Source: an uncultured Pelagibacteraceae bacterium
GTDB taxonomy: Bacteria; Pseudomonadota; Alphaproteobacteria; Pelagibacterales; Pelagibacteraceae
Length of the DNA: 49,933 nucleotides
NCBI GenBank assembly: GCA_902542855.1
Contig: CACBWE010000005.1
Location: forward strand, 1 to 49,933
Direction of reading: 5' to 3'
The notes under the pieces are model-generated. The model saw only the letters and a list, made by a program, of their open reading frames with translations, was not told where the DNA came from and made no database searches. Shown piece after piece: positions 1 to 49,933 of this stretch (positions are counted from its first letter, which is position 1; each line of letters begins with the position of its first letter). The position numbers and the translations under genes are program-made.

Positions 1-408
1 AACACCAAATACTATTGTTTTATCAGCATTTTTACATGGAGCAGAAACAATCACTTTTTTTGCACCTTTTTCTATATGGGCAAGAAGTTTTTCTTTTGAA
101 TTAAATTTTCCGGTACATTCAAAAACATAATCAATATCATATTTTTTCCAATTAATATCTTCAATTTTTGTTTCTTGAGAAAATGTAATTTTATTTTTAT
201 TAATTATTAAATGATTTTGATCATAATTTAAATCAGCATTTAATTTTCCATGCATAGAATCAAATTTGATCAATTTAGATGTAATTTCTGAATTTGACCT
301 GTTGTTTATATGATTAATTTTTAGATTTTTATTATTACTTTCGACAATTGATCTAACAACCATACGACCAATCCGTCCCATTCCATTAATTCCAATTTTA
401 ATTGTCAT
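1..408 (-). CDS. gap: Glyceraldehyde-3-phosphate dehydrogenase, N-terminal part (cut by window edge)
   Basis: Type I GAPDH interconverts glyceraldehyde-3-phosphate and 1,3-bisphosphoglycerate with NAD(P) in cytosolic glycolysis or gluconeogenesis. I translated the minus strand from the ATG at 408: the first 136 residues open with the Rossmann motif INGMGRIGRMVVR, followed by a family-typical CTGKF and then VIVSAPCK. The usual motif is INGFGRIGR, so Met replaces Phe. The catalytic SCTTN motif lies beyond the window. The start is one base past the tkt stop, so tkt and gap form one transcription unit, a common alphaproteobacterial pairing. Identity is clear; the enzyme's completeness cannot be judged here. 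Confidence 0.93.
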   Translation of the reverse strand, partial: MTIKIGINGMGRIGRMVVRSIVESNNKNLKINHINNRSNSEITSKLIKFDSMHGKLNADLNYDQNHLIINKNKITFSQETKIEDINWKKYDIDYVFECTGKFNSKEKLLAHIEKGAKKVIVSAPCKNADKTIVFGV

Positions 409-409
409 T

Positions 410-2368
410 TTATTTATTTAATAATTTTTTAGTTATATTTTTAATGTTTGTACTCTCCAGTCCAAAATATTTATAAATATCTTTATAGGGTGCACTTTTT
501 CCAAATTCATCAATTCCAAAAGCAATACCGTTATCACCTACATATTTTTTCCAACAATCGCTTGATCCAGCTTCAATAGATATTTTAAATTTTGTTTCTT
601 CTAAAATTTTATTTTTATAAGATTTTGATTGTAATTCAAAAAGTTCCATACAAGGCATTGATATCACTTTGGAATATATTTTATCTTTGGCTAATTTATG
701 GCTAATCTCTAAAGCTAGATTAACTTCAGATCCACTCGCTAATATTGTTAGATTAATTTTTTTATTTGTTCTTAAAACCTCATAAGCACCTAATGAGCAT
801 AAGTTTTTATAAGGGTATGTTTTTCTTACTGGATTTAAATTTTGTCTTGTTAAAGATAGAACGCTAGGTGTCTTTGAGCTCTTTAATGCATGTTCCCAAC
901 ACTCGATAGTTTCAATTCTGTCTGCAGGTCTGAATACATTTAGGTTAGGTATAGCACGTAAGCCCGAAAGTTGTTCTATAGGCTGATGGGTAGGGCCATC
1001 TTCTCCTAGCCCAATAGAGTCATGAGTCATTACATAAATGACTCTTTTTTTCATTAATGCAGATAATCTGATCGAAGGTTTGCAATAATCAGAAAATATT
1101 AAAAAAGTACCTCCATAAGGAATTAGATTGCTGTGAAGTGCGATACCATTCATGACTCCACTCATTGCGTGTTCTCTCACTCCGTAGTGAATGTAGTCAC
1201 CAGTAAAATCTCCTGGTTTAATTATTTTATGGTTTTTAGTTTTTGTATTATTTGATCCTGCTAAATCAGCAGAGCCACCAATTAAATTATTTTTTCGTTT
1301 TGTTAATGCACTCAATGTCATTTCTGAACATTTTCTAGTAGCTAAACTTTTTGGCTCCTTTATTGCATTTTCTTTTTCTTTTTTTAGTGCTGTAGTAAAG
1401 TTATTTTTTAAATTTTGATTAAATTTTGTTTTTTTTCTTTTTAATATTTTTTTCCATTTTTTTTCTAAAATTTCACCTTTTTTGCCAATTCTTCGCCATT
1501 CATTTAAAATTTTATTTGGAATATCAAAAGGTTTGGTTTTCCAATTTAAGGCTTTTCTTACGAGTTTGATTTCATCTACTCCCAATGGACTTCCATGGGA
1601 CGATGCTTTTCCTGATTTATTTGGCGAACCATATCCAATCTTTGTTTTACAAGAAATCACAGTAGGTTTTTTTGCTTTTTGAACTTTTTTTAGTGCTTTA
1701 AAAATTTCTTTTTTATTATGACCATTGATAGAAATATAATCCCAACCATATCCTTCAAATCTTTTTTTAAAATTATCTGAAACTGCGAGATTTGTTGGAC
1801 CATCAATTGAAATTGAATTATTATCAAAAAGCATAACTAAATTTTTTAGTTTTAAATGCCCTGCCAAACTCATTGCTTCATGACTTATTCCTTCCATTAA
1901 GCATCCATCTCCAGCTAAAACATAGGTTTTATGATTAATTAAATCTTTACCTAATTTATTTTTTAAAATTTCCTCTGCAATTGCAAAACCTACTGCATTA
2001 GATATACCTTGACCAAGAGGACCTGTTGTAGTTTCAATACCTGTTTTCGGATGATATTCAGGATGTCCAGCACAAATAGAATTAAGCTGCCTAAATTTTT
2101 TAATATTATTAATTGAAATGCTTTTATATCCAGTTAGGTAAAGCAAAGAATATAAAAGCATAGAACCATGACCAGCAGACAAAACAAATCTATCTCTATT
2201 TAACCAATCTGGATTCTTTGGATTAAATCTTAAAAAATTTTTGAATAAAACTGTTGCAACATCTGCCATACCCATTGGCATCCCTGGGTGACCTGAATTT
2301 GCTTTTTGAACAGCATCAATTGATAAAAATCTGATGCAATTAGCTAAATCATTGTGTAGTTTGCTCAA
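410..2368 (-). CDS. tkt: Transketolase
   Basis: Thiamine-diphosphate enzyme that moves two-carbon ketol units between sugar phosphates in the non-oxidative pentose phosphate pathway. The 652-residue length is normal. Visible features are the substrate-binding GHPGMPMG near residue 27, the cofactor motif opening at GDG (153-155) and closing at NN (183-184), and the pyrimidine-domain YGVREHAM carrying the conserved Glu near residue 397. The start is a TTG preceded by AGGA at SD distance; no ATG fits better. It is followed one base later by gap. The divergent neighbour at 2422 begins only 53 bp away, so the two promoters share that gap. Confidence 0.97.
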   Translation of the reverse strand: MSKLHNDLANCIRFLSIDAVQKANSGHPGMPMGMADVATVLFKNFLRFNPKNPDWLNRDRFVLSAGHGSMLLYSLLYLTGYKSISINNIKKFRQLNSICAGHPEYHPKTGIETTTGPLGQGISNAVGFAIAEEILKNKLGKDLINHKTYVLAGDGCLMEGISHEAMSLAGHLKLKNLVMLFDNNSISIDGPTNLAVSDNFKKRFEGYGWDYISINGHNKKEIFKALKKVQKAKKPTVISCKTKIGYGSPNKSGKASSHGSPLGVDEIKLVRKALNWKTKPFDIPNKILNEWRRIGKKGEILEKKWKKILKRKKTKFNQNLKNNFTTALKKEKENAIKEPKSLATRKCSEMTLSALTKRKNNLIGGSADLAGSNNTKTKNHKIIKPGDFTGDYIHYGVREHAMSGVMNGIALHSNLIPYGGTFLIFSDYCKPSIRLSALMKKRVIYVMTHDSIGLGEDGPTHQPIEQLSGLRAIPNLNVFRPADRIETIECWEHALKSSKTPSVLSLTRQNLNPVRKTYPYKNLCSLGAYEVLRTNKKINLTILASGSEVNLALEISHKLAKDKIYSKVISMPCMELFELQSKSYKNKILEETKFKISIEAGSSDCWKKYVGDNGIAFGIDEFGKSAPYKDIYKYFGLESTNIKNITKKLLNK

Positions 2369-2421
2369 AATTATCCTGACTAGACTAAGAAGAATCTATT
2401 TAATAATATAAACATATATAT

Positions 2422-2745
2422 ATGAATTCTATAAACGAAAAAGAAAAAAAATTAAATATTGCATTAGAGGAATTAAAAAATTTAGATCTAACAAATCCTG
2501 AATTACAAAAAAATATCGAAAATTTAAGCACAAAACAAAATCAATTAGAAATTGAAAAAACACAGATTGAAGAAAAATATAAAACGTTACTAGAGGAACA
2601 TGAAAATCTATCAAAAAAACTTGAGGATTTAAAAAACAAAGAAAAGTTGGAAGAAAGAAAACAAATTGAATTTTCTGAAAAAATTGACGAACTTAATCAA
2701 GAAACTGACACACTATTGGATGAAATAGATAAATGGCAAATGTAA
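2422..2745 (+). CDS. Coiled-coil protein upstream of zapA (DUF4164-like)
   Basis: Small soluble protein of 107 residues, almost entirely Glu/Lys/Leu/Asn-rich heptad-like sequence with no membrane segment or signal peptide, so a long coiled coil is predicted. Its end overlaps zapA by 13 nt, so the two are probably translated together. Many alphaproteobacteria carry a small coiled-coil (DUF4164) gene between tkt and zapA; I assign it by position and composition, not by a diagnostic motif. A structural role beside ZapA at the division ring, comparable to ZapB, is inference only. An AT-rich run directly before the ATG leaves no clear ribosome binding site. Confidence 0.7.
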   Translation: MNSINEKEKKLNIALEELKNLDLTNPELQKNIENLSTKQNQLEIEKTQIEEKYKTLLEEHENLSKKLEDLKNKEKLEERKQIEFSEKIDELNQETDTLLDEIDKWQM

Positions 2746-3179
2746 GTATAAAATTTAATAATAAAGAGTTTTTGCTTGCTTGTGAAGATGGACAAGAGGA
2801 GCACTTAGAAGAATTGTTAATCCAGATTAACAAAAAGTTCAATAATTTAAAAAATGATTTGGGAAATCTAGGTGAAAATAAATTATTATTGATTACAGCT
2901 GTAAAAATAATGGATGAATATTATGAAACTAAGAAAAAAGTAGATCAAAAAAAAGAAGAATTAAATGATCTATCGAAAAAATTTAAAGAACTAAAATCTC
3001 TAATTTATGATTATAGGGACACAAAAGAATCTGAAATTAAAAAACTAAATCTTGATCATGAAAATTTAAAACAAGAAATTGACGATAATCAAAAAAAATA
3101 TGAAAATTTAATTGATCAAGCTGCTGATCAAATATCAAATTTTGTAAAAAAAGCAAAATTAGAAAACATTTCAAAGTAG
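2733..3179 (+). CDS. zapA: Cell division protein ZapA
   Basis: ZapA binds and cross-links FtsZ filaments at the division site. The N-terminal 60 residues show the ZapA head (VSIKFNNKEFLLACEDGQEEHLEEL, then LLLITAVKIMDEYYE); the rest is a Lys/Glu coiled coil. At 148 residues it is longer than typical ZapA (about 100-120) because the coil is extended. It overlaps the preceding coiled-coil gene and is followed four bases later by the 5-FCL gene. That neighbourhood is the classical zapA/ygfA one and supports the call. Confidence 0.88.
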   Translation: MANVSIKFNNKEFLLACEDGQEEHLEELLIQINKKFNNLKNDLGNLGENKLLLITAVKIMDEYYETKKKVDQKKEELNDLSKKFKELKSLIYDYRDTKESEIKKLNLDHENLKQEIDDNQKKYENLIDQAADQISNFVKKAKLENISK

Positions 3180-3183
3180 GTCT

Positions 3184-3729
3184 GTGAGTAAATTTCAGCT
3201 AAGAAGTAAAATTTTAAATCTTAGAAAAAAAAATTCGAATAAAAAACTTAGTCTCAATCCTGACAGAATTTATCGATTTCTAAAAAAAAATAAAATTAAT
3301 TTTAAAAATATAGGAGGGTATTACCCTTGTAATTATGAGATTGATGACTTGGATATGCTTTATTTTTTAAGAAACAAAAAGGCAAATATTTCCTTACCAA
3401 TAATTAGAGAAAAAAACCAAATGGATTTTTTTGAATGGAAAAATAAAGATCCTTTAAAAATTAATAAGTATGGAATTGCTGAGCCAACTTTAGGAATGAA
3501 AATTTACCCAGATATAATATTTGTTCCTTTAGTAGCTTATGATGATGATTTGAATAGATTAGGCTATGGCGGGGGATTTTATGATCGTTATTTAGAAAAA
3601 GTATCTAAAATTAAAAAAATATTAAAAATTGGATTAGGATTTTCATACCAGGAGATAAAAAAAATACCTATCAACAAGTATGATAAGAAACTTGATTTAA
3701 TAATAACAGAGAAAAAAATTATACAATGA
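3184..3729 (+). CDS. 5-formyltetrahydrofolate cyclo-ligase
   Basis: Converts 5-formyl-THF to 5,10-methenyl-THF with ATP, recycling a storage or inhibitory folate in one-carbon metabolism. The 181-residue length fits the family. Diagnostic motifs are the C-terminal GYGGGFYDRYLEK (about residues 128-140) and an N-terminal KFQLRSKILNLRKKN that matches the usual basic nucleotide-binding start. It starts with GTG four bases after the zapA stop and overlaps the next gene by 4 nt. Related enzymes are called ygfA or fau. Confidence 0.93.
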   Translation: MSKFQLRSKILNLRKKNSNKKLSLNPDRIYRFLKKNKINFKNIGGYYPCNYEIDDLDMLYFLRNKKANISLPIIREKNQMDFFEWKNKDPLKINKYGIAEPTLGMKIYPDIIFVPLVAYDDDLNRLGYGGGFYDRYLEKVSKIKKILKIGLGFSYQEIKKIPINKYDKKLDLIITEKKIIQ

Positions 3730-4529
3730 AAATTTTATTTTTAGGAGATGTTGTTGGAATATCAGGATGTTCTAAATTAACAAGTAATTTATTAAATGAA
3801 ATTGATAAAAACAAAATCGATTTTGTAATAGTAAACGGTGAAAATGCAGCAGTTCAAGGTGTGGGGCTAACTAAAGAAATATGCAAGGATTTTTTTAATT
3901 GTGGAGTTAATGTTATCACAACTGGCAATCATGTTTGGGATCAAAAAGAAATTATGGAATTTATTGATAAAGAAGAAAGATTATTGAGACCTAAAAATTT
4001 ATTTGAACCTGCACCAGGAAAAGGTTTTCAGATTTATAAAACAAAGAATGATATAAAAATTGGAGTTCTTAATTTGATGGGCAACGTTTTTATGAAAAAG
4101 TGTGAAGATGTTTTTGAAGCTTCTCAAAAATTTTTAAAAGAAAATGAAATGAAAAGGGATTTTGATTTACTTGTAGTTGATTTCCATGGTGAAATTACTA
4201 GTGAAAAAAATGCTATAGGACATCTATTTGATGGAAAGGCAACGCTCGTGGTTGGAACCCATACTCATATTCCAACAAATGATGCAAGAATACTTAATAA
4301 TGGCACTGGATATCAAACCGATGCAGGTATGTGTGGGGATTATGATTCTGTGATTGGAATGAATAAAGAAAATTCCTTGAATAGATTTTTAAAAAAGAAT
4401 TCAGTGAAACACTTTCCCGCTACTGGAGGTGCTACTTTGTGTGGTGTTATAGTAGATTGTGATATAAAAACGGGTTTAGCAATAGACATCAAAAGCTATG
4501 TATACGGAGATCAACTAAAAAATATTTAA
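3726..4529 (+). CDS. YmdB-family metallophosphoesterase (TIGR00282 type)
   Basis: Calcineurin-like phosphodiesterase related to Bacillus YmdB, which hydrolyses cyclic nucleotides such as 2',3'-cAMP. Metal-binding motifs appear in order: FLGDVVG (about 4-10), VNGENAA (about 37-43), TTGNHVWD (about 67-74), DFHGE (about 152-156) and GTHTHIPTND (about 178-187). Length 267 is standard. It sits between the 5-FCL gene and yebC, overlapping the former by 4 nt, as in many alphaproteobacteria. Family membership is secure; the physiological substrate here is unknown. Confidence 0.9.
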   Translation: MKILFLGDVVGISGCSKLTSNLLNEIDKNKIDFVIVNGENAAVQGVGLTKEICKDFFNCGVNVITTGNHVWDQKEIMEFIDKEERLLRPKNLFEPAPGKGFQIYKTKNDIKIGVLNLMGNVFMKKCEDVFEASQKFLKENEMKRDFDLLVVDFHGEITSEKNAIGHLFDGKATLVVGTHTHIPTNDARILNNGTGYQTDAGMCGDYDSVIGMNKENSLNRFLKKNSVKHFPATGGATLCGVIVDCDIKTGLAIDIKSYVYGDQLKNI

Positions 4530-4534
4530 AGATC

Positions 4535-5260
4535 ATGGCAGGACACTCACATTGGGCAGGGATAAAACATAAAAAAGGTAAGGCTGATAAGCAAAGATCA
4601 AAGATATTTTCAAAATTATCTAAAGAGATTACTGTCGCGGCAAAACTTGGTGACAAAGATCCAGCAATGAACCCTAGACTAAGATCTGCAGTGCAGGCTG
4701 CTAGATCTGCAAATATGCCTAAAGATAATATTGAAAGAGCAATAGATAAATCTTCTGCAGCTACAGGAGCAAATTTTGAAAATTTAAGATACGAGGGGTT
4801 TGGACCAGAAAAGATTGCTGTTATAGTTGAAACTTTAACGGACAACAAAAATAGGACAGCATCAAATATTAGAACAATTTTTCAAAAAAGCGGTGGGAGC
4901 TTAGGAACTCAAGGTTCAGCATCTCACAATTTTCAACAATTGGGTATAATCAAAATTGATAAAAAAGAAATATCTGATGAAAAAATTTTAGATTTAGCGA
5001 TTGAGTCAGGAGCTGATGAATGTTTCTCTTATGAGGATTATCATGAGGTACAGTGTCAAATGAGCGAAATATATAATATAAAAAAAAATCTTGAGAAAAT
5101 TATTGTGAATTTTATTTCTACAGAAATTGAATGGGTCCCGTTAAATAGTATTGAAGTAAATAAAGATAATAAAGATAGTGTAGTAGATTTTTTAGAAACT
5201 CTTGAGGAAGATGACGATGTTCAGAACGTTTATTCAAACTTTAATTTAGGTGGTATTTAA
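4535..5260 (+). CDS. yebC: YebC/PmpR-family protein
   Basis: YebC-family proteins are cytosolic; members act as DNA-binding regulators, and recent work links some to ribosome rescue at proline stretches. The 241 residues begin with the family signature MAGHSHWAGIKHKKGKADKQR and contain NMPKDNIERAIDK (about 60-72) and the NRTASNIR segment. The final TAA shares its last A with the ATG of the ruvC-like gene. A yebC-ruvC order is common, which supports both calls. The molecular role in this organism cannot be read from the sequence. Confidence 0.95.
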   Translation: MAGHSHWAGIKHKKGKADKQRSKIFSKLSKEITVAAKLGDKDPAMNPRLRSAVQAARSANMPKDNIERAIDKSSAATGANFENLRYEGFGPEKIAVIVETLTDNKNRTASNIRTIFQKSGGSLGTQGSASHNFQQLGIIKIDKKEISDEKILDLAIESGADECFSYEDYHEVQCQMSEIYNIKKNLEKIIVNFISTEIEWVPLNSIEVNKDNKDSVVDFLETLEEDDDVQNVYSNFNLGGI

Positions 5261-5754
5261 TGATGATTATTGGAATTGATCCAGGCATCTCAGGTTCAAT
5301 CTGTTTTTTTCAGGATGGTATAATAAAAGACGTAATTGAAATGCCAACCATGATTGATGGCAAGAAAAATAAGCGACAAGTAAATGGTGCCCAAATATTT
5401 AATGAATTTAGTGAAAGGATAAACAAATTTGATAAAAAAAATATAAAAGTTGTAATTGAACAAGTTTCTGCAATGCCTGGCCAAGGCGTTACAAGTATGT
5501 TTAATTTTGGTCAATCTTTTGGTATTTTAAAAGGTATATGTAGCGCAATGCATTTACCTGTTTATTATGTTAGGCCTGCTAAGTGGAAAAAATATTTTAA
5601 CCTTATTAATTCAGAAAAGGATGCGAGCAGAACAAGAGCTATTGAAATTTTTCCATATTTTTCATCACAATTGTCAAAAAAAAAAGATAACAACAAGGCA
5701 GATGCTATTCTAATAGCTAGCTTTTTCTACGAAACTTATCAAAAAGAAGAATAA
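5260..5754 (+). CDS. ruvC: RuvC-like Holliday-junction endonuclease, divergent form
   Basis: RuvC-type RNase H-fold nucleases cut Holliday junctions. The 164 residues show acidic sites in the expected order: GIDPG (Asp about 7), VVIEQV (Glu about 70) and a C-terminal NNKADAILIA (Asp about 148). The middle segment (MPGQGVTSMFNFG, then RPAKWKKYF) matches a RuvC-like branch common in phages better than the E. coli type. The position after yebC fits ruvC, but ruvA, ruvB and ybgC, which usually separate ruvC from tolQ, are missing here. Nuclease fold is likely; orthology to housekeeping RuvC is less certain. Confidence 0.8.
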   Translation: MMIIGIDPGISGSICFFQDGIIKDVIEMPTMIDGKKNKRQVNGAQIFNEFSERINKFDKKNIKVVIEQVSAMPGQGVTSMFNFGQSFGILKGICSAMHLPVYYVRPAKWKKYFNLINSEKDASRTRAIEIFPYFSSQLSKKKDNNKADAILIASFFYETYQKEE

Positions 5755-5777
5755 TCAATTTAAATTAAAAGACAAAA

Positions 5778-5801
5778 TCATGACACATTTACGTGTGATG
5801 A
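5778..5801 (+). promoter_or_regulatory. Inverted repeat in the tolQ leader
   Basis: TCATGACAC and GTGTGATGA flank a six-base loop (8 of 9 pairs), ending seven bases before the tolQ ATG. No T-run follows, so it is not a terminator. It may be an operator or a translation-controlling hairpin in the Tol-Pal leader; the sequence does not decide which. Confidence 0.35.
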
Positions 5802-5807
5802 GTAAGC

Positions 5808-6482
5808 ATGGAAGCAGATATAGCAGCAAAGGCAGTTGAATTAGGAACAAATACTGATTTTTCATTATTTAGTTTATTTATTAGAGCAGACATAATTGTT
5901 AAGTCTGTAATGATTATATTAATACTGTGCTCAATATATTCTTGGGCTGTAATTATTGAAAAGTTTCGATTATTTAAAAAAATAACTAAATCTTCAGAGG
6001 AATTTGAGGAAAAATTCTGGAATTCTAAATCTGCTGAAACTTTTTATAATAGTTTACCTAGTAAGATTGAGGATCCAATGTCCCTTGTGTTTCAAGATGC
6101 AATGGAAGGATTGCTTAAAAAAAAATCAAGAACAAATATTAGTGAGAGAATGAGTGCATCTTTAGAAGCTGGAATTGAAAAGCAAATGACAAAAATTGAA
6201 AAAGGTTTTACTTTTTTAGCAACAGTAGGCTCAACCGCACCATTTATTGGGTTGTTTGGAACTGTTTGGGGAATTATGAATTCTTTTCAATCTATAGCTA
6301 TTTCAAGGAACACAAGTCTTGCGATAGTTGCGCCAGGAATAGCTGAAGCTTTATTTGCAACTGCACTTGGTCTATTGGCTGCAATACCAGCAGTAGTGGC
6401 ATACAATAAATTTAATAATGATTCCAAAAAATATTCAGAAAAATTAGAAAATTTTTCAAAAAGATTTTTAACAATTATTTAA
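5808..6482 (+). CDS. tolQ: TolQ, proton-channel subunit of the Tol-Pal system
   Basis: Inner-membrane protein that with TolR forms the proton-motive-force motor driving Tol-Pal constriction of the outer membrane at division. The 224 residues have one membrane segment near 27-47 (IIVKSVMIILILCSIYSWAV) and a second pair in the C-terminal half containing the MotA/TolQ/ExbB signature (VGSTAPFIGLFGTVWGIM, then GIAEALFATALGLLAAIPAV). It is the first gene of tolQRAB-pal-cpoB; the stop and the tolR ATG are directly adjacent. ExbB is the alternative, excluded by the tolB and pal neighbours. Confidence 0.96.
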   Translation: MEADIAAKAVELGTNTDFSLFSLFIRADIIVKSVMIILILCSIYSWAVIIEKFRLFKKITKSSEEFEEKFWNSKSAETFYNSLPSKIEDPMSLVFQDAMEGLLKKKSRTNISERMSASLEAGIEKQMTKIEKGFTFLATVGSTAPFIGLFGTVWGIMNSFQSIAISRNTSLAIVAPGIAEALFATALGLLAAIPAVVAYNKFNNDSKKYSEKLENFSKRFLTII

Positions 6483-6899
6483 ATGGCATTTAAATTAAAT
6501 CGTTCTTCTAAAGAACCAATGAGTGAAATAAATGTTACTCCTTTTGTGGATGTAATGCTTGTGTTGTTAATAATTTTTATGGTTACAGCACCTTTGTTAA
6601 CTGTTGGCGTTCAAGTCGATTTACCAGAAAGTTCAGCAGACTCTTTGCCAGAAGAGACAGAACCTTTAACACTTTCAATTAATGCAAAAGGTGAAATTTT
6701 TATTCAAGAAGCAAAAGTTGAATACGATAATATTATTGCAAAGGTTTTGGCGGTTTCAAAAAATAGAACTGATACCAGGATTTATGTTAGAGGTGATAAA
6801 ACTATAAATTATGGAAGAGTTTTAGAAATAATGGGATTACTATCAGGATCTGGCTTTACTAAAGTAGCATTGATTTCAGAACCATATAAACAAAGGTAA
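6483..6899 (+). CDS. tolR: TolR, stator subunit of the Tol-Pal system
   Basis: Single-pass inner-membrane protein of 138 residues. The N-terminal EINVTPFVDVMLVLLIIFMVTAP contains the membrane helix with the conserved Asp (about residue 23) that carries protons. The periplasmic domain follows, ending in DKTINYGRVLEIMGLLSGSGFTKVAL, typical of ExbD/TolR. It sits immediately after tolQ and five bases before tolA, so the three are co-translated. Confidence 0.96.
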   Translation: MAFKLNRSSKEPMSEINVTPFVDVMLVLLIIFMVTAPLLTVGVQVDLPESSADSLPEETEPLTLSINAKGEIFIQEAKVEYDNIIAKVLAVSKNRTDTRIYVRGDKTINYGRVLEIMGLLSGSGFTKVALISEPYKQR

Positions 6900-6904
6900 T
6901 TAAA

Positions 6905-7768
6905 GTGAATAGAAGTTTAATTATTTCTTCTGCTTTACATGCTTTGTTAATTTTCGTTACAGCTATGAGTTTGCCTTTTTTGGCGAAGAAACCGCTTGAT
7001 ATTCCACCAATTGTATCAGTTGAATTAATTCAAATAGCAGAAAAAACTAATATTCCATTTGCACCTAAGGCTAAAAAAATAATTGAGAAAGTAAAAGAGA
7101 AAGAAAAAAAACTTGTTTCAGAACAAGCGCCACCAAAAAAAGTAGAAAAAACGAAAACAAAAACAGTCCTGGCTCCAGATCAAAATAATAAAAAAATAGT
7201 AAATGAAACACCTGAAGCAATTCCACTTCCAGATAAAACTTTAAAAAAGGTTGAAACAAAAGAGGAAAAAAAACAAAATCCTGAAAAAGTAGATGATGAA
7301 GTTAAACAGGTATCAGAATTTGAAAAAAAAGAATTGTTTGATCCAAATAATATTGCTGCTTTAATTGATAAATCAAAAGAAGAGAGTGCAGAAGTTTTAA
7401 AAACAAACGACGACATTACTCAAGATCAAGAAAGAAATGTAGAAAATGTTGGTCTTACATTAAGCGAAGAGGATGCTCTTAAGGCACAAATATTTGGGTG
7501 TTGGAGTATTCCATTGGGATTACCATATAATGAAAATCTCTTGGTAAGAATAAAGTTAAAATTAAAACCTGACGGAACAGTATCAAAAACAGAAATTTTA
7601 GACCACGCGAGAATGAATAAACCAGGCCAAGGTTTTTATAAGGTATTAGCAGAAAGTGCTCTGAGAGCTGTCAAGCTATGCCAACCATTAAGAGTTCCAA
7701 CTACTGGATATGAAAGATGGAAAGAATTACAATTAAATTTTGATGCAAGAGAGATGTTAGAAGGGTAG
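6905..7768 (+). CDS. tolA: TolA-like periplasm-spanning protein
   Basis: TolA links the TolQR motor to TolB/Pal across the periplasm. The GTG-started 287-residue protein has an N-terminal membrane anchor (about 4-26, SLIISSALHALLIFVTAM), a Lys/Glu/Pro-rich spacer from about 50 to 190, and a C-terminal globular domain (GCWSIPLG to LNFDAREMLEG) with the TonB-like fold expected of TolA domain III. The spacer is low-complexity, so similarity searches will mainly see the ends. Position between tolR and tolB settles the name. Confidence 0.9.
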   Translation: MNRSLIISSALHALLIFVTAMSLPFLAKKPLDIPPIVSVELIQIAEKTNIPFAPKAKKIIEKVKEKEKKLVSEQAPPKKVEKTKTKTVLAPDQNNKKIVNETPEAIPLPDKTLKKVETKEEKKQNPEKVDDEVKQVSEFEKKELFDPNNIAALIDKSKEESAEVLKTNDDITQDQERNVENVGLTLSEEDALKAQIFGCWSIPLGLPYNENLLVRIKLKLKPDGTVSKTEILDHARMNKPGQGFYKVLAESALRAVKLCQPLRVPTTGYERWKELQLNFDAREMLEG

Positions 7769-7777
7769 TATCTTATA

Positions 7778-9118
7778 ATGACAAAAAAAATATTAATTTT
7801 ATTATTTTTATTAATACCTATAAATGCAAATGCTTTAATAGAAGTTGATATAACTCGGGGAAATTTAAATCCACTTCCTTTAGCTGTTTCCCCATTATCA
7901 ATTGACGAAGAGTCTAGAAAAGGTTTTGAAAAAATACTTGAAAAAGAAAATATTGGTTCTGAGATATCAAATATTGTTGAGAACAATTTGAGAATTTCAG
8001 GATTATTTAACCCTCTTGATAAAAAAGCTTTTTTACAAGCCCCTGACATTGCAAATTTAAAACCAAGATTTGAAGATTGGAATTTAATTAAAGCTCAAGC
8101 ACTTATCACCGGTAAAGTAAATTATGTTGACGATAAATTAAGAGTTGAGTTTCGATTATGGGATGTTTTAGCTGCTAAAGAAATGATGGCTTTAGCTTTT
8201 ACAACAGTCCCTAAGAATTGGAGAAGAGTAGGGCATATTATTTCTGATAAAGTTTACGAAAGGTTGACCGGAGAAAAAGGTTATTTTGATACAAGAATAA
8301 TTTATGTCTCAGAAGAAGGACCAAAAACGCAAAGAATAAAAAAATTAGCAATCATGGATCAAGACGGAGCTAATAATAAATTTTTGACATTAGGAAATGA
8401 GTTAGTTTTAACACCACGATTTAATCCAGCAAGTCAAATGGTAACCTATTTGTCTTACTTTAAAAATATGCCTAGAGTTTATTTATTAGATATAGAAACC
8501 GGTATACAAGAGGTAGTTGGAGATTTTCCTGGAATGACATTTGCGCCGCGTTTTTCGCCTGACGGTAAAAAAATAATTATGAGTTTTGCTAAAGACGGAA
8601 AGTCAGATATTTACACTATGGATTTAGAAAATAGAATTGTTGAAAAAATTACTAATCACCCATCAATTGACACTTCCCCGTCTTATTCTCCTGATGGAAA
8701 ATATATTACATTTAATTCTGATAGAAGTGGTTATCAGCAAATTTACGTAATGAAGAACGATGGAAGTGATGTAAAAAGAATTTCTTTTGGTAACGGTTTG
8801 TACGGAACTCCTGTATGGTCTCCTAGAGGGGATTTAATTGCATTTACAAAGTTACATAAAGGTAAATTTTATATAGGTGTAATGAGAACCGATGGTAGTG
8901 GTGAAAGATTGTTAACTGAAAATTATTATCAAGAGGCGCCATCTTGGTCTCCAAATGGAAGGGTATTAATATTTTATAGAGAGACAAAAACCAACTCCAA
9001 AGGAGAGGGATTTTCTGCTAAATTGTGGTCTATAGATTTAACAGGTTATAATGAGCGGCAAATAAAGACACCAACAGATGCTTCAGACCCATCATGGTCA
9101 TCTTTATTAAGTAATTAA
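7778..9118 (+). CDS. tolB: TolB, periplasmic beta-propeller protein
   Basis: Periplasmic partner of Pal and TolA. It has a signal peptide over about residues 1-19 ([15 protein letters not shown]), an N-terminal alpha/beta domain, and a C-terminal propeller made of repeated blades with [24 protein letters not shown] and WSPNGRVL. The 446-residue length is standard. It begins nine bases after tolA ends. A 97-bp gap follows before the pal ATG, where a separate pal promoter could lie, though I see no convincing one. Confidence 0.96.
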
Positions 9119-9215
9119 AGATTAATTTTTGCAAATTTCTTGATTTTTAGACTTGAAACCTTTACTTAGTTGTGAAAAAGTTAAGAAATTGAAATTAGCA
9201 GCAAGGAGCAATTTA

Positions 9216-9707
9216 ATGAGATTAAACAAAATTTTTAAAAACACACTTTTAGTATTAGCAGCTTGCCTAGTGCTATCTGCATGTGCAACTAAAAAAGAAG
9301 TAGCTACAGACATTCAAGGTCAAATGCAAGGTGATGTTTACACAGGAACAGACACAGTTGAATATTTAGCTGAAGGTGTTCCAGACAGAGTTTTCTTTGC
9401 AACAAATGAGTCAATATTAACAACTGCATCAAGAGAAACTTTAAGAGCCCAAGCAGCTTGGTTAAGAAAGAATCCAAACATAAATGTAGTTCTTGAAGGT
9501 CATGCTGATGAAAGAGGAACAAGAGAGTATAACTTGGCTCTTGGTGAAAGAAGAGCAAATGCAGCTAAAGACTATTTAATGACTTATGGAATATCTTCTG
9601 AAAGAATTACAGTATTAAGTTATGGTAAGGAGAGACCAGTTGACTCTGGTTCAAACCCATTAGCTTGGTCAAAAAACAGAAGATCAGTAACTGTTAAAGC
9701 AAATTAA
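9216..9707 (+). CDS. pal: Pal, peptidoglycan-associated lipoprotein
   Basis: Outer-membrane lipoprotein that binds peptidoglycan. I start it at the ATG at 9216, not the in-frame ATG at 9153, because 9216 follows AAGGAG at good spacing and gives a proper lipoprotein signal peptide (KIFKNTLLVLAACLVLSAC; lipobox LSAC with Cys about 23). The OmpA-like domain contains VLEGHADERGTREYNLALG and the NRRSV end. At 163 residues the length fits. It is followed by a strong terminator at 9721, so the tol-pal transcript probably ends mostly here. Confidence 0.95.
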   Translation: MRLNKIFKNTLLVLAACLVLSACATKKEVATDIQGQMQGDVYTGTDTVEYLAEGVPDRVFFATNESILTTASRETLRAQAAWLRKNPNINVVLEGHADERGTREYNLALGERRANAAKDYLMTYGISSERITVLSYGKERPVDSGSNPLAWSKNRRSVTVKAN

Positions 9708-9720
9708 TTATTTAAAATTT

Positions 9721-9760
9721 AAGACCCTAAATCCATTAAAGGTTTTAGGGTCTTTTTTTT
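9721..9760 (+). terminator. Rho-independent terminator after pal
   Basis: AAGACCCTAAA (9721-9731) pairs perfectly with TTTAGGGTCTT (9744-9754) over 11 bp around a 12-base loop and runs into eight T residues. It lies 14 bases after the pal stop and is the clearest intrinsic terminator in the window. It should separate highly expressed pal from cpoB, or allow partial read-through. Confidence 0.9.
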
Positions 9761-9790
9761 GCCATTTTTATAATCATAAATCTTATTTAA

Positions 9791-10798
9791 ATGATGATTG
9801 TATTTAAATTATTAATTTTAAAATTATTTTTAATCTTAAATTTGTTTTTTATTAATATTTCTTTTGCAGATAATCATAATATCTATGAAACGTTAGAAAT
9901 AATAAAAAATGATCTTAAAACACTTGAAAGAGCAGTATATTCTGGATCTATAGACGTAAAAGCAAGCACTAATGATAATTCAGTTTTAGACTTGGATCAA
10001 AATTCAGAAGATGTTTTAACTAGACATTTATTAAAATTATCAGAAGTTGAGGATCAGTTTAGAGAACTCACTAATAAATTTGAAGAAATAAATTTCAAGT
10101 TGGATAAATTATCTTCCCGTGTTTCAAAAATTCAAGCAGATAACCAAATTAGGTTTCAAGATATAGAAACCAACATTAGCGCTGGAAGTATAAGTAGCGT
10201 AGAAAATCAATTAAGTTCAAAGCCAAAAACAGATGAGCAAAAAGTTTTGCCTGGAAGTTCACAACCACAAGATTTAGGAACAATTTCATATAAGGATACT
10301 GAAACAAATGAAACTTCACAACAAATTCAATCTGTTGATACAACAGCTTCAATTGTAACAGAAACTTTTCAGTCTGAAGAAAAAATACTTCCTCAGGACT
10401 TAAATGTGGAGAAGCAATATGAATTTGCAACGAGTTTTTTAAAAGTTGGAGACTATGGCACAGCAGAAAGAGCATTTAGGGAATTTGTTTTATCTAACCC
10501 TGATCATGAGTTAGCTGGTAGCGCACAATATTGGTACGCAGAAACATTTAGAATTAGACAATTATATACAGATGCAGCTTCTGCTTATCTAGAGGGTTAC
10601 CAAAAATATCCTAAAGGAAAAAAAGCTCCAATTAATTTATTAAAACTTGGAGTATCAATGGTTCAAATAGGTGAAAAAGACCAAGGATGTAAAATGATAA
10701 ATGGTGTAGAATTACAATATCCTAATGCAAATCAGTCAGTAATACAAAAAGCAAAATATGAGTCCAAAAAATTTGAGTGCATCAAAAAAGACTCATAA
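9791..10798 (+). CDS. cpoB: CpoB (YbgF) periplasmic TPR protein
   Basis: CpoB coordinates Tol-Pal constriction with septal peptidoglycan synthesis. The 335 residues have a signal peptide (about 1-26, ending ISFA), a predicted coiled coil at about 75-115, a Ser/Gln/Thr-rich linker, and C-terminal tetratricopeptide repeats (YEFATSFLKVGDYGTAERAF, then AQYWYAETFRIRQLYTDAASAYLEGYQKYP). Position directly after pal is the conserved cpoB position. The start may be either of two adjacent ATGs. Its 3' end overlaps tilS by 41 nt. Confidence 0.88.
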   Translation: MMIVFKLLILKLFLILNLFFINISFADNHNIYETLEIIKNDLKTLERAVYSGSIDVKASTNDNSVLDLDQNSEDVLTRHLLKLSEVEDQFRELTNKFEEINFKLDKLSSRVSKIQADNQIRFQDIETNISAGSISSVENQLSSKPKTDEQKVLPGSSQPQDLGTISYKDTETNETSQQIQSVDTTASIVTETFQSEEKILPQDLNVEKQYEFATSFLKVGDYGTAERAFREFVLSNPDHELAGSAQYWYAETFRIRQLYTDAASAYLEGYQKYPKGKKAPINLLKLGVSMVQIGEKDQGCKMINGVELQYPNANQSVIQKAKYESKKFECIKKDS

Positions 10799-11786
10799 GT
10801 TTTTATTAAATCAATTAAAAGATAAACAAACTTCTAAAATTTATAAAAAATTTGAAAAAAATCTTAGATTAAAAGAGGATTTTATAGTTGCAGTTTCTGG
10901 TGGGCCAGACAGTCTAGCATTATGTTTTTTATCAAAAATTTATTCGATTAAAAAACATCTAAAAGTAAAATTTTTTCACGTTGATCATAAACTTAGGAAT
11001 AATTCAACAAAAGAGGCAAAATTTGTAAAATTGCTTTTAAAAAAATTATCTACCAATCTTGAGATTTTAACTTGGGTTGGAAAAAAACCAAAAAGCAACA
11101 TCCAATCTATTGCAAGAGATAAAAGATATTCACTGATGATAAACAAGGCAAAAAAACTAAAAATAAATAATATTTTATTAGGTCATCATAAGGATGATTT
11201 AATAGAGAATTTTTTTATTAGAATTTTAAGAGGCAGTGGTTTAAATGGTATGGTGTCATTTGATCAAAGAACCAACTTACAAAATATAAATTTGATAAGA
11301 CCTTTATTAAATTTTTCTAAAGAAAATTTAGAACATATTACCAAAAAAGTTTTTAATAATTATGTTGACGATCCCTCAAATAAAAATGATGATTTTAAAA
11401 GAGTAAAAATTAGAAATTTTTTAAAAAATTTGGAATTAGAGGGATTGGATAATGAAAAATTTAATCTAACGATTAAAAATTTAAGATTTGCTAATGAGTC
11501 AATTAAATTCTTTGTAGAAAAAAATTTAAAAGATAATTCAACAATTTCAAATATAAATAAGTTTGTTATTTTGAATAAAAAATTTTTTCTTCAACCAGAA
11601 GAAGTAGTTTTTAGGTCTTTAACAGAAGTATTAAAAAGTGTTGGTAAAAAATACTATCCAGTAAGAGGAAAAAAAATTGATAACCTAATTTATCGAATTA
11701 AAAATGATAACTCATTCATGACCACTTTAGGAAACTGTGTAATAAAGAAGTTAAATAGCTCAGTTATAGTATCAAAAGAGCGTTAA
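10758..11786 (+). CDS. tilS: tRNA(Ile)-lysidine synthase
   Basis: Modifies C34 of the CAU-anticodon tRNA-Ile to lysidine so that it reads AUA; essential in most bacteria. The PP-loop ATPase motif SGGPDS is at about 47-52, followed by FFHVDHKLRNNS and LLGHHKDDLIENF. Length 342 fits short alphaproteobacterial TilS. The chosen ATG overlaps cpoB by 41 nt; a TTG at 10773 is an alternative but would still overlap. AUA codons are expected to be frequent in so AT-rich a genome. Confidence 0.93.
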   Translation: MSPKNLSASKKTHKFLLNQLKDKQTSKIYKKFEKNLRLKEDFIVAVSGGPDSLALCFLSKIYSIKKHLKVKFFHVDHKLRNNSTKEAKFVKLLLKKLSTNLEILTWVGKKPKSNIQSIARDKRYSLMINKAKKLKINNILLGHHKDDLIENFFIRILRGSGLNGMVSFDQRTNLQNINLIRPLLNFSKENLEHITKKVFNNYVDDPSNKNDDFKRVKIRNFLKNLELEGLDNEKFNLTIKNLRFANESIKFFVEKNLKDNSTISNINKFVILNKKFFLQPEEVVFRSLTEVLKSVGKKYYPVRGKKIDNLIYRIKNDNSFMTTLGNCVIKKLNSSVIVSKER

Positions 11787-11814
11787 AGTTGGTAAAATAA
11801 CTGATATTTTGTCA

Positions 11815-11842
11815 CTTGTTAATTTAATAATAATTCTTATTT
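11815..11842 (+). promoter_or_regulatory. Candidate RpoH-type promoter for ftsH
   Basis: CTTG (11815-11818), exactly 17 bases, then CTTATTT (11836-11842) matches the alphaproteobacterial heat-shock consensus CTTG-N17/18-CYTATNT, as I recall it from published work. The box ends seven bases before the ftsH ATG at 11850, so the transcript would have almost no leader. It is a poor fit to a standard housekeeping promoter (15-base spacing at best). It is a pattern match only. Confidence 0.45.
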
Positions 11843-11849
11843 TAAACCC

Positions 11850-13757
11850 ATGAATTTAAAAAATCTTGCAATGTGGGGAATTATAGTTTTTTTAACTATA
11901 GGTCTTTATAACATGTTTAAAAATCCACAGTCTAATGTTAGAGGTGGGAATCAAATAATATTTTCAGATTTTTTAAATTCAGTTGAAGACGGTGAAGTTC
12001 TAAAAGTTGAGATACAGGGTAATAATATCAAAGGTACTTATTCAAATGGAAATTCTTTTTCAACCTATGCTCCTAATGATCCAAATCTAATAGAAAAATT
12101 ATCAGAGAAAGGCGTGAGTATTTCAGCAGCACCCTTAGAAGAAAAAATGCCTTCGTTGTTTGGCGTACTTTTATCATGGTTTCCTATGTTACTGCTTATT
12201 GCAGTATGGATTTTCTTTATGAGACAAATGCAAGGTGGCAAAGGTGGGGCAATGGGATTTGGAAAATCAAAAGCTAAAATGATGAATGAATTAAAAGGGA
12301 AAGTTACTTTTAATGATGTTGCTGGTGTAGAAGAAGCTAAAGAAGAAGTAGAAGAAATGGTAGAATTCTTAAAAGACCCAAAAAAATTTAGTAGATTGGG
12401 TGGTAAAATTCCAAGAGGAGCTTTGCTTGTTGGCCCCCCAGGAACTGGTAAAACTTTATTAGCTAGAGCTATTGCAGGTGAAGCAGGAGTTCCGTTTTTC
12501 ACCATTTCAGGTTCAGATTTTGTAGAGATGTTTGTTGGAGTAGGAGCATCCAGAGTAAGAGATATGTTCGAACAGGGTAAAAAAAATTCTCCATGTATTA
12601 TTTTTATAGATGAGATAGATGCTGTTGGAAGAAGTAGAGGGGCAGGTCTAGGGGGTGGAAATGATGAGAGAGAACAAACCTTAAACCAGTTGTTAGTTGA
12701 AATGGATGGTTTTGATACAAATGAAGGTGTCATAATTATAGCTGCAACAAACAGACCAGATGTGCTCGATCCAGCTTTATTAAGACCAGGAAGATTTGAT
12801 AGACAGGTAGTAGTTTCAAACCCAGATATTATTGGAAGAGAAAAAATTTTAAAAGTTCATGTAAAAAAAATAAAAATGGCGCCAGATGTTAATTTAAGAA
12901 CAATTGCAAGAGGCACGCCAGGGTTTTCAGGGGCTGATCTTGCAAATATAGTTAATGAAGCAGCTTTGTTGGCAGCGAGAAAAAATAAAAGGATAGTCAC
13001 ATTAATAGAATTTGAGGAAGCAAAAGATAAAGTTATGATGGGTGCTGAAAGACGTTCAATGGTAATGACAGAAGATGAGAAAAAACTAACTGCATATCAT
13101 GAAGGTGGACATGCACTAGTGTCGTTTAATATGCCAAGTTATGATCCAATTCATAAAGCTACTATTATACCAAGAGGAAGAGCTCTTGGAATGGTAATGA
13201 ACTTACCTGAAAGAGACAAACATGGTTACTCAATAAAATATCTTAAAGCGAGACTAGCTGTTTGTTTTGGAGGAAGAGTGGCTGAAGAATTAATCTTTGG
13301 AAAGGATAATATATCTACAGGAGCAGGTGGAGGAAATGGGTCTGATATTAACCAAGCTACACAGTTAGCAAGAGCAATGGTAACAAAATATGGAATGAGT
13401 GAAGAAATGGGTCCAGTTGAGTATGGGGAAAACCAAGAGGAAGTTTTTTTGGGAAGATCAGTTACTCAAACTCAATCAGTATCAGAGGAAGTTGCTCAGA
13501 AAATTGATAAAGAAATAAGAAAGCTTGTAGATGAAGGATATAATCAAGCTAAGAAAATTTTAACAGAAAAAATAGATGATCTACATAAAATTGCCAAAGC
13601 TCTAATAACTTATGAGACTTTAACTGGTGAAGAAATAGAGAATATAATTAATAAAAATTTATATCCTAAAGATAAAATTTTAGACAATCCAGAATCAAAA
13701 GATGAACAAGACTCAGCTTTAGGCGCGATGGGTTTGAAACCAAAAATTGTTCATTAA
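11850..13757 (+). CDS. ftsH: FtsH, membrane ATP-dependent zinc metalloprotease
   Basis: Hexameric inner-membrane AAA+ protease that degrades unassembled membrane proteins and, in E. coli, RpoH. Two membrane segments (about 8-22 and 104-124) flank a periplasmic domain. Walker A GPPGTGKT is at 195-202, Walker [10 protein letters not shown] near 250-258, [21 protein letters not shown] at 301-318, and the zinc site HEGGH at 417-421. The 635-residue length is standard. Its regulators HflK/HflC and RpoH are encoded elsewhere in this window. A tilS-ftsH order is widely conserved. Confidence 0.97.
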
Positions 13758-13763
13758 TACATA

Positions 13764-14816
13764 ATGCCAAGATATTACACAAGAGCGTGTAATTTCTATT
13801 TTGGCAAACAATCAAAAATTTTAGTAAATAAAAGAAAATCCATCCCTTTACATCAGATTAAAGAAATATCTTTTGACCATGTTGAGATAATTACAAGAAA
13901 AACAATTAGAAAAATTTCAATAAATAAAGTCAGAAATTTACCAAAAAAACTAAAAGCAAAAATAAATTCAGATTTAAAAAAAATTAGGTCAAAAAAATCA
14001 AATTTTTCAAATTTAAATTTTAAAAAAATTCCAAACATATTGGGTGTTTTAAATCTAACTCCTGATAGTTTTTCTGATGGAGGGAAATTTAACAAAAAAA
14101 ATAAAGGCGTCAGTCATGCTATTTATTTATATAAAACTGGCGCTTCGTTAGTAGATGTTGGTGGAGAGTCTACAAGACCAGGATCAAAGGAAGTAAATGA
14201 AAATCGAGAGTGGTATAGAATTAATAAGACATTAAAATCAATTGTAAAAAAAATACCAATATCTTTAGACACAAGAAAATCTGCAATCATGGAAAATGGT
14301 ATTAGTATGGGGGTTAAACTTATTAATGATGTTTCGGGATTAAGCCATGATCCTAAAACAATAAATGTTTTAAAAAAGTATAAAATTCCATTTGTAATAC
14401 AGCATTCGGTTGGGACACCAGAAAATATGCAAAATAATCCAATATATAAAAATGAATTGTTAGATATATATGATTATTTTGAAAATAAGATTAAGTTAAT
14501 AAGGTCTAAAGGTATTAAACACAATAATATAATTTTAGATCCTGGAATTGGATTTGGAAAAAATTTGAAACATAATATGAATCTTATAAGAGGCGTTTCT
14601 ATTTTTCATTCATTAGGTTTTCCTATACTAGTAGGAAATTCAAGAAAAAGATTTATTAAAGATATATCAAAAAAAAATGATAGCAAAACAAGGATTGGCG
14701 GAACTATGGCTTCTTCAATTTATTTAATGATGCAAGGAATTCAGATTTTAAGAATTCATGATGTTAATGAAGTTATACAAGGTATTAAAGTTTTTAATCA
14801 GATAATCAAAAATTAA
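13764..14816 (+). CDS. folP: Dihydropteroate synthase with N-terminal extension
   Basis: Condenses p-aminobenzoate with a pterin diphosphate in folate synthesis. The catalytic barrel starts near residue 90 with ILGVLNLTPDSFSDGG and shows GASLVDVGGESTRPGS, LINDVSGL and ILDPGIGFGK, the pterin and phosphate loops. The first roughly 88 residues are a basic extension absent from E. coli FolP. Because the ATG at 13764 follows the ftsH stop by six bases and no other start is obvious, I keep it. It overlaps the glmM ATG by one base. Confidence 0.94.
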   Translation: MPRYYTRACNFYFGKQSKILVNKRKSIPLHQIKEISFDHVEIITRKTIRKISINKVRNLPKKLKAKINSDLKKIRSKKSNFSNLNFKKIPNILGVLNLTPDSFSDGGKFNKKNKGVSHAIYLYKTGASLVDVGGESTRPGSKEVNENREWYRINKTLKSIVKKIPISLDTRKSAIMENGISMGVKLINDVSGLSHDPKTINVLKKYKIPFVIQHSVGTPENMQNNPIYKNELLDIYDYFENKIKLIRSKGIKHNNIILDPGIGFGKNLKHNMNLIRGVSIFHSLGFPILVGNSRKRFIKDISKKNDSKTRIGGTMASSIYLMMQGIQILRIHDVNEVIQGIKVFNQIIKN

Positions 14817-16147
14817 TGGCAAAAAAATATTTTGGAACAGATGGAATAAGAGGTGCAGTTAATAGCAAACATATAAATGGAGATATGTTTTTTAAATTTG
14901 GACTCGCTAGTGGAACATACTTTAAATCTCAAAAAAAAAGAAAACAATCAGCAATAATTGCAAAAGATACGAGATTGTCTGGATATACACTTGAACCAGC
15001 TCTTGTCTCAGGTCTGGCTTCTGCTGGTATGCATGTTTATACCTTAGGACCCTTGCCAACTAATGGATTGGCTATGTTAACAAAAGAGATGAAGGCTAAT
15101 ATGGGTATAATGATTACCGCCTCTCATAATCCACATTTTGATAACGGTTTAAAATTGTTTGGTCCTGATGGAATGAAATTATCAGATAAAATAGAAAAAA
15201 AAATTGAAAGTCTCATAGATAAGAAAATCTCAAAAAATCTCTCACATTCTGAAAAATTAGGAAGAGTTAAAAGATTGGAAACAGGAACCAAAAATTATAT
15301 TAAAATATTAAAGAAAAATTTCACTAAAGAGTTCAATTTAAGAGGACTAAGAATAGTAATCGACTGTGCAAACGGCGCTGGTTATAAGGCAGGTCCTGAA
15401 TTATTGAAATCATTAGGAGCTAAAGTGATAGCAATAGGTATTAAACCAAATGGTTTAAATATTAATAAAAAATGTGGATCAACTTTTCCAAGAAACATTA
15501 GGTCTGCAGTAAAAAAATATAAAGCTCATATCGGAATATCTTTAGACGGTGATGCTGACAGAATTATTATGTGTGATGAGAAAAGCAATATTATAGATGG
15601 AGATCAAATTATAGCTGCTTTAGCAACAAGATGGAAGAATAAAAAAATGTTAAAAGGAGGAGTTGTTGGAACATTAATGTCAAATTATGGTTTAGAAAAA
15701 TATTTTAAATCAATAGGAATAAAATTTTTAAGGGCAAATGTTGGAGATAGGTATGTTAAAGAAAAAATGCAAAAATATAATTTTAATTTAGGTGGTGAAC
15801 AATCAGGACATATTATTTTAGGTAAATTTGCAACTACAGGAGACGGTTTATTAGTAGCTTTAGAAGCTCTTTTTGCTTTAAGAAAAGGAAAAAAGGCAAG
15901 TGAATTTTTTGAACAATTTAAGAAAACTCCTCAGCTCTTAAAAAATATCGAAGTAAAAGATAAAAATATTATTAACAAACCAGAGATAAAAAAAATTATA
16001 AAAAATGCAGATAAATTGATTAAAGGTAAAGGAAGAATTTTAGTTAGAAAATCAGGAACAGAGTCTAAAATAAGAGTAATGGGAGAAAGTGAAAATAAAA
16101 TTCTTCTACATAAATGTGTGAACATGATAGCGAAAAACATTAAATAA
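14816..16147 (+). CDS. glmM: Phosphoglucosamine mutase
   Basis: Converts glucosamine-6-phosphate to glucosamine-1-phosphate for UDP-GlcNAc, feeding peptidoglycan and lipid A. The phosphoserine loop TASHNPHFDNG (Ser about 103), the metal loop SLDGDADRI near 242-250, the sugar loop GGEQSGHI and the C-terminal phosphate site RKSGTESKIRVM are all present. Its 443 residues match the family. The start FGTDGIRGAVN is characteristic of GlmM rather than phosphomannomutase. It follows folP with a one-base overlap, the usual ftsH-folP-glmM order. Confidence 0.96.
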   Translation: MAKKYFGTDGIRGAVNSKHINGDMFFKFGLASGTYFKSQKKRKQSAIIAKDTRLSGYTLEPALVSGLASAGMHVYTLGPLPTNGLAMLTKEMKANMGIMITASHNPHFDNGLKLFGPDGMKLSDKIEKKIESLIDKKISKNLSHSEKLGRVKRLETGTKNYIKILKKNFTKEFNLRGLRIVIDCANGAGYKAGPELLKSLGAKVIAIGIKPNGLNINKKCGSTFPRNIRSAVKKYKAHIGISLDGDADRIIMCDEKSNIIDGDQIIAALATRWKNKKMLKGGVVGTLMSNYGLEKYFKSIGIKFLRANVGDRYVKEKMQKYNFNLGGEQSGHIILGKFATTGDGLLVALEALFALRKGKKASEFFEQFKKTPQLLKNIEVKDKNIINKPEIKKIIKNADKLIKGKGRILVRKSGTESKIRVMGESENKILLHKCVNMIAKNIK

Positions 16148-16148
16148 A

Positions 16149-16961
16149 TTGAAACCTAATTCTAAAATTTTAATAATTGCAGGATCTGACTCATCTGGTG
16201 GAGCAGGTATTCAGGCTGATATAAAAACTATCACTGCTCTTGGTTCTTATGCAATGACAGCAATTACAGCAGTTACATCACAAAATACTACAGGTGTAAA
16301 ATCAATTGTTGGGATTAATCCAAAAGAAATTTTTAATCAAATTATTTATAGTTGTAAAGATATAAGACCTGATGCAATAAAAATTGGTATGCTGCACTCT
16401 TCAGAGGTTATTAGAATGGTGCTAAAAGCTTTGGATATAATTAAAGTTAAAAAAATTGTATTAGACCCAGTAATGGTTGCTAAAGGAGGGGCTAAACTGA
16501 CAGATAGTAAAACTATTCAATTTTTAAAATTTAAACTAATAAAAAAAGTGTCACTTATTACTCCTAATATTCCTGAGGCAGAAATTTTAACTAAAACAAA
16601 AATTGTAACAAAAGAGGATATGATTCTTGCCGCTAATAAACTTATAGGTTTAGGAGCTAAAAATGTACTTATAAAAGGTGGTCATTTAAAACATAAAAAT
16701 GTATTAGATATTTTAATAAACACAAAAGATCTAAAGATCTTCAAAAGCCAGCGTCACAAAACAAAGAATACTCATGGCACAGGTTGTACTTTATCTAGCT
16801 CAGTTACAACTTTTTTATCATGTGGAAAAACAGTAAAGAAATCTTGTGAGCTTGGAATTAAGTATGTAAATTCTGCAATAAAGTCAAACCCTAAATATGG
16901 AAAAGGTCATGGCCCAATTAACCATCTCACTTCGTTTAAAGTAAACAGAAAATTTAAATAA
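16149..16961 (+). CDS. thiD: Hydroxymethylpyrimidine (phosphate) kinase
   Basis: Phosphorylates HMP and HMP-phosphate to HMP-PP for thiamine synthesis. The N-terminal [18 protein letters not shown] and the C-terminal [21 protein letters not shown] (anion hole and catalytic Asp/Cys region of the ribokinase family) identify it. Translation starts at a TTG one base after the glmM stop; its last base is the A of the purA ATG. SAR11 cells are known to require an exogenous HMP-type pyrimidine, so keeping thiD without thiC would be expected; thiC is not in this window. Confidence 0.93.
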
Positions 16962-18253
16962 TGAAAAATATAGTAGTTGTTGGATCTCAATGGGGTGATG
17001 AAGGCAAAGGAAAAATTGTTGATTGGTTATCTGAACAGGCTGATGTGGTAATAAGATTTCAAGGAGGTCACAATGCTGGCCATACTTTAGTGATTGATGG
17101 TGTTACATATAAATTGAGACTGCTGCCATCTGGAATAGTTAGAAAAGGTAAAATATCAATTATTGGCAATGGAGTTGTTGTAAATCCATGGGCTTTATTA
17201 GAGGAAATAGAAGAAATAAAATCTAAAGGCGTAGAAGTAAATGTAAATAATTTTATTATTTCGGAATCTGCAAATTTAATTTTGCCTTTTCATGGAGAAA
17301 TGGATGAGATTAGAGAGGATGCAGCAGGAAAAAGCAAAATAGGAACTACAAGACGTGGAATTGGACCAGCATATGAAGATAAAGTTGGAAGAAGATCTAT
17401 AAGAGTTATGGATCTAAGATCTGAAAAAAATTTAGATCAAAGACTCGATTCTGTATTAGTTCATCATAATGCAATTAGAAAAGGCCTAAGAAAAAAAATT
17501 TTTGAAAAAGATCAGCTTAAATCTGATTTGCTAAAAATAGCACCCAAAATACTAGAATTCTCTCAGCCAGTTTGGCTAAAGATTGATCAATTTAAAAAAC
17601 AAAAAAAGAAAATTTTATTCGAAGGCGCCCAAGGTATTTTGCTTGATGTAGATCATGGTACCTATCCTTTTGTAACCTCATCTAATACTGTTGCTTCAAG
17701 CGCAGCAACAGGAACTGGTTGTGGCCCTAATTCGATAAATTATGTTCTTGGCATTACGAAAGCTTATACAACAAGAGTTGGAGAGGGACCTTTCCCTACA
17801 GAGTTAATAGATGATATCGGTGAACTTTTAGGAACACGCGGGAAGGAATTTGGAACTGTCACAAGTAGAAAAAGAAGATGTGGATGGTTCGATGGTGTTC
17901 TAGTAAGGCAAACCATTAAAATCTCAGGGATTGATGGTATTGCTTTAACAAAATTAGATGTACTAGATGAATTAGATGAAATAAAAATGTGTGTTGCTTA
18001 TGATCTCGATGGCAAAAGATTAGAGTATTTACCTGCCGCTGTAGAAGATCAGATAAAAATAAAGCCAATTTATGAAACTTTCCCAGGTTGGAAAGTTTCT
18101 ACAAGTGGAGTCAAAAATATGGACTTATTACCTGATAATGCAAAAAAATATATTTTTGCTATTGAAGATTTTATTGGTGCAAAAGTATCAAGTATCTCAA
18201 CTAGTCCAGAAAGAGATGATACTATTTTAATTGAAAACCCTTTTGAGGTTTAA
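16961..18253 (+). CDS. purA: Adenylosuccinate synthetase
   Basis: Uses GTP to join IMP and aspartate, the first committed step to [14 protein letters not shown] (about 8-18), the IMP-binding GHNAGHT (about 38-44), [18 protein letters not shown] and the GTP-specificity region KLDVLDEL are visible. The 430-residue length is standard. It overlaps the thiD stop by one base and ends tail-to-tail with rpoH, their stop codons overlapping by four bases. There is no terminator between them, so the two transcripts must be mutually antisense at their ends. Confidence 0.97.
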
Positions 18254-19143
18254 TTTGCAGGTAAAAGATTTTTTGATTTAGCTAATAGAAGCATATGCTT
18301 TTGCAGTTTTTCAAATGCTTTATTTTCTATTTGTCTAACTCTCTCTCTGCTAATTTTATATTTTTTACTTAAATCTTCTAGTGTAATTGGGTCATCATTT
18401 AGTCTTCTTGAGTATAAAATTTCTCTTTCTCTGTCGTTAAGAACTTTAATAGAGTCTTTTAATAAATCTTTTCTTTGCTCCATTTCCTCGTTGTGAGCAA
18501 ATTTTAAGTCATGATCAAGTTCTTTATCAACTAACCAGTCTTGCCATTCATCTCCATCTTCCCCAACTTGAGCATTTAGTGAGAACTCCTTTCCAGAAAG
18601 TCTTCTGTTCATTGAAACTACTTCTTCTTTACTTACATCAAGCTTATTAGCTATATGATCAACGTGTTCATCTCTTAAGTCTCCTTCAGTTTCAGGAGAA
18701 ATTTGATTTTTAATTTTCTTTAAATTAAAAAATAATTTTTTTTGAGCAGTAGTAGTTCCAATTTTTACTAGGCTCCAAGATCTTAAAATATATTCTTGAA
18801 TAGAAGCCTTAATCCACCACATAGCATAAGTTGCTAATCTAAAACCTTTTTCTGGTTCAAATTTCTTAACAGCTTGCATAAGACCTACATTTCCCTCTGA
18901 AATCATTTCATTAATAGGCAAACCATATCCCTTATAACCCATGGCAATCTTTGCAACTAATCTTAAGTGACTAGTGACTAATTTTTCTGCAGCTTTAATA
19001 TTACCAGTTGTTTTCCAATTTTTTGCTAGCATATATTCCTCTTCTGCAGCTAACATCGGAAATTTTTTGATCTGCTCTAAATAGCTAGATAGACCACCTT
19101 CATTAGAAAGGGTTGGCAGATTGTTACTCATTGTTGTACTCAT
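18250..19143 (-). CDS. rpoH: Heat-shock sigma factor RpoH (sigma-32)
   Basis: Alternative sigma factor for heat-shock promoters. The 297 residues contain region 2 with [39 protein letters not shown] and the RpoH-typical [27 protein letters not shown], and a C-terminal region 4 helix-turn-helix ([26 protein letters not shown]). The short length and absence of region 1.1 exclude RpoD. It starts 41 bp beyond the end of rluD, enough for its own promoter. Confidence 0.94.
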
Positions 19144-19162
19144 AGCAGTGTTTATTTAATTA

Positions 19163-19168
19163 ATTATA
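19163..19168 (-). promoter_or_regulatory. Candidate -10 box for rpoH
   Basis: The minus strand carries a perfect TATAAT between the rluD stop and the rpoH ATG, giving an expected leader of about 10-15 bases. No good -35 is visible because it would fall at the end of rluD. The box is suggestive only in such AT-rich DNA. Confidence 0.35.
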
Positions 19169-19184
19169 GCTAATTTTCAATAAT

Positions 19185-20165
19185 TTATTCTTCAGTATTT
19201 CTAAGCATTTTTAGAATATTATTTAGATCTTGTGGCAAAAGTGAGGAAAAAATCATCTCTTTCTTAGTATGCGGATGTATAAATCCTAAAGTTTTTGCAT
19301 GCAGGAATTGTCTATTTAATTTAGTAATAGAATTTTGGATATCAAAATCAATATTTTTTAATTTTTTATATTTTTTTTTATATTTGTCATCTCCAACTAA
19401 ACTATTACCTTTAAAATTCATATGAACTCTTATCTGATGTGTTCTTCCTGTTTCTAATTTACATTCAACTAAACTTAAGGTTGGTGTTTTCTGATTTTCA
19501 AAAATTTCAAGTGTTTTATAATTTGTTATAGCTTTCTTACCTTTAGAACTACTAACTTCCATAAGTTGTCTATTTTTTGAACTACGAGTTATAAATGTCT
19601 CAATTCTTCCTGAGGAGGGTCTTAATTTTCCCCATATTAAAAGTTGGTACTCTCTGATAATTGTATGATCACTAAATTGTTTTGATAAATTTTCATGAGT
19701 TTCATTGTTTTTTGCAATTACAACTAAACCAGATGTGTTTTTATCAATTCTATGAACAATACCAGGTCTTAACTCATCACCTATATTTGATAAAGAATTC
19801 TTGTCATAATGCATCAATGCATTAACAATTGTCTTATCATAATTTCCAGCTCCTGGATGCATGATTATTCCAGCAGGTTTATTAATTACTAATAGATCAT
19901 CATCTTCGTATATTATTTCTAATTTAAATTCGTAAGGTTTAAGAGATGCTATTTCAGGCTCTGGAATCTTAAGATTTATAGTATCACCAATTGAGACTTT
20001 TTTTGACGGACTTTTAATTATTTCATTATTTAGTGTTAACTTTTCTTTTAAAATTAAATTTTTAATCCTAGTTCTACTAATTAATTCCTCCCTTTTGTTA
20101 ATTAAAACATCAACCCTTAAATTCTTCTCATTCTCTTTGACTATAAAATTAATGTTTTTTTCCAT
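19185..20165 (-). CDS. rluD: 23S rRNA pseudouridine synthase, RluD family
   Basis: Isomerises uridines in 23S rRNA helix 69 (positions 1911/1915/1917 in E. coli). The 326 residues start with an S4-like RNA-binding domain (about 16-70) and continue with the RluA-type catalytic domain, including VINKPAGIIMHPG, the catalytic Asp in HRIDKNTSGL (Asp141) and the C-terminal LETGRTHQIRVH. RluC has a different N-terminal arrangement, so RluD is the best fit, though exact target uridines are inferred. It lies upstream of rpoH on the same strand. Confidence 0.9.
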   Translation of the reverse strand: MEKNINFIVKENEKNLRVDVLINKREELISRTRIKNLILKEKLTLNNEIIKSPSKKVSIGDTINLKIPEPEIASLKPYEFKLEIIYEDDDLLVINKPAGIIMHPGAGNYDKTIVNALMHYDKNSLSNIGDELRPGIVHRIDKNTSGLVVIAKNNETHENLSKQFSDHTIIREYQLLIWGKLRPSSGRIETFITRSSKNRQLMEVSSSKGKKAITNYKTLEIFENQKTPTLSLVECKLETGRTHQIRVHMNFKGNSLVGDDKYKKKYKKLKNIDFDIQNSITKLNRQFLHAKTLGFIHPHTKKEMIFSSLLPQDLNNILKMLRNTEE

Positions 20166-20169
20166 AAAA

Positions 20170-20175
20170 TATAAT
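20170..20175 (+). promoter_or_regulatory. Candidate -10 box for tRNA-Arg
   Basis: A perfect TATAAT lies 13 bases before the first base of the tRNA and just outside the rluD start. No clear -35 stands at 16-18 bases. It is the only promoter-like element next to the tRNA. Confidence 0.4.
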
Positions 20176-20188
20176 ATTAATACTATAT

Positions 20189-20265
20189 GCGCTTGTAGCT
20201 CAACTGGATAGAGCGCCTGACTTCGGATCAGGAGGTTCTGGGTTCGACTCCTAGCAGGCGCACCA
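20189..20265 (+). tRNA. tRNA-Arg, anticodon UCG
   Basis: A complete cloverleaf can be drawn. Acceptor GCGCTTG pairs with CAGGCGC (one G-T pair), the anticodon arm CCTGA-CTTCGGA-TCAGG gives anticodon TCG, and the T arm reads CTGGGTTCGACTCCTAG. The discriminator is A and CCA is encoded at 20263-20265. It reads CGA (and other CGN by wobble). It lies convergent with the ABC-2 permease gene, three bases from that stop. Confidence 0.97.
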
Positions 20266-20267
20266 AT

Positions 20268-21059
20268 TTATTCTCCCATGTTTATCAAAGTTCCTTTTTC
20301 TCTTGCTTTATCGAAAGAGTAATAAAATATGGATATTGATAAAATTAAATAAAACCCATTAAGATAGACTGCATTTATTATATTTTCATAATTGACTGTT
20401 CCATTAACTAAAATATTTCTAGTCTCCTCAAAAATATATACTAATGGCAATGCGAAAGCGATTGATTGGAATATTTCTGGTAATATTTCAACTGGGTAGT
20501 ATATACAGCCAAAAGGTGCTAACAAAAACATGGTAGACCATGCAATATTTTCAAAAGATGGACCAAATCTTAATAAACCTGCTGACACAAGTAGACCAAG
20601 CGTAATTCCAAATAAATATAAACTTAAGAAAAGAAAAGCCAAAGGAAGACCAAGTTTTAACAATGAAATTCCAAACAATGGAGAAGTTAACAATATTGCT
20701 GGTATTAAACCAATTAAAGCTCTAATTAAAGCTGTCAAAACTAAAGAGATAATTATCTCACTAATTTTCATAGGAGCAATAAATAGGTTTGTAAAGTTTC
20801 TGCTCCAAATTTCCTCTAAAAATAACATATTAAAGCCAATACTGGTTCTAAATAAAAAATCATAAAGAATTGCACATGAAAGAATAACTCCTACCGCACC
20901 ACTGTAGTAAGTGCTATGAGCTGCAAAAAAATTAGAAATAAATCCCCAGAGAGTAATTTGAATTGAAGGCCAATAAATTAAGTCTAATATTCTTGGAAAT
21001 GATCTAGTTATTAAATAAAAGTGTCTTAAAAAAAGACCATAAATTCTCATTAAATTCAT
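20268..21059 (-). CDS. ABC-2 type transporter permease
   Basis: Integral inner-membrane subunit of 263 residues with about six hydrophobic segments (for example LIGLIPAILLTSPLFGISLL, LAFLFLSLYLFGITLGLLVSAG, and a segment near the C-terminus FYLILSISIFYY). Architecture and the upstream ATPase gene place it in the ABC-2 exporter family (YadH/NodJ-like). It follows the ATPase by two bases. The cargo cannot be deduced; drugs, lipids or polysaccharide are all possible for this family. Confidence 0.88.
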   Translation of the reverse strand: MNLMRIYGLFLRHFYLITRSFPRILDLIYWPSIQITLWGFISNFFAAHSTYYSGAVGVILSCAILYDFLFRTSIGFNMLFLEEIWSRNFTNLFIAPMKISEIIISLVLTALIRALIGLIPAILLTSPLFGISLLKLGLPLAFLFLSLYLFGITLGLLVSAGLLRFGPSFENIAWSTMFLLAPFGCIYYPVEILPEIFQSIAFALPLVYIFEETRNILVNGTVNYENIINAVYLNGFYLILSISIFYYSFDKAREKGTLINMGE

Positions 21060-21061
21060 TT

Positions 21062-21787
21062 TTATTTTCTCACAATTTCTAAAAATACTTCTTCTAAATT
21101 TCTTCTTCCATACTTTGTTATTAACTCTTCAGGAGTTCCTCTATCCACTATTAAACCATCTTTCATCATTAAAACAGAACTACATAATCTTTTTACTTCT
21201 TCCATATTATGAGAGGCAAGCAAAACTGATATTTTTTTTTCCTTTTTGTATTCTTCTAAAAACGATCTTACAAAATCACCAGTTTCAGGATCTAATGAAG
21301 CAGTTGGTTCATCCAACAAAAGTACCGTTGGATCATTTATTAAAGCTTTAGCAAGACTTACCCTGTTTTTTTGTCCAGAAGAAAGTTCTCCTGTAATTTT
21401 GTTTAAAAGGTCTTTTAATCTAAGTTTATTTGCAAGGTGATCTATCCGGTCATTTAAATTTTGAATATTATATAATTTTCCATAAACAATTAAATTTTGT
21501 TTAACTTTAAGTTTTTTAGGTAATTCAATATATGGTGAAATAAAATTCATTTTGTGAAGAAGTGAGATTTTGTTTGTTTCAATATTTTCTCCGTTGATTA
21601 AAACCTCACCACTACTTGGTTTTAATAATCCTAAAATCATTCCAATAGTTGTAGTTTTTCCACATCCATTAGGTCCCAATAAACCAACCATTTCATTTTC
21701 ATTAATTTTAAAATTTATATTAGTTACTGCTACTTTATCTTTATATTTTTTTGATAGATTTATTACTTCAATAGAATTTGTCATCAA
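21062..21787 (-). CDS. ABC-2 transporter ATP-binding protein
   Basis: ATPase of the exporter whose permease follows. Walker A GPNGCGKTT (38-46), an ABC signature in the form LSSGQKNRVSLAKAL, Walker B VLLLDEP with the ASLDP D-loop, and the switch His in LLASHNMEE are intact. At 241 residues it is a single nucleotide-binding domain with a short C-terminal tail. It overlaps the end of the Sua5 gene by four bases, so three minus-strand genes form an operon. Confidence 0.93.
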   Translation of the reverse strand: MMTNSIEVINLSKKYKDKVAVTNINFKINENEMVGLLGPNGCGKTTTIGMILGLLKPSSGEVLINGENIETNKISLLHKMNFISPYIELPKKLKVKQNLIVYGKLYNIQNLNDRIDHLANKLRLKDLLNKITGELSSGQKNRVSLAKALINDPTVLLLDEPTASLDPETGDFVRSFLEEYKKEKKISVLLASHNMEEVKRLCSSVLMMKDGLIVDRGTPEELITKYGRRNLEEVFLEIVRK

Positions 21788-22716
21788 TATTTAGAGGCTC
21801 TCTCTAATCTATCATTAATTGTTTTGCCAAGACCTTTGCCTGGTATCTTTTCGACTGCAATCTTTTTAAAACCATCGTTTTTAATTTTTCTTAAAGTTGA
21901 ATATAAATTCTTTGCAGCTTCATCTATATTTTTCATTTTGGATAAATAATAATAGTTTTTTAATTTTGATTTTCTTTTTTTAATTAATAAATAAGCCTCA
22001 TCTTTTTTTGGTTTTTTAACATTGACTCTTAAAGGTATCCCGGGTGAGTAATGTAACGGAAATAAACCAGGTGATAATTTTTTTTTTGAATTTGTATTAA
22101 TTAATAATTTTTTTTTTAAAACATTTTCGATTTTTTTAGTATCTAGGCCTCCATATCTTAAAAGTGAGGGCTTTTCTAAAAGGTTTAGTATTGTAGACTC
22201 AACTCCAATTTTACTTTTTCCTCCATTTAAAATATATTTTATTTTTGAACCAAATTCTTCTTTTACATCAGATGGTTTAACTGAACTTAATCTTGAGGAT
22301 ATATTTGCACTAGGTGCCGCTACCGGATAATCTAAATTTTTTAATAAATTTCTTAACAATTTATGTTTAGGAAATCGTACGGCAATACTTTTTTTATTAT
22401 TAGTGACAAATTTTGATATTTTTGAGTTATTTTTTAATTTTAAAACATAAGTTATCGGACCTGGAGAAAATTTTTTGTAAAGTTTAACTAAATTATCATT
22501 TATATCACAGTCTTCTTTAAGTCTTTGAATATCGTAATAATGGACAATTAGAGGATTATTTAATGGTCTTTTTTTAAGACTAAATATTTTCTTAACTGCA
22601 CTATTCGAGTAAGCGTTTGCAGCCAATCCATAAACAGTTTCTGTTGGTACCGCAACACAATCATTATTATCTAAATATTTTTTTGCTTTTTTGATATTTG
22701 ATTGAATAGATTTCAT
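21784..22716 (-). CDS. L-threonylcarbamoyladenylate synthase (Sua5/YwlC type)
   Basis: Makes threonylcarbamoyl-AMP for the t6A modification at position 37 of ANN-decoding tRNAs. The YrdC domain (about 5-195) shows VAVPTETVYGLAANA, KKRPLNNPLIVHY, KSIAVRFPKH and AAPSANISSRLSSVKPSDV. A C-terminal Sua5 domain follows SPGLFPLHYSP. At 310 residues it is the long two-domain form, not the short TsaC. It is divergent from xseB with only 20 bp between the start codons, so the promoters overlap. Confidence 0.92.
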   Translation of the reverse strand: MKSIQSNIKKAKKYLDNNDCVAVPTETVYGLAANAYSNSAVKKIFSLKKRPLNNPLIVHYYDIQRLKEDCDINDNLVKLYKKFSPGPITYVLKLKNNSKISKFVTNNKKSIAVRFPKHKLLRNLLKNLDYPVAAPSANISSRLSSVKPSDVKEEFGSKIKYILNGGKSKIGVESTILNLLEKPSLLRYGGLDTKKIENVLKKKLLINTNSKKKLSPGLFPLHYSPGIPLRVNVKKPKKDEAYLLIKKRKSKLKNYYYLSKMKNIDEAAKNLYSTLRKIKNDGFKKIAVEKIPGKGLGKTINDRLERASKY

Positions 22717-22736
22717 GTATTAATAATTATTATTAT

Positions 22737-22985
22737 ATGAAAGATAAAATTTTACCACTTGATTATGACCAGTATTCAGTTGAGGAGCTTACAGAAAAAG
22801 CTAATAAGATTATAGAGTCTCTAGAGAAGGAAAATAATTTTAACAATTCAGTTGATAGTTATCAAGAACTTCTAAAATTAAATAATATTATTGAAAAGAA
22901 ATTTCATAAAAATTTTAAATCTATTGGGGAAGAGACAAATAAAAAGATTAAAGAGATAACTAAAAAAAATGAAAAAACAGCTTAA
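22737..22985 (+). CDS. xseB: Exodeoxyribonuclease VII small subunit
   Basis: Small subunit of the single-strand exonuclease ExoVII. The 82 residues are mostly helical and include the family-like SVEELTEKANKIIESLEKEN and, later, ELLKLNNIIEKKFHKNF. The small size and its position just before an ispA-dxs pair match the conserved xseB-ispA-dxs order. It overlaps ispA by 17 nt. xseA is not in the window. Confidence 0.85.
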   Translation: MKDKILPLDYDQYSVEELTEKANKIIESLEKENNFNNSVDSYQELLKLNNIIEKKFHKNFKSIGEETNKKIKEITKKNEKTA

Positions 22986-23841
22986 TAAAATAGCTAAGGA
23001 TACAAATATTTTCCTTAAAAAATATATTAATTCACAGAAATATTCTCAGCTAAAGTCACCCATGAAGTATGGTTTGTTTCCAGGTGGAAAAAAAATAAGA
23101 TCTAAAATCTTAATGGACTTAGGGTCATTATTTTCAATAGATTATAAAACATTGATAATAGTTGGGTCGGCTGTTGAATGTATTCATGCTTATTCACTTA
23201 TTCATGATGATCTACCCTGCATGGATGATGATGATATAAGAAGAGGAAAACCTTCAGCTCACATTAAATTTGGTGAGTCTACAGCAGTTCTGGCAGGAAA
23301 TTCATTACTGACTTTAGCTTTTGAAATTTTATCAAGTCCTAAATTGAAATTAAATGAAAAGATAAAGATCAACCTAATCAAAAAATTATCAGAATGTTCA
23401 GGACATCTAGGAATAGCTGGTGGGCAATATTTAGATTTAAGTTATGAGAGAAAGAAAATATCAAGGAATAAAATATTAGAAATGGAAATAAAAAAAACTG
23501 GAATGTTATTTAGTTTTTGTTGTGCAGCTCCAGCAATAATTAAGAAAAAAACAATCCAAGAAATTAAATTTTTTGAAAATATTGGATCAAAAATTGGTTT
23601 ATTATTCCAAATAGCTGATGATTTAATTGATCTGAAAAGTAATTCTAAGGAAGCTGGAAAAAAAACAGGAAAAGATCAAAAAAAAGGCAAGGCAACACTT
23701 ATAAATTTAATAGGCTATGATGACTCACTTAAGTATTGTGATAAGATAATAAAAGATATTAATAAGAATTTAAGAAAATATGGTTCAAGATCTGAAAAAA
23801 TAAATGAAACATTAGGCTATATACTGAATAGAAAAAAATGA
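22969..23841 (+). CDS. ispA: Short-chain polyprenyl diphosphate synthase (farnesyl/geranylgeranyl type)
   Basis: Condenses DMAPP with IPP to make FPP or GGPP. The first aspartate-rich motif is [10 protein letters not shown] (80-89), the second DDLIDLKS (about 219-226). The FPP-synthase region [20 protein letters not shown] has the two-residue insertion typical of bacterial FPPS. Length 290 fits. It overlaps xseB upstream and shares ATGA with dxs downstream. Exact chain length is inferred from the motif and neighbours. Confidence 0.92.
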
Positions 23842-25754
23842 AAAAAAATTATCAATTTTTAAATAATATCAATTTTCCATCTGATTTAAGAAAAGTTTCT
23901 GAAAATAATTTACAAAAAGTAGCGGATGAGGTGAGGGAGGAAATGATAAGTGCTGTTTCAGAAACAGGAGGTCACCTTGGTGCTGGTTTGGGAGTTGTTG
24001 AATTGACAGTTGCACTTCATTATGTTTTTGATACCCCAAATGATAAATTAATATGGGATGTTGGCCATCAATCTTACCCACACAAAATTTTAACTGGAAG
24101 AAAAGATAAAATTAGAACTTTACGACAGGGCGATGGTTTATCAGGTTTTACAAAAAGATCTGAAAGTGAGTATGACCCATTTGGAGCAGCACATAGCTCA
24201 ACATCTATTTCATCAGCATTAGGAGTTGCAGAGGCAAATAAATTAGAAAATAAGTCTTCCAATGTAATAGCTGTAATAGGTGATGGAGCAATTAGCGCAG
24301 GTATGGCTTATGAAGCCATGAATAATGCTGGAGCATCTAAGACAAAAATGATTGTTATTTTAAATGATAACGACATGTCAATTGCAAAACCAGTTGGAGC
24401 AATGAGAACTTACTTGGCAAAATTATTTACTGGTAAAATATATTTTAGTCTTAGAGAAACCTTAAAACTAATTACATCTGCATTTTCAAAAAGATTTAGT
24501 GCTAAAGCAGGAAAAGCAGAGGATTTTTTCCGTTCAGCAGTTACCGGAGGTACATTGTTTAGTTCACTTGGTTTTTATTATGCAGGTCCTATAGATGGTC
24601 ATGATTTATCAAGCCTAGTTCCAATTTTAAAAAATGCAAAAGAATCAAGACATGAGGGTCCTATAATGATTCATATCAAAACTCAAAAAGGAAAAGGTTA
24701 TTCTTATGCAGAAAAAGCAAATGATCATTATCATGGAGTGTCAAAATTTAATGTTGAGACTGGCGAACAATTAAAGAGCAAATCAAATCTTCCAGCTTAT
24801 ACAAAAGTATTTGCAAACACGTTAGTTAAACATGCTAAAAAAGATAGCAAAATAGTAGGAATAACAGCTGCGATGCCTGGAGGGACTGGCATGGATATTT
24901 TTGGCAAGGAGTTTCCAAATAGAATGTTTGATGTTGGAATAGCGGAACAACATGCTGTAACTTTTGCAGCCGGTCTAGCAACCGAAGGATACAAACCATA
25001 TGCTGCAATTTATTCTACATTTTTACAGAGAGCATATGATCAAGTTGTCCACGATGTTGCCATCCAAAGTTTACCAGTTAGATTTGCGATAGATAGAGCA
25101 GGATTAGTTGGTGCTGATGGATCGACACATGCTGGGTCATTTGATATAACTTACTTATCAACTTTACCAAACTTTGTAGTAATGGCAGCAAGTGATGAAG
25201 CTGAACTTGTTAAAATGATTAATACTTCAATAGATATAAATGACAGACCTTCTGCAATTAGATATCCAAGAGGAACTGGAGTAGGTGTTGATCTCCCATC
25301 AATAGACGAAAAAATTGAAATCGGTAAAGGAAGAGTCGTTAAACAAGGGACACAAGTTTGTATTTTAAACCTCGGTACTCGACTTGAGGAGTGCAAGTTA
25401 GCTTTAGAGGAATTAAAAGCAAAAGGGGTTTCAACAACTTTGATAGATGCCAGATTTGCAAAGCCTTTAGACGAGGAACTTATATTAAAATCTGCTAAGG
25501 AACATGAGCTTATGATAACTATTGAAGAGGGATCAATAGGTGGTTTTGGTTCTCATGTTAAAAATTTATTAGCTGAAAAGGGAGTATTTGATAAAGGTTT
25601 AAAATTTAGATCAATGACTTTACCAGATAAATTTATTGAACAAGATAATCCAAAAAAAATGTACGATAAAGCTGGATTAAACAGTTCTCAAATTTCTAAG
25701 AAAATCTTTGATATTTTGTTTCAAAAGGAGACAATAAGAGTTGTGAAAAATTAA
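23838..25754 (+). CDS. dxs: 1-deoxy-D-xylulose-5-phosphate synthase
   Basis: First enzyme of the non-mevalonate isoprenoid pathway, TPP-dependent, joining pyruvate and glyceraldehyde-3-phosphate. Characteristic motifs include [55 protein letters not shown] (TPP site) and [17 protein letters not shown] with the catalytic Glu. At 638 residues it is full length. The overlap with ispA suggests coupled translation, which links precursor supply to chain elongation. Confidence 0.96.
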
Positions 25755-25760
25755 TTTAAA

Positions 25761-26843
25761 CTAACCACACTGGGCTTTATTCATTAAGTAGTGGTCAAGT
25801 AAAACACAGTTCATCATAGCTTCACCAATTGGTACAGCTCTAATTCCTACACAAGGATCATGTCTACCTTTAACAGATATTGAAGTATTTTTCCCAAATT
25901 TATTTATAGTTTTTCTACTAGTTAAAATTGACGATGTTGGTTTAACAGCAAAAGATGCAATAATTTCTTGGCCCGTAGAAATTCCACCAAGAATTCCACC
26001 TGCTTTATTTGAATTGAATTTTAATTTATTTCCTTTTGAAGAAATTTCATCTGAATTTTGTTCCCCACTTAATTGTGCTGAGTTCATTCCTGCTCCAATA
26101 TTTACACCCTTAACTGCATTAATACTCATTAGACCTGAAGCTATGTCAGTATCCAATTTTGAATAAATTGGAGCACCTAAACCAACTGGGATACCTCTTG
26201 CTCTTATTTCAATCACTGCTCCGCATGAGGATCCTGATTTTCTTACACCAAGCAAATATTTTTCCCATAATTTAATCATTGATTTATCTGGACAAAAAAA
26301 TGGATTTTTTGAAATCACTTTATCGTTCCATTGATTTGTATCACATCCAAGAATTCCCAGCTGAGTTACTGCACCAATTACTTTAAATTTTTTACCTAAT
26401 TTTTTTTGAAGTACAACTTTCGCTATTGCACCGGCTGCAACTCGTGCTGCAGTTTCTCTAGCAGATGATCTACCACCACCTCTATAGTCTCTAATTCCAT
26501 ATTTTTTAAAATAAGTTAAATCTGCATGACCTGGTCTAAACTTATCTTTAATATTACTATAATCTTTGGATCTCATGTCTTTATTGTAAATTATGAGAGA
26601 AATAGGTGTTCCTGTAGTTTTACCCTCAAATACTCCTGACAATATTTGGACTTTATCGTCCTCTTTTCGCTGAGTTGTAAATTTAGATTGTCCTGGTTTT
26701 CTCTTGTCCAATTCTATTTGAATATGTTGTTCTTTAAGATTTATGTTTGGAGGACATCCATCAACAATACAACCAATTGCAGGCCCATGAGACTCTCCCC
26801 AAGTTGTGAAACGAAATAGCTTTCCAAAAGTATTAAATGACAT
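25761..26843 (-). CDS. aroC: Chorismate synthase
   Basis: Last step of the shikimate pathway, FMN-dependent trans-elimination of phosphate from EPSP. The 360 residues start [27 protein letters not shown] and include [37 protein letters not shown] and the C-terminal [17 protein letters not shown]. Its stop lies six bases from the dxs stop (convergent), and it starts 33 bp from divergent pdxH. Confidence 0.97.
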
Positions 26844-26876
26844 TATTTATATTATATAGATTATTTTGTTTAAATT

Positions 26877-27503
26877 ATGAATCAAAAAAACTCTTTAGAT
26901 CTTAATAGTTGCTTTCTTGATATAGATGATCCAATTCAATTGTTTCATGAATGGATGGAGGAAGCAAAGAAAACTGAGCCAAATGATCCAAACGCTGTTG
27001 CTGTGGCCACATCAGACAAAAACAACATTCCTTCAGTTAGAATGGTTTTACTCAAAGATTTCAACAAAGATGGATTTGTATTTTATACAAATTTGAATAG
27101 TCAAAAGGGAAACGAATTAAAAGAAAATCCATATGCTGCGATGTGTTTCCATTGGAAAAGTCTCCTAAGACAAATAAGAATTAATGGAGAGGTGTCATTA
27201 GTTTCTGATCAGGTTGCAGATGAATATTATTCATCTAGAGCTTATGAAAGTCGAATAGGAGCATGGGCTTCTAAGCAAAGTGAAGAATTAAATTCCCGAG
27301 AACAATTGTTAAAATCTATACAAGATTACAAAAAAAAATATAGCAACAAATTAGATGTACCAAGACCAAGTCACTGGTCTGGATGGATTTTATCTCCAGA
27401 TAGTATTGAATTTTGGCTAGATGGTGAGAACAGAATTCACGAGAGATTAAAGTACAATAAAGATAACTCCGGAAAGTGGATAAAGTCTTTATTAAGTCCT
27501 TAA
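26877..27503 (+). CDS. pdxH: Pyridoxine/pyridoxamine 5'-phosphate oxidase
   Basis: FMN oxidase that makes pyridoxal 5'-phosphate. The 208 residues contain SVRMVLLKDFNKDGFVFYTNLNSQKG, FHWKSLLRQIRINGEV, SRIGAWASKQSE and the C-terminal WSGWILSPDSIEFW...RIHERLKY, all PdxH landmarks. It ends convergent with the polyprenyl synthase gene, the stops overlapping by four bases. Confidence 0.95.
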   Translation: MNQKNSLDLNSCFLDIDDPIQLFHEWMEEAKKTEPNDPNAVAVATSDKNNIPSVRMVLLKDFNKDGFVFYTNLNSQKGNELKENPYAAMCFHWKSLLRQIRINGEVSLVSDQVADEYYSSRAYESRIGAWASKQSEELNSREQLLKSIQDYKKKYSNKLDVPRPSHWSGWILSPDSIEFWLDGENRIHERLKYNKDNSGKWIKSLLSP

Positions 27504-28513
27504 AAATTTCGTGATAAACTAAATGATGTTAATCTTTTAAGAATATTTTTTTCTTTTGAGTCTTTAAAAACGCTTAGAGAATTTGAGGCTAAATTTATAT
27601 AGTGCTGTGCTTTTTGATAGCATTCCTGAATTATTTTATACTTATTTATAAGAGCAATAATTTCATTAAAGTTATCTTTTGTTCTTAATTCTTTTTTAAA
27701 CATATTTGATAAAATTTTCTTTTCATCATTTCCTAATTTTTGAAAAAGTAAAATTATTGGTAGGGTAATTTTTCCTTCAAAAAAATCTTGACCAATTTTT
27801 TTACCAAATAGTTTGAGTTCAGCATTATAGTCTAGGGTGTCATCTGCTATTTGAAAAGTTAATCCCAAGTTTTTTCCATAAAATTCTAAAGCATCTTTTT
27901 CTTTATTTTCTGCATTAGATAAAATTGCACCAACTTTAGTTGCTGCTGCAAATAACTCAGCAGTTTTAGCTGAGATTATTTTTAAATATGTTTCTTCCAG
28001 CATATCAACTTCACCTTTGTGTTGAAGTTGTAGAACTTCTCCTTGAGCAATTTTAGATGAAGTGGAAGATAATAATTTTAAAACTTCTAGGTTTCCATCT
28101 TCTACCATCATTTCAAAACATCTACTCAATAGATAATCTCCTATTAAAACTGAAGAATGATTACCCCAAACTTTGTTTAAAGTTTCTTTCCCTCTTCTAA
28201 CAGTGCCTTCATCAATTACATCATCATGCATCAACGTTGCGCCGTGAATTAATTCAACACAGGCAGCTAAATTTATATCTCTAGAACCTTTAGAGTACCC
28301 GCATAATTTTGCACTACCCAACGTTAGTAAAGCTCTTAGTCTTTTTCCTCCAGTTTCTATATGATAATCTGTCATTTTTTGAACCAGCTGTACGTCACTA
28401 GATAATTTTGATTTTATTTTTTCTTCGGTTAAAACCAGTTTTTCTTCAACCGAGTCTTTAAGCTGAAAATATGAATCATTTATCTGATTTTTAAGCTGTA
28501 CAACTGTTCCCAT
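27500..28513 (-). CDS. ispB: Long-chain polyprenyl diphosphate synthase (octaprenyl/decaprenyl type)
   Basis: Makes the side chain of ubiquinone. The first Asp-rich motif is HDDVIDEGTVRRG (96-108), which lacks the two-residue insertion of FPPS and so indicates the long-chain class; the second is FQIADDTLDY. Length 337 fits IspB. Small residues (Ala92, Thr93) stand shortly before the first motif, as expected for long products. Whether the product is C40 or C50 cannot be read directly. It ends tail-to-tail with pdxH. Confidence 0.9.
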   Translation of the reverse strand: MGTVVQLKNQINDSYFQLKDSVEEKLVLTEEKIKSKLSSDVQLVQKMTDYHIETGGKRLRALLTLGSAKLCGYSKGSRDINLAACVELIHGATLMHDDVIDEGTVRRGKETLNKVWGNHSSVLIGDYLLSRCFEMMVEDGNLEVLKLLSSTSSKIAQGEVLQLQHKGEVDMLEETYLKIISAKTAELFAAATKVGAILSNAENKEKDALEFYGKNLGLTFQIADDTLDYNAELKLFGKKIGQDFFEGKITLPIILLFQKLGNDEKKILSNMFKKELRTKDNFNEIIALINKYKIIQECYQKAQHYINLASNSLSVFKDSKEKNILKRLTSFSLSRNF

Positions 28514-28559
28514 AACATTTTTAAATTAGTATAGTTTGTTTATATATATTACTTATCAA

Positions 28560-28587
28560 TTGACGCACCAGTTTCTTCAATTATAAG
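28560..28587 (+). promoter_or_regulatory. Housekeeping promoter for the S49 peptidase-glyQS-ppdK cluster
   Basis: TTGACG (28560-28565), 16 bases, then TATAAG (28582-28587). This is one of the best -35/-10 pairs in the window, in the 114-bp divergent gap before the plus-strand cluster. The transcript would have a leader of about 35 bases. Confidence 0.55.
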
Positions 28588-28627
28588 TAGTCTTTATATT
28601 CAATAAATAATTCTATAAGACTTACCT

Positions 28628-29434
28628 ATGTTCTCTTTTTTTAAAAAGAAAAAAATTGTTGCTCACTTAAAATTAAGTGGGGTTATTGGTAATGCAGGAA
28701 AATTTAAACAAGGTATTGATTTTGCAGGTCAAGAAGAACTAATTAAAAAGGCTTTTTCTCTGAAAAAAGCTGCATGTGTCGCTATATCAATCAATTCTCC
28801 AGGAGGATCACCAGTTCAATCTCATTTAATCTACAGCTTTATTAGACAACAAGCAAAAAAACACAAAAAAGAAGTTATTGTATTCGCTGAAGATGTAGCA
28901 GCTTCTGGAGGATATTTGATTTCTTGTGCTGGGGATGAAATTTATGCAAATTCAAGTTCAATAATTGGATCCATAGGAGTGATATATTCATCTTTTGGAT
29001 TTACAGAGTTGATAAAAAAAATTGGGGTTGAAAGAAGAGTTCATACTGCTGGCAAAAACAAAAGCACACTTGATCCATTTTTAGAAGAAAAAAACGAGGA
29101 TATTGAAAGATTAAAAAATATTCAATTGGATCTTCATAAAGACTTTATAGATGTTGTTGAAAAAAGTAGAGGATCAAAATTAAACAAATCTGATGTAGAA
29201 CTTTTTTCAGGTGAGTTTTGGTCAGGCAGTAAAGCAAAAAATTTAGGATTGATTGACGGAATAGGTAACGCACATGAAATATTAAAAGATAAATTTGGTG
29301 AGGATGTAATTATTAAAAAATTTGAAAAATCAAAAGGATGGTTAAGTCAAAAACTTTCTGCATCTAGCAATCAAGTAGATCAAATAGCAAGTATTTTAGA
29401 TGAAAGATCAATTTGGCAAAGATATGGTTTCTAA
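28628..29434 (+). CDS. S49-family (SppA-like) serine peptidase, short form
   Basis: SppA-family Ser-Lys peptidases digest signal peptides or membrane fragments. The 268 residues carry [12 protein letters not shown], the nucleophile in [10 protein letters not shown] (Ser93), [11 protein letters not shown] and a Lys at 145. The 52-residue Ser-to-Lys distance equals that of Bacillus SppA (Ser147/Lys199). There is no obvious N-terminal membrane segment; the start [18 protein letters not shown] is only weakly hydrophobic, so location is uncertain. It overlaps glyQ by 11 nt. Confidence 0.9.
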
Positions 29435-30305
29435 AGCAAAAAAAGAAAAAAAAAAAATTCAAACATTTCAAGATACAATTTTAAATCTTCAGAAATTTTG
29501 GAGTAAAAAGGGATGCATTATTCTTCAGCCTTACGATATGGAGGTTGGTGCAGGAACTTTTCATCCAGCTACTACCCTAAGATCACTAGGAACTAAACCA
29601 TGGAAAGCAGCTTACGTACAACCATCAAGAAGACCCACAGATGGAAGATATGGAGATAATCCAAACAGGTTACAACACTATTATCAATTTCAAGTTTTAA
29701 TCAAACCTTCTCCTGAAAATATAAAAAAACTTTATTTAAATAGTTTGTCTACTATAGGAATAGATCATAATGATCATGATATAAGGTTTGTTGAAGATGA
29801 TTGGGAAAGTCCAACATTAGGTGCCGCAGGATTGGGGTGGGAAGTATGGTGTGATGGAATGGAAATTACTCAATTCACCTATTTTCAACAAATGGCTGGA
29901 TTTGATTGCAAACCTGTATCAGTTGAAATCACTTATGGCTTAGAAAGAATTTGTATGTTCACCCAAAAAGAAAAAAATGTTTATGATTTATTGTGGAATG
30001 ATGAAGGTTTAAAATATCACGAAGTTTTTCATCAAGCCGAGAAAGAATTTTCGGCATACAATTTTGAACATGCGAATGTAGAAACACTTTTGAAAATGTT
30101 TGAAATGCATGAGTCTGAGGCAAAAGATTTGGTAGAAAAAAAAATTTCATTACCAGCATATGATCAATGTTTAAAAGCCAGTCATGTATTTAATATTCTA
30201 GATGCAAGAGGTGCAATCAGTGTCGCACAAAGAGCTGGTTATATTGCTAGAATAAGAGATATTACAAAATCTGCAGCTGGCGTTTGGTTAGATAGTCAAA
30301 AATAA
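29424..30305 (+). CDS. glyQ: Glycyl-tRNA synthetase alpha subunit
   Basis: Catalytic subunit of the alpha2beta2 bacterial Gly[42 protein letters not shown] and [29 protein letters not shown] are diagnostic. I prefer the ATG at 29424, giving 293 residues and the usual length, over the in-frame ATG at 29400, which would only lengthen the overlap with the upstream peptidase gene. The stop shares one base with the glyS ATG. Confidence 0.96.
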
Positions 30306-32371
30306 TGTCAGAGTTTTTTTTAGAATTATTTAGTGAAGAAATACCTTCAAATCTTCAACAAAATTTAAGGGAGGACTTACTTAAAAGTTTTACTGATTTA
30401 TTTTTAGAAAAATCAATTTTATTTAAAAAAAGCTCGTCATATTCAACCCCAAACAGACTAGTGGTATTATTTGAAGGTGTTCAAAAAAATGTTGTACTAA
30501 AATCTGAGGAGATTAAAGGTCCAAATATTAAGTTACCAGATGCAGCACTCGAGGGGTTTGTTAGGTCAAATAAAATTTTAAAAAAGGATCTCTACCAAAA
30601 GAAAATAGACAAAGGAGAATTTTATTTTTTCAAGTCAAAATCAAAAAAATTGAACACACATGAATTATTAGAAGAATTTATCCCAATATTATTAAATAAA
30701 ATTCAATGGAAAAAATCAATGTATTGGGGAACTTTTGACTTAAATTGGGGTAGACCTTTAAAGTCAATTCTAGCTGTATTTGATAAAAAAAAGTTAAATT
30801 TTAATTTTCACCACCTAACATCTTCTAGCTCAACTTTTATTGATAAAGAATTTGAGGAAAATAAAAAAAAATTCTTAGAATTTAAAAATTATAAAAGTTT
30901 TTTTAAAAAAATTGATATTATCATTGATCATGTTGAAAGAAAAAAGATAATTGAAAAAAAATTCAATAATATATTAAAAAATAAAAATATTAAGATTCAA
31001 CATAATTCTAAATTACTTGATGAAGTTGTAGATTTAACAGATCAACCAAATATCCTTCTTTGTGAATTTGATAAAAAATTTTTAAATATTCCAAAAGAAA
31101 TATTAATTATTACCATGCAATACCATCAAAAATATTTTCCTATATTTGATAATAAAGAAAATATTACCAATGAGTTTTTAGTGGTTGCAAACAAAAAAGA
31201 CAAAAAGGGATTAATTAAATTAGGAAATGAAAGAGTAGTTGAAGCAAGATTAAGCGATGCAGAATTTTTTTGGAAAAAAGATAAATCTCAAAATATGGTC
31301 AAAAAAGTTACTGAATTAAAATTAATGAATTATTTTAAAGGATTAGGAAGTTATTTCGATAAAGCCCAAAGAATGAGAAAATTGGGTGGAATGATATCTG
31401 ATGAACTTTTAATCAGTAAAGAAAAAGTTGAATTGTCAGCATCAATTTGTAAAGTTGATTTATTATCAGAACTAGTAGGTGAATTTCCAGAACTTCAAGG
31501 TGTAATGGGAGGTTATTTTGCTAATGCACAAGGTTTTGATAAAGATTTAGCTTTAGCAATAAGTGAGCAATATTTACCTACAGGTTCAGGTTCAAGAGTT
31601 CCAAAAAAACCATTTAGCATAGCTCTTTCTTTGGCTGATAAAATAGATACTTTAGTTGGTTTTTTTGGTTTAAATCAAAAGCCAACAAGTTCGAAAGATC
31701 CGTATGCTCTAAGAAGATTAGCATTGGGGGTAATAAGAATAATAGTTGAAAATAAAAAAGATTTTAAAATAAAAGATCTAATTAATTATTCTTTAAGCCT
31801 GTATTTAGATCAAGGTTTTGAAATTGATAATCAATCTCTACAAAATGAATTATCAGATTTTTTAATGGATAGATTAAAAAATCACATGAAAGAAGAAAAT
31901 ATTAGAAATGATATAATTCAAGCATCAACTAGTTCTTTTAACTTAGATCAATCTGTTATTATTTTTAATAAAGCTAAACATTTAAATAAAATTATTAACA
32001 AACCAAATGGTTTAGATATTATTGCAAGTTATAAAAGAGCCTCAAACATTTTAGATGGTGAATTAAAAAAAGATAAAATAGAATTATCAAATACAACTGA
32101 CCCTGGAATTTTTAAAACTGAGTTAGAAAAAAACCTATTTAAAAAAATTAGTGAATTAAGGAAATATTTTTCAGGCATTAATAAAGATGAAAATTATGTT
32201 CAAACATTAGACAATTTAGCTGGCGTCAAAAGAGAGGTTTTTGATTTTTTTGATAATGTAATTGTGAACGAAGATGATCTAGTTATAAAGAAGAATAGGC
32301 TGGAACTAATCCAAATGATGTGTAAAACGTTCAACAATTATGTTAATTTTGCTCTAATCGACTCCCGTTAA
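30305..32371 (+). CDS. glyS: Glycyl-tRNA synthetase beta subunit
   Basis: Beta subunit, needed for tRNA binding. [19 protein letters not shown] at the start, GNERVVEARLSDAEFFWKKD in the middle (HD-like region after it), and DPYALRRLALGVIRI and a DALR-like C-terminal helical domain fit GlyS. At 688 residues it is normal. It is joined to glyQ and to ppdK by one-base overlaps, so these genes are a single transcription unit. Confidence 0.96.
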   Translation: MSEFFLELFSEEIPSNLQQNLREDLLKSFTDLFLEKSILFKKSSSYSTPNRLVVLFEGVQKNVVLKSEEIKGPNIKLPDAALEGFVRSNKILKKDLYQKKIDKGEFYFFKSKSKKLNTHELLEEFIPILLNKIQWKKSMYWGTFDLNWGRPLKSILAVFDKKKLNFNFHHLTSSSSTFIDKEFEENKKKFLEFKNYKSFFKKIDIIIDHVERKKIIEKKFNNILKNKNIKIQHNSKLLDEVVDLTDQPNILLCEFDKKFLNIPKEILIITMQYHQKYFPIFDNKENITNEFLVVANKKDKKGLIKLGNERVVEARLSDAEFFWKKDKSQNMVKKVTELKLMNYFKGLGSYFDKAQRMRKLGGMISDELLISKEKVELSASICKVDLLSELVGEFPELQGVMGGYFANAQGFDKDLALAISEQYLPTGSGSRVPKKPFSIALSLADKIDTLVGFFGLNQKPTSSKDPYALRRLALGVIRIIVENKKDFKIKDLINYSLSLYLDQGFEIDNQSLQNELSDFLMDRLKNHMKEENIRNDIIQASTSSFNLDQSVIIFNKAKHLNKIINKPNGLDIIASYKRASNILDGELKKDKIELSNTTDPGIFKTELEKNLFKKISELRKYFSGINKDENYVQTLDNLAGVKREVFDFFDNVIVNEDDLVIKKNRLELIQMMCKTFNNYVNFALIDSR

Positions 32372-35031
32372 TGAAAAAACTTATTTTAAACTTTAATTCT
32401 AAGGATGGTAAAAAAATTAAAAATCCTAAAAACTTTTTAGGAGGAAAAGGTGCTAATCTTTCTGAAATGGGAAGAATGGGTCTTCCTGTGCCTCCTGGTT
32501 TTACAATATCCACAAAAGTTTGTGAAATTTTTTATAAGGATAAAAAAAGATTAAATAAAAGTTTAATTTCTCAAATTAAAAAAGAATTAAAATTAATCGA
32601 AAAAGATGTTTCTAAGAAATTTGGGGACTTAAAAAATCCACTTTTATTATCTGTGCGGTCTGGTGCAAGAGTATCAATGCCAGGTATGATGGATACAATT
32701 CTAAATCTAGGTCTTAACGATAAAACAGTTAAAGCTTTAGCAATTAAAAGTTCAAATGGAAGATTTGCTAAAGACAGTTATAGAAGATTCATTCAAATGT
32801 ACGGTAATGTGGTAATGGGTGTAGAAGGTTATCATTTTGAGGAATTAATTGAAAATTATAAACTTACAAAAGGTGTTTTGTTAGATACAGATTTAGATGA
32901 AAGTGATTGGGATGGATTAATTGAAGATTTTAAAAGAACAGTAAGAGAAAAGACAAAAAAAGATTTTCCTCAAGATGTTCACGAACAATTGTTAGGAGCA
33001 ATAAGCGCAGTATTTTTATCATGGGAAAGTAATAGAGCAAAAGTTTATAGAAAACTAAATCAAATCCCAGCCGAGTGGGGAACTGCTGTAAATGTTCAAT
33101 CAATGGTTTTTGGAAATATGGGTGATGATTGTGCAACGGGAGTTGTGTTTACACGAAATCCATCAGATGGATCAAATGAAATATATGGTGAGTATTTAAT
33201 TAATGCGCAAGGCGAAGATGTTGTAGCGGGCACAAGGACGCCTCAATACATTACGAAAAAAGCTAGGAGAGATGCTAAAGTAAAAGAATTATCAATGGAA
33301 GAGTCTATGCCTAAAGTCTTTAAAGAACTTCAAAAAATTTTGAAAAAATTAGAGACGCATTACAAAGATATGCAAGACGTAGAGTTTACAGTTGAAAATA
33401 GTAAACTATGGATGCTTCAAACAAGATCAGGAAAAAGAACAGCAAAATCAGCAGTGAAGATCGCAGTTGATATGGTTAAAGAAAAATTAATTTCTAAAAA
33501 GGAAGCTGTATTAAGAATTGACCCAAATTCTTTAGACACACTTTTGCACCCTACTTTGGATGAAAAAAGTTCAATTAATGTTATAGCAAATGGATTGCCA
33601 GCATCACCAGGTGCAGCTAGTGGTAAAGTTGTATTTACATCAGAAGACGCTGAAAGATTAACCGCAATGATGCAAGATACAATTTTGGTTAGAGTAGAGA
33701 CCTCCCCAGAAGATATACAAGGAATGCATGCTGCTAGAGGAATTTTGACTGCTAGAGGAGGAATGACAAGTCATGCAGCTGTTGTTGCGAGAGGTATGGG
33801 TAGACCATGTGTATCAGGATCAAGTGAAATTGATATAAACTATGAAAATAAATCTTTTAAAACTTCTTCAATGGAGATTAAAGAAGGAGACGTAATCACT
33901 ATTGATGGCTCAACTGGAAGAATTATTGCTGGAAGTGTTTCAACTGTGAAGCCTGAAATATCTGGTGATTTTTCCAAGTTAATGTCTTGGGCAGATAGCT
34001 TTAGGAAATTAAAAGTAAGAACAAATTCTGAGACACCAAAAGATACCAAAACAGCAAAAGATTTTGGTGCTGAGGGTATTGGATTATGCAGAACTGAACA
34101 TATGTTTTTTGATGAAGAACGAATTTTGTCTGTAAGAGAAATGATATTATCTAAAACAAAAGAAGACAGAGCAATAGCATTACAAAAACTGTTACCACAT
34201 CAAAGAAAGGATTTTATAGATATTTTTAAAATTATGAGTGGATTACCAGTAACGGTTAGATTGTTGGACCCACCATTACATGAATTTTTACCACGTACAG
34301 AAAAAGAAATTAATGAGGTTGCTAGTATAGTTAATCTCTCAGTTAAAGAGGTTGAGTCAAGAATTGAAGAGCTCCATGAGCAAAATCCTATGTTAGGTCA
34401 TAGGGGATGTCGTTTAGGAATATCTTTTCCTGAAATTTATGAAATGCAATGCAAAGCAATATTCGAGGCTTTGGCTTACCTAAAAAAAAATAAAATTAAA
34501 TCTGCATTTCCTGAAATAATGATACCTTTAGTATCTACAGAGGCTGAAATTAAAATAATGAAAGAATTAGTAATTAGAACTGCTAGTCAAGTTCAACGAG
34601 AAAATAAATTGAAAATAGAATTTTTAGTTGGAACGATGATTGAATTACCTAGAGCGGCAATAAAAGCAAAGGAGATTGCTAAGCATGCAGAATTCTTTAG
34701 TTTTGGAACAAATGATTTAACTCAAACTACTTTTGGAATTAGTAGGGATGATAGTGGTAAATTTTTAAATGATTATTTAGAAAACAAAATTTTTTCTGTT
34801 GATCCTTTCGTTTCAATAGATGAAGGAGTTTCAGATTTAGTTGAAATAGCAGTAGAAAAAGGAAGAAAACAAAATAAAAATCTTAAATTAGGTATTTGTG
34901 GAGAGCATGGTGGAGATCCACATAGTATATCATTTTGTTCTAAAGCAGGATTGAATTATGTTTCTTGTTCACCTTATAGAGTTCCTGTTGCAAGGTTGGC
35001 TGCTGCTCAAGCTGAAATTAAAAAAAATTAA
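32371..35031 (+). CDS. ppdK: Pyruvate, phosphate dikinase
   Basis: Interconverts pyruvate, ATP and Pi with PEP, AMP and PPi. The 886-residue protein has an N-terminal ATP-grasp domain (FLGGKGANLSEMGRMGLPVPPGF; later DTILNLGLND), the swivelling His domain with GGMTSHAAVVARGMGRPCVSG, and a C-terminal PEP/pyruvate TIM barrel (GIGLCRTEHMFF, FSFGTNDLTQTTFGISRDD, LGICGEHGGDP). All three domains are intact. In a genome with reduced glycolysis this reversible enzyme can serve gluconeogenesis, an inference. It is the last housekeeping gene before the accessory region. Confidence 0.96.
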   Translation: MKKLILNFNSKDGKKIKNPKNFLGGKGANLSEMGRMGLPVPPGFTISTKVCEIFYKDKKRLNKSLISQIKKELKLIEKDVSKKFGDLKNPLLLSVRSGARVSMPGMMDTILNLGLNDKTVKALAIKSSNGRFAKDSYRRFIQMYGNVVMGVEGYHFEELIENYKLTKGVLLDTDLDESDWDGLIEDFKRTVREKTKKDFPQDVHEQLLGAISAVFLSWESNRAKVYRKLNQIPAEWGTAVNVQSMVFGNMGDDCATGVVFTRNPSDGSNEIYGEYLINAQGEDVVAGTRTPQYITKKARRDAKVKELSMEESMPKVFKELQKILKKLETHYKDMQDVEFTVENSKLWMLQTRSGKRTAKSAVKIAVDMVKEKLISKKEAVLRIDPNSLDTLLHPTLDEKSSINVIANGLPASPGAASGKVVFTSEDAERLTAMMQDTILVRVETSPEDIQGMHAARGILTARGGMTSHAAVVARGMGRPCVSGSSEIDINYENKSFKTSSMEIKEGDVITIDGSTGRIIAGSVSTVKPEISGDFSKLMSWADSFRKLKVRTNSETPKDTKTAKDFGAEGIGLCRTEHMFFDEERILSVREMILSKTKEDRAIALQKLLPHQRKDFIDIFKIMSGLPVTVRLLDPPLHEFLPRTEKEINEVASIVNLSVKEVESRIEELHEQNPMLGHRGCRLGISFPEIYEMQCKAIFEALAYLKKNKIKSAFPEIMIPLVSTEAEIKIMKELVIRTASQVQRENKLKIEFLVGTMIELPRAAIKAKEIAKHAEFFSFGTNDLTQTTFGISRDDSGKFLNDYLENKIFSVDPFVSIDEGVSDLVEIAVEKGRKQNKNLKLGICGEHGGDPHSISFCSKAGLNYVSCSPYRVPVARLAAAQAEIKKN

Positions 35032-35040
35032 ATTAAATAG

Positions 35041-35056
35041 GGGGCGTTCTGTTGCC
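35041..35056. repeat. ssrA-end repeat, copy 1 (distal attachment-like site)
   Basis: GGGGCGTTCTGTTGCC, identical over 16 bases to the end of the ssrA coding piece at 36716-36731. The sequence diverges soon after and lacks the pairing GGTGCCCC half. It begins nine bases after the ppdK stop, marking the outer boundary of the accessory region. Confidence 0.8.
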
Positions 35057-35160
35057 CGGCATTAGATAGAAAATAGGATATTTGCTTACTTATTAAAACT
35101 ACTTCGTTGCAAAATTCATTGTCAGAACGACATATTTTCTTTTCAGTTGGTTTTTTTATA

Positions 35161-35190
35161 TTGTCTCTTCATTGTATATATTAATATAAT
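35161..35190 (+). promoter_or_regulatory. Promoter of the 126-residue island gene, probably leaderless
   Basis: TTGTCT (35161-35166), 18 bases, then a perfect TATAAT (35185-35190). The ATG follows only six bases later and no Shine-Dalgarno precedes it. Initiation at the usual distance would start the RNA at the ATG itself. Confidence 0.5.
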
Positions 35191-35196
35191 ACTCTC

Positions 35197-35577
35197 ATGA
35201 AAAAAATTTCTTTATACATCTTTCTGATTTTGATGTTTTGTAATGTTGGTTTTACTGCCATCAATGATGTCTATTATTGTGAAACGGATAAAGTTGTAAA
35301 AACAACTGATAAAGAGTTTATTGAATTCAAAGGAGAAAAATTTAAGTTTAAAAGAACTCAAAATAATTTAGAGTATGGTTCTGGTGGTTTTTTTAACGAT
35401 TACGAAACACAAGTATTACAAAATTCTGGAGAATATTTTTGGGGAGGAACTGAGTGGGAAAGATTTATATATTATGATGGTAAATTTGTCTTTTCTAATC
35501 TTCTAAACACACATGGACAGAAAGAGAATCCAAGACATCAAATAATCAGCATAGTTGCTACATGTGAAATATTTTAA
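35197..35577 (+). CDS. Hypothetical secreted protein (island segment 1)
   Basis: A 126-residue protein I do not recognise. It has a clean signal peptide (KKISLYIFLILMFCNVGFTA, about 1-21) followed by a mature part of about 105 residues rich in Phe, Tyr, Glu and Asn, with one Cys near the new N-terminus (CETDK) and one at the end (ATCEIF) that could form a disulphide. There is no membrane helix or lipobox. It lies alone between ssrA-end copies 1 and 2. A periplasmic location is predicted; function is unknown. Confidence 0.7.
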   Translation: MKKISLYIFLILMFCNVGFTAINDVYYCETDKVVKTTDKEFIEFKGEKFKFKRTQNNLEYGSGGFFNDYETQVLQNSGEYFWGGTEWERFIYYDGKFVFSNLLNTHGQKENPRHQIISIVATCEIF

Positions 35578-35616
35578 ATTAATTAAAGTGCCGCTTCAAA
35601 AATAATTATTAAAAAA

Positions 35617-35640
35617 GGGGCGTTCTGTTACCAGATGCCC
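35617..35640. repeat. ssrA-end repeat, copy 2
   Basis: Matches the ssrA end over its first 16 bases with one change (GGGGCGTTCTGTTACC), then CAG-TGCCC with a further G-to-A change. Six A residues precede it; read on the minus strand the site therefore ends in GCCCC followed by T6, like an intrinsic terminator. Confidence 0.8.
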
Positions 35641-35658
35641 TTAACGATAAGGGCATCT
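35633..35658 (-). terminator. Hairpin after the 79-residue gene, built on ssrA-end copy 2
   Basis: AGATGCCCTTA and TAAGGGCATCT form a perfect 11-bp stem with a four-base loop, starting eight bases beyond the stop of the minus-strand gene at 35666. On the minus strand it is followed, after the rest of repeat copy 2, by six T residues. It probably ends that transcript. One arm is part of the attachment-like repeat, the other is unique. Confidence 0.6.
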
Positions 35659-35665
35659 AATTAAA

Positions 35666-35905
35666 TTATCTTGAGAAAATACTTCTTATTAATCCTGTAA
35701 ATAAAGCAAATCCAACATAAACTACCATGATTATTAATGGAATCGCAATCCACATTCCAATCGTACTTAATACACAAAAGTCTGCAATCGTGAAGTCAAA
35801 AGGAACTGGGCAAGAGTTGACATTTATAACTCTTGCATGTGCATAGTTACCTACAGTTAAAAAATATAAAAACAAGATCCATTTGTTTATTTTATTTTTA
35901 ATCAT
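35666..35905 (-). CDS. Hypothetical small membrane protein with signal peptide (island segment 2)
   Basis: A 79-residue protein not recognised. A signal peptide (about 1-24, ending NYAHA) precedes a short exposed part with two Cys (NSC and DFC, about residues 31 and 43), then one strong membrane helix (about 48-71, IGMWIAIPLIIMVVYVGFALF) and a basic end (LIRSIFSR). The layout resembles small exported single-span proteins such as phage coat proteins or pilins, but there is no motif to prove either. It is divergent from the 76-residue gene and shares a mirror-image promoter with it. Confidence 0.65.
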   Translation of the reverse strand: MIKNKINKWILFLYFLTVGNYAHARVINVNSCPVPFDFTIADFCVLSTIGMWIAIPLIIMVVYVGFALFTGLIRSIFSR

Positions 35906-36002
35906 GATTTTAATATAATATTTAATTGGATAAATTCTTGTCCAAGATAAATTATAAATTTGGACAATACTTTTAAGAAAAAAATATTATATTTTGAGTA
36001 TG
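35903..36002. promoter_or_regulatory. Twin divergent promoters with TTGGACAA boxes
   Basis: Reading outwards on each strand, TTGGACAA is followed at the same distance by TATTATATT (-10 region, starting at position 26) and the start codon (position 41). The arms start at 35945 on minus and 35960 on plus and agree at 27 of 40 positions. A third half-site, TTGGATAA (35926-35933), makes a palindrome with TTGTCCAA (35938-35945). The promoters probably arose by duplication and may share one regulator. Neither start codon has a Shine-Dalgarno. Confidence 0.55.
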
Positions 36003-36224
36003 AACAAATATATAGATGCTTACAATAGTATGGGAAATTCAGGGTTTGAATTAATAGACTTTGTTTTTAAAGTTTGTGTAATAGTTCTTGTTGATTTGGC
36101 AAATTTAATAGGAATATCATATGAGGCGATAAACATTATTATTTTTGTTTTTTTGCAACCAGCATTAATCCTATTATTTTTTATTCTTTGGAGAAAAGAG
36201 CGAAGAAAAAATAAAGTAGTTTAA
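36000..36224 (+). CDS. Hypothetical small two-span membrane protein (island segment 2)
   Basis: About 74 residues, unrecognised. Two hydrophobic segments (FVFKVCVIVLVDLANLIG and IIIFVFLQPALILLFFILW) and a basic tail RKERRKNK place it in the inner membrane. An in-frame TTG at 35994 would add two residues; I prefer the ATG at 36000 because it occupies exactly the place of the ATG in the mirror-image promoter of the divergent gene. The stop lies two bases before ssrA-end copy 3. Confidence 0.6.
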   Translation: MNKYIDAYNSMGNSGFELIDFVFKVCVIVLVDLANLIGISYEAINIIIFVFLQPALILLFFILWRKERRKNKVV

Positions 36225-36226
36225 AA

Positions 36227-36251
36227 GGGGCGTTCTGTTGCCAGGTGCCCC
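36227..36251. repeat. ssrA-end repeat, copy 3 (most complete)
   Basis: All 25 bases from GGGGCGTT to GGTGCCCC equal the true ssrA end. Similarity continues inwards: 11 of the next 16 bases agree with the ssrA coding piece (for example GTTTG and TTA), so this copy includes a diverged piece of tmRNA coding sequence up to about 36267. Confidence 0.85.
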
Positions 36252-36310
36252 GAACTTTGTTTGATTATAGCCAATTATTTTTCCATAAACACTTAAATTT
36301 TACGTGTCAG

Positions 36311-36330
36311 GACGAGTAGAGGACGAGTAA
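36311..36330. repeat. GACGAGTA repeat, left copy
   Basis: GACGAGTAGAGGACGAGTAA matches 36640-36659 at 17 of 20 positions in the same orientation. Its second GACGAGT can also pair with ACTCGTC at 36337-36343. Two copies flank the 71-residue gene. They may be integrase arm sites or regulator sites; nothing proves either. Confidence 0.6.
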
Positions 36331-36335
36331 AAATC

Positions 36336-36348
36336 AACTCGTCACAAA
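36336..36348. repeat. Inverted repeat arm AACTCGTCACAAA
   Basis: Twelve bases (ACTCGTCACAAA) are the exact reverse complement of TTTGTGACGAGT at 36635-36646. The two arms enclose about 290 bp containing only the 71-residue gene, a layout like a tiny non-autonomous element, though no flanking target duplication is apparent. Confidence 0.55.
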
Positions 36349-36384
36349 CAATTGGATTTGATAAAATATTTTTAGGAGGAAATT

Positions 36385-36600
36385 ATGGATACATATACGA
36401 AGTTTATATTATCAATTATCGCAGTTGGAATATTAGGTTTGAATTATCACTTGTTTAATGGTGAAATTATGAACCAAGCACATGCAGCAAGTAACCAAAT
36501 ACATAAAATTGCAATATGTGAACCTGGCACAGATAGATGTGCTAGAATAAGCACAGGTAGACATGCAGGAGAATTGGTTATTTATAATAACGGAAGATAA
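36385..36600 (+). CDS. Hypothetical small exported protein (island segment 3)
   Basis: 71 residues, unrecognised. A membrane or signal segment (about 6-25, FILSIIAVGILGLNYHLF) is followed by NQAHAAS, where a signal peptidase could cut. The mature part has two Cys eight or so residues apart (ICEPGTDRC), likely a disulphide, and ends in AGELVIYNNGR. Unlike the other island genes it has a strong AGGAGG ribosome binding site. It is enclosed by the GACGAGTA and TTTGTGACGAGT repeats. Periplasmic location is predicted; function is unknown. Confidence 0.65.
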   Translation: MDTYTKFILSIIAVGILGLNYHLFNGEIMNQAHAASNQIHKIAICEPGTDRCARISTGRHAGELVIYNNGR

Positions 36601-36634
36601 TTGAAAGTTTGGTAGTACATAAAAAAATTTACTT

Positions 36635-36659
36635 TTTGTGACGAGTAAAGGACGACTCA
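36635..36659. repeat. GACGAGTA repeat, right copy with inverted arm
   Basis: Contains TTTGTGACGAGT (inverted copy of 36337-36348) running into GACGAGTAAAGGACGACTCA (direct copy of 36311-36330, 17 of 20). It lies about 57 bases from the ssrA end at 36716. Confidence 0.6.
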
Positions 36660-36715
36660 CAAGGTTGTATTTTTTAAATAACGTTGAAACTGAAAACTAA
36701 ATTAACAAATGAGAA

Positions 36716-36740
36716 GGGGCGTTCTGTTGCCAGGTGCCCC
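36716..36740. repeat. ssrA-end repeat, copy 4 (resident, functional ssrA end)
   Basis: The 25 bases that end the ssrA coding piece. GGGGC and GCCCC form the last hairpin of the RNA. This is the template of copies 1-3 and the expected chromosomal attachment site. Confidence 0.85.
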
Positions 36741-36770
36741 AGACCCCGTTTGCTTAATTAACTAAGTTAA

Positions 36771-36800
36771 TTAGGCAGCAAGTGCGTAACTTTCGTTAGC
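36771..36800 (-). other. tmRNA tag reading frame, peptide ANESYALAA
   Basis: Ten codons from resume codon GCT (36800-36798) to TAA (36773-36771) encode Ala-Asn-Glu-Ser-Tyr-Ala-Leu-Ala-Ala. The E. coli tag is ANDENYALAA, so the ClpXP-recognised YALAA end is kept while the front is one residue shorter and altered. The first Ala comes from the charged tmRNA in the usual one-piece numbering. Confidence 0.92.
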
Positions 36801-36893
36801 AATTATAAATTAGCCCGTTACGGTGGAACAATCCCGAACGAAAGAATAGCCTTTAGTCACCCGTCGAATCTAGTTCACCCCCATAAGTTGTAA

Positions 36894-36974
36894 TGGTGGA
36901 GGTGGTGGGTACTGCCCCCACGTCCGCAATGGTTATTACGAAATTCGTTTATCGTCGTAGTTGGAAAACCAACG
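36894..36974 (-). ncRNA. tmRNA acceptor piece
   Basis: Ends in TCCACCA at 36894, with CCA encoded. The T arm is GTGGG and CCCAC around a seven-base loop GGCAGTA that does not match the standard TTCRANY. The 5' end probably lies at the hairpin GTTGG-TTTT-CCAAC (36973-36960). Eleven bases (36883-36893) separate it from the coding piece and must be removed during maturation. Confidence 0.82.
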
Positions 36975-36979
36975 TTATT

Positions 36980-37007
36980 AATATAAAAGTAATTACAACA
37001 GATTCAA
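36980..37007 (-). promoter_or_regulatory. Promoter of ssrA
   Basis: On the minus strand TTGAAT (37007-37002), 16 bases, then TATATT (36985-36980). The expected start lies about seven bases further, just at the first acceptor-piece hairpin. It sits between ssrA and the divergent thyX start, 9 bp from the thyX ATG, so the two genes share this short region. Confidence 0.5.
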
Positions 37008-37015
37008 TAACAATC

Positions 37016-37963
37016 ATGAAATTAACTAAAGAACAACAAGAAGAGATAAAAAATCAACAATCTCAAAGCAACCAAACAAAAAGAGTTACTGCTCCTGAGC
37101 TTGAAAAAATCCTATATGAAGCAATACCAGCTTTAGATCATGGTTTTGTTAGAGTGGTTGATTATATGGGGGATGATACGTCCATCGTTCAATCAGCAAG
37201 AGTTTCATATGGAAAAGGAACGAAACAAGTTTCAACAGACAAAGGACTAATAAAATATTTGATGAGGCATTGGCACAGCACTCCATTCGAAATGTGTGAA
37301 ATTAAATATCATGTTAAGCTTCCAATTTTTATTGCAAGACAATGGATTAGACATAGAACTGCAAATGTAAATGAATATTCTGCAAGGTATTCAATTTTGG
37401 ATAAAGAATTTTATTTGCCATCACAAGAAAATTTAGCCGCTCAATCAACTAGTAACAGACAGGGTAGAGGAGATGTATTGGAAGGAAAACAGGCACAGGA
37501 AGTTTTAGAACTTCTAAAAAGCGATGCAGAGAGAACTTATGATAATTATGAGACTATGCTTAATGAAAGATTTGATGGATCAACTATTGATGAAAATAAA
37601 AAAGGTCTAGCGAGAGAACTTGCAAGAATGAATTTAACACTAAATACTTATACCCAATGGTATTGGAAAACTGATTTATTAAATTTAATGAATTTTTTAA
37701 GATTAAGAGCTGATAGTCACGCTCAATATGAAATTAGAGTTTATGCAGACATTATGCTGGATACTGTAAAAAAATGGGTTCCTATAACTTATGATGCATT
37801 TATGGATTATAGAGTAGGAGGTACAGAAGTTTCTGCAAAAGGAAAAGTTATAATTCAAAAACTTATTAAAGGTGAAACTTTAGATGTTGAAAGTTCTGGA
37901 TTGTCTAAAAGAGAGTGGAATGAATTAATGACTGCTTTTGATCTTAAAGATAAGTTGATTTAA
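37016..37963 (+). CDS. thyX: Flavin-dependent thymidylate synthase
   Basis: Makes dTMP from dUMP with FAD, NADPH and methylene-THF, yielding THF directly, unlike ThyA. The signature [11 protein letters not shown] (RHRx7S, residues 112-122) is intact. I place the start at the ATG at 37016 (315 residues). The in-frame extension to 36893 runs backwards through the tmRNA acceptor piece and is not expected to be translated. It ends overlapping the mrp stop by about 20 bases (convergent). Confidence 0.94.
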
Positions 37964-38768
37964 TTTTTTCAGCAAAATTTAAATATATTTTAGAAATTTC
38001 ATGCTCAGGGTTAGTTTCCACAATTGGCTTTCCTTCATCACCAGTTTTACCCACTTCAGGATTAATTGGAATTTCACCTAAAAATTCTTTTTGAAATTCC
38101 TCTGCAGTTTTTTTTACCCCGCCTTCTCCAAAAATTTTATATTTTTTTCCATCATCACCAATAAAAAAACTCATGTTATCAACTAAACCCAAAATCTTAA
38201 CTCCAAGTTTATCAAACATTTTAATTCCTCTTTTAACGTCTAAAAGAGCTACTTCTTGAGGTGTACTTACAATTATTGCACCATCCATTTTTATTTCTTG
38301 AGAAAATGTAAGTTGAGTATCGCCAGTTCCTGGAGGCATATCAACGATAATAAAATCTAAATCTTTCCAATTTACTTTCTGAGTAAAAGTTTTAATTGCA
38401 CTTGTAACCATAGGACCACGCCATATCATTGGAGTTTGTTGATCAGCTAAAAAACCAATAGACATACACTGAATGTCATATTTTGTAATTGGATCTAATT
38501 TTTGACCATCACTTTTTGGTTTTTCATTAATATCGAACATTTTAGGAATTGATGGACCATAAATATCTGCATCTAAAAGACCAACTTTGCATCCAACTTT
38601 TTTCAAAGCTAAAGCAAGATTCGTTGCAAATGTAGATTTTCCAACACCACCTTTTGCACTAGAGATTGCAATCGTAAACTTTGTTCCAAGTATAGGGTTT
38701 TTAGTGAATTTTTTAGGTTCTAGCTTACTTTTCATTGCGGCACTAAGTTCAGGTTTTTTATCGGTCAT
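37944..38768 (-). CDS. mrp: Mrp/ApbC-family P-loop ATPase, iron-sulfur carrier-like
   Basis: Family members bind and deliver Fe-S clusters. The deviant Walker A KGGVGKST (39-46), [34 protein letters not shown] and VDNMSFF match Mrp. I start at the ATG at 38768 (274 residues); the longer frame to 38819 would overlap the hflK start codon. The C-terminal CxxC of E. coli Mrp is replaced by FIGDDGKKY, as in other alphaproteobacteria, and the N-terminal DUF59 domain is missing. Cluster carriage is therefore less certain. Confidence 0.88.
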
Positions 38769-38781
38769 AAAAGTATCATTA

Positions 38782-38809
38782 CTTGTTTTTTGCAATAAAG
38801 ACACTATAT
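38782..38809 (+). promoter_or_regulatory. Candidate promoter of hflK, RpoH-like
   Basis: CTTG (38782-38785), 17 bases, ACTATAT (38803-38809) fits the heat-shock pattern CTTG-N17-CYTATNT at six of seven -10 positions and ends eight bases before the hflK ATG. The same bases also make a housekeeping pair (TTGTTT, 16, TATATA). Both readings predict almost no leader. The matching layout before ftsH favours co-regulation. Confidence 0.45.
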
Positions 38810-38817
38810 ACTTTGGC

Positions 38818-39918
38818 ATGTCAGACGATTTTAAAGACCAAAGTCCTTGGGGAGCACCTCCTGGTGGAGGTGGAAGTGGTAACGGATCAGGTAGAGGTCC
38901 TAGGCCACCAAATGTCGATGAATTAATTAGAGATCTTCAAGATAAAATTAAAAGATTTTTACCTGGTGGAAAAACTTCAGGAGGAAAATCAATAAGTCTA
39001 ATTTTATTAGTTTTAGTTTTTGTATGGTTAGCGAGCGGACTTTATAGAGTATTACCCGATGAACAAGGTGTTGTATTGAGATTTGGTAAGTTTGTAAAAA
39101 CTACTCAGCCTGGTTTGAATTATCACATACCTTTTCCTGTTGAAACTGTGCAAACTCCAAAAGTTACTAAGGTTAACCGAATGGATATTGGTTTTAGATC
39201 TGAGAGAGACAGCGGTTTCTCCACGGGTGGTGGGGTTGCTGATGTGCCACAAGAAAGCTTGATGTTAACTGGAGATGAAAATATTGTTAATATAGACTTT
39301 TCAGTATTTTGGGTAATCAAAGATGCTGGTAATTTTTTATTTAAAATTCAAGACCCAGAAGGTACGGTTAAAGCAGCTGCTGAAACTGCAATGAGAGAGG
39401 TAATAGCTAAAAGTGATATTCAACCAATCTTAACAGAGGGAAGATCTAAAATTGAGCTTGAAACTCAAGAAATTATTCAAACTATTTTAGATGATTACGA
39501 AAGTGGAATTCAAATTACACAAGTTCAAACTCAAAAAGCTGACCCACCAGATCAAGTAATTGATGCATTTAGAGATGTGCAAGCTGCAAGAGCAGATATG
39601 GAAAGATCTAAAAACGAGGCAGAAGCCTATGCAAATGATGTTATTCCAAGAGCACGAGGGGAAGCGCAAAAAATTCTACAAGCAGCAGAAGCATATAAGA
39701 AAGAAGTTGTTGCAAAAGCTGAAGGTGAAGCAAGCAGATTTATAGCTATTTACAATGAGTATAAAAATGCGAAAGCAGTTACTCAAGAGAGAATGTATCT
39801 AGAAACTATGGAAAAAGTTTTAGCTGATATTGATAAAGTAATTATAGAAAAAAATGCAGGTTCAGGAGTAGTTCCATATTTACCTTTACCTGAATTAAAA
39901 AAGAAAGCGACAAATTAA
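38818..39918 (+). CDS. hflK: HflK, regulator subunit of FtsH
   Basis: SPFH-domain membrane protein that with HflC cages FtsH and controls its access to substrates. I start at the ATG at 38818 (366 residues): MSDDFKDQSPWGAPPGGGGSG is the usual Gly/Pro-rich cytosolic N-terminus, while the in-frame extension to 38587 only mirrors mrp. A membrane helix at about 61-77 (ISLILLVLVFVWLASGLY) leads to the SPFH domain (RVLPDEQGVVLRFGKFVKTTQPGLNYHIPFP). hflC begins two bases after. Confidence 0.93.
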   Translation: MSDDFKDQSPWGAPPGGGGSGNGSGRGPRPPNVDELIRDLQDKIKRFLPGGKTSGGKSISLILLVLVFVWLASGLYRVLPDEQGVVLRFGKFVKTTQPGLNYHIPFPVETVQTPKVTKVNRMDIGFRSERDSGFSTGGGVADVPQESLMLTGDENIVNIDFSVFWVIKDAGNFLFKIQDPEGTVKAAAETAMREVIAKSDIQPILTEGRSKIELETQEIIQTILDDYESGIQITQVQTQKADPPDQVIDAFRDVQAARADMERSKNEAEAYANDVIPRARGEAQKILQAAEAYKKEVVAKAEGEASRFIAIYNEYKNAKAVTQERMYLETMEKVLADIDKVIIEKNAGSGVVPYLPLPELKKKATN

Positions 39919-39919
39919 G

Positions 39920-40792
39920 ATGAAAGCTGGAAAAATATTAGCAGGAGTATTAGTTGCAATTGGTGTTGTAGCTTTTTTATCAGTAATTATAGTTAAAGAG
40001 GTTAACCAAGCAATTATTCTTCAATTTGGTGATCCAAAAAGAATTATAATGAAGCCAGGTTTAAACTTTAAAATTCCATTTATCCAAAACGTTGTTTATT
40101 TAGATAAAAGAATTTTAAATTTAGACGCTCCTCCTGAAGAGGTTATTGCATCAGATCAGAAACGTTTGATTGTGGATGCATTTGCAAGATTTCAAATCGT
40201 TGATCCACTTAAGTTTTATATTTCAGTTGGAAATGAAAGAGTTGCAAGGTCAAGGTTATCAACAATAATAAATTCAAGAATAAGAAATGTATTAGGTCAA
40301 GAGGAATTACAAACATTATTATCCAAAGATAGATCTAAGCAAATGGCTTTGATTAAAGAAGGTGTAAATAATGAAGCACAAAACTTTGGAATTAATATAG
40401 TTGATGTAAGAATTAAAAGAGCAGATCTACCTCAAGCTAACAGTGATGCGATTTATAGAAGAATGCAAACTGAAAGGGAAAGAGAAGCAAAAGAATTCAG
40501 AGCAAAAGGTGCAGAGATGGCAGTTACAATAACATCAACTGCAGACAAAGAAGTTACTGTGATCTTAGCAGACGCACAAAAACAGTCTGAGATCATGAAA
40601 GGGGAAGGCGATGGAGAAAGAAATAAAATATTTGCTGACGCCTTTGGCCAAGATCCTGAATTTTTTGCTTTCTATAGAGCTATGCAGGCATATGAAAAAG
40701 CTCTTATTGGTGGTGAAACTTCTTTAATTTTATCACCTGATAGTGAATTTTTTAAATTTTTTGGAAATATAAAACCTGAAATCCAACAATAA
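39920..40792 (+). CDS. hflC: HflC, regulator subunit of FtsH
   Basis: Partner of HflK, 290 residues, with an N-terminal membrane helix (about 5-26, ILAGVLVAIGVVAFLSVIIV), then an SPFH domain (KEVNQAIILQFGDPKRIIMKPGLNFKIPFIQNVVYLDKRI) and a long helical part with RADLPQANSDAIYRRMQTERERE, typical of HflC. Immediately follows hflK. The DUF2065 and degP genes downstream are the standard companions in alphaproteobacteria. Confidence 0.94.
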   Translation: MKAGKILAGVLVAIGVVAFLSVIIVKEVNQAIILQFGDPKRIIMKPGLNFKIPFIQNVVYLDKRILNLDAPPEEVIASDQKRLIVDAFARFQIVDPLKFYISVGNERVARSRLSTIINSRIRNVLGQEELQTLLSKDRSKQMALIKEGVNNEAQNFGINIVDVRIKRADLPQANSDAIYRRMQTEREREAKEFRAKGAEMAVTITSTADKEVTVILADAQKQSEIMKGEGDGERNKIFADAFGQDPEFFAFYRAMQAYEKALIGGETSLILSPDSEFFKFFGNIKPEIQQ

Positions 40793-40799
40793 TTCTTAA

Positions 40800-40985
40800 A
40801 TGCGTGAGCTAGTTATAGCTTTTGGTCTTTTCTTATTTATAGAGGGAATTTTGTACGCCTTATTTCCAGCAAAAATGAAAAGTATGTTGAAAAAATTAGA
40901 ACTTGTTAAAGACAGTCAGCTTAGATCAGGTGGACTTATTTTTGCTGTAATAGGTTTTATAATTATTTATTTTATTAAGAGTTAA
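40800..40985 (+). CDS. DUF2065 (YjeT-like) small membrane protein
   Basis: 61 residues with two membrane helices (about 3-21, ELVIAFGLFLFIEGILYALF, and about 43-60, GGLIFAVIGFIIIYFI) joined by a short basic loop with PAKMKSMLKKL, the DUF2065 pattern. It lies seven bases after hflC and one base before degP. The E. coli homologue YjeT is likewise near hflKC. Function is unknown. Confidence 0.85.
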   Translation: MRELVIAFGLFLFIEGILYALFPAKMKSMLKKLELVKDSQLRSGGLIFAVIGFIIIYFIKS

Positions 40986-40986
40986 T

Positions 40987-42402
40987 ATGAATAAGATTAA
41001 ACTTATATTCTTAACCCTTGTTATATCATTTAGCTTTTCGTTAAATGCAAAATCCAAACCAGTTCCTGCTTCCTTTGCAGATCTTGCAGAAAAATTAATG
41101 CCATCTGTGGTAAATATTTCTACAACAACTACTATCACAACAAAGTCAAATCCTTTTCCTTTTCAATTTCCTCCAGGATCTCCTTTTGAGGATATGTTTA
41201 AAGAATTTGGGACACCTCAAGAAAGACAATCAGCTGCATTAGGTTCTGGGTTTATAATTGATGAGAAAGGAATTGTAATTACAAATAATCACGTAATCCA
41301 AGATGCTGACGATATTATTGTTAGAGTAAATGGTGATCAAGAATTTAAAGCAAAGGTTTTAGGTGCTGACCCACTTATGGATATTGCAGTTTTACAATTA
41401 GAAACAAACGAAAAGTTTACACCAGTAGCATTTGGAGACTCTGATAAAGCAAGAATTGGTGATTGGGTTTTAGCAATTGGAAATCCATTTGGTCTAGGTG
41501 GAACTGTAACCGCTGGAATTATATCAGCTAGAAACAGATCAATTGGTTTATCAAGGTATGAAGATTTTATACAAACAGACGCTTCCATTAACTCAGGAAA
41601 TTCAGGTGGCCCTTTATTTGATATGGATGGAAATGTAATTGGAATTAATACTGCAATACTTGGACGTAATGGTTCAATTGGAATTGGATTTTCCATACCA
41701 TCTAACAGTGCTCAAATTGTAATTAAACAATTAATTGAATTTGGTGAAACAAAAAGAGGATGGTTAGGAGTTAGAATTCAAGATGTAACAAAAGAAATTG
41801 CTGAGGTTGAAAAATTAGACAAACCCCGGGGAGCATTAGTTGCTAGTGTTGCAGAAAATAGTCCATCAGAAAAAGCAGGAATACAAGCTGGTGATATTAT
41901 TTTAGAATTTGACGGAGAAAAAATAAACCAAATGAAAGAACTTCCGGCTATTGTAGCAAAAACAGAAGTTGGAAAAAAAGTTGAAGTTAAAGTTTGGAGA
42001 GATAAAAAAGAGATTACTAAAAATGTTATTTTAGGAAGGTTAGAAACTTCGGATGATTTTAAAATAAGCAAAAACCAAGAAAATCAAAAACAAAATAATG
42101 AGGAAATAATTGAAAGTTTAAGAATTGCAGTAAGACAGTTAACTAAAGAAGATATTAAAAATAGAAATTTACCAAATCAAACAACAGGACTTGTGATAAC
42201 AAAAATTGCAAACAACAGCCCTTTAGCTAATTCAATAGCACTTAATAGTGTTATTATTGAAGCTCAAAAGAAAAAAATCAGATCAGCTAATGACTTAAGA
42301 GATATTATTAAAGAAGTTCTTAATTCAAATCAAAAGACAGTTTTACTCGCAATCTATAATAATCAAAATCAAAGACGATACATTGGTGTGAAGCTAGACT
42401 AA
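40987..42402 (+). CDS. degP: Do/DegP-type periplasmic serine protease
   Basis: HtrA-family protease and chaperone of the periplasm. A signal peptide (about 1-21) is followed by the catalytic domain with the triad His102 (TNNHV), Asp132 (DPLMDIAV) and Ser206 (NSGNSGGPL). PDZ1 begins near residue 258 (GWLGVRIQDV), and a second, more diverged PDZ lies near 385-470. Length 471 fits DegP/DegQ (MucD). Orthology within the DegP/DegQ pair is uncertain. It is encoded with hflKC, so cytoplasmic-membrane and periplasmic proteolysis are linked. Confidence 0.94.
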   Translation: MNKIKLIFLTLVISFSFSLNAKSKPVPASFADLAEKLMPSVVNISTTTTITTKSNPFPFQFPPGSPFEDMFKEFGTPQERQSAALGSGFIIDEKGIVITNNHVIQDADDIIVRVNGDQEFKAKVLGADPLMDIAVLQLETNEKFTPVAFGDSDKARIGDWVLAIGNPFGLGGTVTAGIISARNRSIGLSRYEDFIQTDASINSGNSGGPLFDMDGNVIGINTAILGRNGSIGIGFSIPSNSAQIVIKQLIEFGETKRGWLGVRIQDVTKEIAEVEKLDKPRGALVASVAENSPSEKAGIQAGDIILEFDGEKINQMKELPAIVAKTEVGKKVEVKVWRDKKEITKNVILGRLETSDDFKISKNQENQKQNNEEIIESLRIAVRQLTKEDIKNRNLPNQTTGLVITKIANNSPLANSIALNSVIIEAQKKKIRSANDLRDIIKEVLNSNQKTVLLAIYNNQNQRRYIGVKLD

Positions 42403-42404
42403 TA

Positions 42405-43313
42405 ATGGATTTAAAATCCAAGATAATATTAATATCTGGACCCACAGCTTCAGGAAAATCAAGTTTTGCAATTAAATTTGCAAAAAAAGTAGATGGGGAA
42501 ATTATTAACGCAGATAGCATGCAAGTATACAAAGAGCTTAAAATCTTGTCTGCAAGACCTGATCCAAAAAAATATCAGAAAATAAAACATCACTTATATG
42601 GTTTTCATAGTGTAACAAAAAACTTCTCCACAGGTGATTGGCTTAAGCTAGTAATTAAAAAAATTAAGGTAGTTAAAAAAAGAAAAAAAACCCCAATTCT
42701 TGTAGGAGGGACAGGTTTATACTTTAAAGCTTTAACTAATGGTTTAGTTAAAATACCAAATATTCCATTAAAATTAAGAAATCAAATTAGAAATTTACAA
42801 AAAAAACTTGGACAAAAGAAGTTTTATGAAAAACTATTAAAAATAGATCCATCCTCAAGAGTAAAAATAAATCCTACAGACACTCAAAGATCTATCAGAG
42901 CTTATGAAGTTAAAAAGTTTACAAAAAAATCACTAACTGAATGGTTTAAAAATACAAAATCAAACTTTATGGAAGATGATTTTTTTAAAGTTTATATTGA
43001 TTTTCCTAGACAAGAATTAATTGAGCGTATCGATGTAAGAACAAGGGAGATGATAGAAAATGGAGCAATAAAAGAAGTCAAAGATTTTATAAAACTAAGG
43101 GTTAGAAAAGATAAAAGTGCTAACAAAGCCATTGGAGTAAATGAAATTAGAGAATATTTAAAAAAACAAAAAGGTTTGAATGAGACTATAGAAAAAATTG
43201 CCATAAAAACTAGACAATACGCCAAAAGACAGAGCACTTGGGCTAGAGGTAACATGATAAATTGGACGAGGTTAAAGCCACAGAACATAAATAAATATTT
43301 AAAAAAAATTTAA
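42405..43313 (+). CDS. miaA: tRNA dimethylallyltransferase
   Basis: Adds a dimethylallyl group to A37 of tRNAs reading UNN codons. The P-loop GPTASGKS (12-19), INADSMQVYKELKILSARP (22-residue substrate loop), VGGTGLYFKAL and RQYAKRQSTWARG are diagnostic. 302 residues, normal length. It begins two bases after degP. It uses DMAPP from the isoprenoid genes elsewhere in this window. Confidence 0.96.
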   Translation: MDLKSKIILISGPTASGKSSFAIKFAKKVDGEIINADSMQVYKELKILSARPDPKKYQKIKHHLYGFHSVTKNFSTGDWLKLVIKKIKVVKKRKKTPILVGGTGLYFKALTNGLVKIPNIPLKLRNQIRNLQKKLGQKKFYEKLLKIDPSSRVKINPTDTQRSIRAYEVKKFTKKSLTEWFKNTKSNFMEDDFFKVYIDFPRQELIERIDVRTREMIENGAIKEVKDFIKLRVRKDKSANKAIGVNEIREYLKKQKGLNETIEKIAIKTRQYAKRQSTWARGNMINWTRLKPQNINKYLKKI

Positions 43314-43365
43314 AATTTTCATTCTTAAACTTGACCAATGAGTACAACTTCAGCTAGATTGCATA

Positions 43366-45132
43366 ATGCCAAAATTATTAACTGGAGCAGAAATTGTATT
43401 TAAATGTCTTGAAGACCAAAAGGTAGAACATATTTTCGGTTATCCTGGTGGAGCAGTGTTACCGATTTATGATGAATTAAAAAATCACCCTTCTATTAAA
43501 CATATTTTAGTTAGACATGAACAAGGCGCAGGACATGCAGCTGAGGGATATGCAAGATCATCTGGAAAACCAGGAGTAGTTTTAGTTACATCAGGTCCAG
43601 GGGCTACAAATGTTGTAACTGCATTAACTGATGCTTATATGGACTCAGTTCCATTAGTTTGTATTTCTGGACAGGTTCCAACACATTTAATTGGAACTGA
43701 TGCTTTTCAAGAATGTGACACTACGGGAATTACAAGACCTTGTACGAAACACAATTGGTTAGTTAAAGATATAAATGATCTTTCAAAAGTTATGCATGAA
43801 GCTTTTAGAGTTGCAACAACTGGAAGACCTGGACCAGTTTTAATAGATATTCCAAAAGATGTTCAGTTTGCAAAAACAAAGTATAAAAAACCAAATAACG
43901 AAAAAAAATTAAATGGAAAATTACATAATAAATTTTCTCAAGATCAAATTGATGAATTAGTAAAACTAGTAAGTAAAGCAAAAAAACCGATAATTTATAG
44001 CGGTGGAGGAGTAATTAATTCAGGACCAAAAGCAAGCCAGGCGTTAAGAGAATTTGTGGATTTAACTGGATTTCCAATTACCTCTACTCTTCAAGGTTTG
44101 GGCGCATACCCTGGAGATGATAATCAATTTTTAGGAATGCTTGGAATGCACGGCACTTATGAAGCAAATAATGCAATGCATGATTGTGATTTATTAATTA
44201 ACATTGGTGCGAGGTTTGATGATCGTATTACTGGAAAAATAGATGAGTTTTCACCAAATTCAAAAAAGGTTCACATTGATATTGATCCATCATCAATTAA
44301 TAAAATTATCAAAGTAGATCTTGCAATAGTTGGAGATGTTACGAGTGTAATAAATAAAACAAATAAAACAATTTCAAAACATAGAAATGGTCATAGCAAA
44401 TCAAACAAATCAAATATTGCTAAATGGTGGGAACAAATAGAAAAATGGAGAGAAAAAGATTCTCTTAATTTTGTAAATAGTAATGAAAGTATAAAACCTC
44501 AACATGCTGTTCAAAGACTTTATGAATTAACTAAAAATAAAGATACTTATGTTACTACTGAGGTTGGGCAACATCAAATGTGGGCAGCTCAGCATTATAA
44601 ATTTAATAAACCAAATAGATGGATGACATCTGGTGGTTTAGGAACTATGGGTTATGGATTGCCAGCAGCAGTTGGTGTGCAAATTGCTCACCCTGAAAAA
44701 TTAGTAATTGATATTGCTGGAGAAGCCTCAGTTTTAATGACAATGCAAGAAATGTCTACTGCAGTTCAGTACAATCTTCCTATAAAAATATTTATTTTAA
44801 ATAATCAATACATGGGAATGGTAAGACAATGGCAGGAATTGCTTCATGAAAAGAACTATTCTGAAAGTTATTCTGAAGCATTACCAGATTTTATGAAAAT
44901 GGCAGATGCTTATGGATGCAAAGGAATTAAAGCTGACAATCCATCAGACTTGGATGATAAAATTCAAGAAATGATTGATTATGATGGGCCAGTTATATTT
45001 GATTGCCATGTAGATCCTAATGAAAATTGCTTTCCAATGATTCCATCTGGAAAACCTCATAACCAAATGATTTTAGGTCCAAATGATCAAGAGGATAATA
45101 AAATTAAAGGAAAAGGCAAAGCCTTAGTGTAA
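43366..45132 (+). CDS. ilvB: Acetolactate synthase large (catalytic) subunit
   Basis: TPP/FAD enzyme that starts branched-chain amino-acid synthesis. [17 protein letters not shown], the catalytic Glu52 in [37 protein letters not shown], and the TPP motif beginning [10 protein letters not shown] and ending NNQYMGM are visible. The usual GDG is GEA here (residues IAGEASV), as happens in some AHAS. 588 residues. The 52-bp upstream gap has TTGACC and TAGATT 18 bases apart, but the implied RNA would start at the ATG. Confidence 0.95.
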
Positions 45133-45137
45133 TATTA

Positions 45138-45686
45138 ATGCCTAAATCAAAGTCAGCTTACAGTATTCCTACAAAAAAACAAAAATCTGAGACTTATATT
45201 TTCGTTGTTTGGGTAGACAACGAAGCTGGTGTTCTTGCAAGAGTAGTTGGTCTGTTTTCAGGAAGGGGATATAATATTGAGTCATTAGCTGTAGCAGAAG
45301 TTGATGCTATAAAAAATATTTCAAGAATAACAATTGTTACAACTGGAACACCTCAAGTTATCGAACAAATAAGACTTCAATTAACAAAATTAGTACCTGT
45401 TCATAAGGTTGCTGAATTTAAAAGAGAAGATAAAGGTGTAATATTTAAAGAAATGGCTTTATTTAAAATTGTTGGTAAAAGAAATAAAATAGACAAATGT
45501 TTAAACGCTTGTAAAAAATTTAATCCTGTAATATTAGATGAAACAAAAACTTCAGCAGTAATTCAAATAACCGCCCTTAGAAGAGAAATTGATAAAATGA
45601 ATAAAAAATTAAAACCCTACGGACTTATTAGTACTTCGAGAACTGGGGCAGTAGCTATGACCAGAGGTGCTAAAATATTTAATTAA
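45138..45686 (+). CDS. ilvH: Acetolactate synthase small (regulatory) subunit
   Basis: Regulatory subunit that confers valine feedback. The ACT domain begins VVWVDNEAGVLARVVGLFSGRGYNIESLAV (about 25-54), and a second, C-terminal domain contains RTGAVAMTRG. 182 residues is the IlvH length. It lies five bases after ilvB and is followed by ilvC, which has a clear AGGAG site. Confidence 0.95.
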   Translation: MPKSKSAYSIPTKKQKSETYIFVVWVDNEAGVLARVVGLFSGRGYNIESLAVAEVDAIKNISRITIVTTGTPQVIEQIRLQLTKLVPVHKVAEFKREDKGVIFKEMALFKIVGKRNKIDKCLNACKKFNPVILDETKTSAVIQITALRREIDKMNKKLKPYGLISTSRTGAVAMTRGAKIFN

Positions 45687-46727
<1,041 letters not shown>

Positions 46728-46751
46728 ATTTTATCAGTAAATTATTGCTAC

Positions 46752-46757
46752 TATAAT
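46752..46757 (+). promoter_or_regulatory. Candidate -10 box before the peptide-binding gene
   Basis: A perfect TATAAT lies in the 82-bp gap after ilvC, about 53 bases before the start. No convincing -35 stands at 16-18 bases. Separate, strong expression of the binding-protein gene would be expected, but the evidence is slight. Confidence 0.35.
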
Positions 46758-46809
46758 TCAATTATTTCACTTATACTTTTTTAAATAAATTTTAAAAACG
46801 AGGGGAATA

Positions 46810-48372
46810 ATGAAGACTAAAAATATAGTAAGAATACTATTGTCATTAGTTCTAGTATTCGGATTTTCTTCAGCATGGGCAAAAACTATTAAATGGTCTA
46901 TGCAAGGAGACAGTCTAACACTAGATCCACATGCACAAAATGAGGGTCCAACTACTCAAGTATCTAGACAAGTTTACGAAGCTCTAGTTCAAAGAGGCTT
47001 GGATATGAAAATAGGTCCTGCTTTAGCAACAAAATGGAAAGCTACTGATCCAAATACTTGGATTTTTACTTTAAGAGAAGATGCTAAGTTTTCAGATGGC
47101 TCTAGTATGACATCTGCAGATGTTGTGTTCAGTATATTAAGAGCGAAGCAAAGAACATCTGATTTTAAAGAATACATCAGCACAATTTCAAATGTTGAAG
47201 CGGTTGGTGATTATGCTGTTAAAATTACAACAAGTAAACCAAACCCTATTCTTTTGAACCAATTGTCAAACATTTTTATAATGTCTAAAGCTTGGTCAGA
47301 GAAAAACTTTGCAATGTCTCCACAAAATTGGGATGCAGGACAAGAAACTTTCTCTGCTACTAATGCTATGGGAACTGGTCCTTTTAAAATAACTTTAAGA
47401 GAGCCCAACACCAAAACAGTGTTTAAAAGAAATAAACATTGGTGGGGTGAAATGAAAGACAAAAAAGTAACTCAAATTGAATTAATGCCTATTAAAAATG
47501 CAGCTACGAGAGTAGCAGCTTTATTATCTGGTGAAATTGATATAGTTACTGATGCTCCTGTTCAAGACTTAAAAAGAATTGGATCTTCTTCAGGTCACAA
47601 AGTTGAAAGTACAGCCCAAATGAGAACAATTTTCTTAGGTATGGATCAAGCAGCTGACAAATTAAGAACCGGTAATACAGGTGATAATCCATTTAAGAAA
47701 AAAGAGGTGAGACAAGCTCTTTATCAAGCAATTGATATTGAAGCAATCAAGAAAAAAGTTATGAGAGGTTTAAGTGAACCAGCAGGAATTATAACTTTTC
47801 CAGGTGTAAATGGATATACAGCTGATCTTGATAAAAGATTACCTTACGATGTTATTGCTGCAAAAAAACTTTTAGCTGATGCGGGGTATCCTAATGGTTT
47901 TGACGTTGAACTTAGATGTCCTAATGACAGATATGTAAACGATGAGGCAATATGTACTGCTGTTGTTGGAATGTTGGGTAAAATTGGAGTTAACGTTAAT
48001 TTATTTGCTCAAACTAAAAGTAAACACTTCAAAGAGCTTAAAGATGATCAAGGTGATTTCTATATGCTAGGATGGGGTGTTCCAACTTTAGATAGTCACT
48101 ATGTTTTCCATTACCTATATGAAACTGGTGCTAGCTGGAATAAAGTTAACTTTAGTAACGCTGATGTTGATGCTGCAATTAGAGTTATGGAAGGAGAAGT
48201 TGATTTAGATAAAAGAAATGCTGCAATTGCAAAAGCTTGGAAAATTGTAAAAGATGATATTTCTTATCTTCCTTTACATCACCAAGTAATTTCTTGGGCC
48301 TCTAAAAGCAATGTTAATGTTCCTATCAGACCGAATAACGAACCGTTATTCAGAACTGCTAGTTTTAACTAA
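46810..48372 (+). CDS. ABC transporter substrate-binding protein, family 5 (peptide type)
   Basis: Periplasmic binding protein for oligopeptides or related solutes. A signal peptide (about 1-24, ending SSAWA) is followed by the family-5 layout: IKWSMQGDSLTLDPHAQNEG, VYEALVQRG, the SBP_bac_5 signature region LREDAKFSDGSSMTSADVVFSI, GTGPFKI, and KKEVRQALYQAIDIEAI. 520 residues is normal. GAGGGG precedes the ATG. The solute could be peptide, opine, nickel or glutathione; nothing here fixes it. Confidence 0.9.
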   Translation: MKTKNIVRILLSLVLVFGFSSAWAKTIKWSMQGDSLTLDPHAQNEGPTTQVSRQVYEALVQRGLDMKIGPALATKWKATDPNTWIFTLREDAKFSDGSSMTSADVVFSILRAKQRTSDFKEYISTISNVEAVGDYAVKITTSKPNPILLNQLSNIFIMSKAWSEKNFAMSPQNWDAGQETFSATNAMGTGPFKITLREPNTKTVFKRNKHWWGEMKDKKVTQIELMPIKNAATRVAALLSGEIDIVTDAPVQDLKRIGSSSGHKVESTAQMRTIFLGMDQAADKLRTGNTGDNPFKKKEVRQALYQAIDIEAIKKKVMRGLSEPAGIITFPGVNGYTADLDKRLPYDVIAAKKLLADAGYPNGFDVELRCPNDRYVNDEAICTAVVGMLGKIGVNVNLFAQTKSKHFKELKDDQGDFYMLGWGVPTLDSHYVFHYLYETGASWNKVNFSNADVDAAIRVMEGEVDLDKRNAAIAKAWKIVKDDISYLPLHHQVISWASKSNVNVPIRPNNEPLFRTASFN

Positions 48373-48382
48373 TCAAAAATTA

Positions 48383-48416
48383 TTACAAGCCCTTTAAAAA
48401 TTTAAAGGGCTTGTAA
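48383..48416 (+). promoter_or_regulatory. 16-bp perfect stem between binding-protein and permease genes
   Basis: TTACAAGCCCTTTAAA and TTTAAAGGGCTTGTAA form a perfect inverted repeat with a two-base centre, 11 bases after the stop. There is no T run after it, so it resembles an intercistronic stem that stabilises the upstream mRNA or partially ends transcription rather than a full terminator. Higher output of binding protein than of permease would follow. Confidence 0.6.
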
Positions 48417-48433
48417 GTTAAAACCTTCATAAA

Positions 48434-49417
48434 TTGATAAAATATTTTTTTAAAAGGCTGTTTCAATCTGCTTTGGTGATGTTGGTTGTCGCTTTTGTGT
48501 CTTTCTCTTTATTTAATTTTGTTGGAGATCCAATAAATAACATGGTTGGAGAAGAGACTTCTGATGAGGAAAGAGCAGAATTAAGAGAAACACTAGGTTT
48601 AATGGATCCAATTCATGTGCAGTTTTCAAGATTTATAGTTAATGCTTCTAAAGGCGAGTTTGGAATTTCATATCAATTAAGAAGACCTGTTTCAGAATTA
48701 ATAGTTGAAAGGTTGCCTGCAACTATTGAACTTGTAGTTATTTCTGCACTTATTGCACTAATAACTGGTACATTATTAGGAGTTTATACTGGCATAAATC
48801 GAAAAGGCATTTTAAGTGATTTTGTTTTGGCAGTCTCTTTGTTGGGAGTTTCGCTCCCCACATTTGTAATTGGTATATTATTTATATATTTGTTTGCAGT
48901 AATCCTAGGAATATTACCTTCTTTTGGAAGAGGAGAAGTTGTTGATTTAGGTTTTTGGACTACAGGATTTTTAACAGTTTCTGGACTTAAAGCAATTATT
49001 CTTCCTTCAGTAACATTAAGTCTTTTCCAAATGACTTATATCATCAGACTTGTGCGAGCAGAGATGATGGAAATACTACAAACAGATTATATTAAATTTG
49101 CACGTGCACGAGGCATAAGTGAAAATAGTATTAAGTATAAACATGCATTAAAAAATGGATTGATACCAGTAATAACTATAGCAGGAATAAATATTGGAAC
49201 TCTAATTGCGTTTTCAATTATTACTGAAACTGTTTTTCAATGGCCTGGTATGGGCTTCTTATTCATTCAAGCAGTGCAGTTCGTCGATATACCAATCATG
49301 TCAGCTTATTTGGTTTTTATAGCTTTTGTTTTCGTAATGATAAATTTTATAGTCGATATTCTTTATTATTTAATTGATCCAAGAATAAGAGTTAAGGGAG
49401 ATGTTGCGAGTGGATAA
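48434..49417 (+). CDS. ABC transporter permease (DppB-like)
   Basis: First inner-membrane subunit of the peptide-type importer. The TTG-started 327 residues have an N-terminal helix (RLFQSALVMLVVAFVSFSLF), an NMVGEETSDEERAELRETLGLMDP segment typical of DppB, several further helices and the coupling region EMMEILQTDYIKFARARGISENSIKYKHALKNGLIPVI (EAA motif). The following permease gene overlaps it by 17 nt. Confidence 0.92.
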   Translation: MIKYFFKRLFQSALVMLVVAFVSFSLFNFVGDPINNMVGEETSDEERAELRETLGLMDPIHVQFSRFIVNASKGEFGISYQLRRPVSELIVERLPATIELVVISALIALITGTLLGVYTGINRKGILSDFVLAVSLLGVSLPTFVIGILFIYLFAVILGILPSFGRGEVVDLGFWTTGFLTVSGLKAIILPSVTLSLFQMTYIIRLVRAEMMEILQTDYIKFARARGISENSIKYKHALKNGLIPVITIAGINIGTLIAFSIITETVFQWPGMGFLFIQAVQFVDIPIMSAYLVFIAFVFVMINFIVDILYYLIDPRIRVKGDVASG

Positions 49418-49933
49418 CAAATTATTAAGTACTTGGGAAAGAATAAAAGATAGTGATATTTATCATAGCTTTATTAAATCTCCTACTGCGATTGTATCAT
49501 CTACTATTTTGTTTATAATTTTTTTCTGTTCTTTTTTTGTTGAGCTCATAACACCTTACAATCCTTTTGACCCTTCGTCTCTATCACTAATGGATGCATT
49601 CACACCGCCATCATGGACAGAAGATGGTCTAGCTAAATTTATTTTAGGTACTGATGGACAAGGAAGAGATATGTTATCGACAATTTTATATGGATGCAGG
49701 ATTTCTCTAATTGTAGGTTTTTCTGCAATAATTTTTAGTTTAATTCTTGGAGTTGGATTGGGATTAACGGCTGGATTTTTTGGTGGAAAATATGAAATGA
49801 TAGTAATGAGGTTGACTGATGTTCAATTAACAGTTCCAAGTATTTTGATGGCATTGTTGGTTGATGGAATAGCAAGAGGATTAATCTCAAGAGAAATGCA
49901 TGATGAAATGGCAATTTATGTTTTAATATTTGC
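49401..49933 (+). CDS. ABC transporter permease (DppC-like), 5' part cut by window edge
   Basis: I translated from the ATG at 49401, overlapping the DppB-like gene by 17 nt, to the window edge (177 residues, no stop). It has a DppC-type start: a membrane segment (PTAIVSSTILFIIFFCSFFVELI), PYNPFDPSSLSLMDAFTPPSW and LGTDGQGRDMLSTILYGCRISLIVGFSAII. A GTG at 49410 is an alternative start. ATPase genes are expected beyond the edge. Confidence 0.88.
   Translation, partial: MLRVDNKLLSTWERIKDSDIYHSFIKSPTAIVSSTILFIIFFCSFFVELITPYNPFDPSSLSLMDAFTPPSWTEDGLAKFILGTDGQGRDMLSTILYGCRISLIVGFSAIIFSLILGVGLGLTAGFFGGKYEMIVMRLTDVQLTVPSILMALLVDGIARGLISREMHDEMAIYVLIF

Follow-up and report, generated by a model that had tools for sequence, protein, structure and literature searches.

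The interval between ppdK and ssrA in the analyzed DNA of a marine SAR11-type bacterium (49,933 nucleotides, hereafter the window) is very probably a stack of non-autonomous mini-elements inserted by site-specific integration, which would be moved in trans by integrases borne on satellites. The observations read directly from sequence are repeated core copies, empty sites and stacks in relatives, matched arm repeats, integrase elements that share this core, and the recurrence of the middle window element, element 2.

The permuted two-piece tmRNA gene ssrA (36712–37011, minus strand; RF01849, 221.8 bits; RF04321, 130.3 bits) gave an alpha_tmRNA match from 37011 to 36712 on the minus strand (E 5e-63), and ARAGORN called it as tmRNA* with the tag ANESYALAA. 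The distal host flank is ppdK (32371–35031, plus strand; TIGR01828, 1372 bits) and the proximal one is thyX (37016–37963, plus strand; TIGR02170, 205 bits), as in the original prediction. A peroxiredoxin identity for the gene beside thrC was dropped, as an NCBIfam match was absent. The putative attachment site is the last pseudoknot of the ssrA coding piece, at its 3′ end. The repeat copy at 36716 lies inside this end within the alpha_tmRNA match.

A pattern search located the core, GGGGCGTTCTGTTGCC, exactly at 35041, 36227 and 36716 and with one mismatch at 35617, all on the plus strand and as predicted, and nowhere else in the window at up to three mismatches. The chance expectation is 0.06, and four copies were reached in 0 of 100 shuffles. 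The shuffles, reversed-pattern controls and strand bias rule out a chance origin of the copies, in line with the earlier argument from composition. The window's own assembly (836 kb, 60% complete) contained no core match beyond these four at up to two mismatches; a second weak tmRNA match in it (36296–36224, 25.6 bits, under the cut-off) proved to be the 36227 copy. The copies are spaced by 576, 610 and 489 bp, the segment lengths originally given, and the longest ORF inside the segments encodes 126 aa. These ORFs are therefore too short for an integrase, and the predicted absence of one from the stack stood.

Because ssrA is on the minus strand, the copies at 35041, 35617 and 36227 are downstream of its 3′ end; as features, all four copies were assigned to the ssrA strand. 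Copy 0 (36716–36731), within the ssrA 3′ end, corresponds to the regenerated target end. Copy 1 (36227–36242) has at least 25 bp in common with ssrA, with GTTC/GAAC replacing TCTG/CAGA in a possible pseudoknot as judged by eye. Copy 2 (35617–35632), which has the mismatch, has a different left half and abuts a perfect 11-bp hairpin. Copy 3 (35041–35056) follows the end of ppdK at 35031 after nine bases. Its flank on the ppdK side is like the empty sites of relatives, and it therefore marks the displaced original junction.

We compared 121 ssrA loci, comprising the window and 120 fetched relatives. The empty sites and intermediates expected from the original prediction were both found: a single copy 10–32 bp from the ppdK stop was present in 7 of 120 relatives, two of which have a 98% identical PpdK, and the copy number per locus ranged from 1 to 8. 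Downstream of ssrA, 71 extra copies (up to three mismatches) were on the ssrA strand and 2 on the opposite strand, each with three mismatches; about 1 kb upstream contained no core copies, and the reversed pattern gave 0. The 71 core-bounded segments have a median length of 1.1 kb (range 0.1–6.2 kb). Core positions 11–16 were intact in 121 of 121 ssrA ends, 53 of 71 distal copies and 4 of 9 copies next to ppdK, and 63 of the 71 distal copies kept every base of positions 4–10, in a search whose limit of three mismatches favours intact copies. Regeneration of the target end is seen in the empty sites, in a last copy beside ppdK (less than 60 bp from its end in 9 of 121 loci) and in the right half kept at every ssrA end. 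Single-copy loci numbered 84 of 121. The ppdK end was located in 58 of the 84, and in 51 of these other DNA, partly reordered housekeeping genes, intervenes without a second core.

Many segments carry tandem repeats near both ends, and the two ends of one element use the same repeat variant. In family A, GC-containing 7-mers common to both arms summed to 62 against 12.9 on permutation (0 of 20,000 permutations), and in families C/D/E to 44 against 15.9 (P 1e-4), for families set by eye and related elements that are not independent in these statistics. In the pooled data, arms matched in 25 of 36 comparisons within elements and in 254 of 1260 between elements. The arm match failed in family B (13 elements, including window element 3; 2 against 3.8 permuted). 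The two-arm layout of lambda type was found in families A and C/D/E but not in B, and 22 of 71 segments, including element 2, belong to no arm family. Similar ends enclose differing cargo across elements. The matched arms and varied cargo argue for movement in trans.

Element 1 (36227–36731; 489 bp core to core) belongs to family A, and each of its arms clusters with arms of other family A elements. Its putative P′ arm-type sites (36640–36657, minus strand) read on the plus strand as GACGAGT (36640) and GACGACT (36651), 11 bp apart. The P arm-type sites (36311–36343, minus strand) comprise GACGAGT at 36311 and 36322 and an inverted ACTCGTC at 36337; GACGAGT/ACTCGTC occurs in the window only at 36311, 36322, 36337 and 36640. 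With arm-type sites on both sides of a core with a short overlap, element 1 has the layout of a lambda-type attP. Its one small gene, the likely cargo, is a 71-aa ORF (36385–36600, plus strand) without a Pfam match at E up to 1.

Element 2 (35617–36242; 610 bp) has no recognised arm sites and carries two small ORFs, of 74 aa (36000–36224, plus strand; 76 aa if TTG at 35994 is the start) and 79 aa (35666–35905, minus strand; followed by the 11-bp hairpin at 35633–35658). It recurs in other arrays at ssrA (L097_e1, 86% end to end; L082_e1, 92% over 597 nt) and, in part, behind rnhA. Element 3 (35041–35632; 576 bp) has arm sites recognised on one side only: the P arm at its ppdK end (35101–35174, minus strand) aligns with family B and contains CAAYGAAGT-type sites, one degenerate. 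It carries one small gene of 126 aa (35197–35577, plus strand), with a start like a signal peptide by eye and without a Pfam match at E up to 1. Pfam gave a convincing function for none of the four small proteins of the window.

Tyrosine-integrase elements, which the original prediction proposed to look for at this site, were found at the same ssrA end in five loci (L344, L345, L346, L348 and, in part, L350), of which three are complete to a second core; the elements measure 4.5–6.2 kb. Their integrase genes lie about 100 bp from the core, and their proteins matched PF00589 and phrog_1 (phage-type integrases), primase and AAA families; a virion family was matched by 0 of the ten helper-element proteins scanned, which cover part of the ORFs. 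Some of these elements share arms as well as the core with mini-elements. L345 carries the ACTCGTC sites of element 1 with the same P-arm layout, and 7-mers of its arm occur in both arms of 3 of 70 other elements, including element 1. Thus, one packet has docking sites of an integrase from other small elements, and the packets therefore look like passengers that borrow an enzyme. Partners were also found for L346, for L348 (L049_e2) and for L350 (L107_e1 and L116_e1); no convincing partner was found for L344, and L116_e3, L097_e3 and L060_e1 look like chance matches. The search found no helper for families B, C, D or E, and integrases near tRNA genes yielded none for the GAAGT arms. At ssrA, integrases at least 50% identical to the helper occurred in only 2 of 399 genus genomes. 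The L345 integrase matched 490 records of GenBank phages, all below 60% identity, and no relative of the L112 integrase was found in IMG/VR.

The segments could instead be remnants of full-size autonomous ssrA islands that lost their integrase and are now immobile, which we consider unlikely. Tandem members that lack an integrase are commonly explained by decay, as discussed in parts of PMC5704250, some of the distal cores are degenerate, and L110_e1, at 129 bp, consists of two fused arms and has no cargo. However, similar ends surround different cargo, arms match within elements and element 2 recurs in other arrays. In addition, tblastn with the L112 integrase, a search that would miss other integrase families, found no other clear relative in the 121 loci, even a broken one (next best E 0.067). 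The original prediction had left decay and cassettes moved in trans side by side. Movement in trans fits element 1 better than decay because its matched arms are kept and are common to the integrase-bearing L345; element 2 is armless and element 3 one-sided, and element 2 may move in cis.

Less probable still is an integron-like cassette array, in which attC-like core hairpins would be exchanged core to core and the arms would be incidental. Some segments are very short, with cores that directly flank an ORF (L042_e4, 239 bp; L097_e3, 213 bp), which fits this model, as does the recurrence of the armless element 2. All four window cores also fold as short GC-rich hairpins, although those at 36716 and 35041 barely beat shuffles (z −1.2 each). 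The model is opposed by arms that match between ends and are common to integrase elements, and by helper proteins of the phage integrase type. It is very improbable that the motif is a repeated hairpin terminator, retained because it ends transcription and dispersed through ordinary homologous recombination: copies do lie at gene 3′ ends (ssrA, rnhA and pnp), with TT within three bases past the core in 123 of 192 ssrA-locus copies, but empty sites, arms and integrase genes near the core are left unexplained. Replication slippage that duplicated the ssrA 3′ end in tandem would explain the direct orientation of every copy but can be practically dismissed, as no repeat found in the window region exceeds 48 nt, so that the segments are not copies of one another, and the left flanks, which already ruled it out, belong to families shared with other genomes.

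For the stack of trans-moved mini-elements, we propose that a tyrosine integrase acting in trans would join the circle of an element to the core within the final pseudoknot of the ssrA coding piece, with the crossover overlap most likely inside AACAGAA, core positions 4 to 10. The right core half of the element would restore the tmRNA end and displace the old half downstream. Repeated insertion at the restored end would place the newest element beside ssrA and leave the original junction beside ppdK. Arm-type repeats near both ends would set mobility, since an integrase of matching arm specificity must be present, supplied for example by a 4.5–6.2-kb integrase-plus-primase element. The armless element 2 was perhaps carried along between armed neighbours. 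Against this model stand the failed arm match of family B, the lack of a helper for families B to E, the rarity of helper-like integrases at ssrA, the segments that belong to no arm family and the single-copy loci with other DNA before ppdK.

The original prediction treated occurrence of the 16-mer at many unrelated sites as a point against integration. In partial agreement with that point, the core was not limited to ssrA; in the genus, single or arrayed copies also occur behind rnhA, behind pnp and near xsc. In the best-scoring 30 of 73 rnhA loci, a core was at most 12 bp from the stop in 12 (5 arrays), farther away in 2 and absent at up to three mismatches in 16. These sites can carry the same arrays, and we therefore read them as widening the integration model. 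In IMG/VR, the exact core was on 14 contigs. In 7 of them it is the end of ssrA, and by our reading of the proteins these contigs look like T4-type phages; in others it lies in unrelated DNA, among the matches listed, which cover L163 to L165 in part. Searches for GAAGT arms in IMG/VR gave 22 and 0 stretches, with the core on the arm's strand in 0 of 22. In L230, a triple arm repeat lies 2.1 kb from an integrase, but this contig was rejected because it is phage-like, has 57% GC and lacks the core.

A broader reading, possible but tentative, is a shared integron-like gene economy in SAR11 without a resident integrase. One- or few-gene mini-elements would have a common tmRNA-pseudoknot core and interchangeable arm codes (ACTCGTC, ACGAC, GGCGTC, GGCAC, TCGG, ACACGAAGT, ACATTGAAGT and CTATGTACC), with a different small satellite providing the integrase that recognises each code. 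The core would have been seeded behind rnhA and pnp and near xsc, and the groEL end would have related arms with another core. If so, a streamlined genome could take up the same cargo at several sites.

Cyanobacterial elements with an integrase reportedly integrate at the non-tRNA-like 3′ end of permuted ssrA, as is said in Williams' 2003 Traffic at the tmRNA gene; the SAR11 arrays, in another lineage, also use such an end made by permutation. Tandem islands downstream of ssrA, each closed by a repeat of its 3′ end, are described for Dehalococcoides in parts of PMC3146451, where the integration module is missing from 15 of 31 islands, which may be cis-mobilizable. Those islands involve a serine recombinase, T-loop insertion and, for the vcr islands, a size of about 12 kb, whereas the SAR11 arrays have tyrosine integrases, a coding-piece pseudoknot, a 1.1-kb median and matched arm sites. 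CIMEs, in the relevant passages of PMC5704250, likewise keep att sites, lack integration genes and stack at one target, and the window elements appear similar, with cores at both ends and no integration or transfer genes among ORFs of at most 126 aa. CIMEs are described there as products of ICE or IME decay that move in cis; the similar ends and changing cargo of the SAR11 segments point to trans movement, unlike CIMEs. As in the tRNA/tmRNA islands of Islander (PMC4383910, in part), the target is restored and the displaced fragment marks the far end. Islander, as described there, requires an integrase in each tandem member and reports 4 tandems with at least three members; the SAR11 arrays would therefore be filtered out, and the window stack lacks the integrase of its own that such elements carry. 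Tycheposons, additive islands (repeats of the tRNA-Lys end recur in that of Methylophilaceae, per passages of PMC10872708) and small phage satellites (PICMI and VEIME, named in a part of PMC11389934) resemble the arrays in cargo gain at RNA gene ends in streamlined bacteria of the sea and of fresh water. Tycheposons are 4–200 kb, at tRNA genes and with a tyrosine recombinase; the SAR11 segments are 0.1–6.2 kb, lie at tmRNA and in most cases have no recombinase that was recognised, and so are not tycheposons. In the same order, Pelagibacterales, a tyrosine recombinase and tRNA genes lie beside a transferred phosphonate operon (PMC12416821), the same recombinase class near acquired genes; this is one operon at tRNA genes, and the passages on it mention no tmRNA array. 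An earlier report of a SAR11 tmRNA-end array was not found in the literature searched, which covers subscription journals thinly. Tandem ssrA islands without an integrase are already known from Dehalococcoides; the target, the size, the matched arms, the helpers and the extra sites are new.

SAR11 bacteria have small genomes in which mobile elements are commonly said to be scarce. The arrays bear on the question of how SAR11 gains and loses accessory genes, restriction systems among them. One-gene elements arrayed at the tmRNA end, with arm codes that can be read, would offer both a route and a marker, since single-cell or metagenome data allow empty, single and stacked sites to be counted. 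The matched arms would also be natural material for studying how the arm specificity of tyrosine integrases changes while one core is kept.

Four copies of the 16-base core, the end of the ssrA coding piece of a permuted two-piece tmRNA, had been predicted on one strand of the window (35041, 35617, 36227 and 36716). This was borne out, and the number is far more than expected by chance; with up to two mismatches allowed, no core copy besides these four was found in the window's own assembly (60% complete). A tmRNA covariance-model match placed ssrA on the minus strand with its end at 36712, and thus its 3' end faces ppdK with three core copies downstream. The core belongs to the coding-piece end, in which the pairings GGGGC/GCCCC and TCTG/CAGA are possible by eye, and the copy at 36227 by itself gave a weak tmRNA match. 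A perfect 11-bp hairpin (35633–35658) lies flush with the second core copy and 3' of a 79-aa gene, of which it is possibly the terminator.

We searched 201 genomes of the genus with RF01849, obtaining a match in 164 (above the cut-off in 144). The window is taken as a SAR11-type genome on the strength of its membership of this genus. From the matching genomes 120 ssrA regions were fetched and analysed together with the window as 121 loci, each covered for about 1 kb upstream (median 1001 bases). Both the empty sites and the intermediates sought in relatives were present. Seven of the 120 regions were empty, with a single core and the end of PpdK 26 to 48 bp past the core start, and ssrA loci carried one to eight copies. 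Counting ssrA's own copy, 84 of the 121 loci had one, 22 two, six three, four four and three five, with one locus each at seven and eight. The ppdK end was located in 58 of the 84 single-copy loci: seven were the empty sites, and 51 had other DNA before ppdK without a second core, partly housekeeping genes in a different order. The last core copy was less than 60 bp from ppdK in nine of the 121 loci, window included. The array of one locus (L104, 1494–1751 from the ssrA start) holds a ppdK 3'-end fragment (70% identical) besides a complete ppdK.

Core positions 11–16 were intact at all 121 ssrA ends, in 53 of 71 distal copies and in four of the nine copies beside ppdK. The corresponding counts were 121, 63 and eight for positions 4–10, and 118, 43 and seven for positions 1–3. 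In the window, the ppdK-side flank resembles the empty sites of relatives, and the ssrA-side flank resembles the ssrA-side repeat-bearing end (P' arm) of family A, one of the groups defined by arm type. Serial integrase insertion would be expected to leave such a trace in core positions and flanks.

In total, 71 core-bounded segments (elements) were obtained from 37 of the 121 loci, ranging from 129 to 6173 bp (median 1086). With the core removed, ends before the distal core clustered into groups of 30, 20 and 3 plus 18 singles; those after the proximal core formed two groups (13 and 9 members), nine pairs and 31 singles. The integrase element of locus L112 has its distal (P) arm in the group of 20 and a single P' arm. 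By a mechanical rule we took 119 ORFs with 60 aa or more; some of them are surely not genes, and 86 were oriented against ssrA (P = 1.3e-6). A protein-family scan covered 90 of the 94 ORFs with 95 aa or more, L112 helper genes among them. Among the matches listed (25 of the 209 and 25 of the 63 families) were type I methyltransferase, type I restriction, type I specificity and N6/N4 DNA methylase (two each), the mad2 model (six), and a few to adhesin E, polysaccharide lyase, trypsin-like peptidase and methyltransferases. The first elements of L049 and L064 share a type I restriction-modification gene pair, 94% identical over 3788 nt; the other end of this L049 element is similar to the second L064 element. 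Cargo at ssrA, near xsc and at groEL repeatedly includes small, secreted-looking proteins with a SIGDSLL motif (L068_e2, L068_e3, L245, L252). A 129-bp element in L110 (281–410 from the ssrA start) consists of two fused arms with no cargo; it resembles a MITE, but of an integrase system.

Arm alignments revealed tandem repeats spaced 11 or 12 bp, roughly 45–80 bp away from the core, whose sequence varies from element to element and tends to match between the ends of one element. We counted GC-containing 7-mers common to both arms against permutation, in families set by eye with related members and with 22 elements left out. Family A (20 elements) shared 62 such 7-mers, where permutation gave a mean of 12.9 and reached the count in 0 of 20,000 runs, and families C/D/E (16 elements) shared 44 against 15.9 (P = 1e-4); the signal was absent from family B (13 elements, 2 against 3.8). 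With A and C/D/E pooled, arms shared 7-mers in 25 of 36 comparisons within elements and 254 of 1260 between elements. The L071 element has CTATGTACC sites in the P' arm and CAATGAAG sites in the P arm and may combine two families. In IMG/VR, the GC-rich, phage-like contig L230 lacks the ssrA core and carries a triple CACCGAAGT repeat with an integrase 2.1 kb away.

A tandem GAAGT pattern was found 61 times, spread over 42 of 399 genomes, and its reversed-pattern control not once. The core was near the pattern in 23 of 30 fetched loci; five of the other seven had a different core, which in the loci examined further could be assigned to groEL. Loci near groEL (L251, L252, L253, L260, L262) hold a second element family with CAATGAAGT arms. 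Its core, GAATGTAAT, also occurs at the groEL end itself in L251 and L262 and with 8 of 9 bases in L260; in L253 the core is diverged.

Element 2 of the window (594 bp, between the cores at 35617 and 36227) matched 20 of 399 genomes, over at least 230 bp in nine, window included. In the eight others it lies beside ssrA (four), beside ppdK (two) or behind rnhA (two); both copies behind rnhA are incomplete (347 and 485 bp), and no core with up to three mismatches was found at the second (L359). Core regions away from ssrA were inspected in two sets. All 20 of the second set were covered: eight lie behind rnhA, five behind pnp before fabI, two behind a hydratase-like gene, and five were unplaced. 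In the first set, 12 of 20 were covered; one was unplaced and the others fall at these three locations again, of which the third extends to xsc. We checked the gene names rnhA, pnp, fabI, xsc, thrC and groEL; for fabI and the hydratase, the matches were below the models' own cut-offs. Some of these sites have a single core and others arrays. Seven IMG/VR contigs resembling T4-type phages (L156, L157, L158, L159, L162, L163, L168) have an ssrA gene of their own with an end identical to the core; marine phages with a two-piece tmRNA are already known (PMC9004378).

Tyrosine-integrase elements, which the original prediction had proposed to look for, were found at the ssrA end. Some 100 bp separate the tyrosine integrase gene of L112 from the ssrA core. 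This integrase matched 21 of 399 genomes; the two nearest matches, with 100% and 52% identity, both sit at ssrA, and seven of 16 scanned among the remainder are near tRNA-Met or tRNA-Leu. A genome scan gave eight loci, five at ssrA (these two included), three of which continue as far as another core copy (6.2, 5.4 and 4.5 kb). Ten proteins from these loci were scanned: integrases and primase or AAA proteins were recognised, five had no PHROG match, and none matched a virion family. Two of the integrases have the residues R199, H277, R280, H303 and Y312 in common.

The arm sites of these candidate helpers are ACTCGTC in L345, GGCGTC in L346 and L348, and GTCGGC in L350. Both arms of three of 70 other elements contained L345-arm 7-mers: L118_e1 (score 17), L068_e1 (score 15) and window element 1 (36227–36731; score 13). 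Window element 1 and L345 also have a common P-arm layout, TGACGAGT-n-GATTTT-n-ACTCG...ACTCGTC...ACGTA. The same test paired L346 with L049_e2, L348 with L049_e2 and L097_e3, L350 with L116_e1, L107_e1 and L060_e1, and L344 with L116_e3; the matches to L097_e3, L060_e1 and L116_e3 look like chance.

From the absent integrase genes, shared arms and varied cargo, we infer that integrases may act on these elements in trans. Tandem ssrA islands, some without an integrase, have already been described (PMC3146451), and so have cis-mobilizable elements (PMC5704250). What sets the present case apart is its target, the class of recombinase, the size of the elements, their matched arms and the number of sites.
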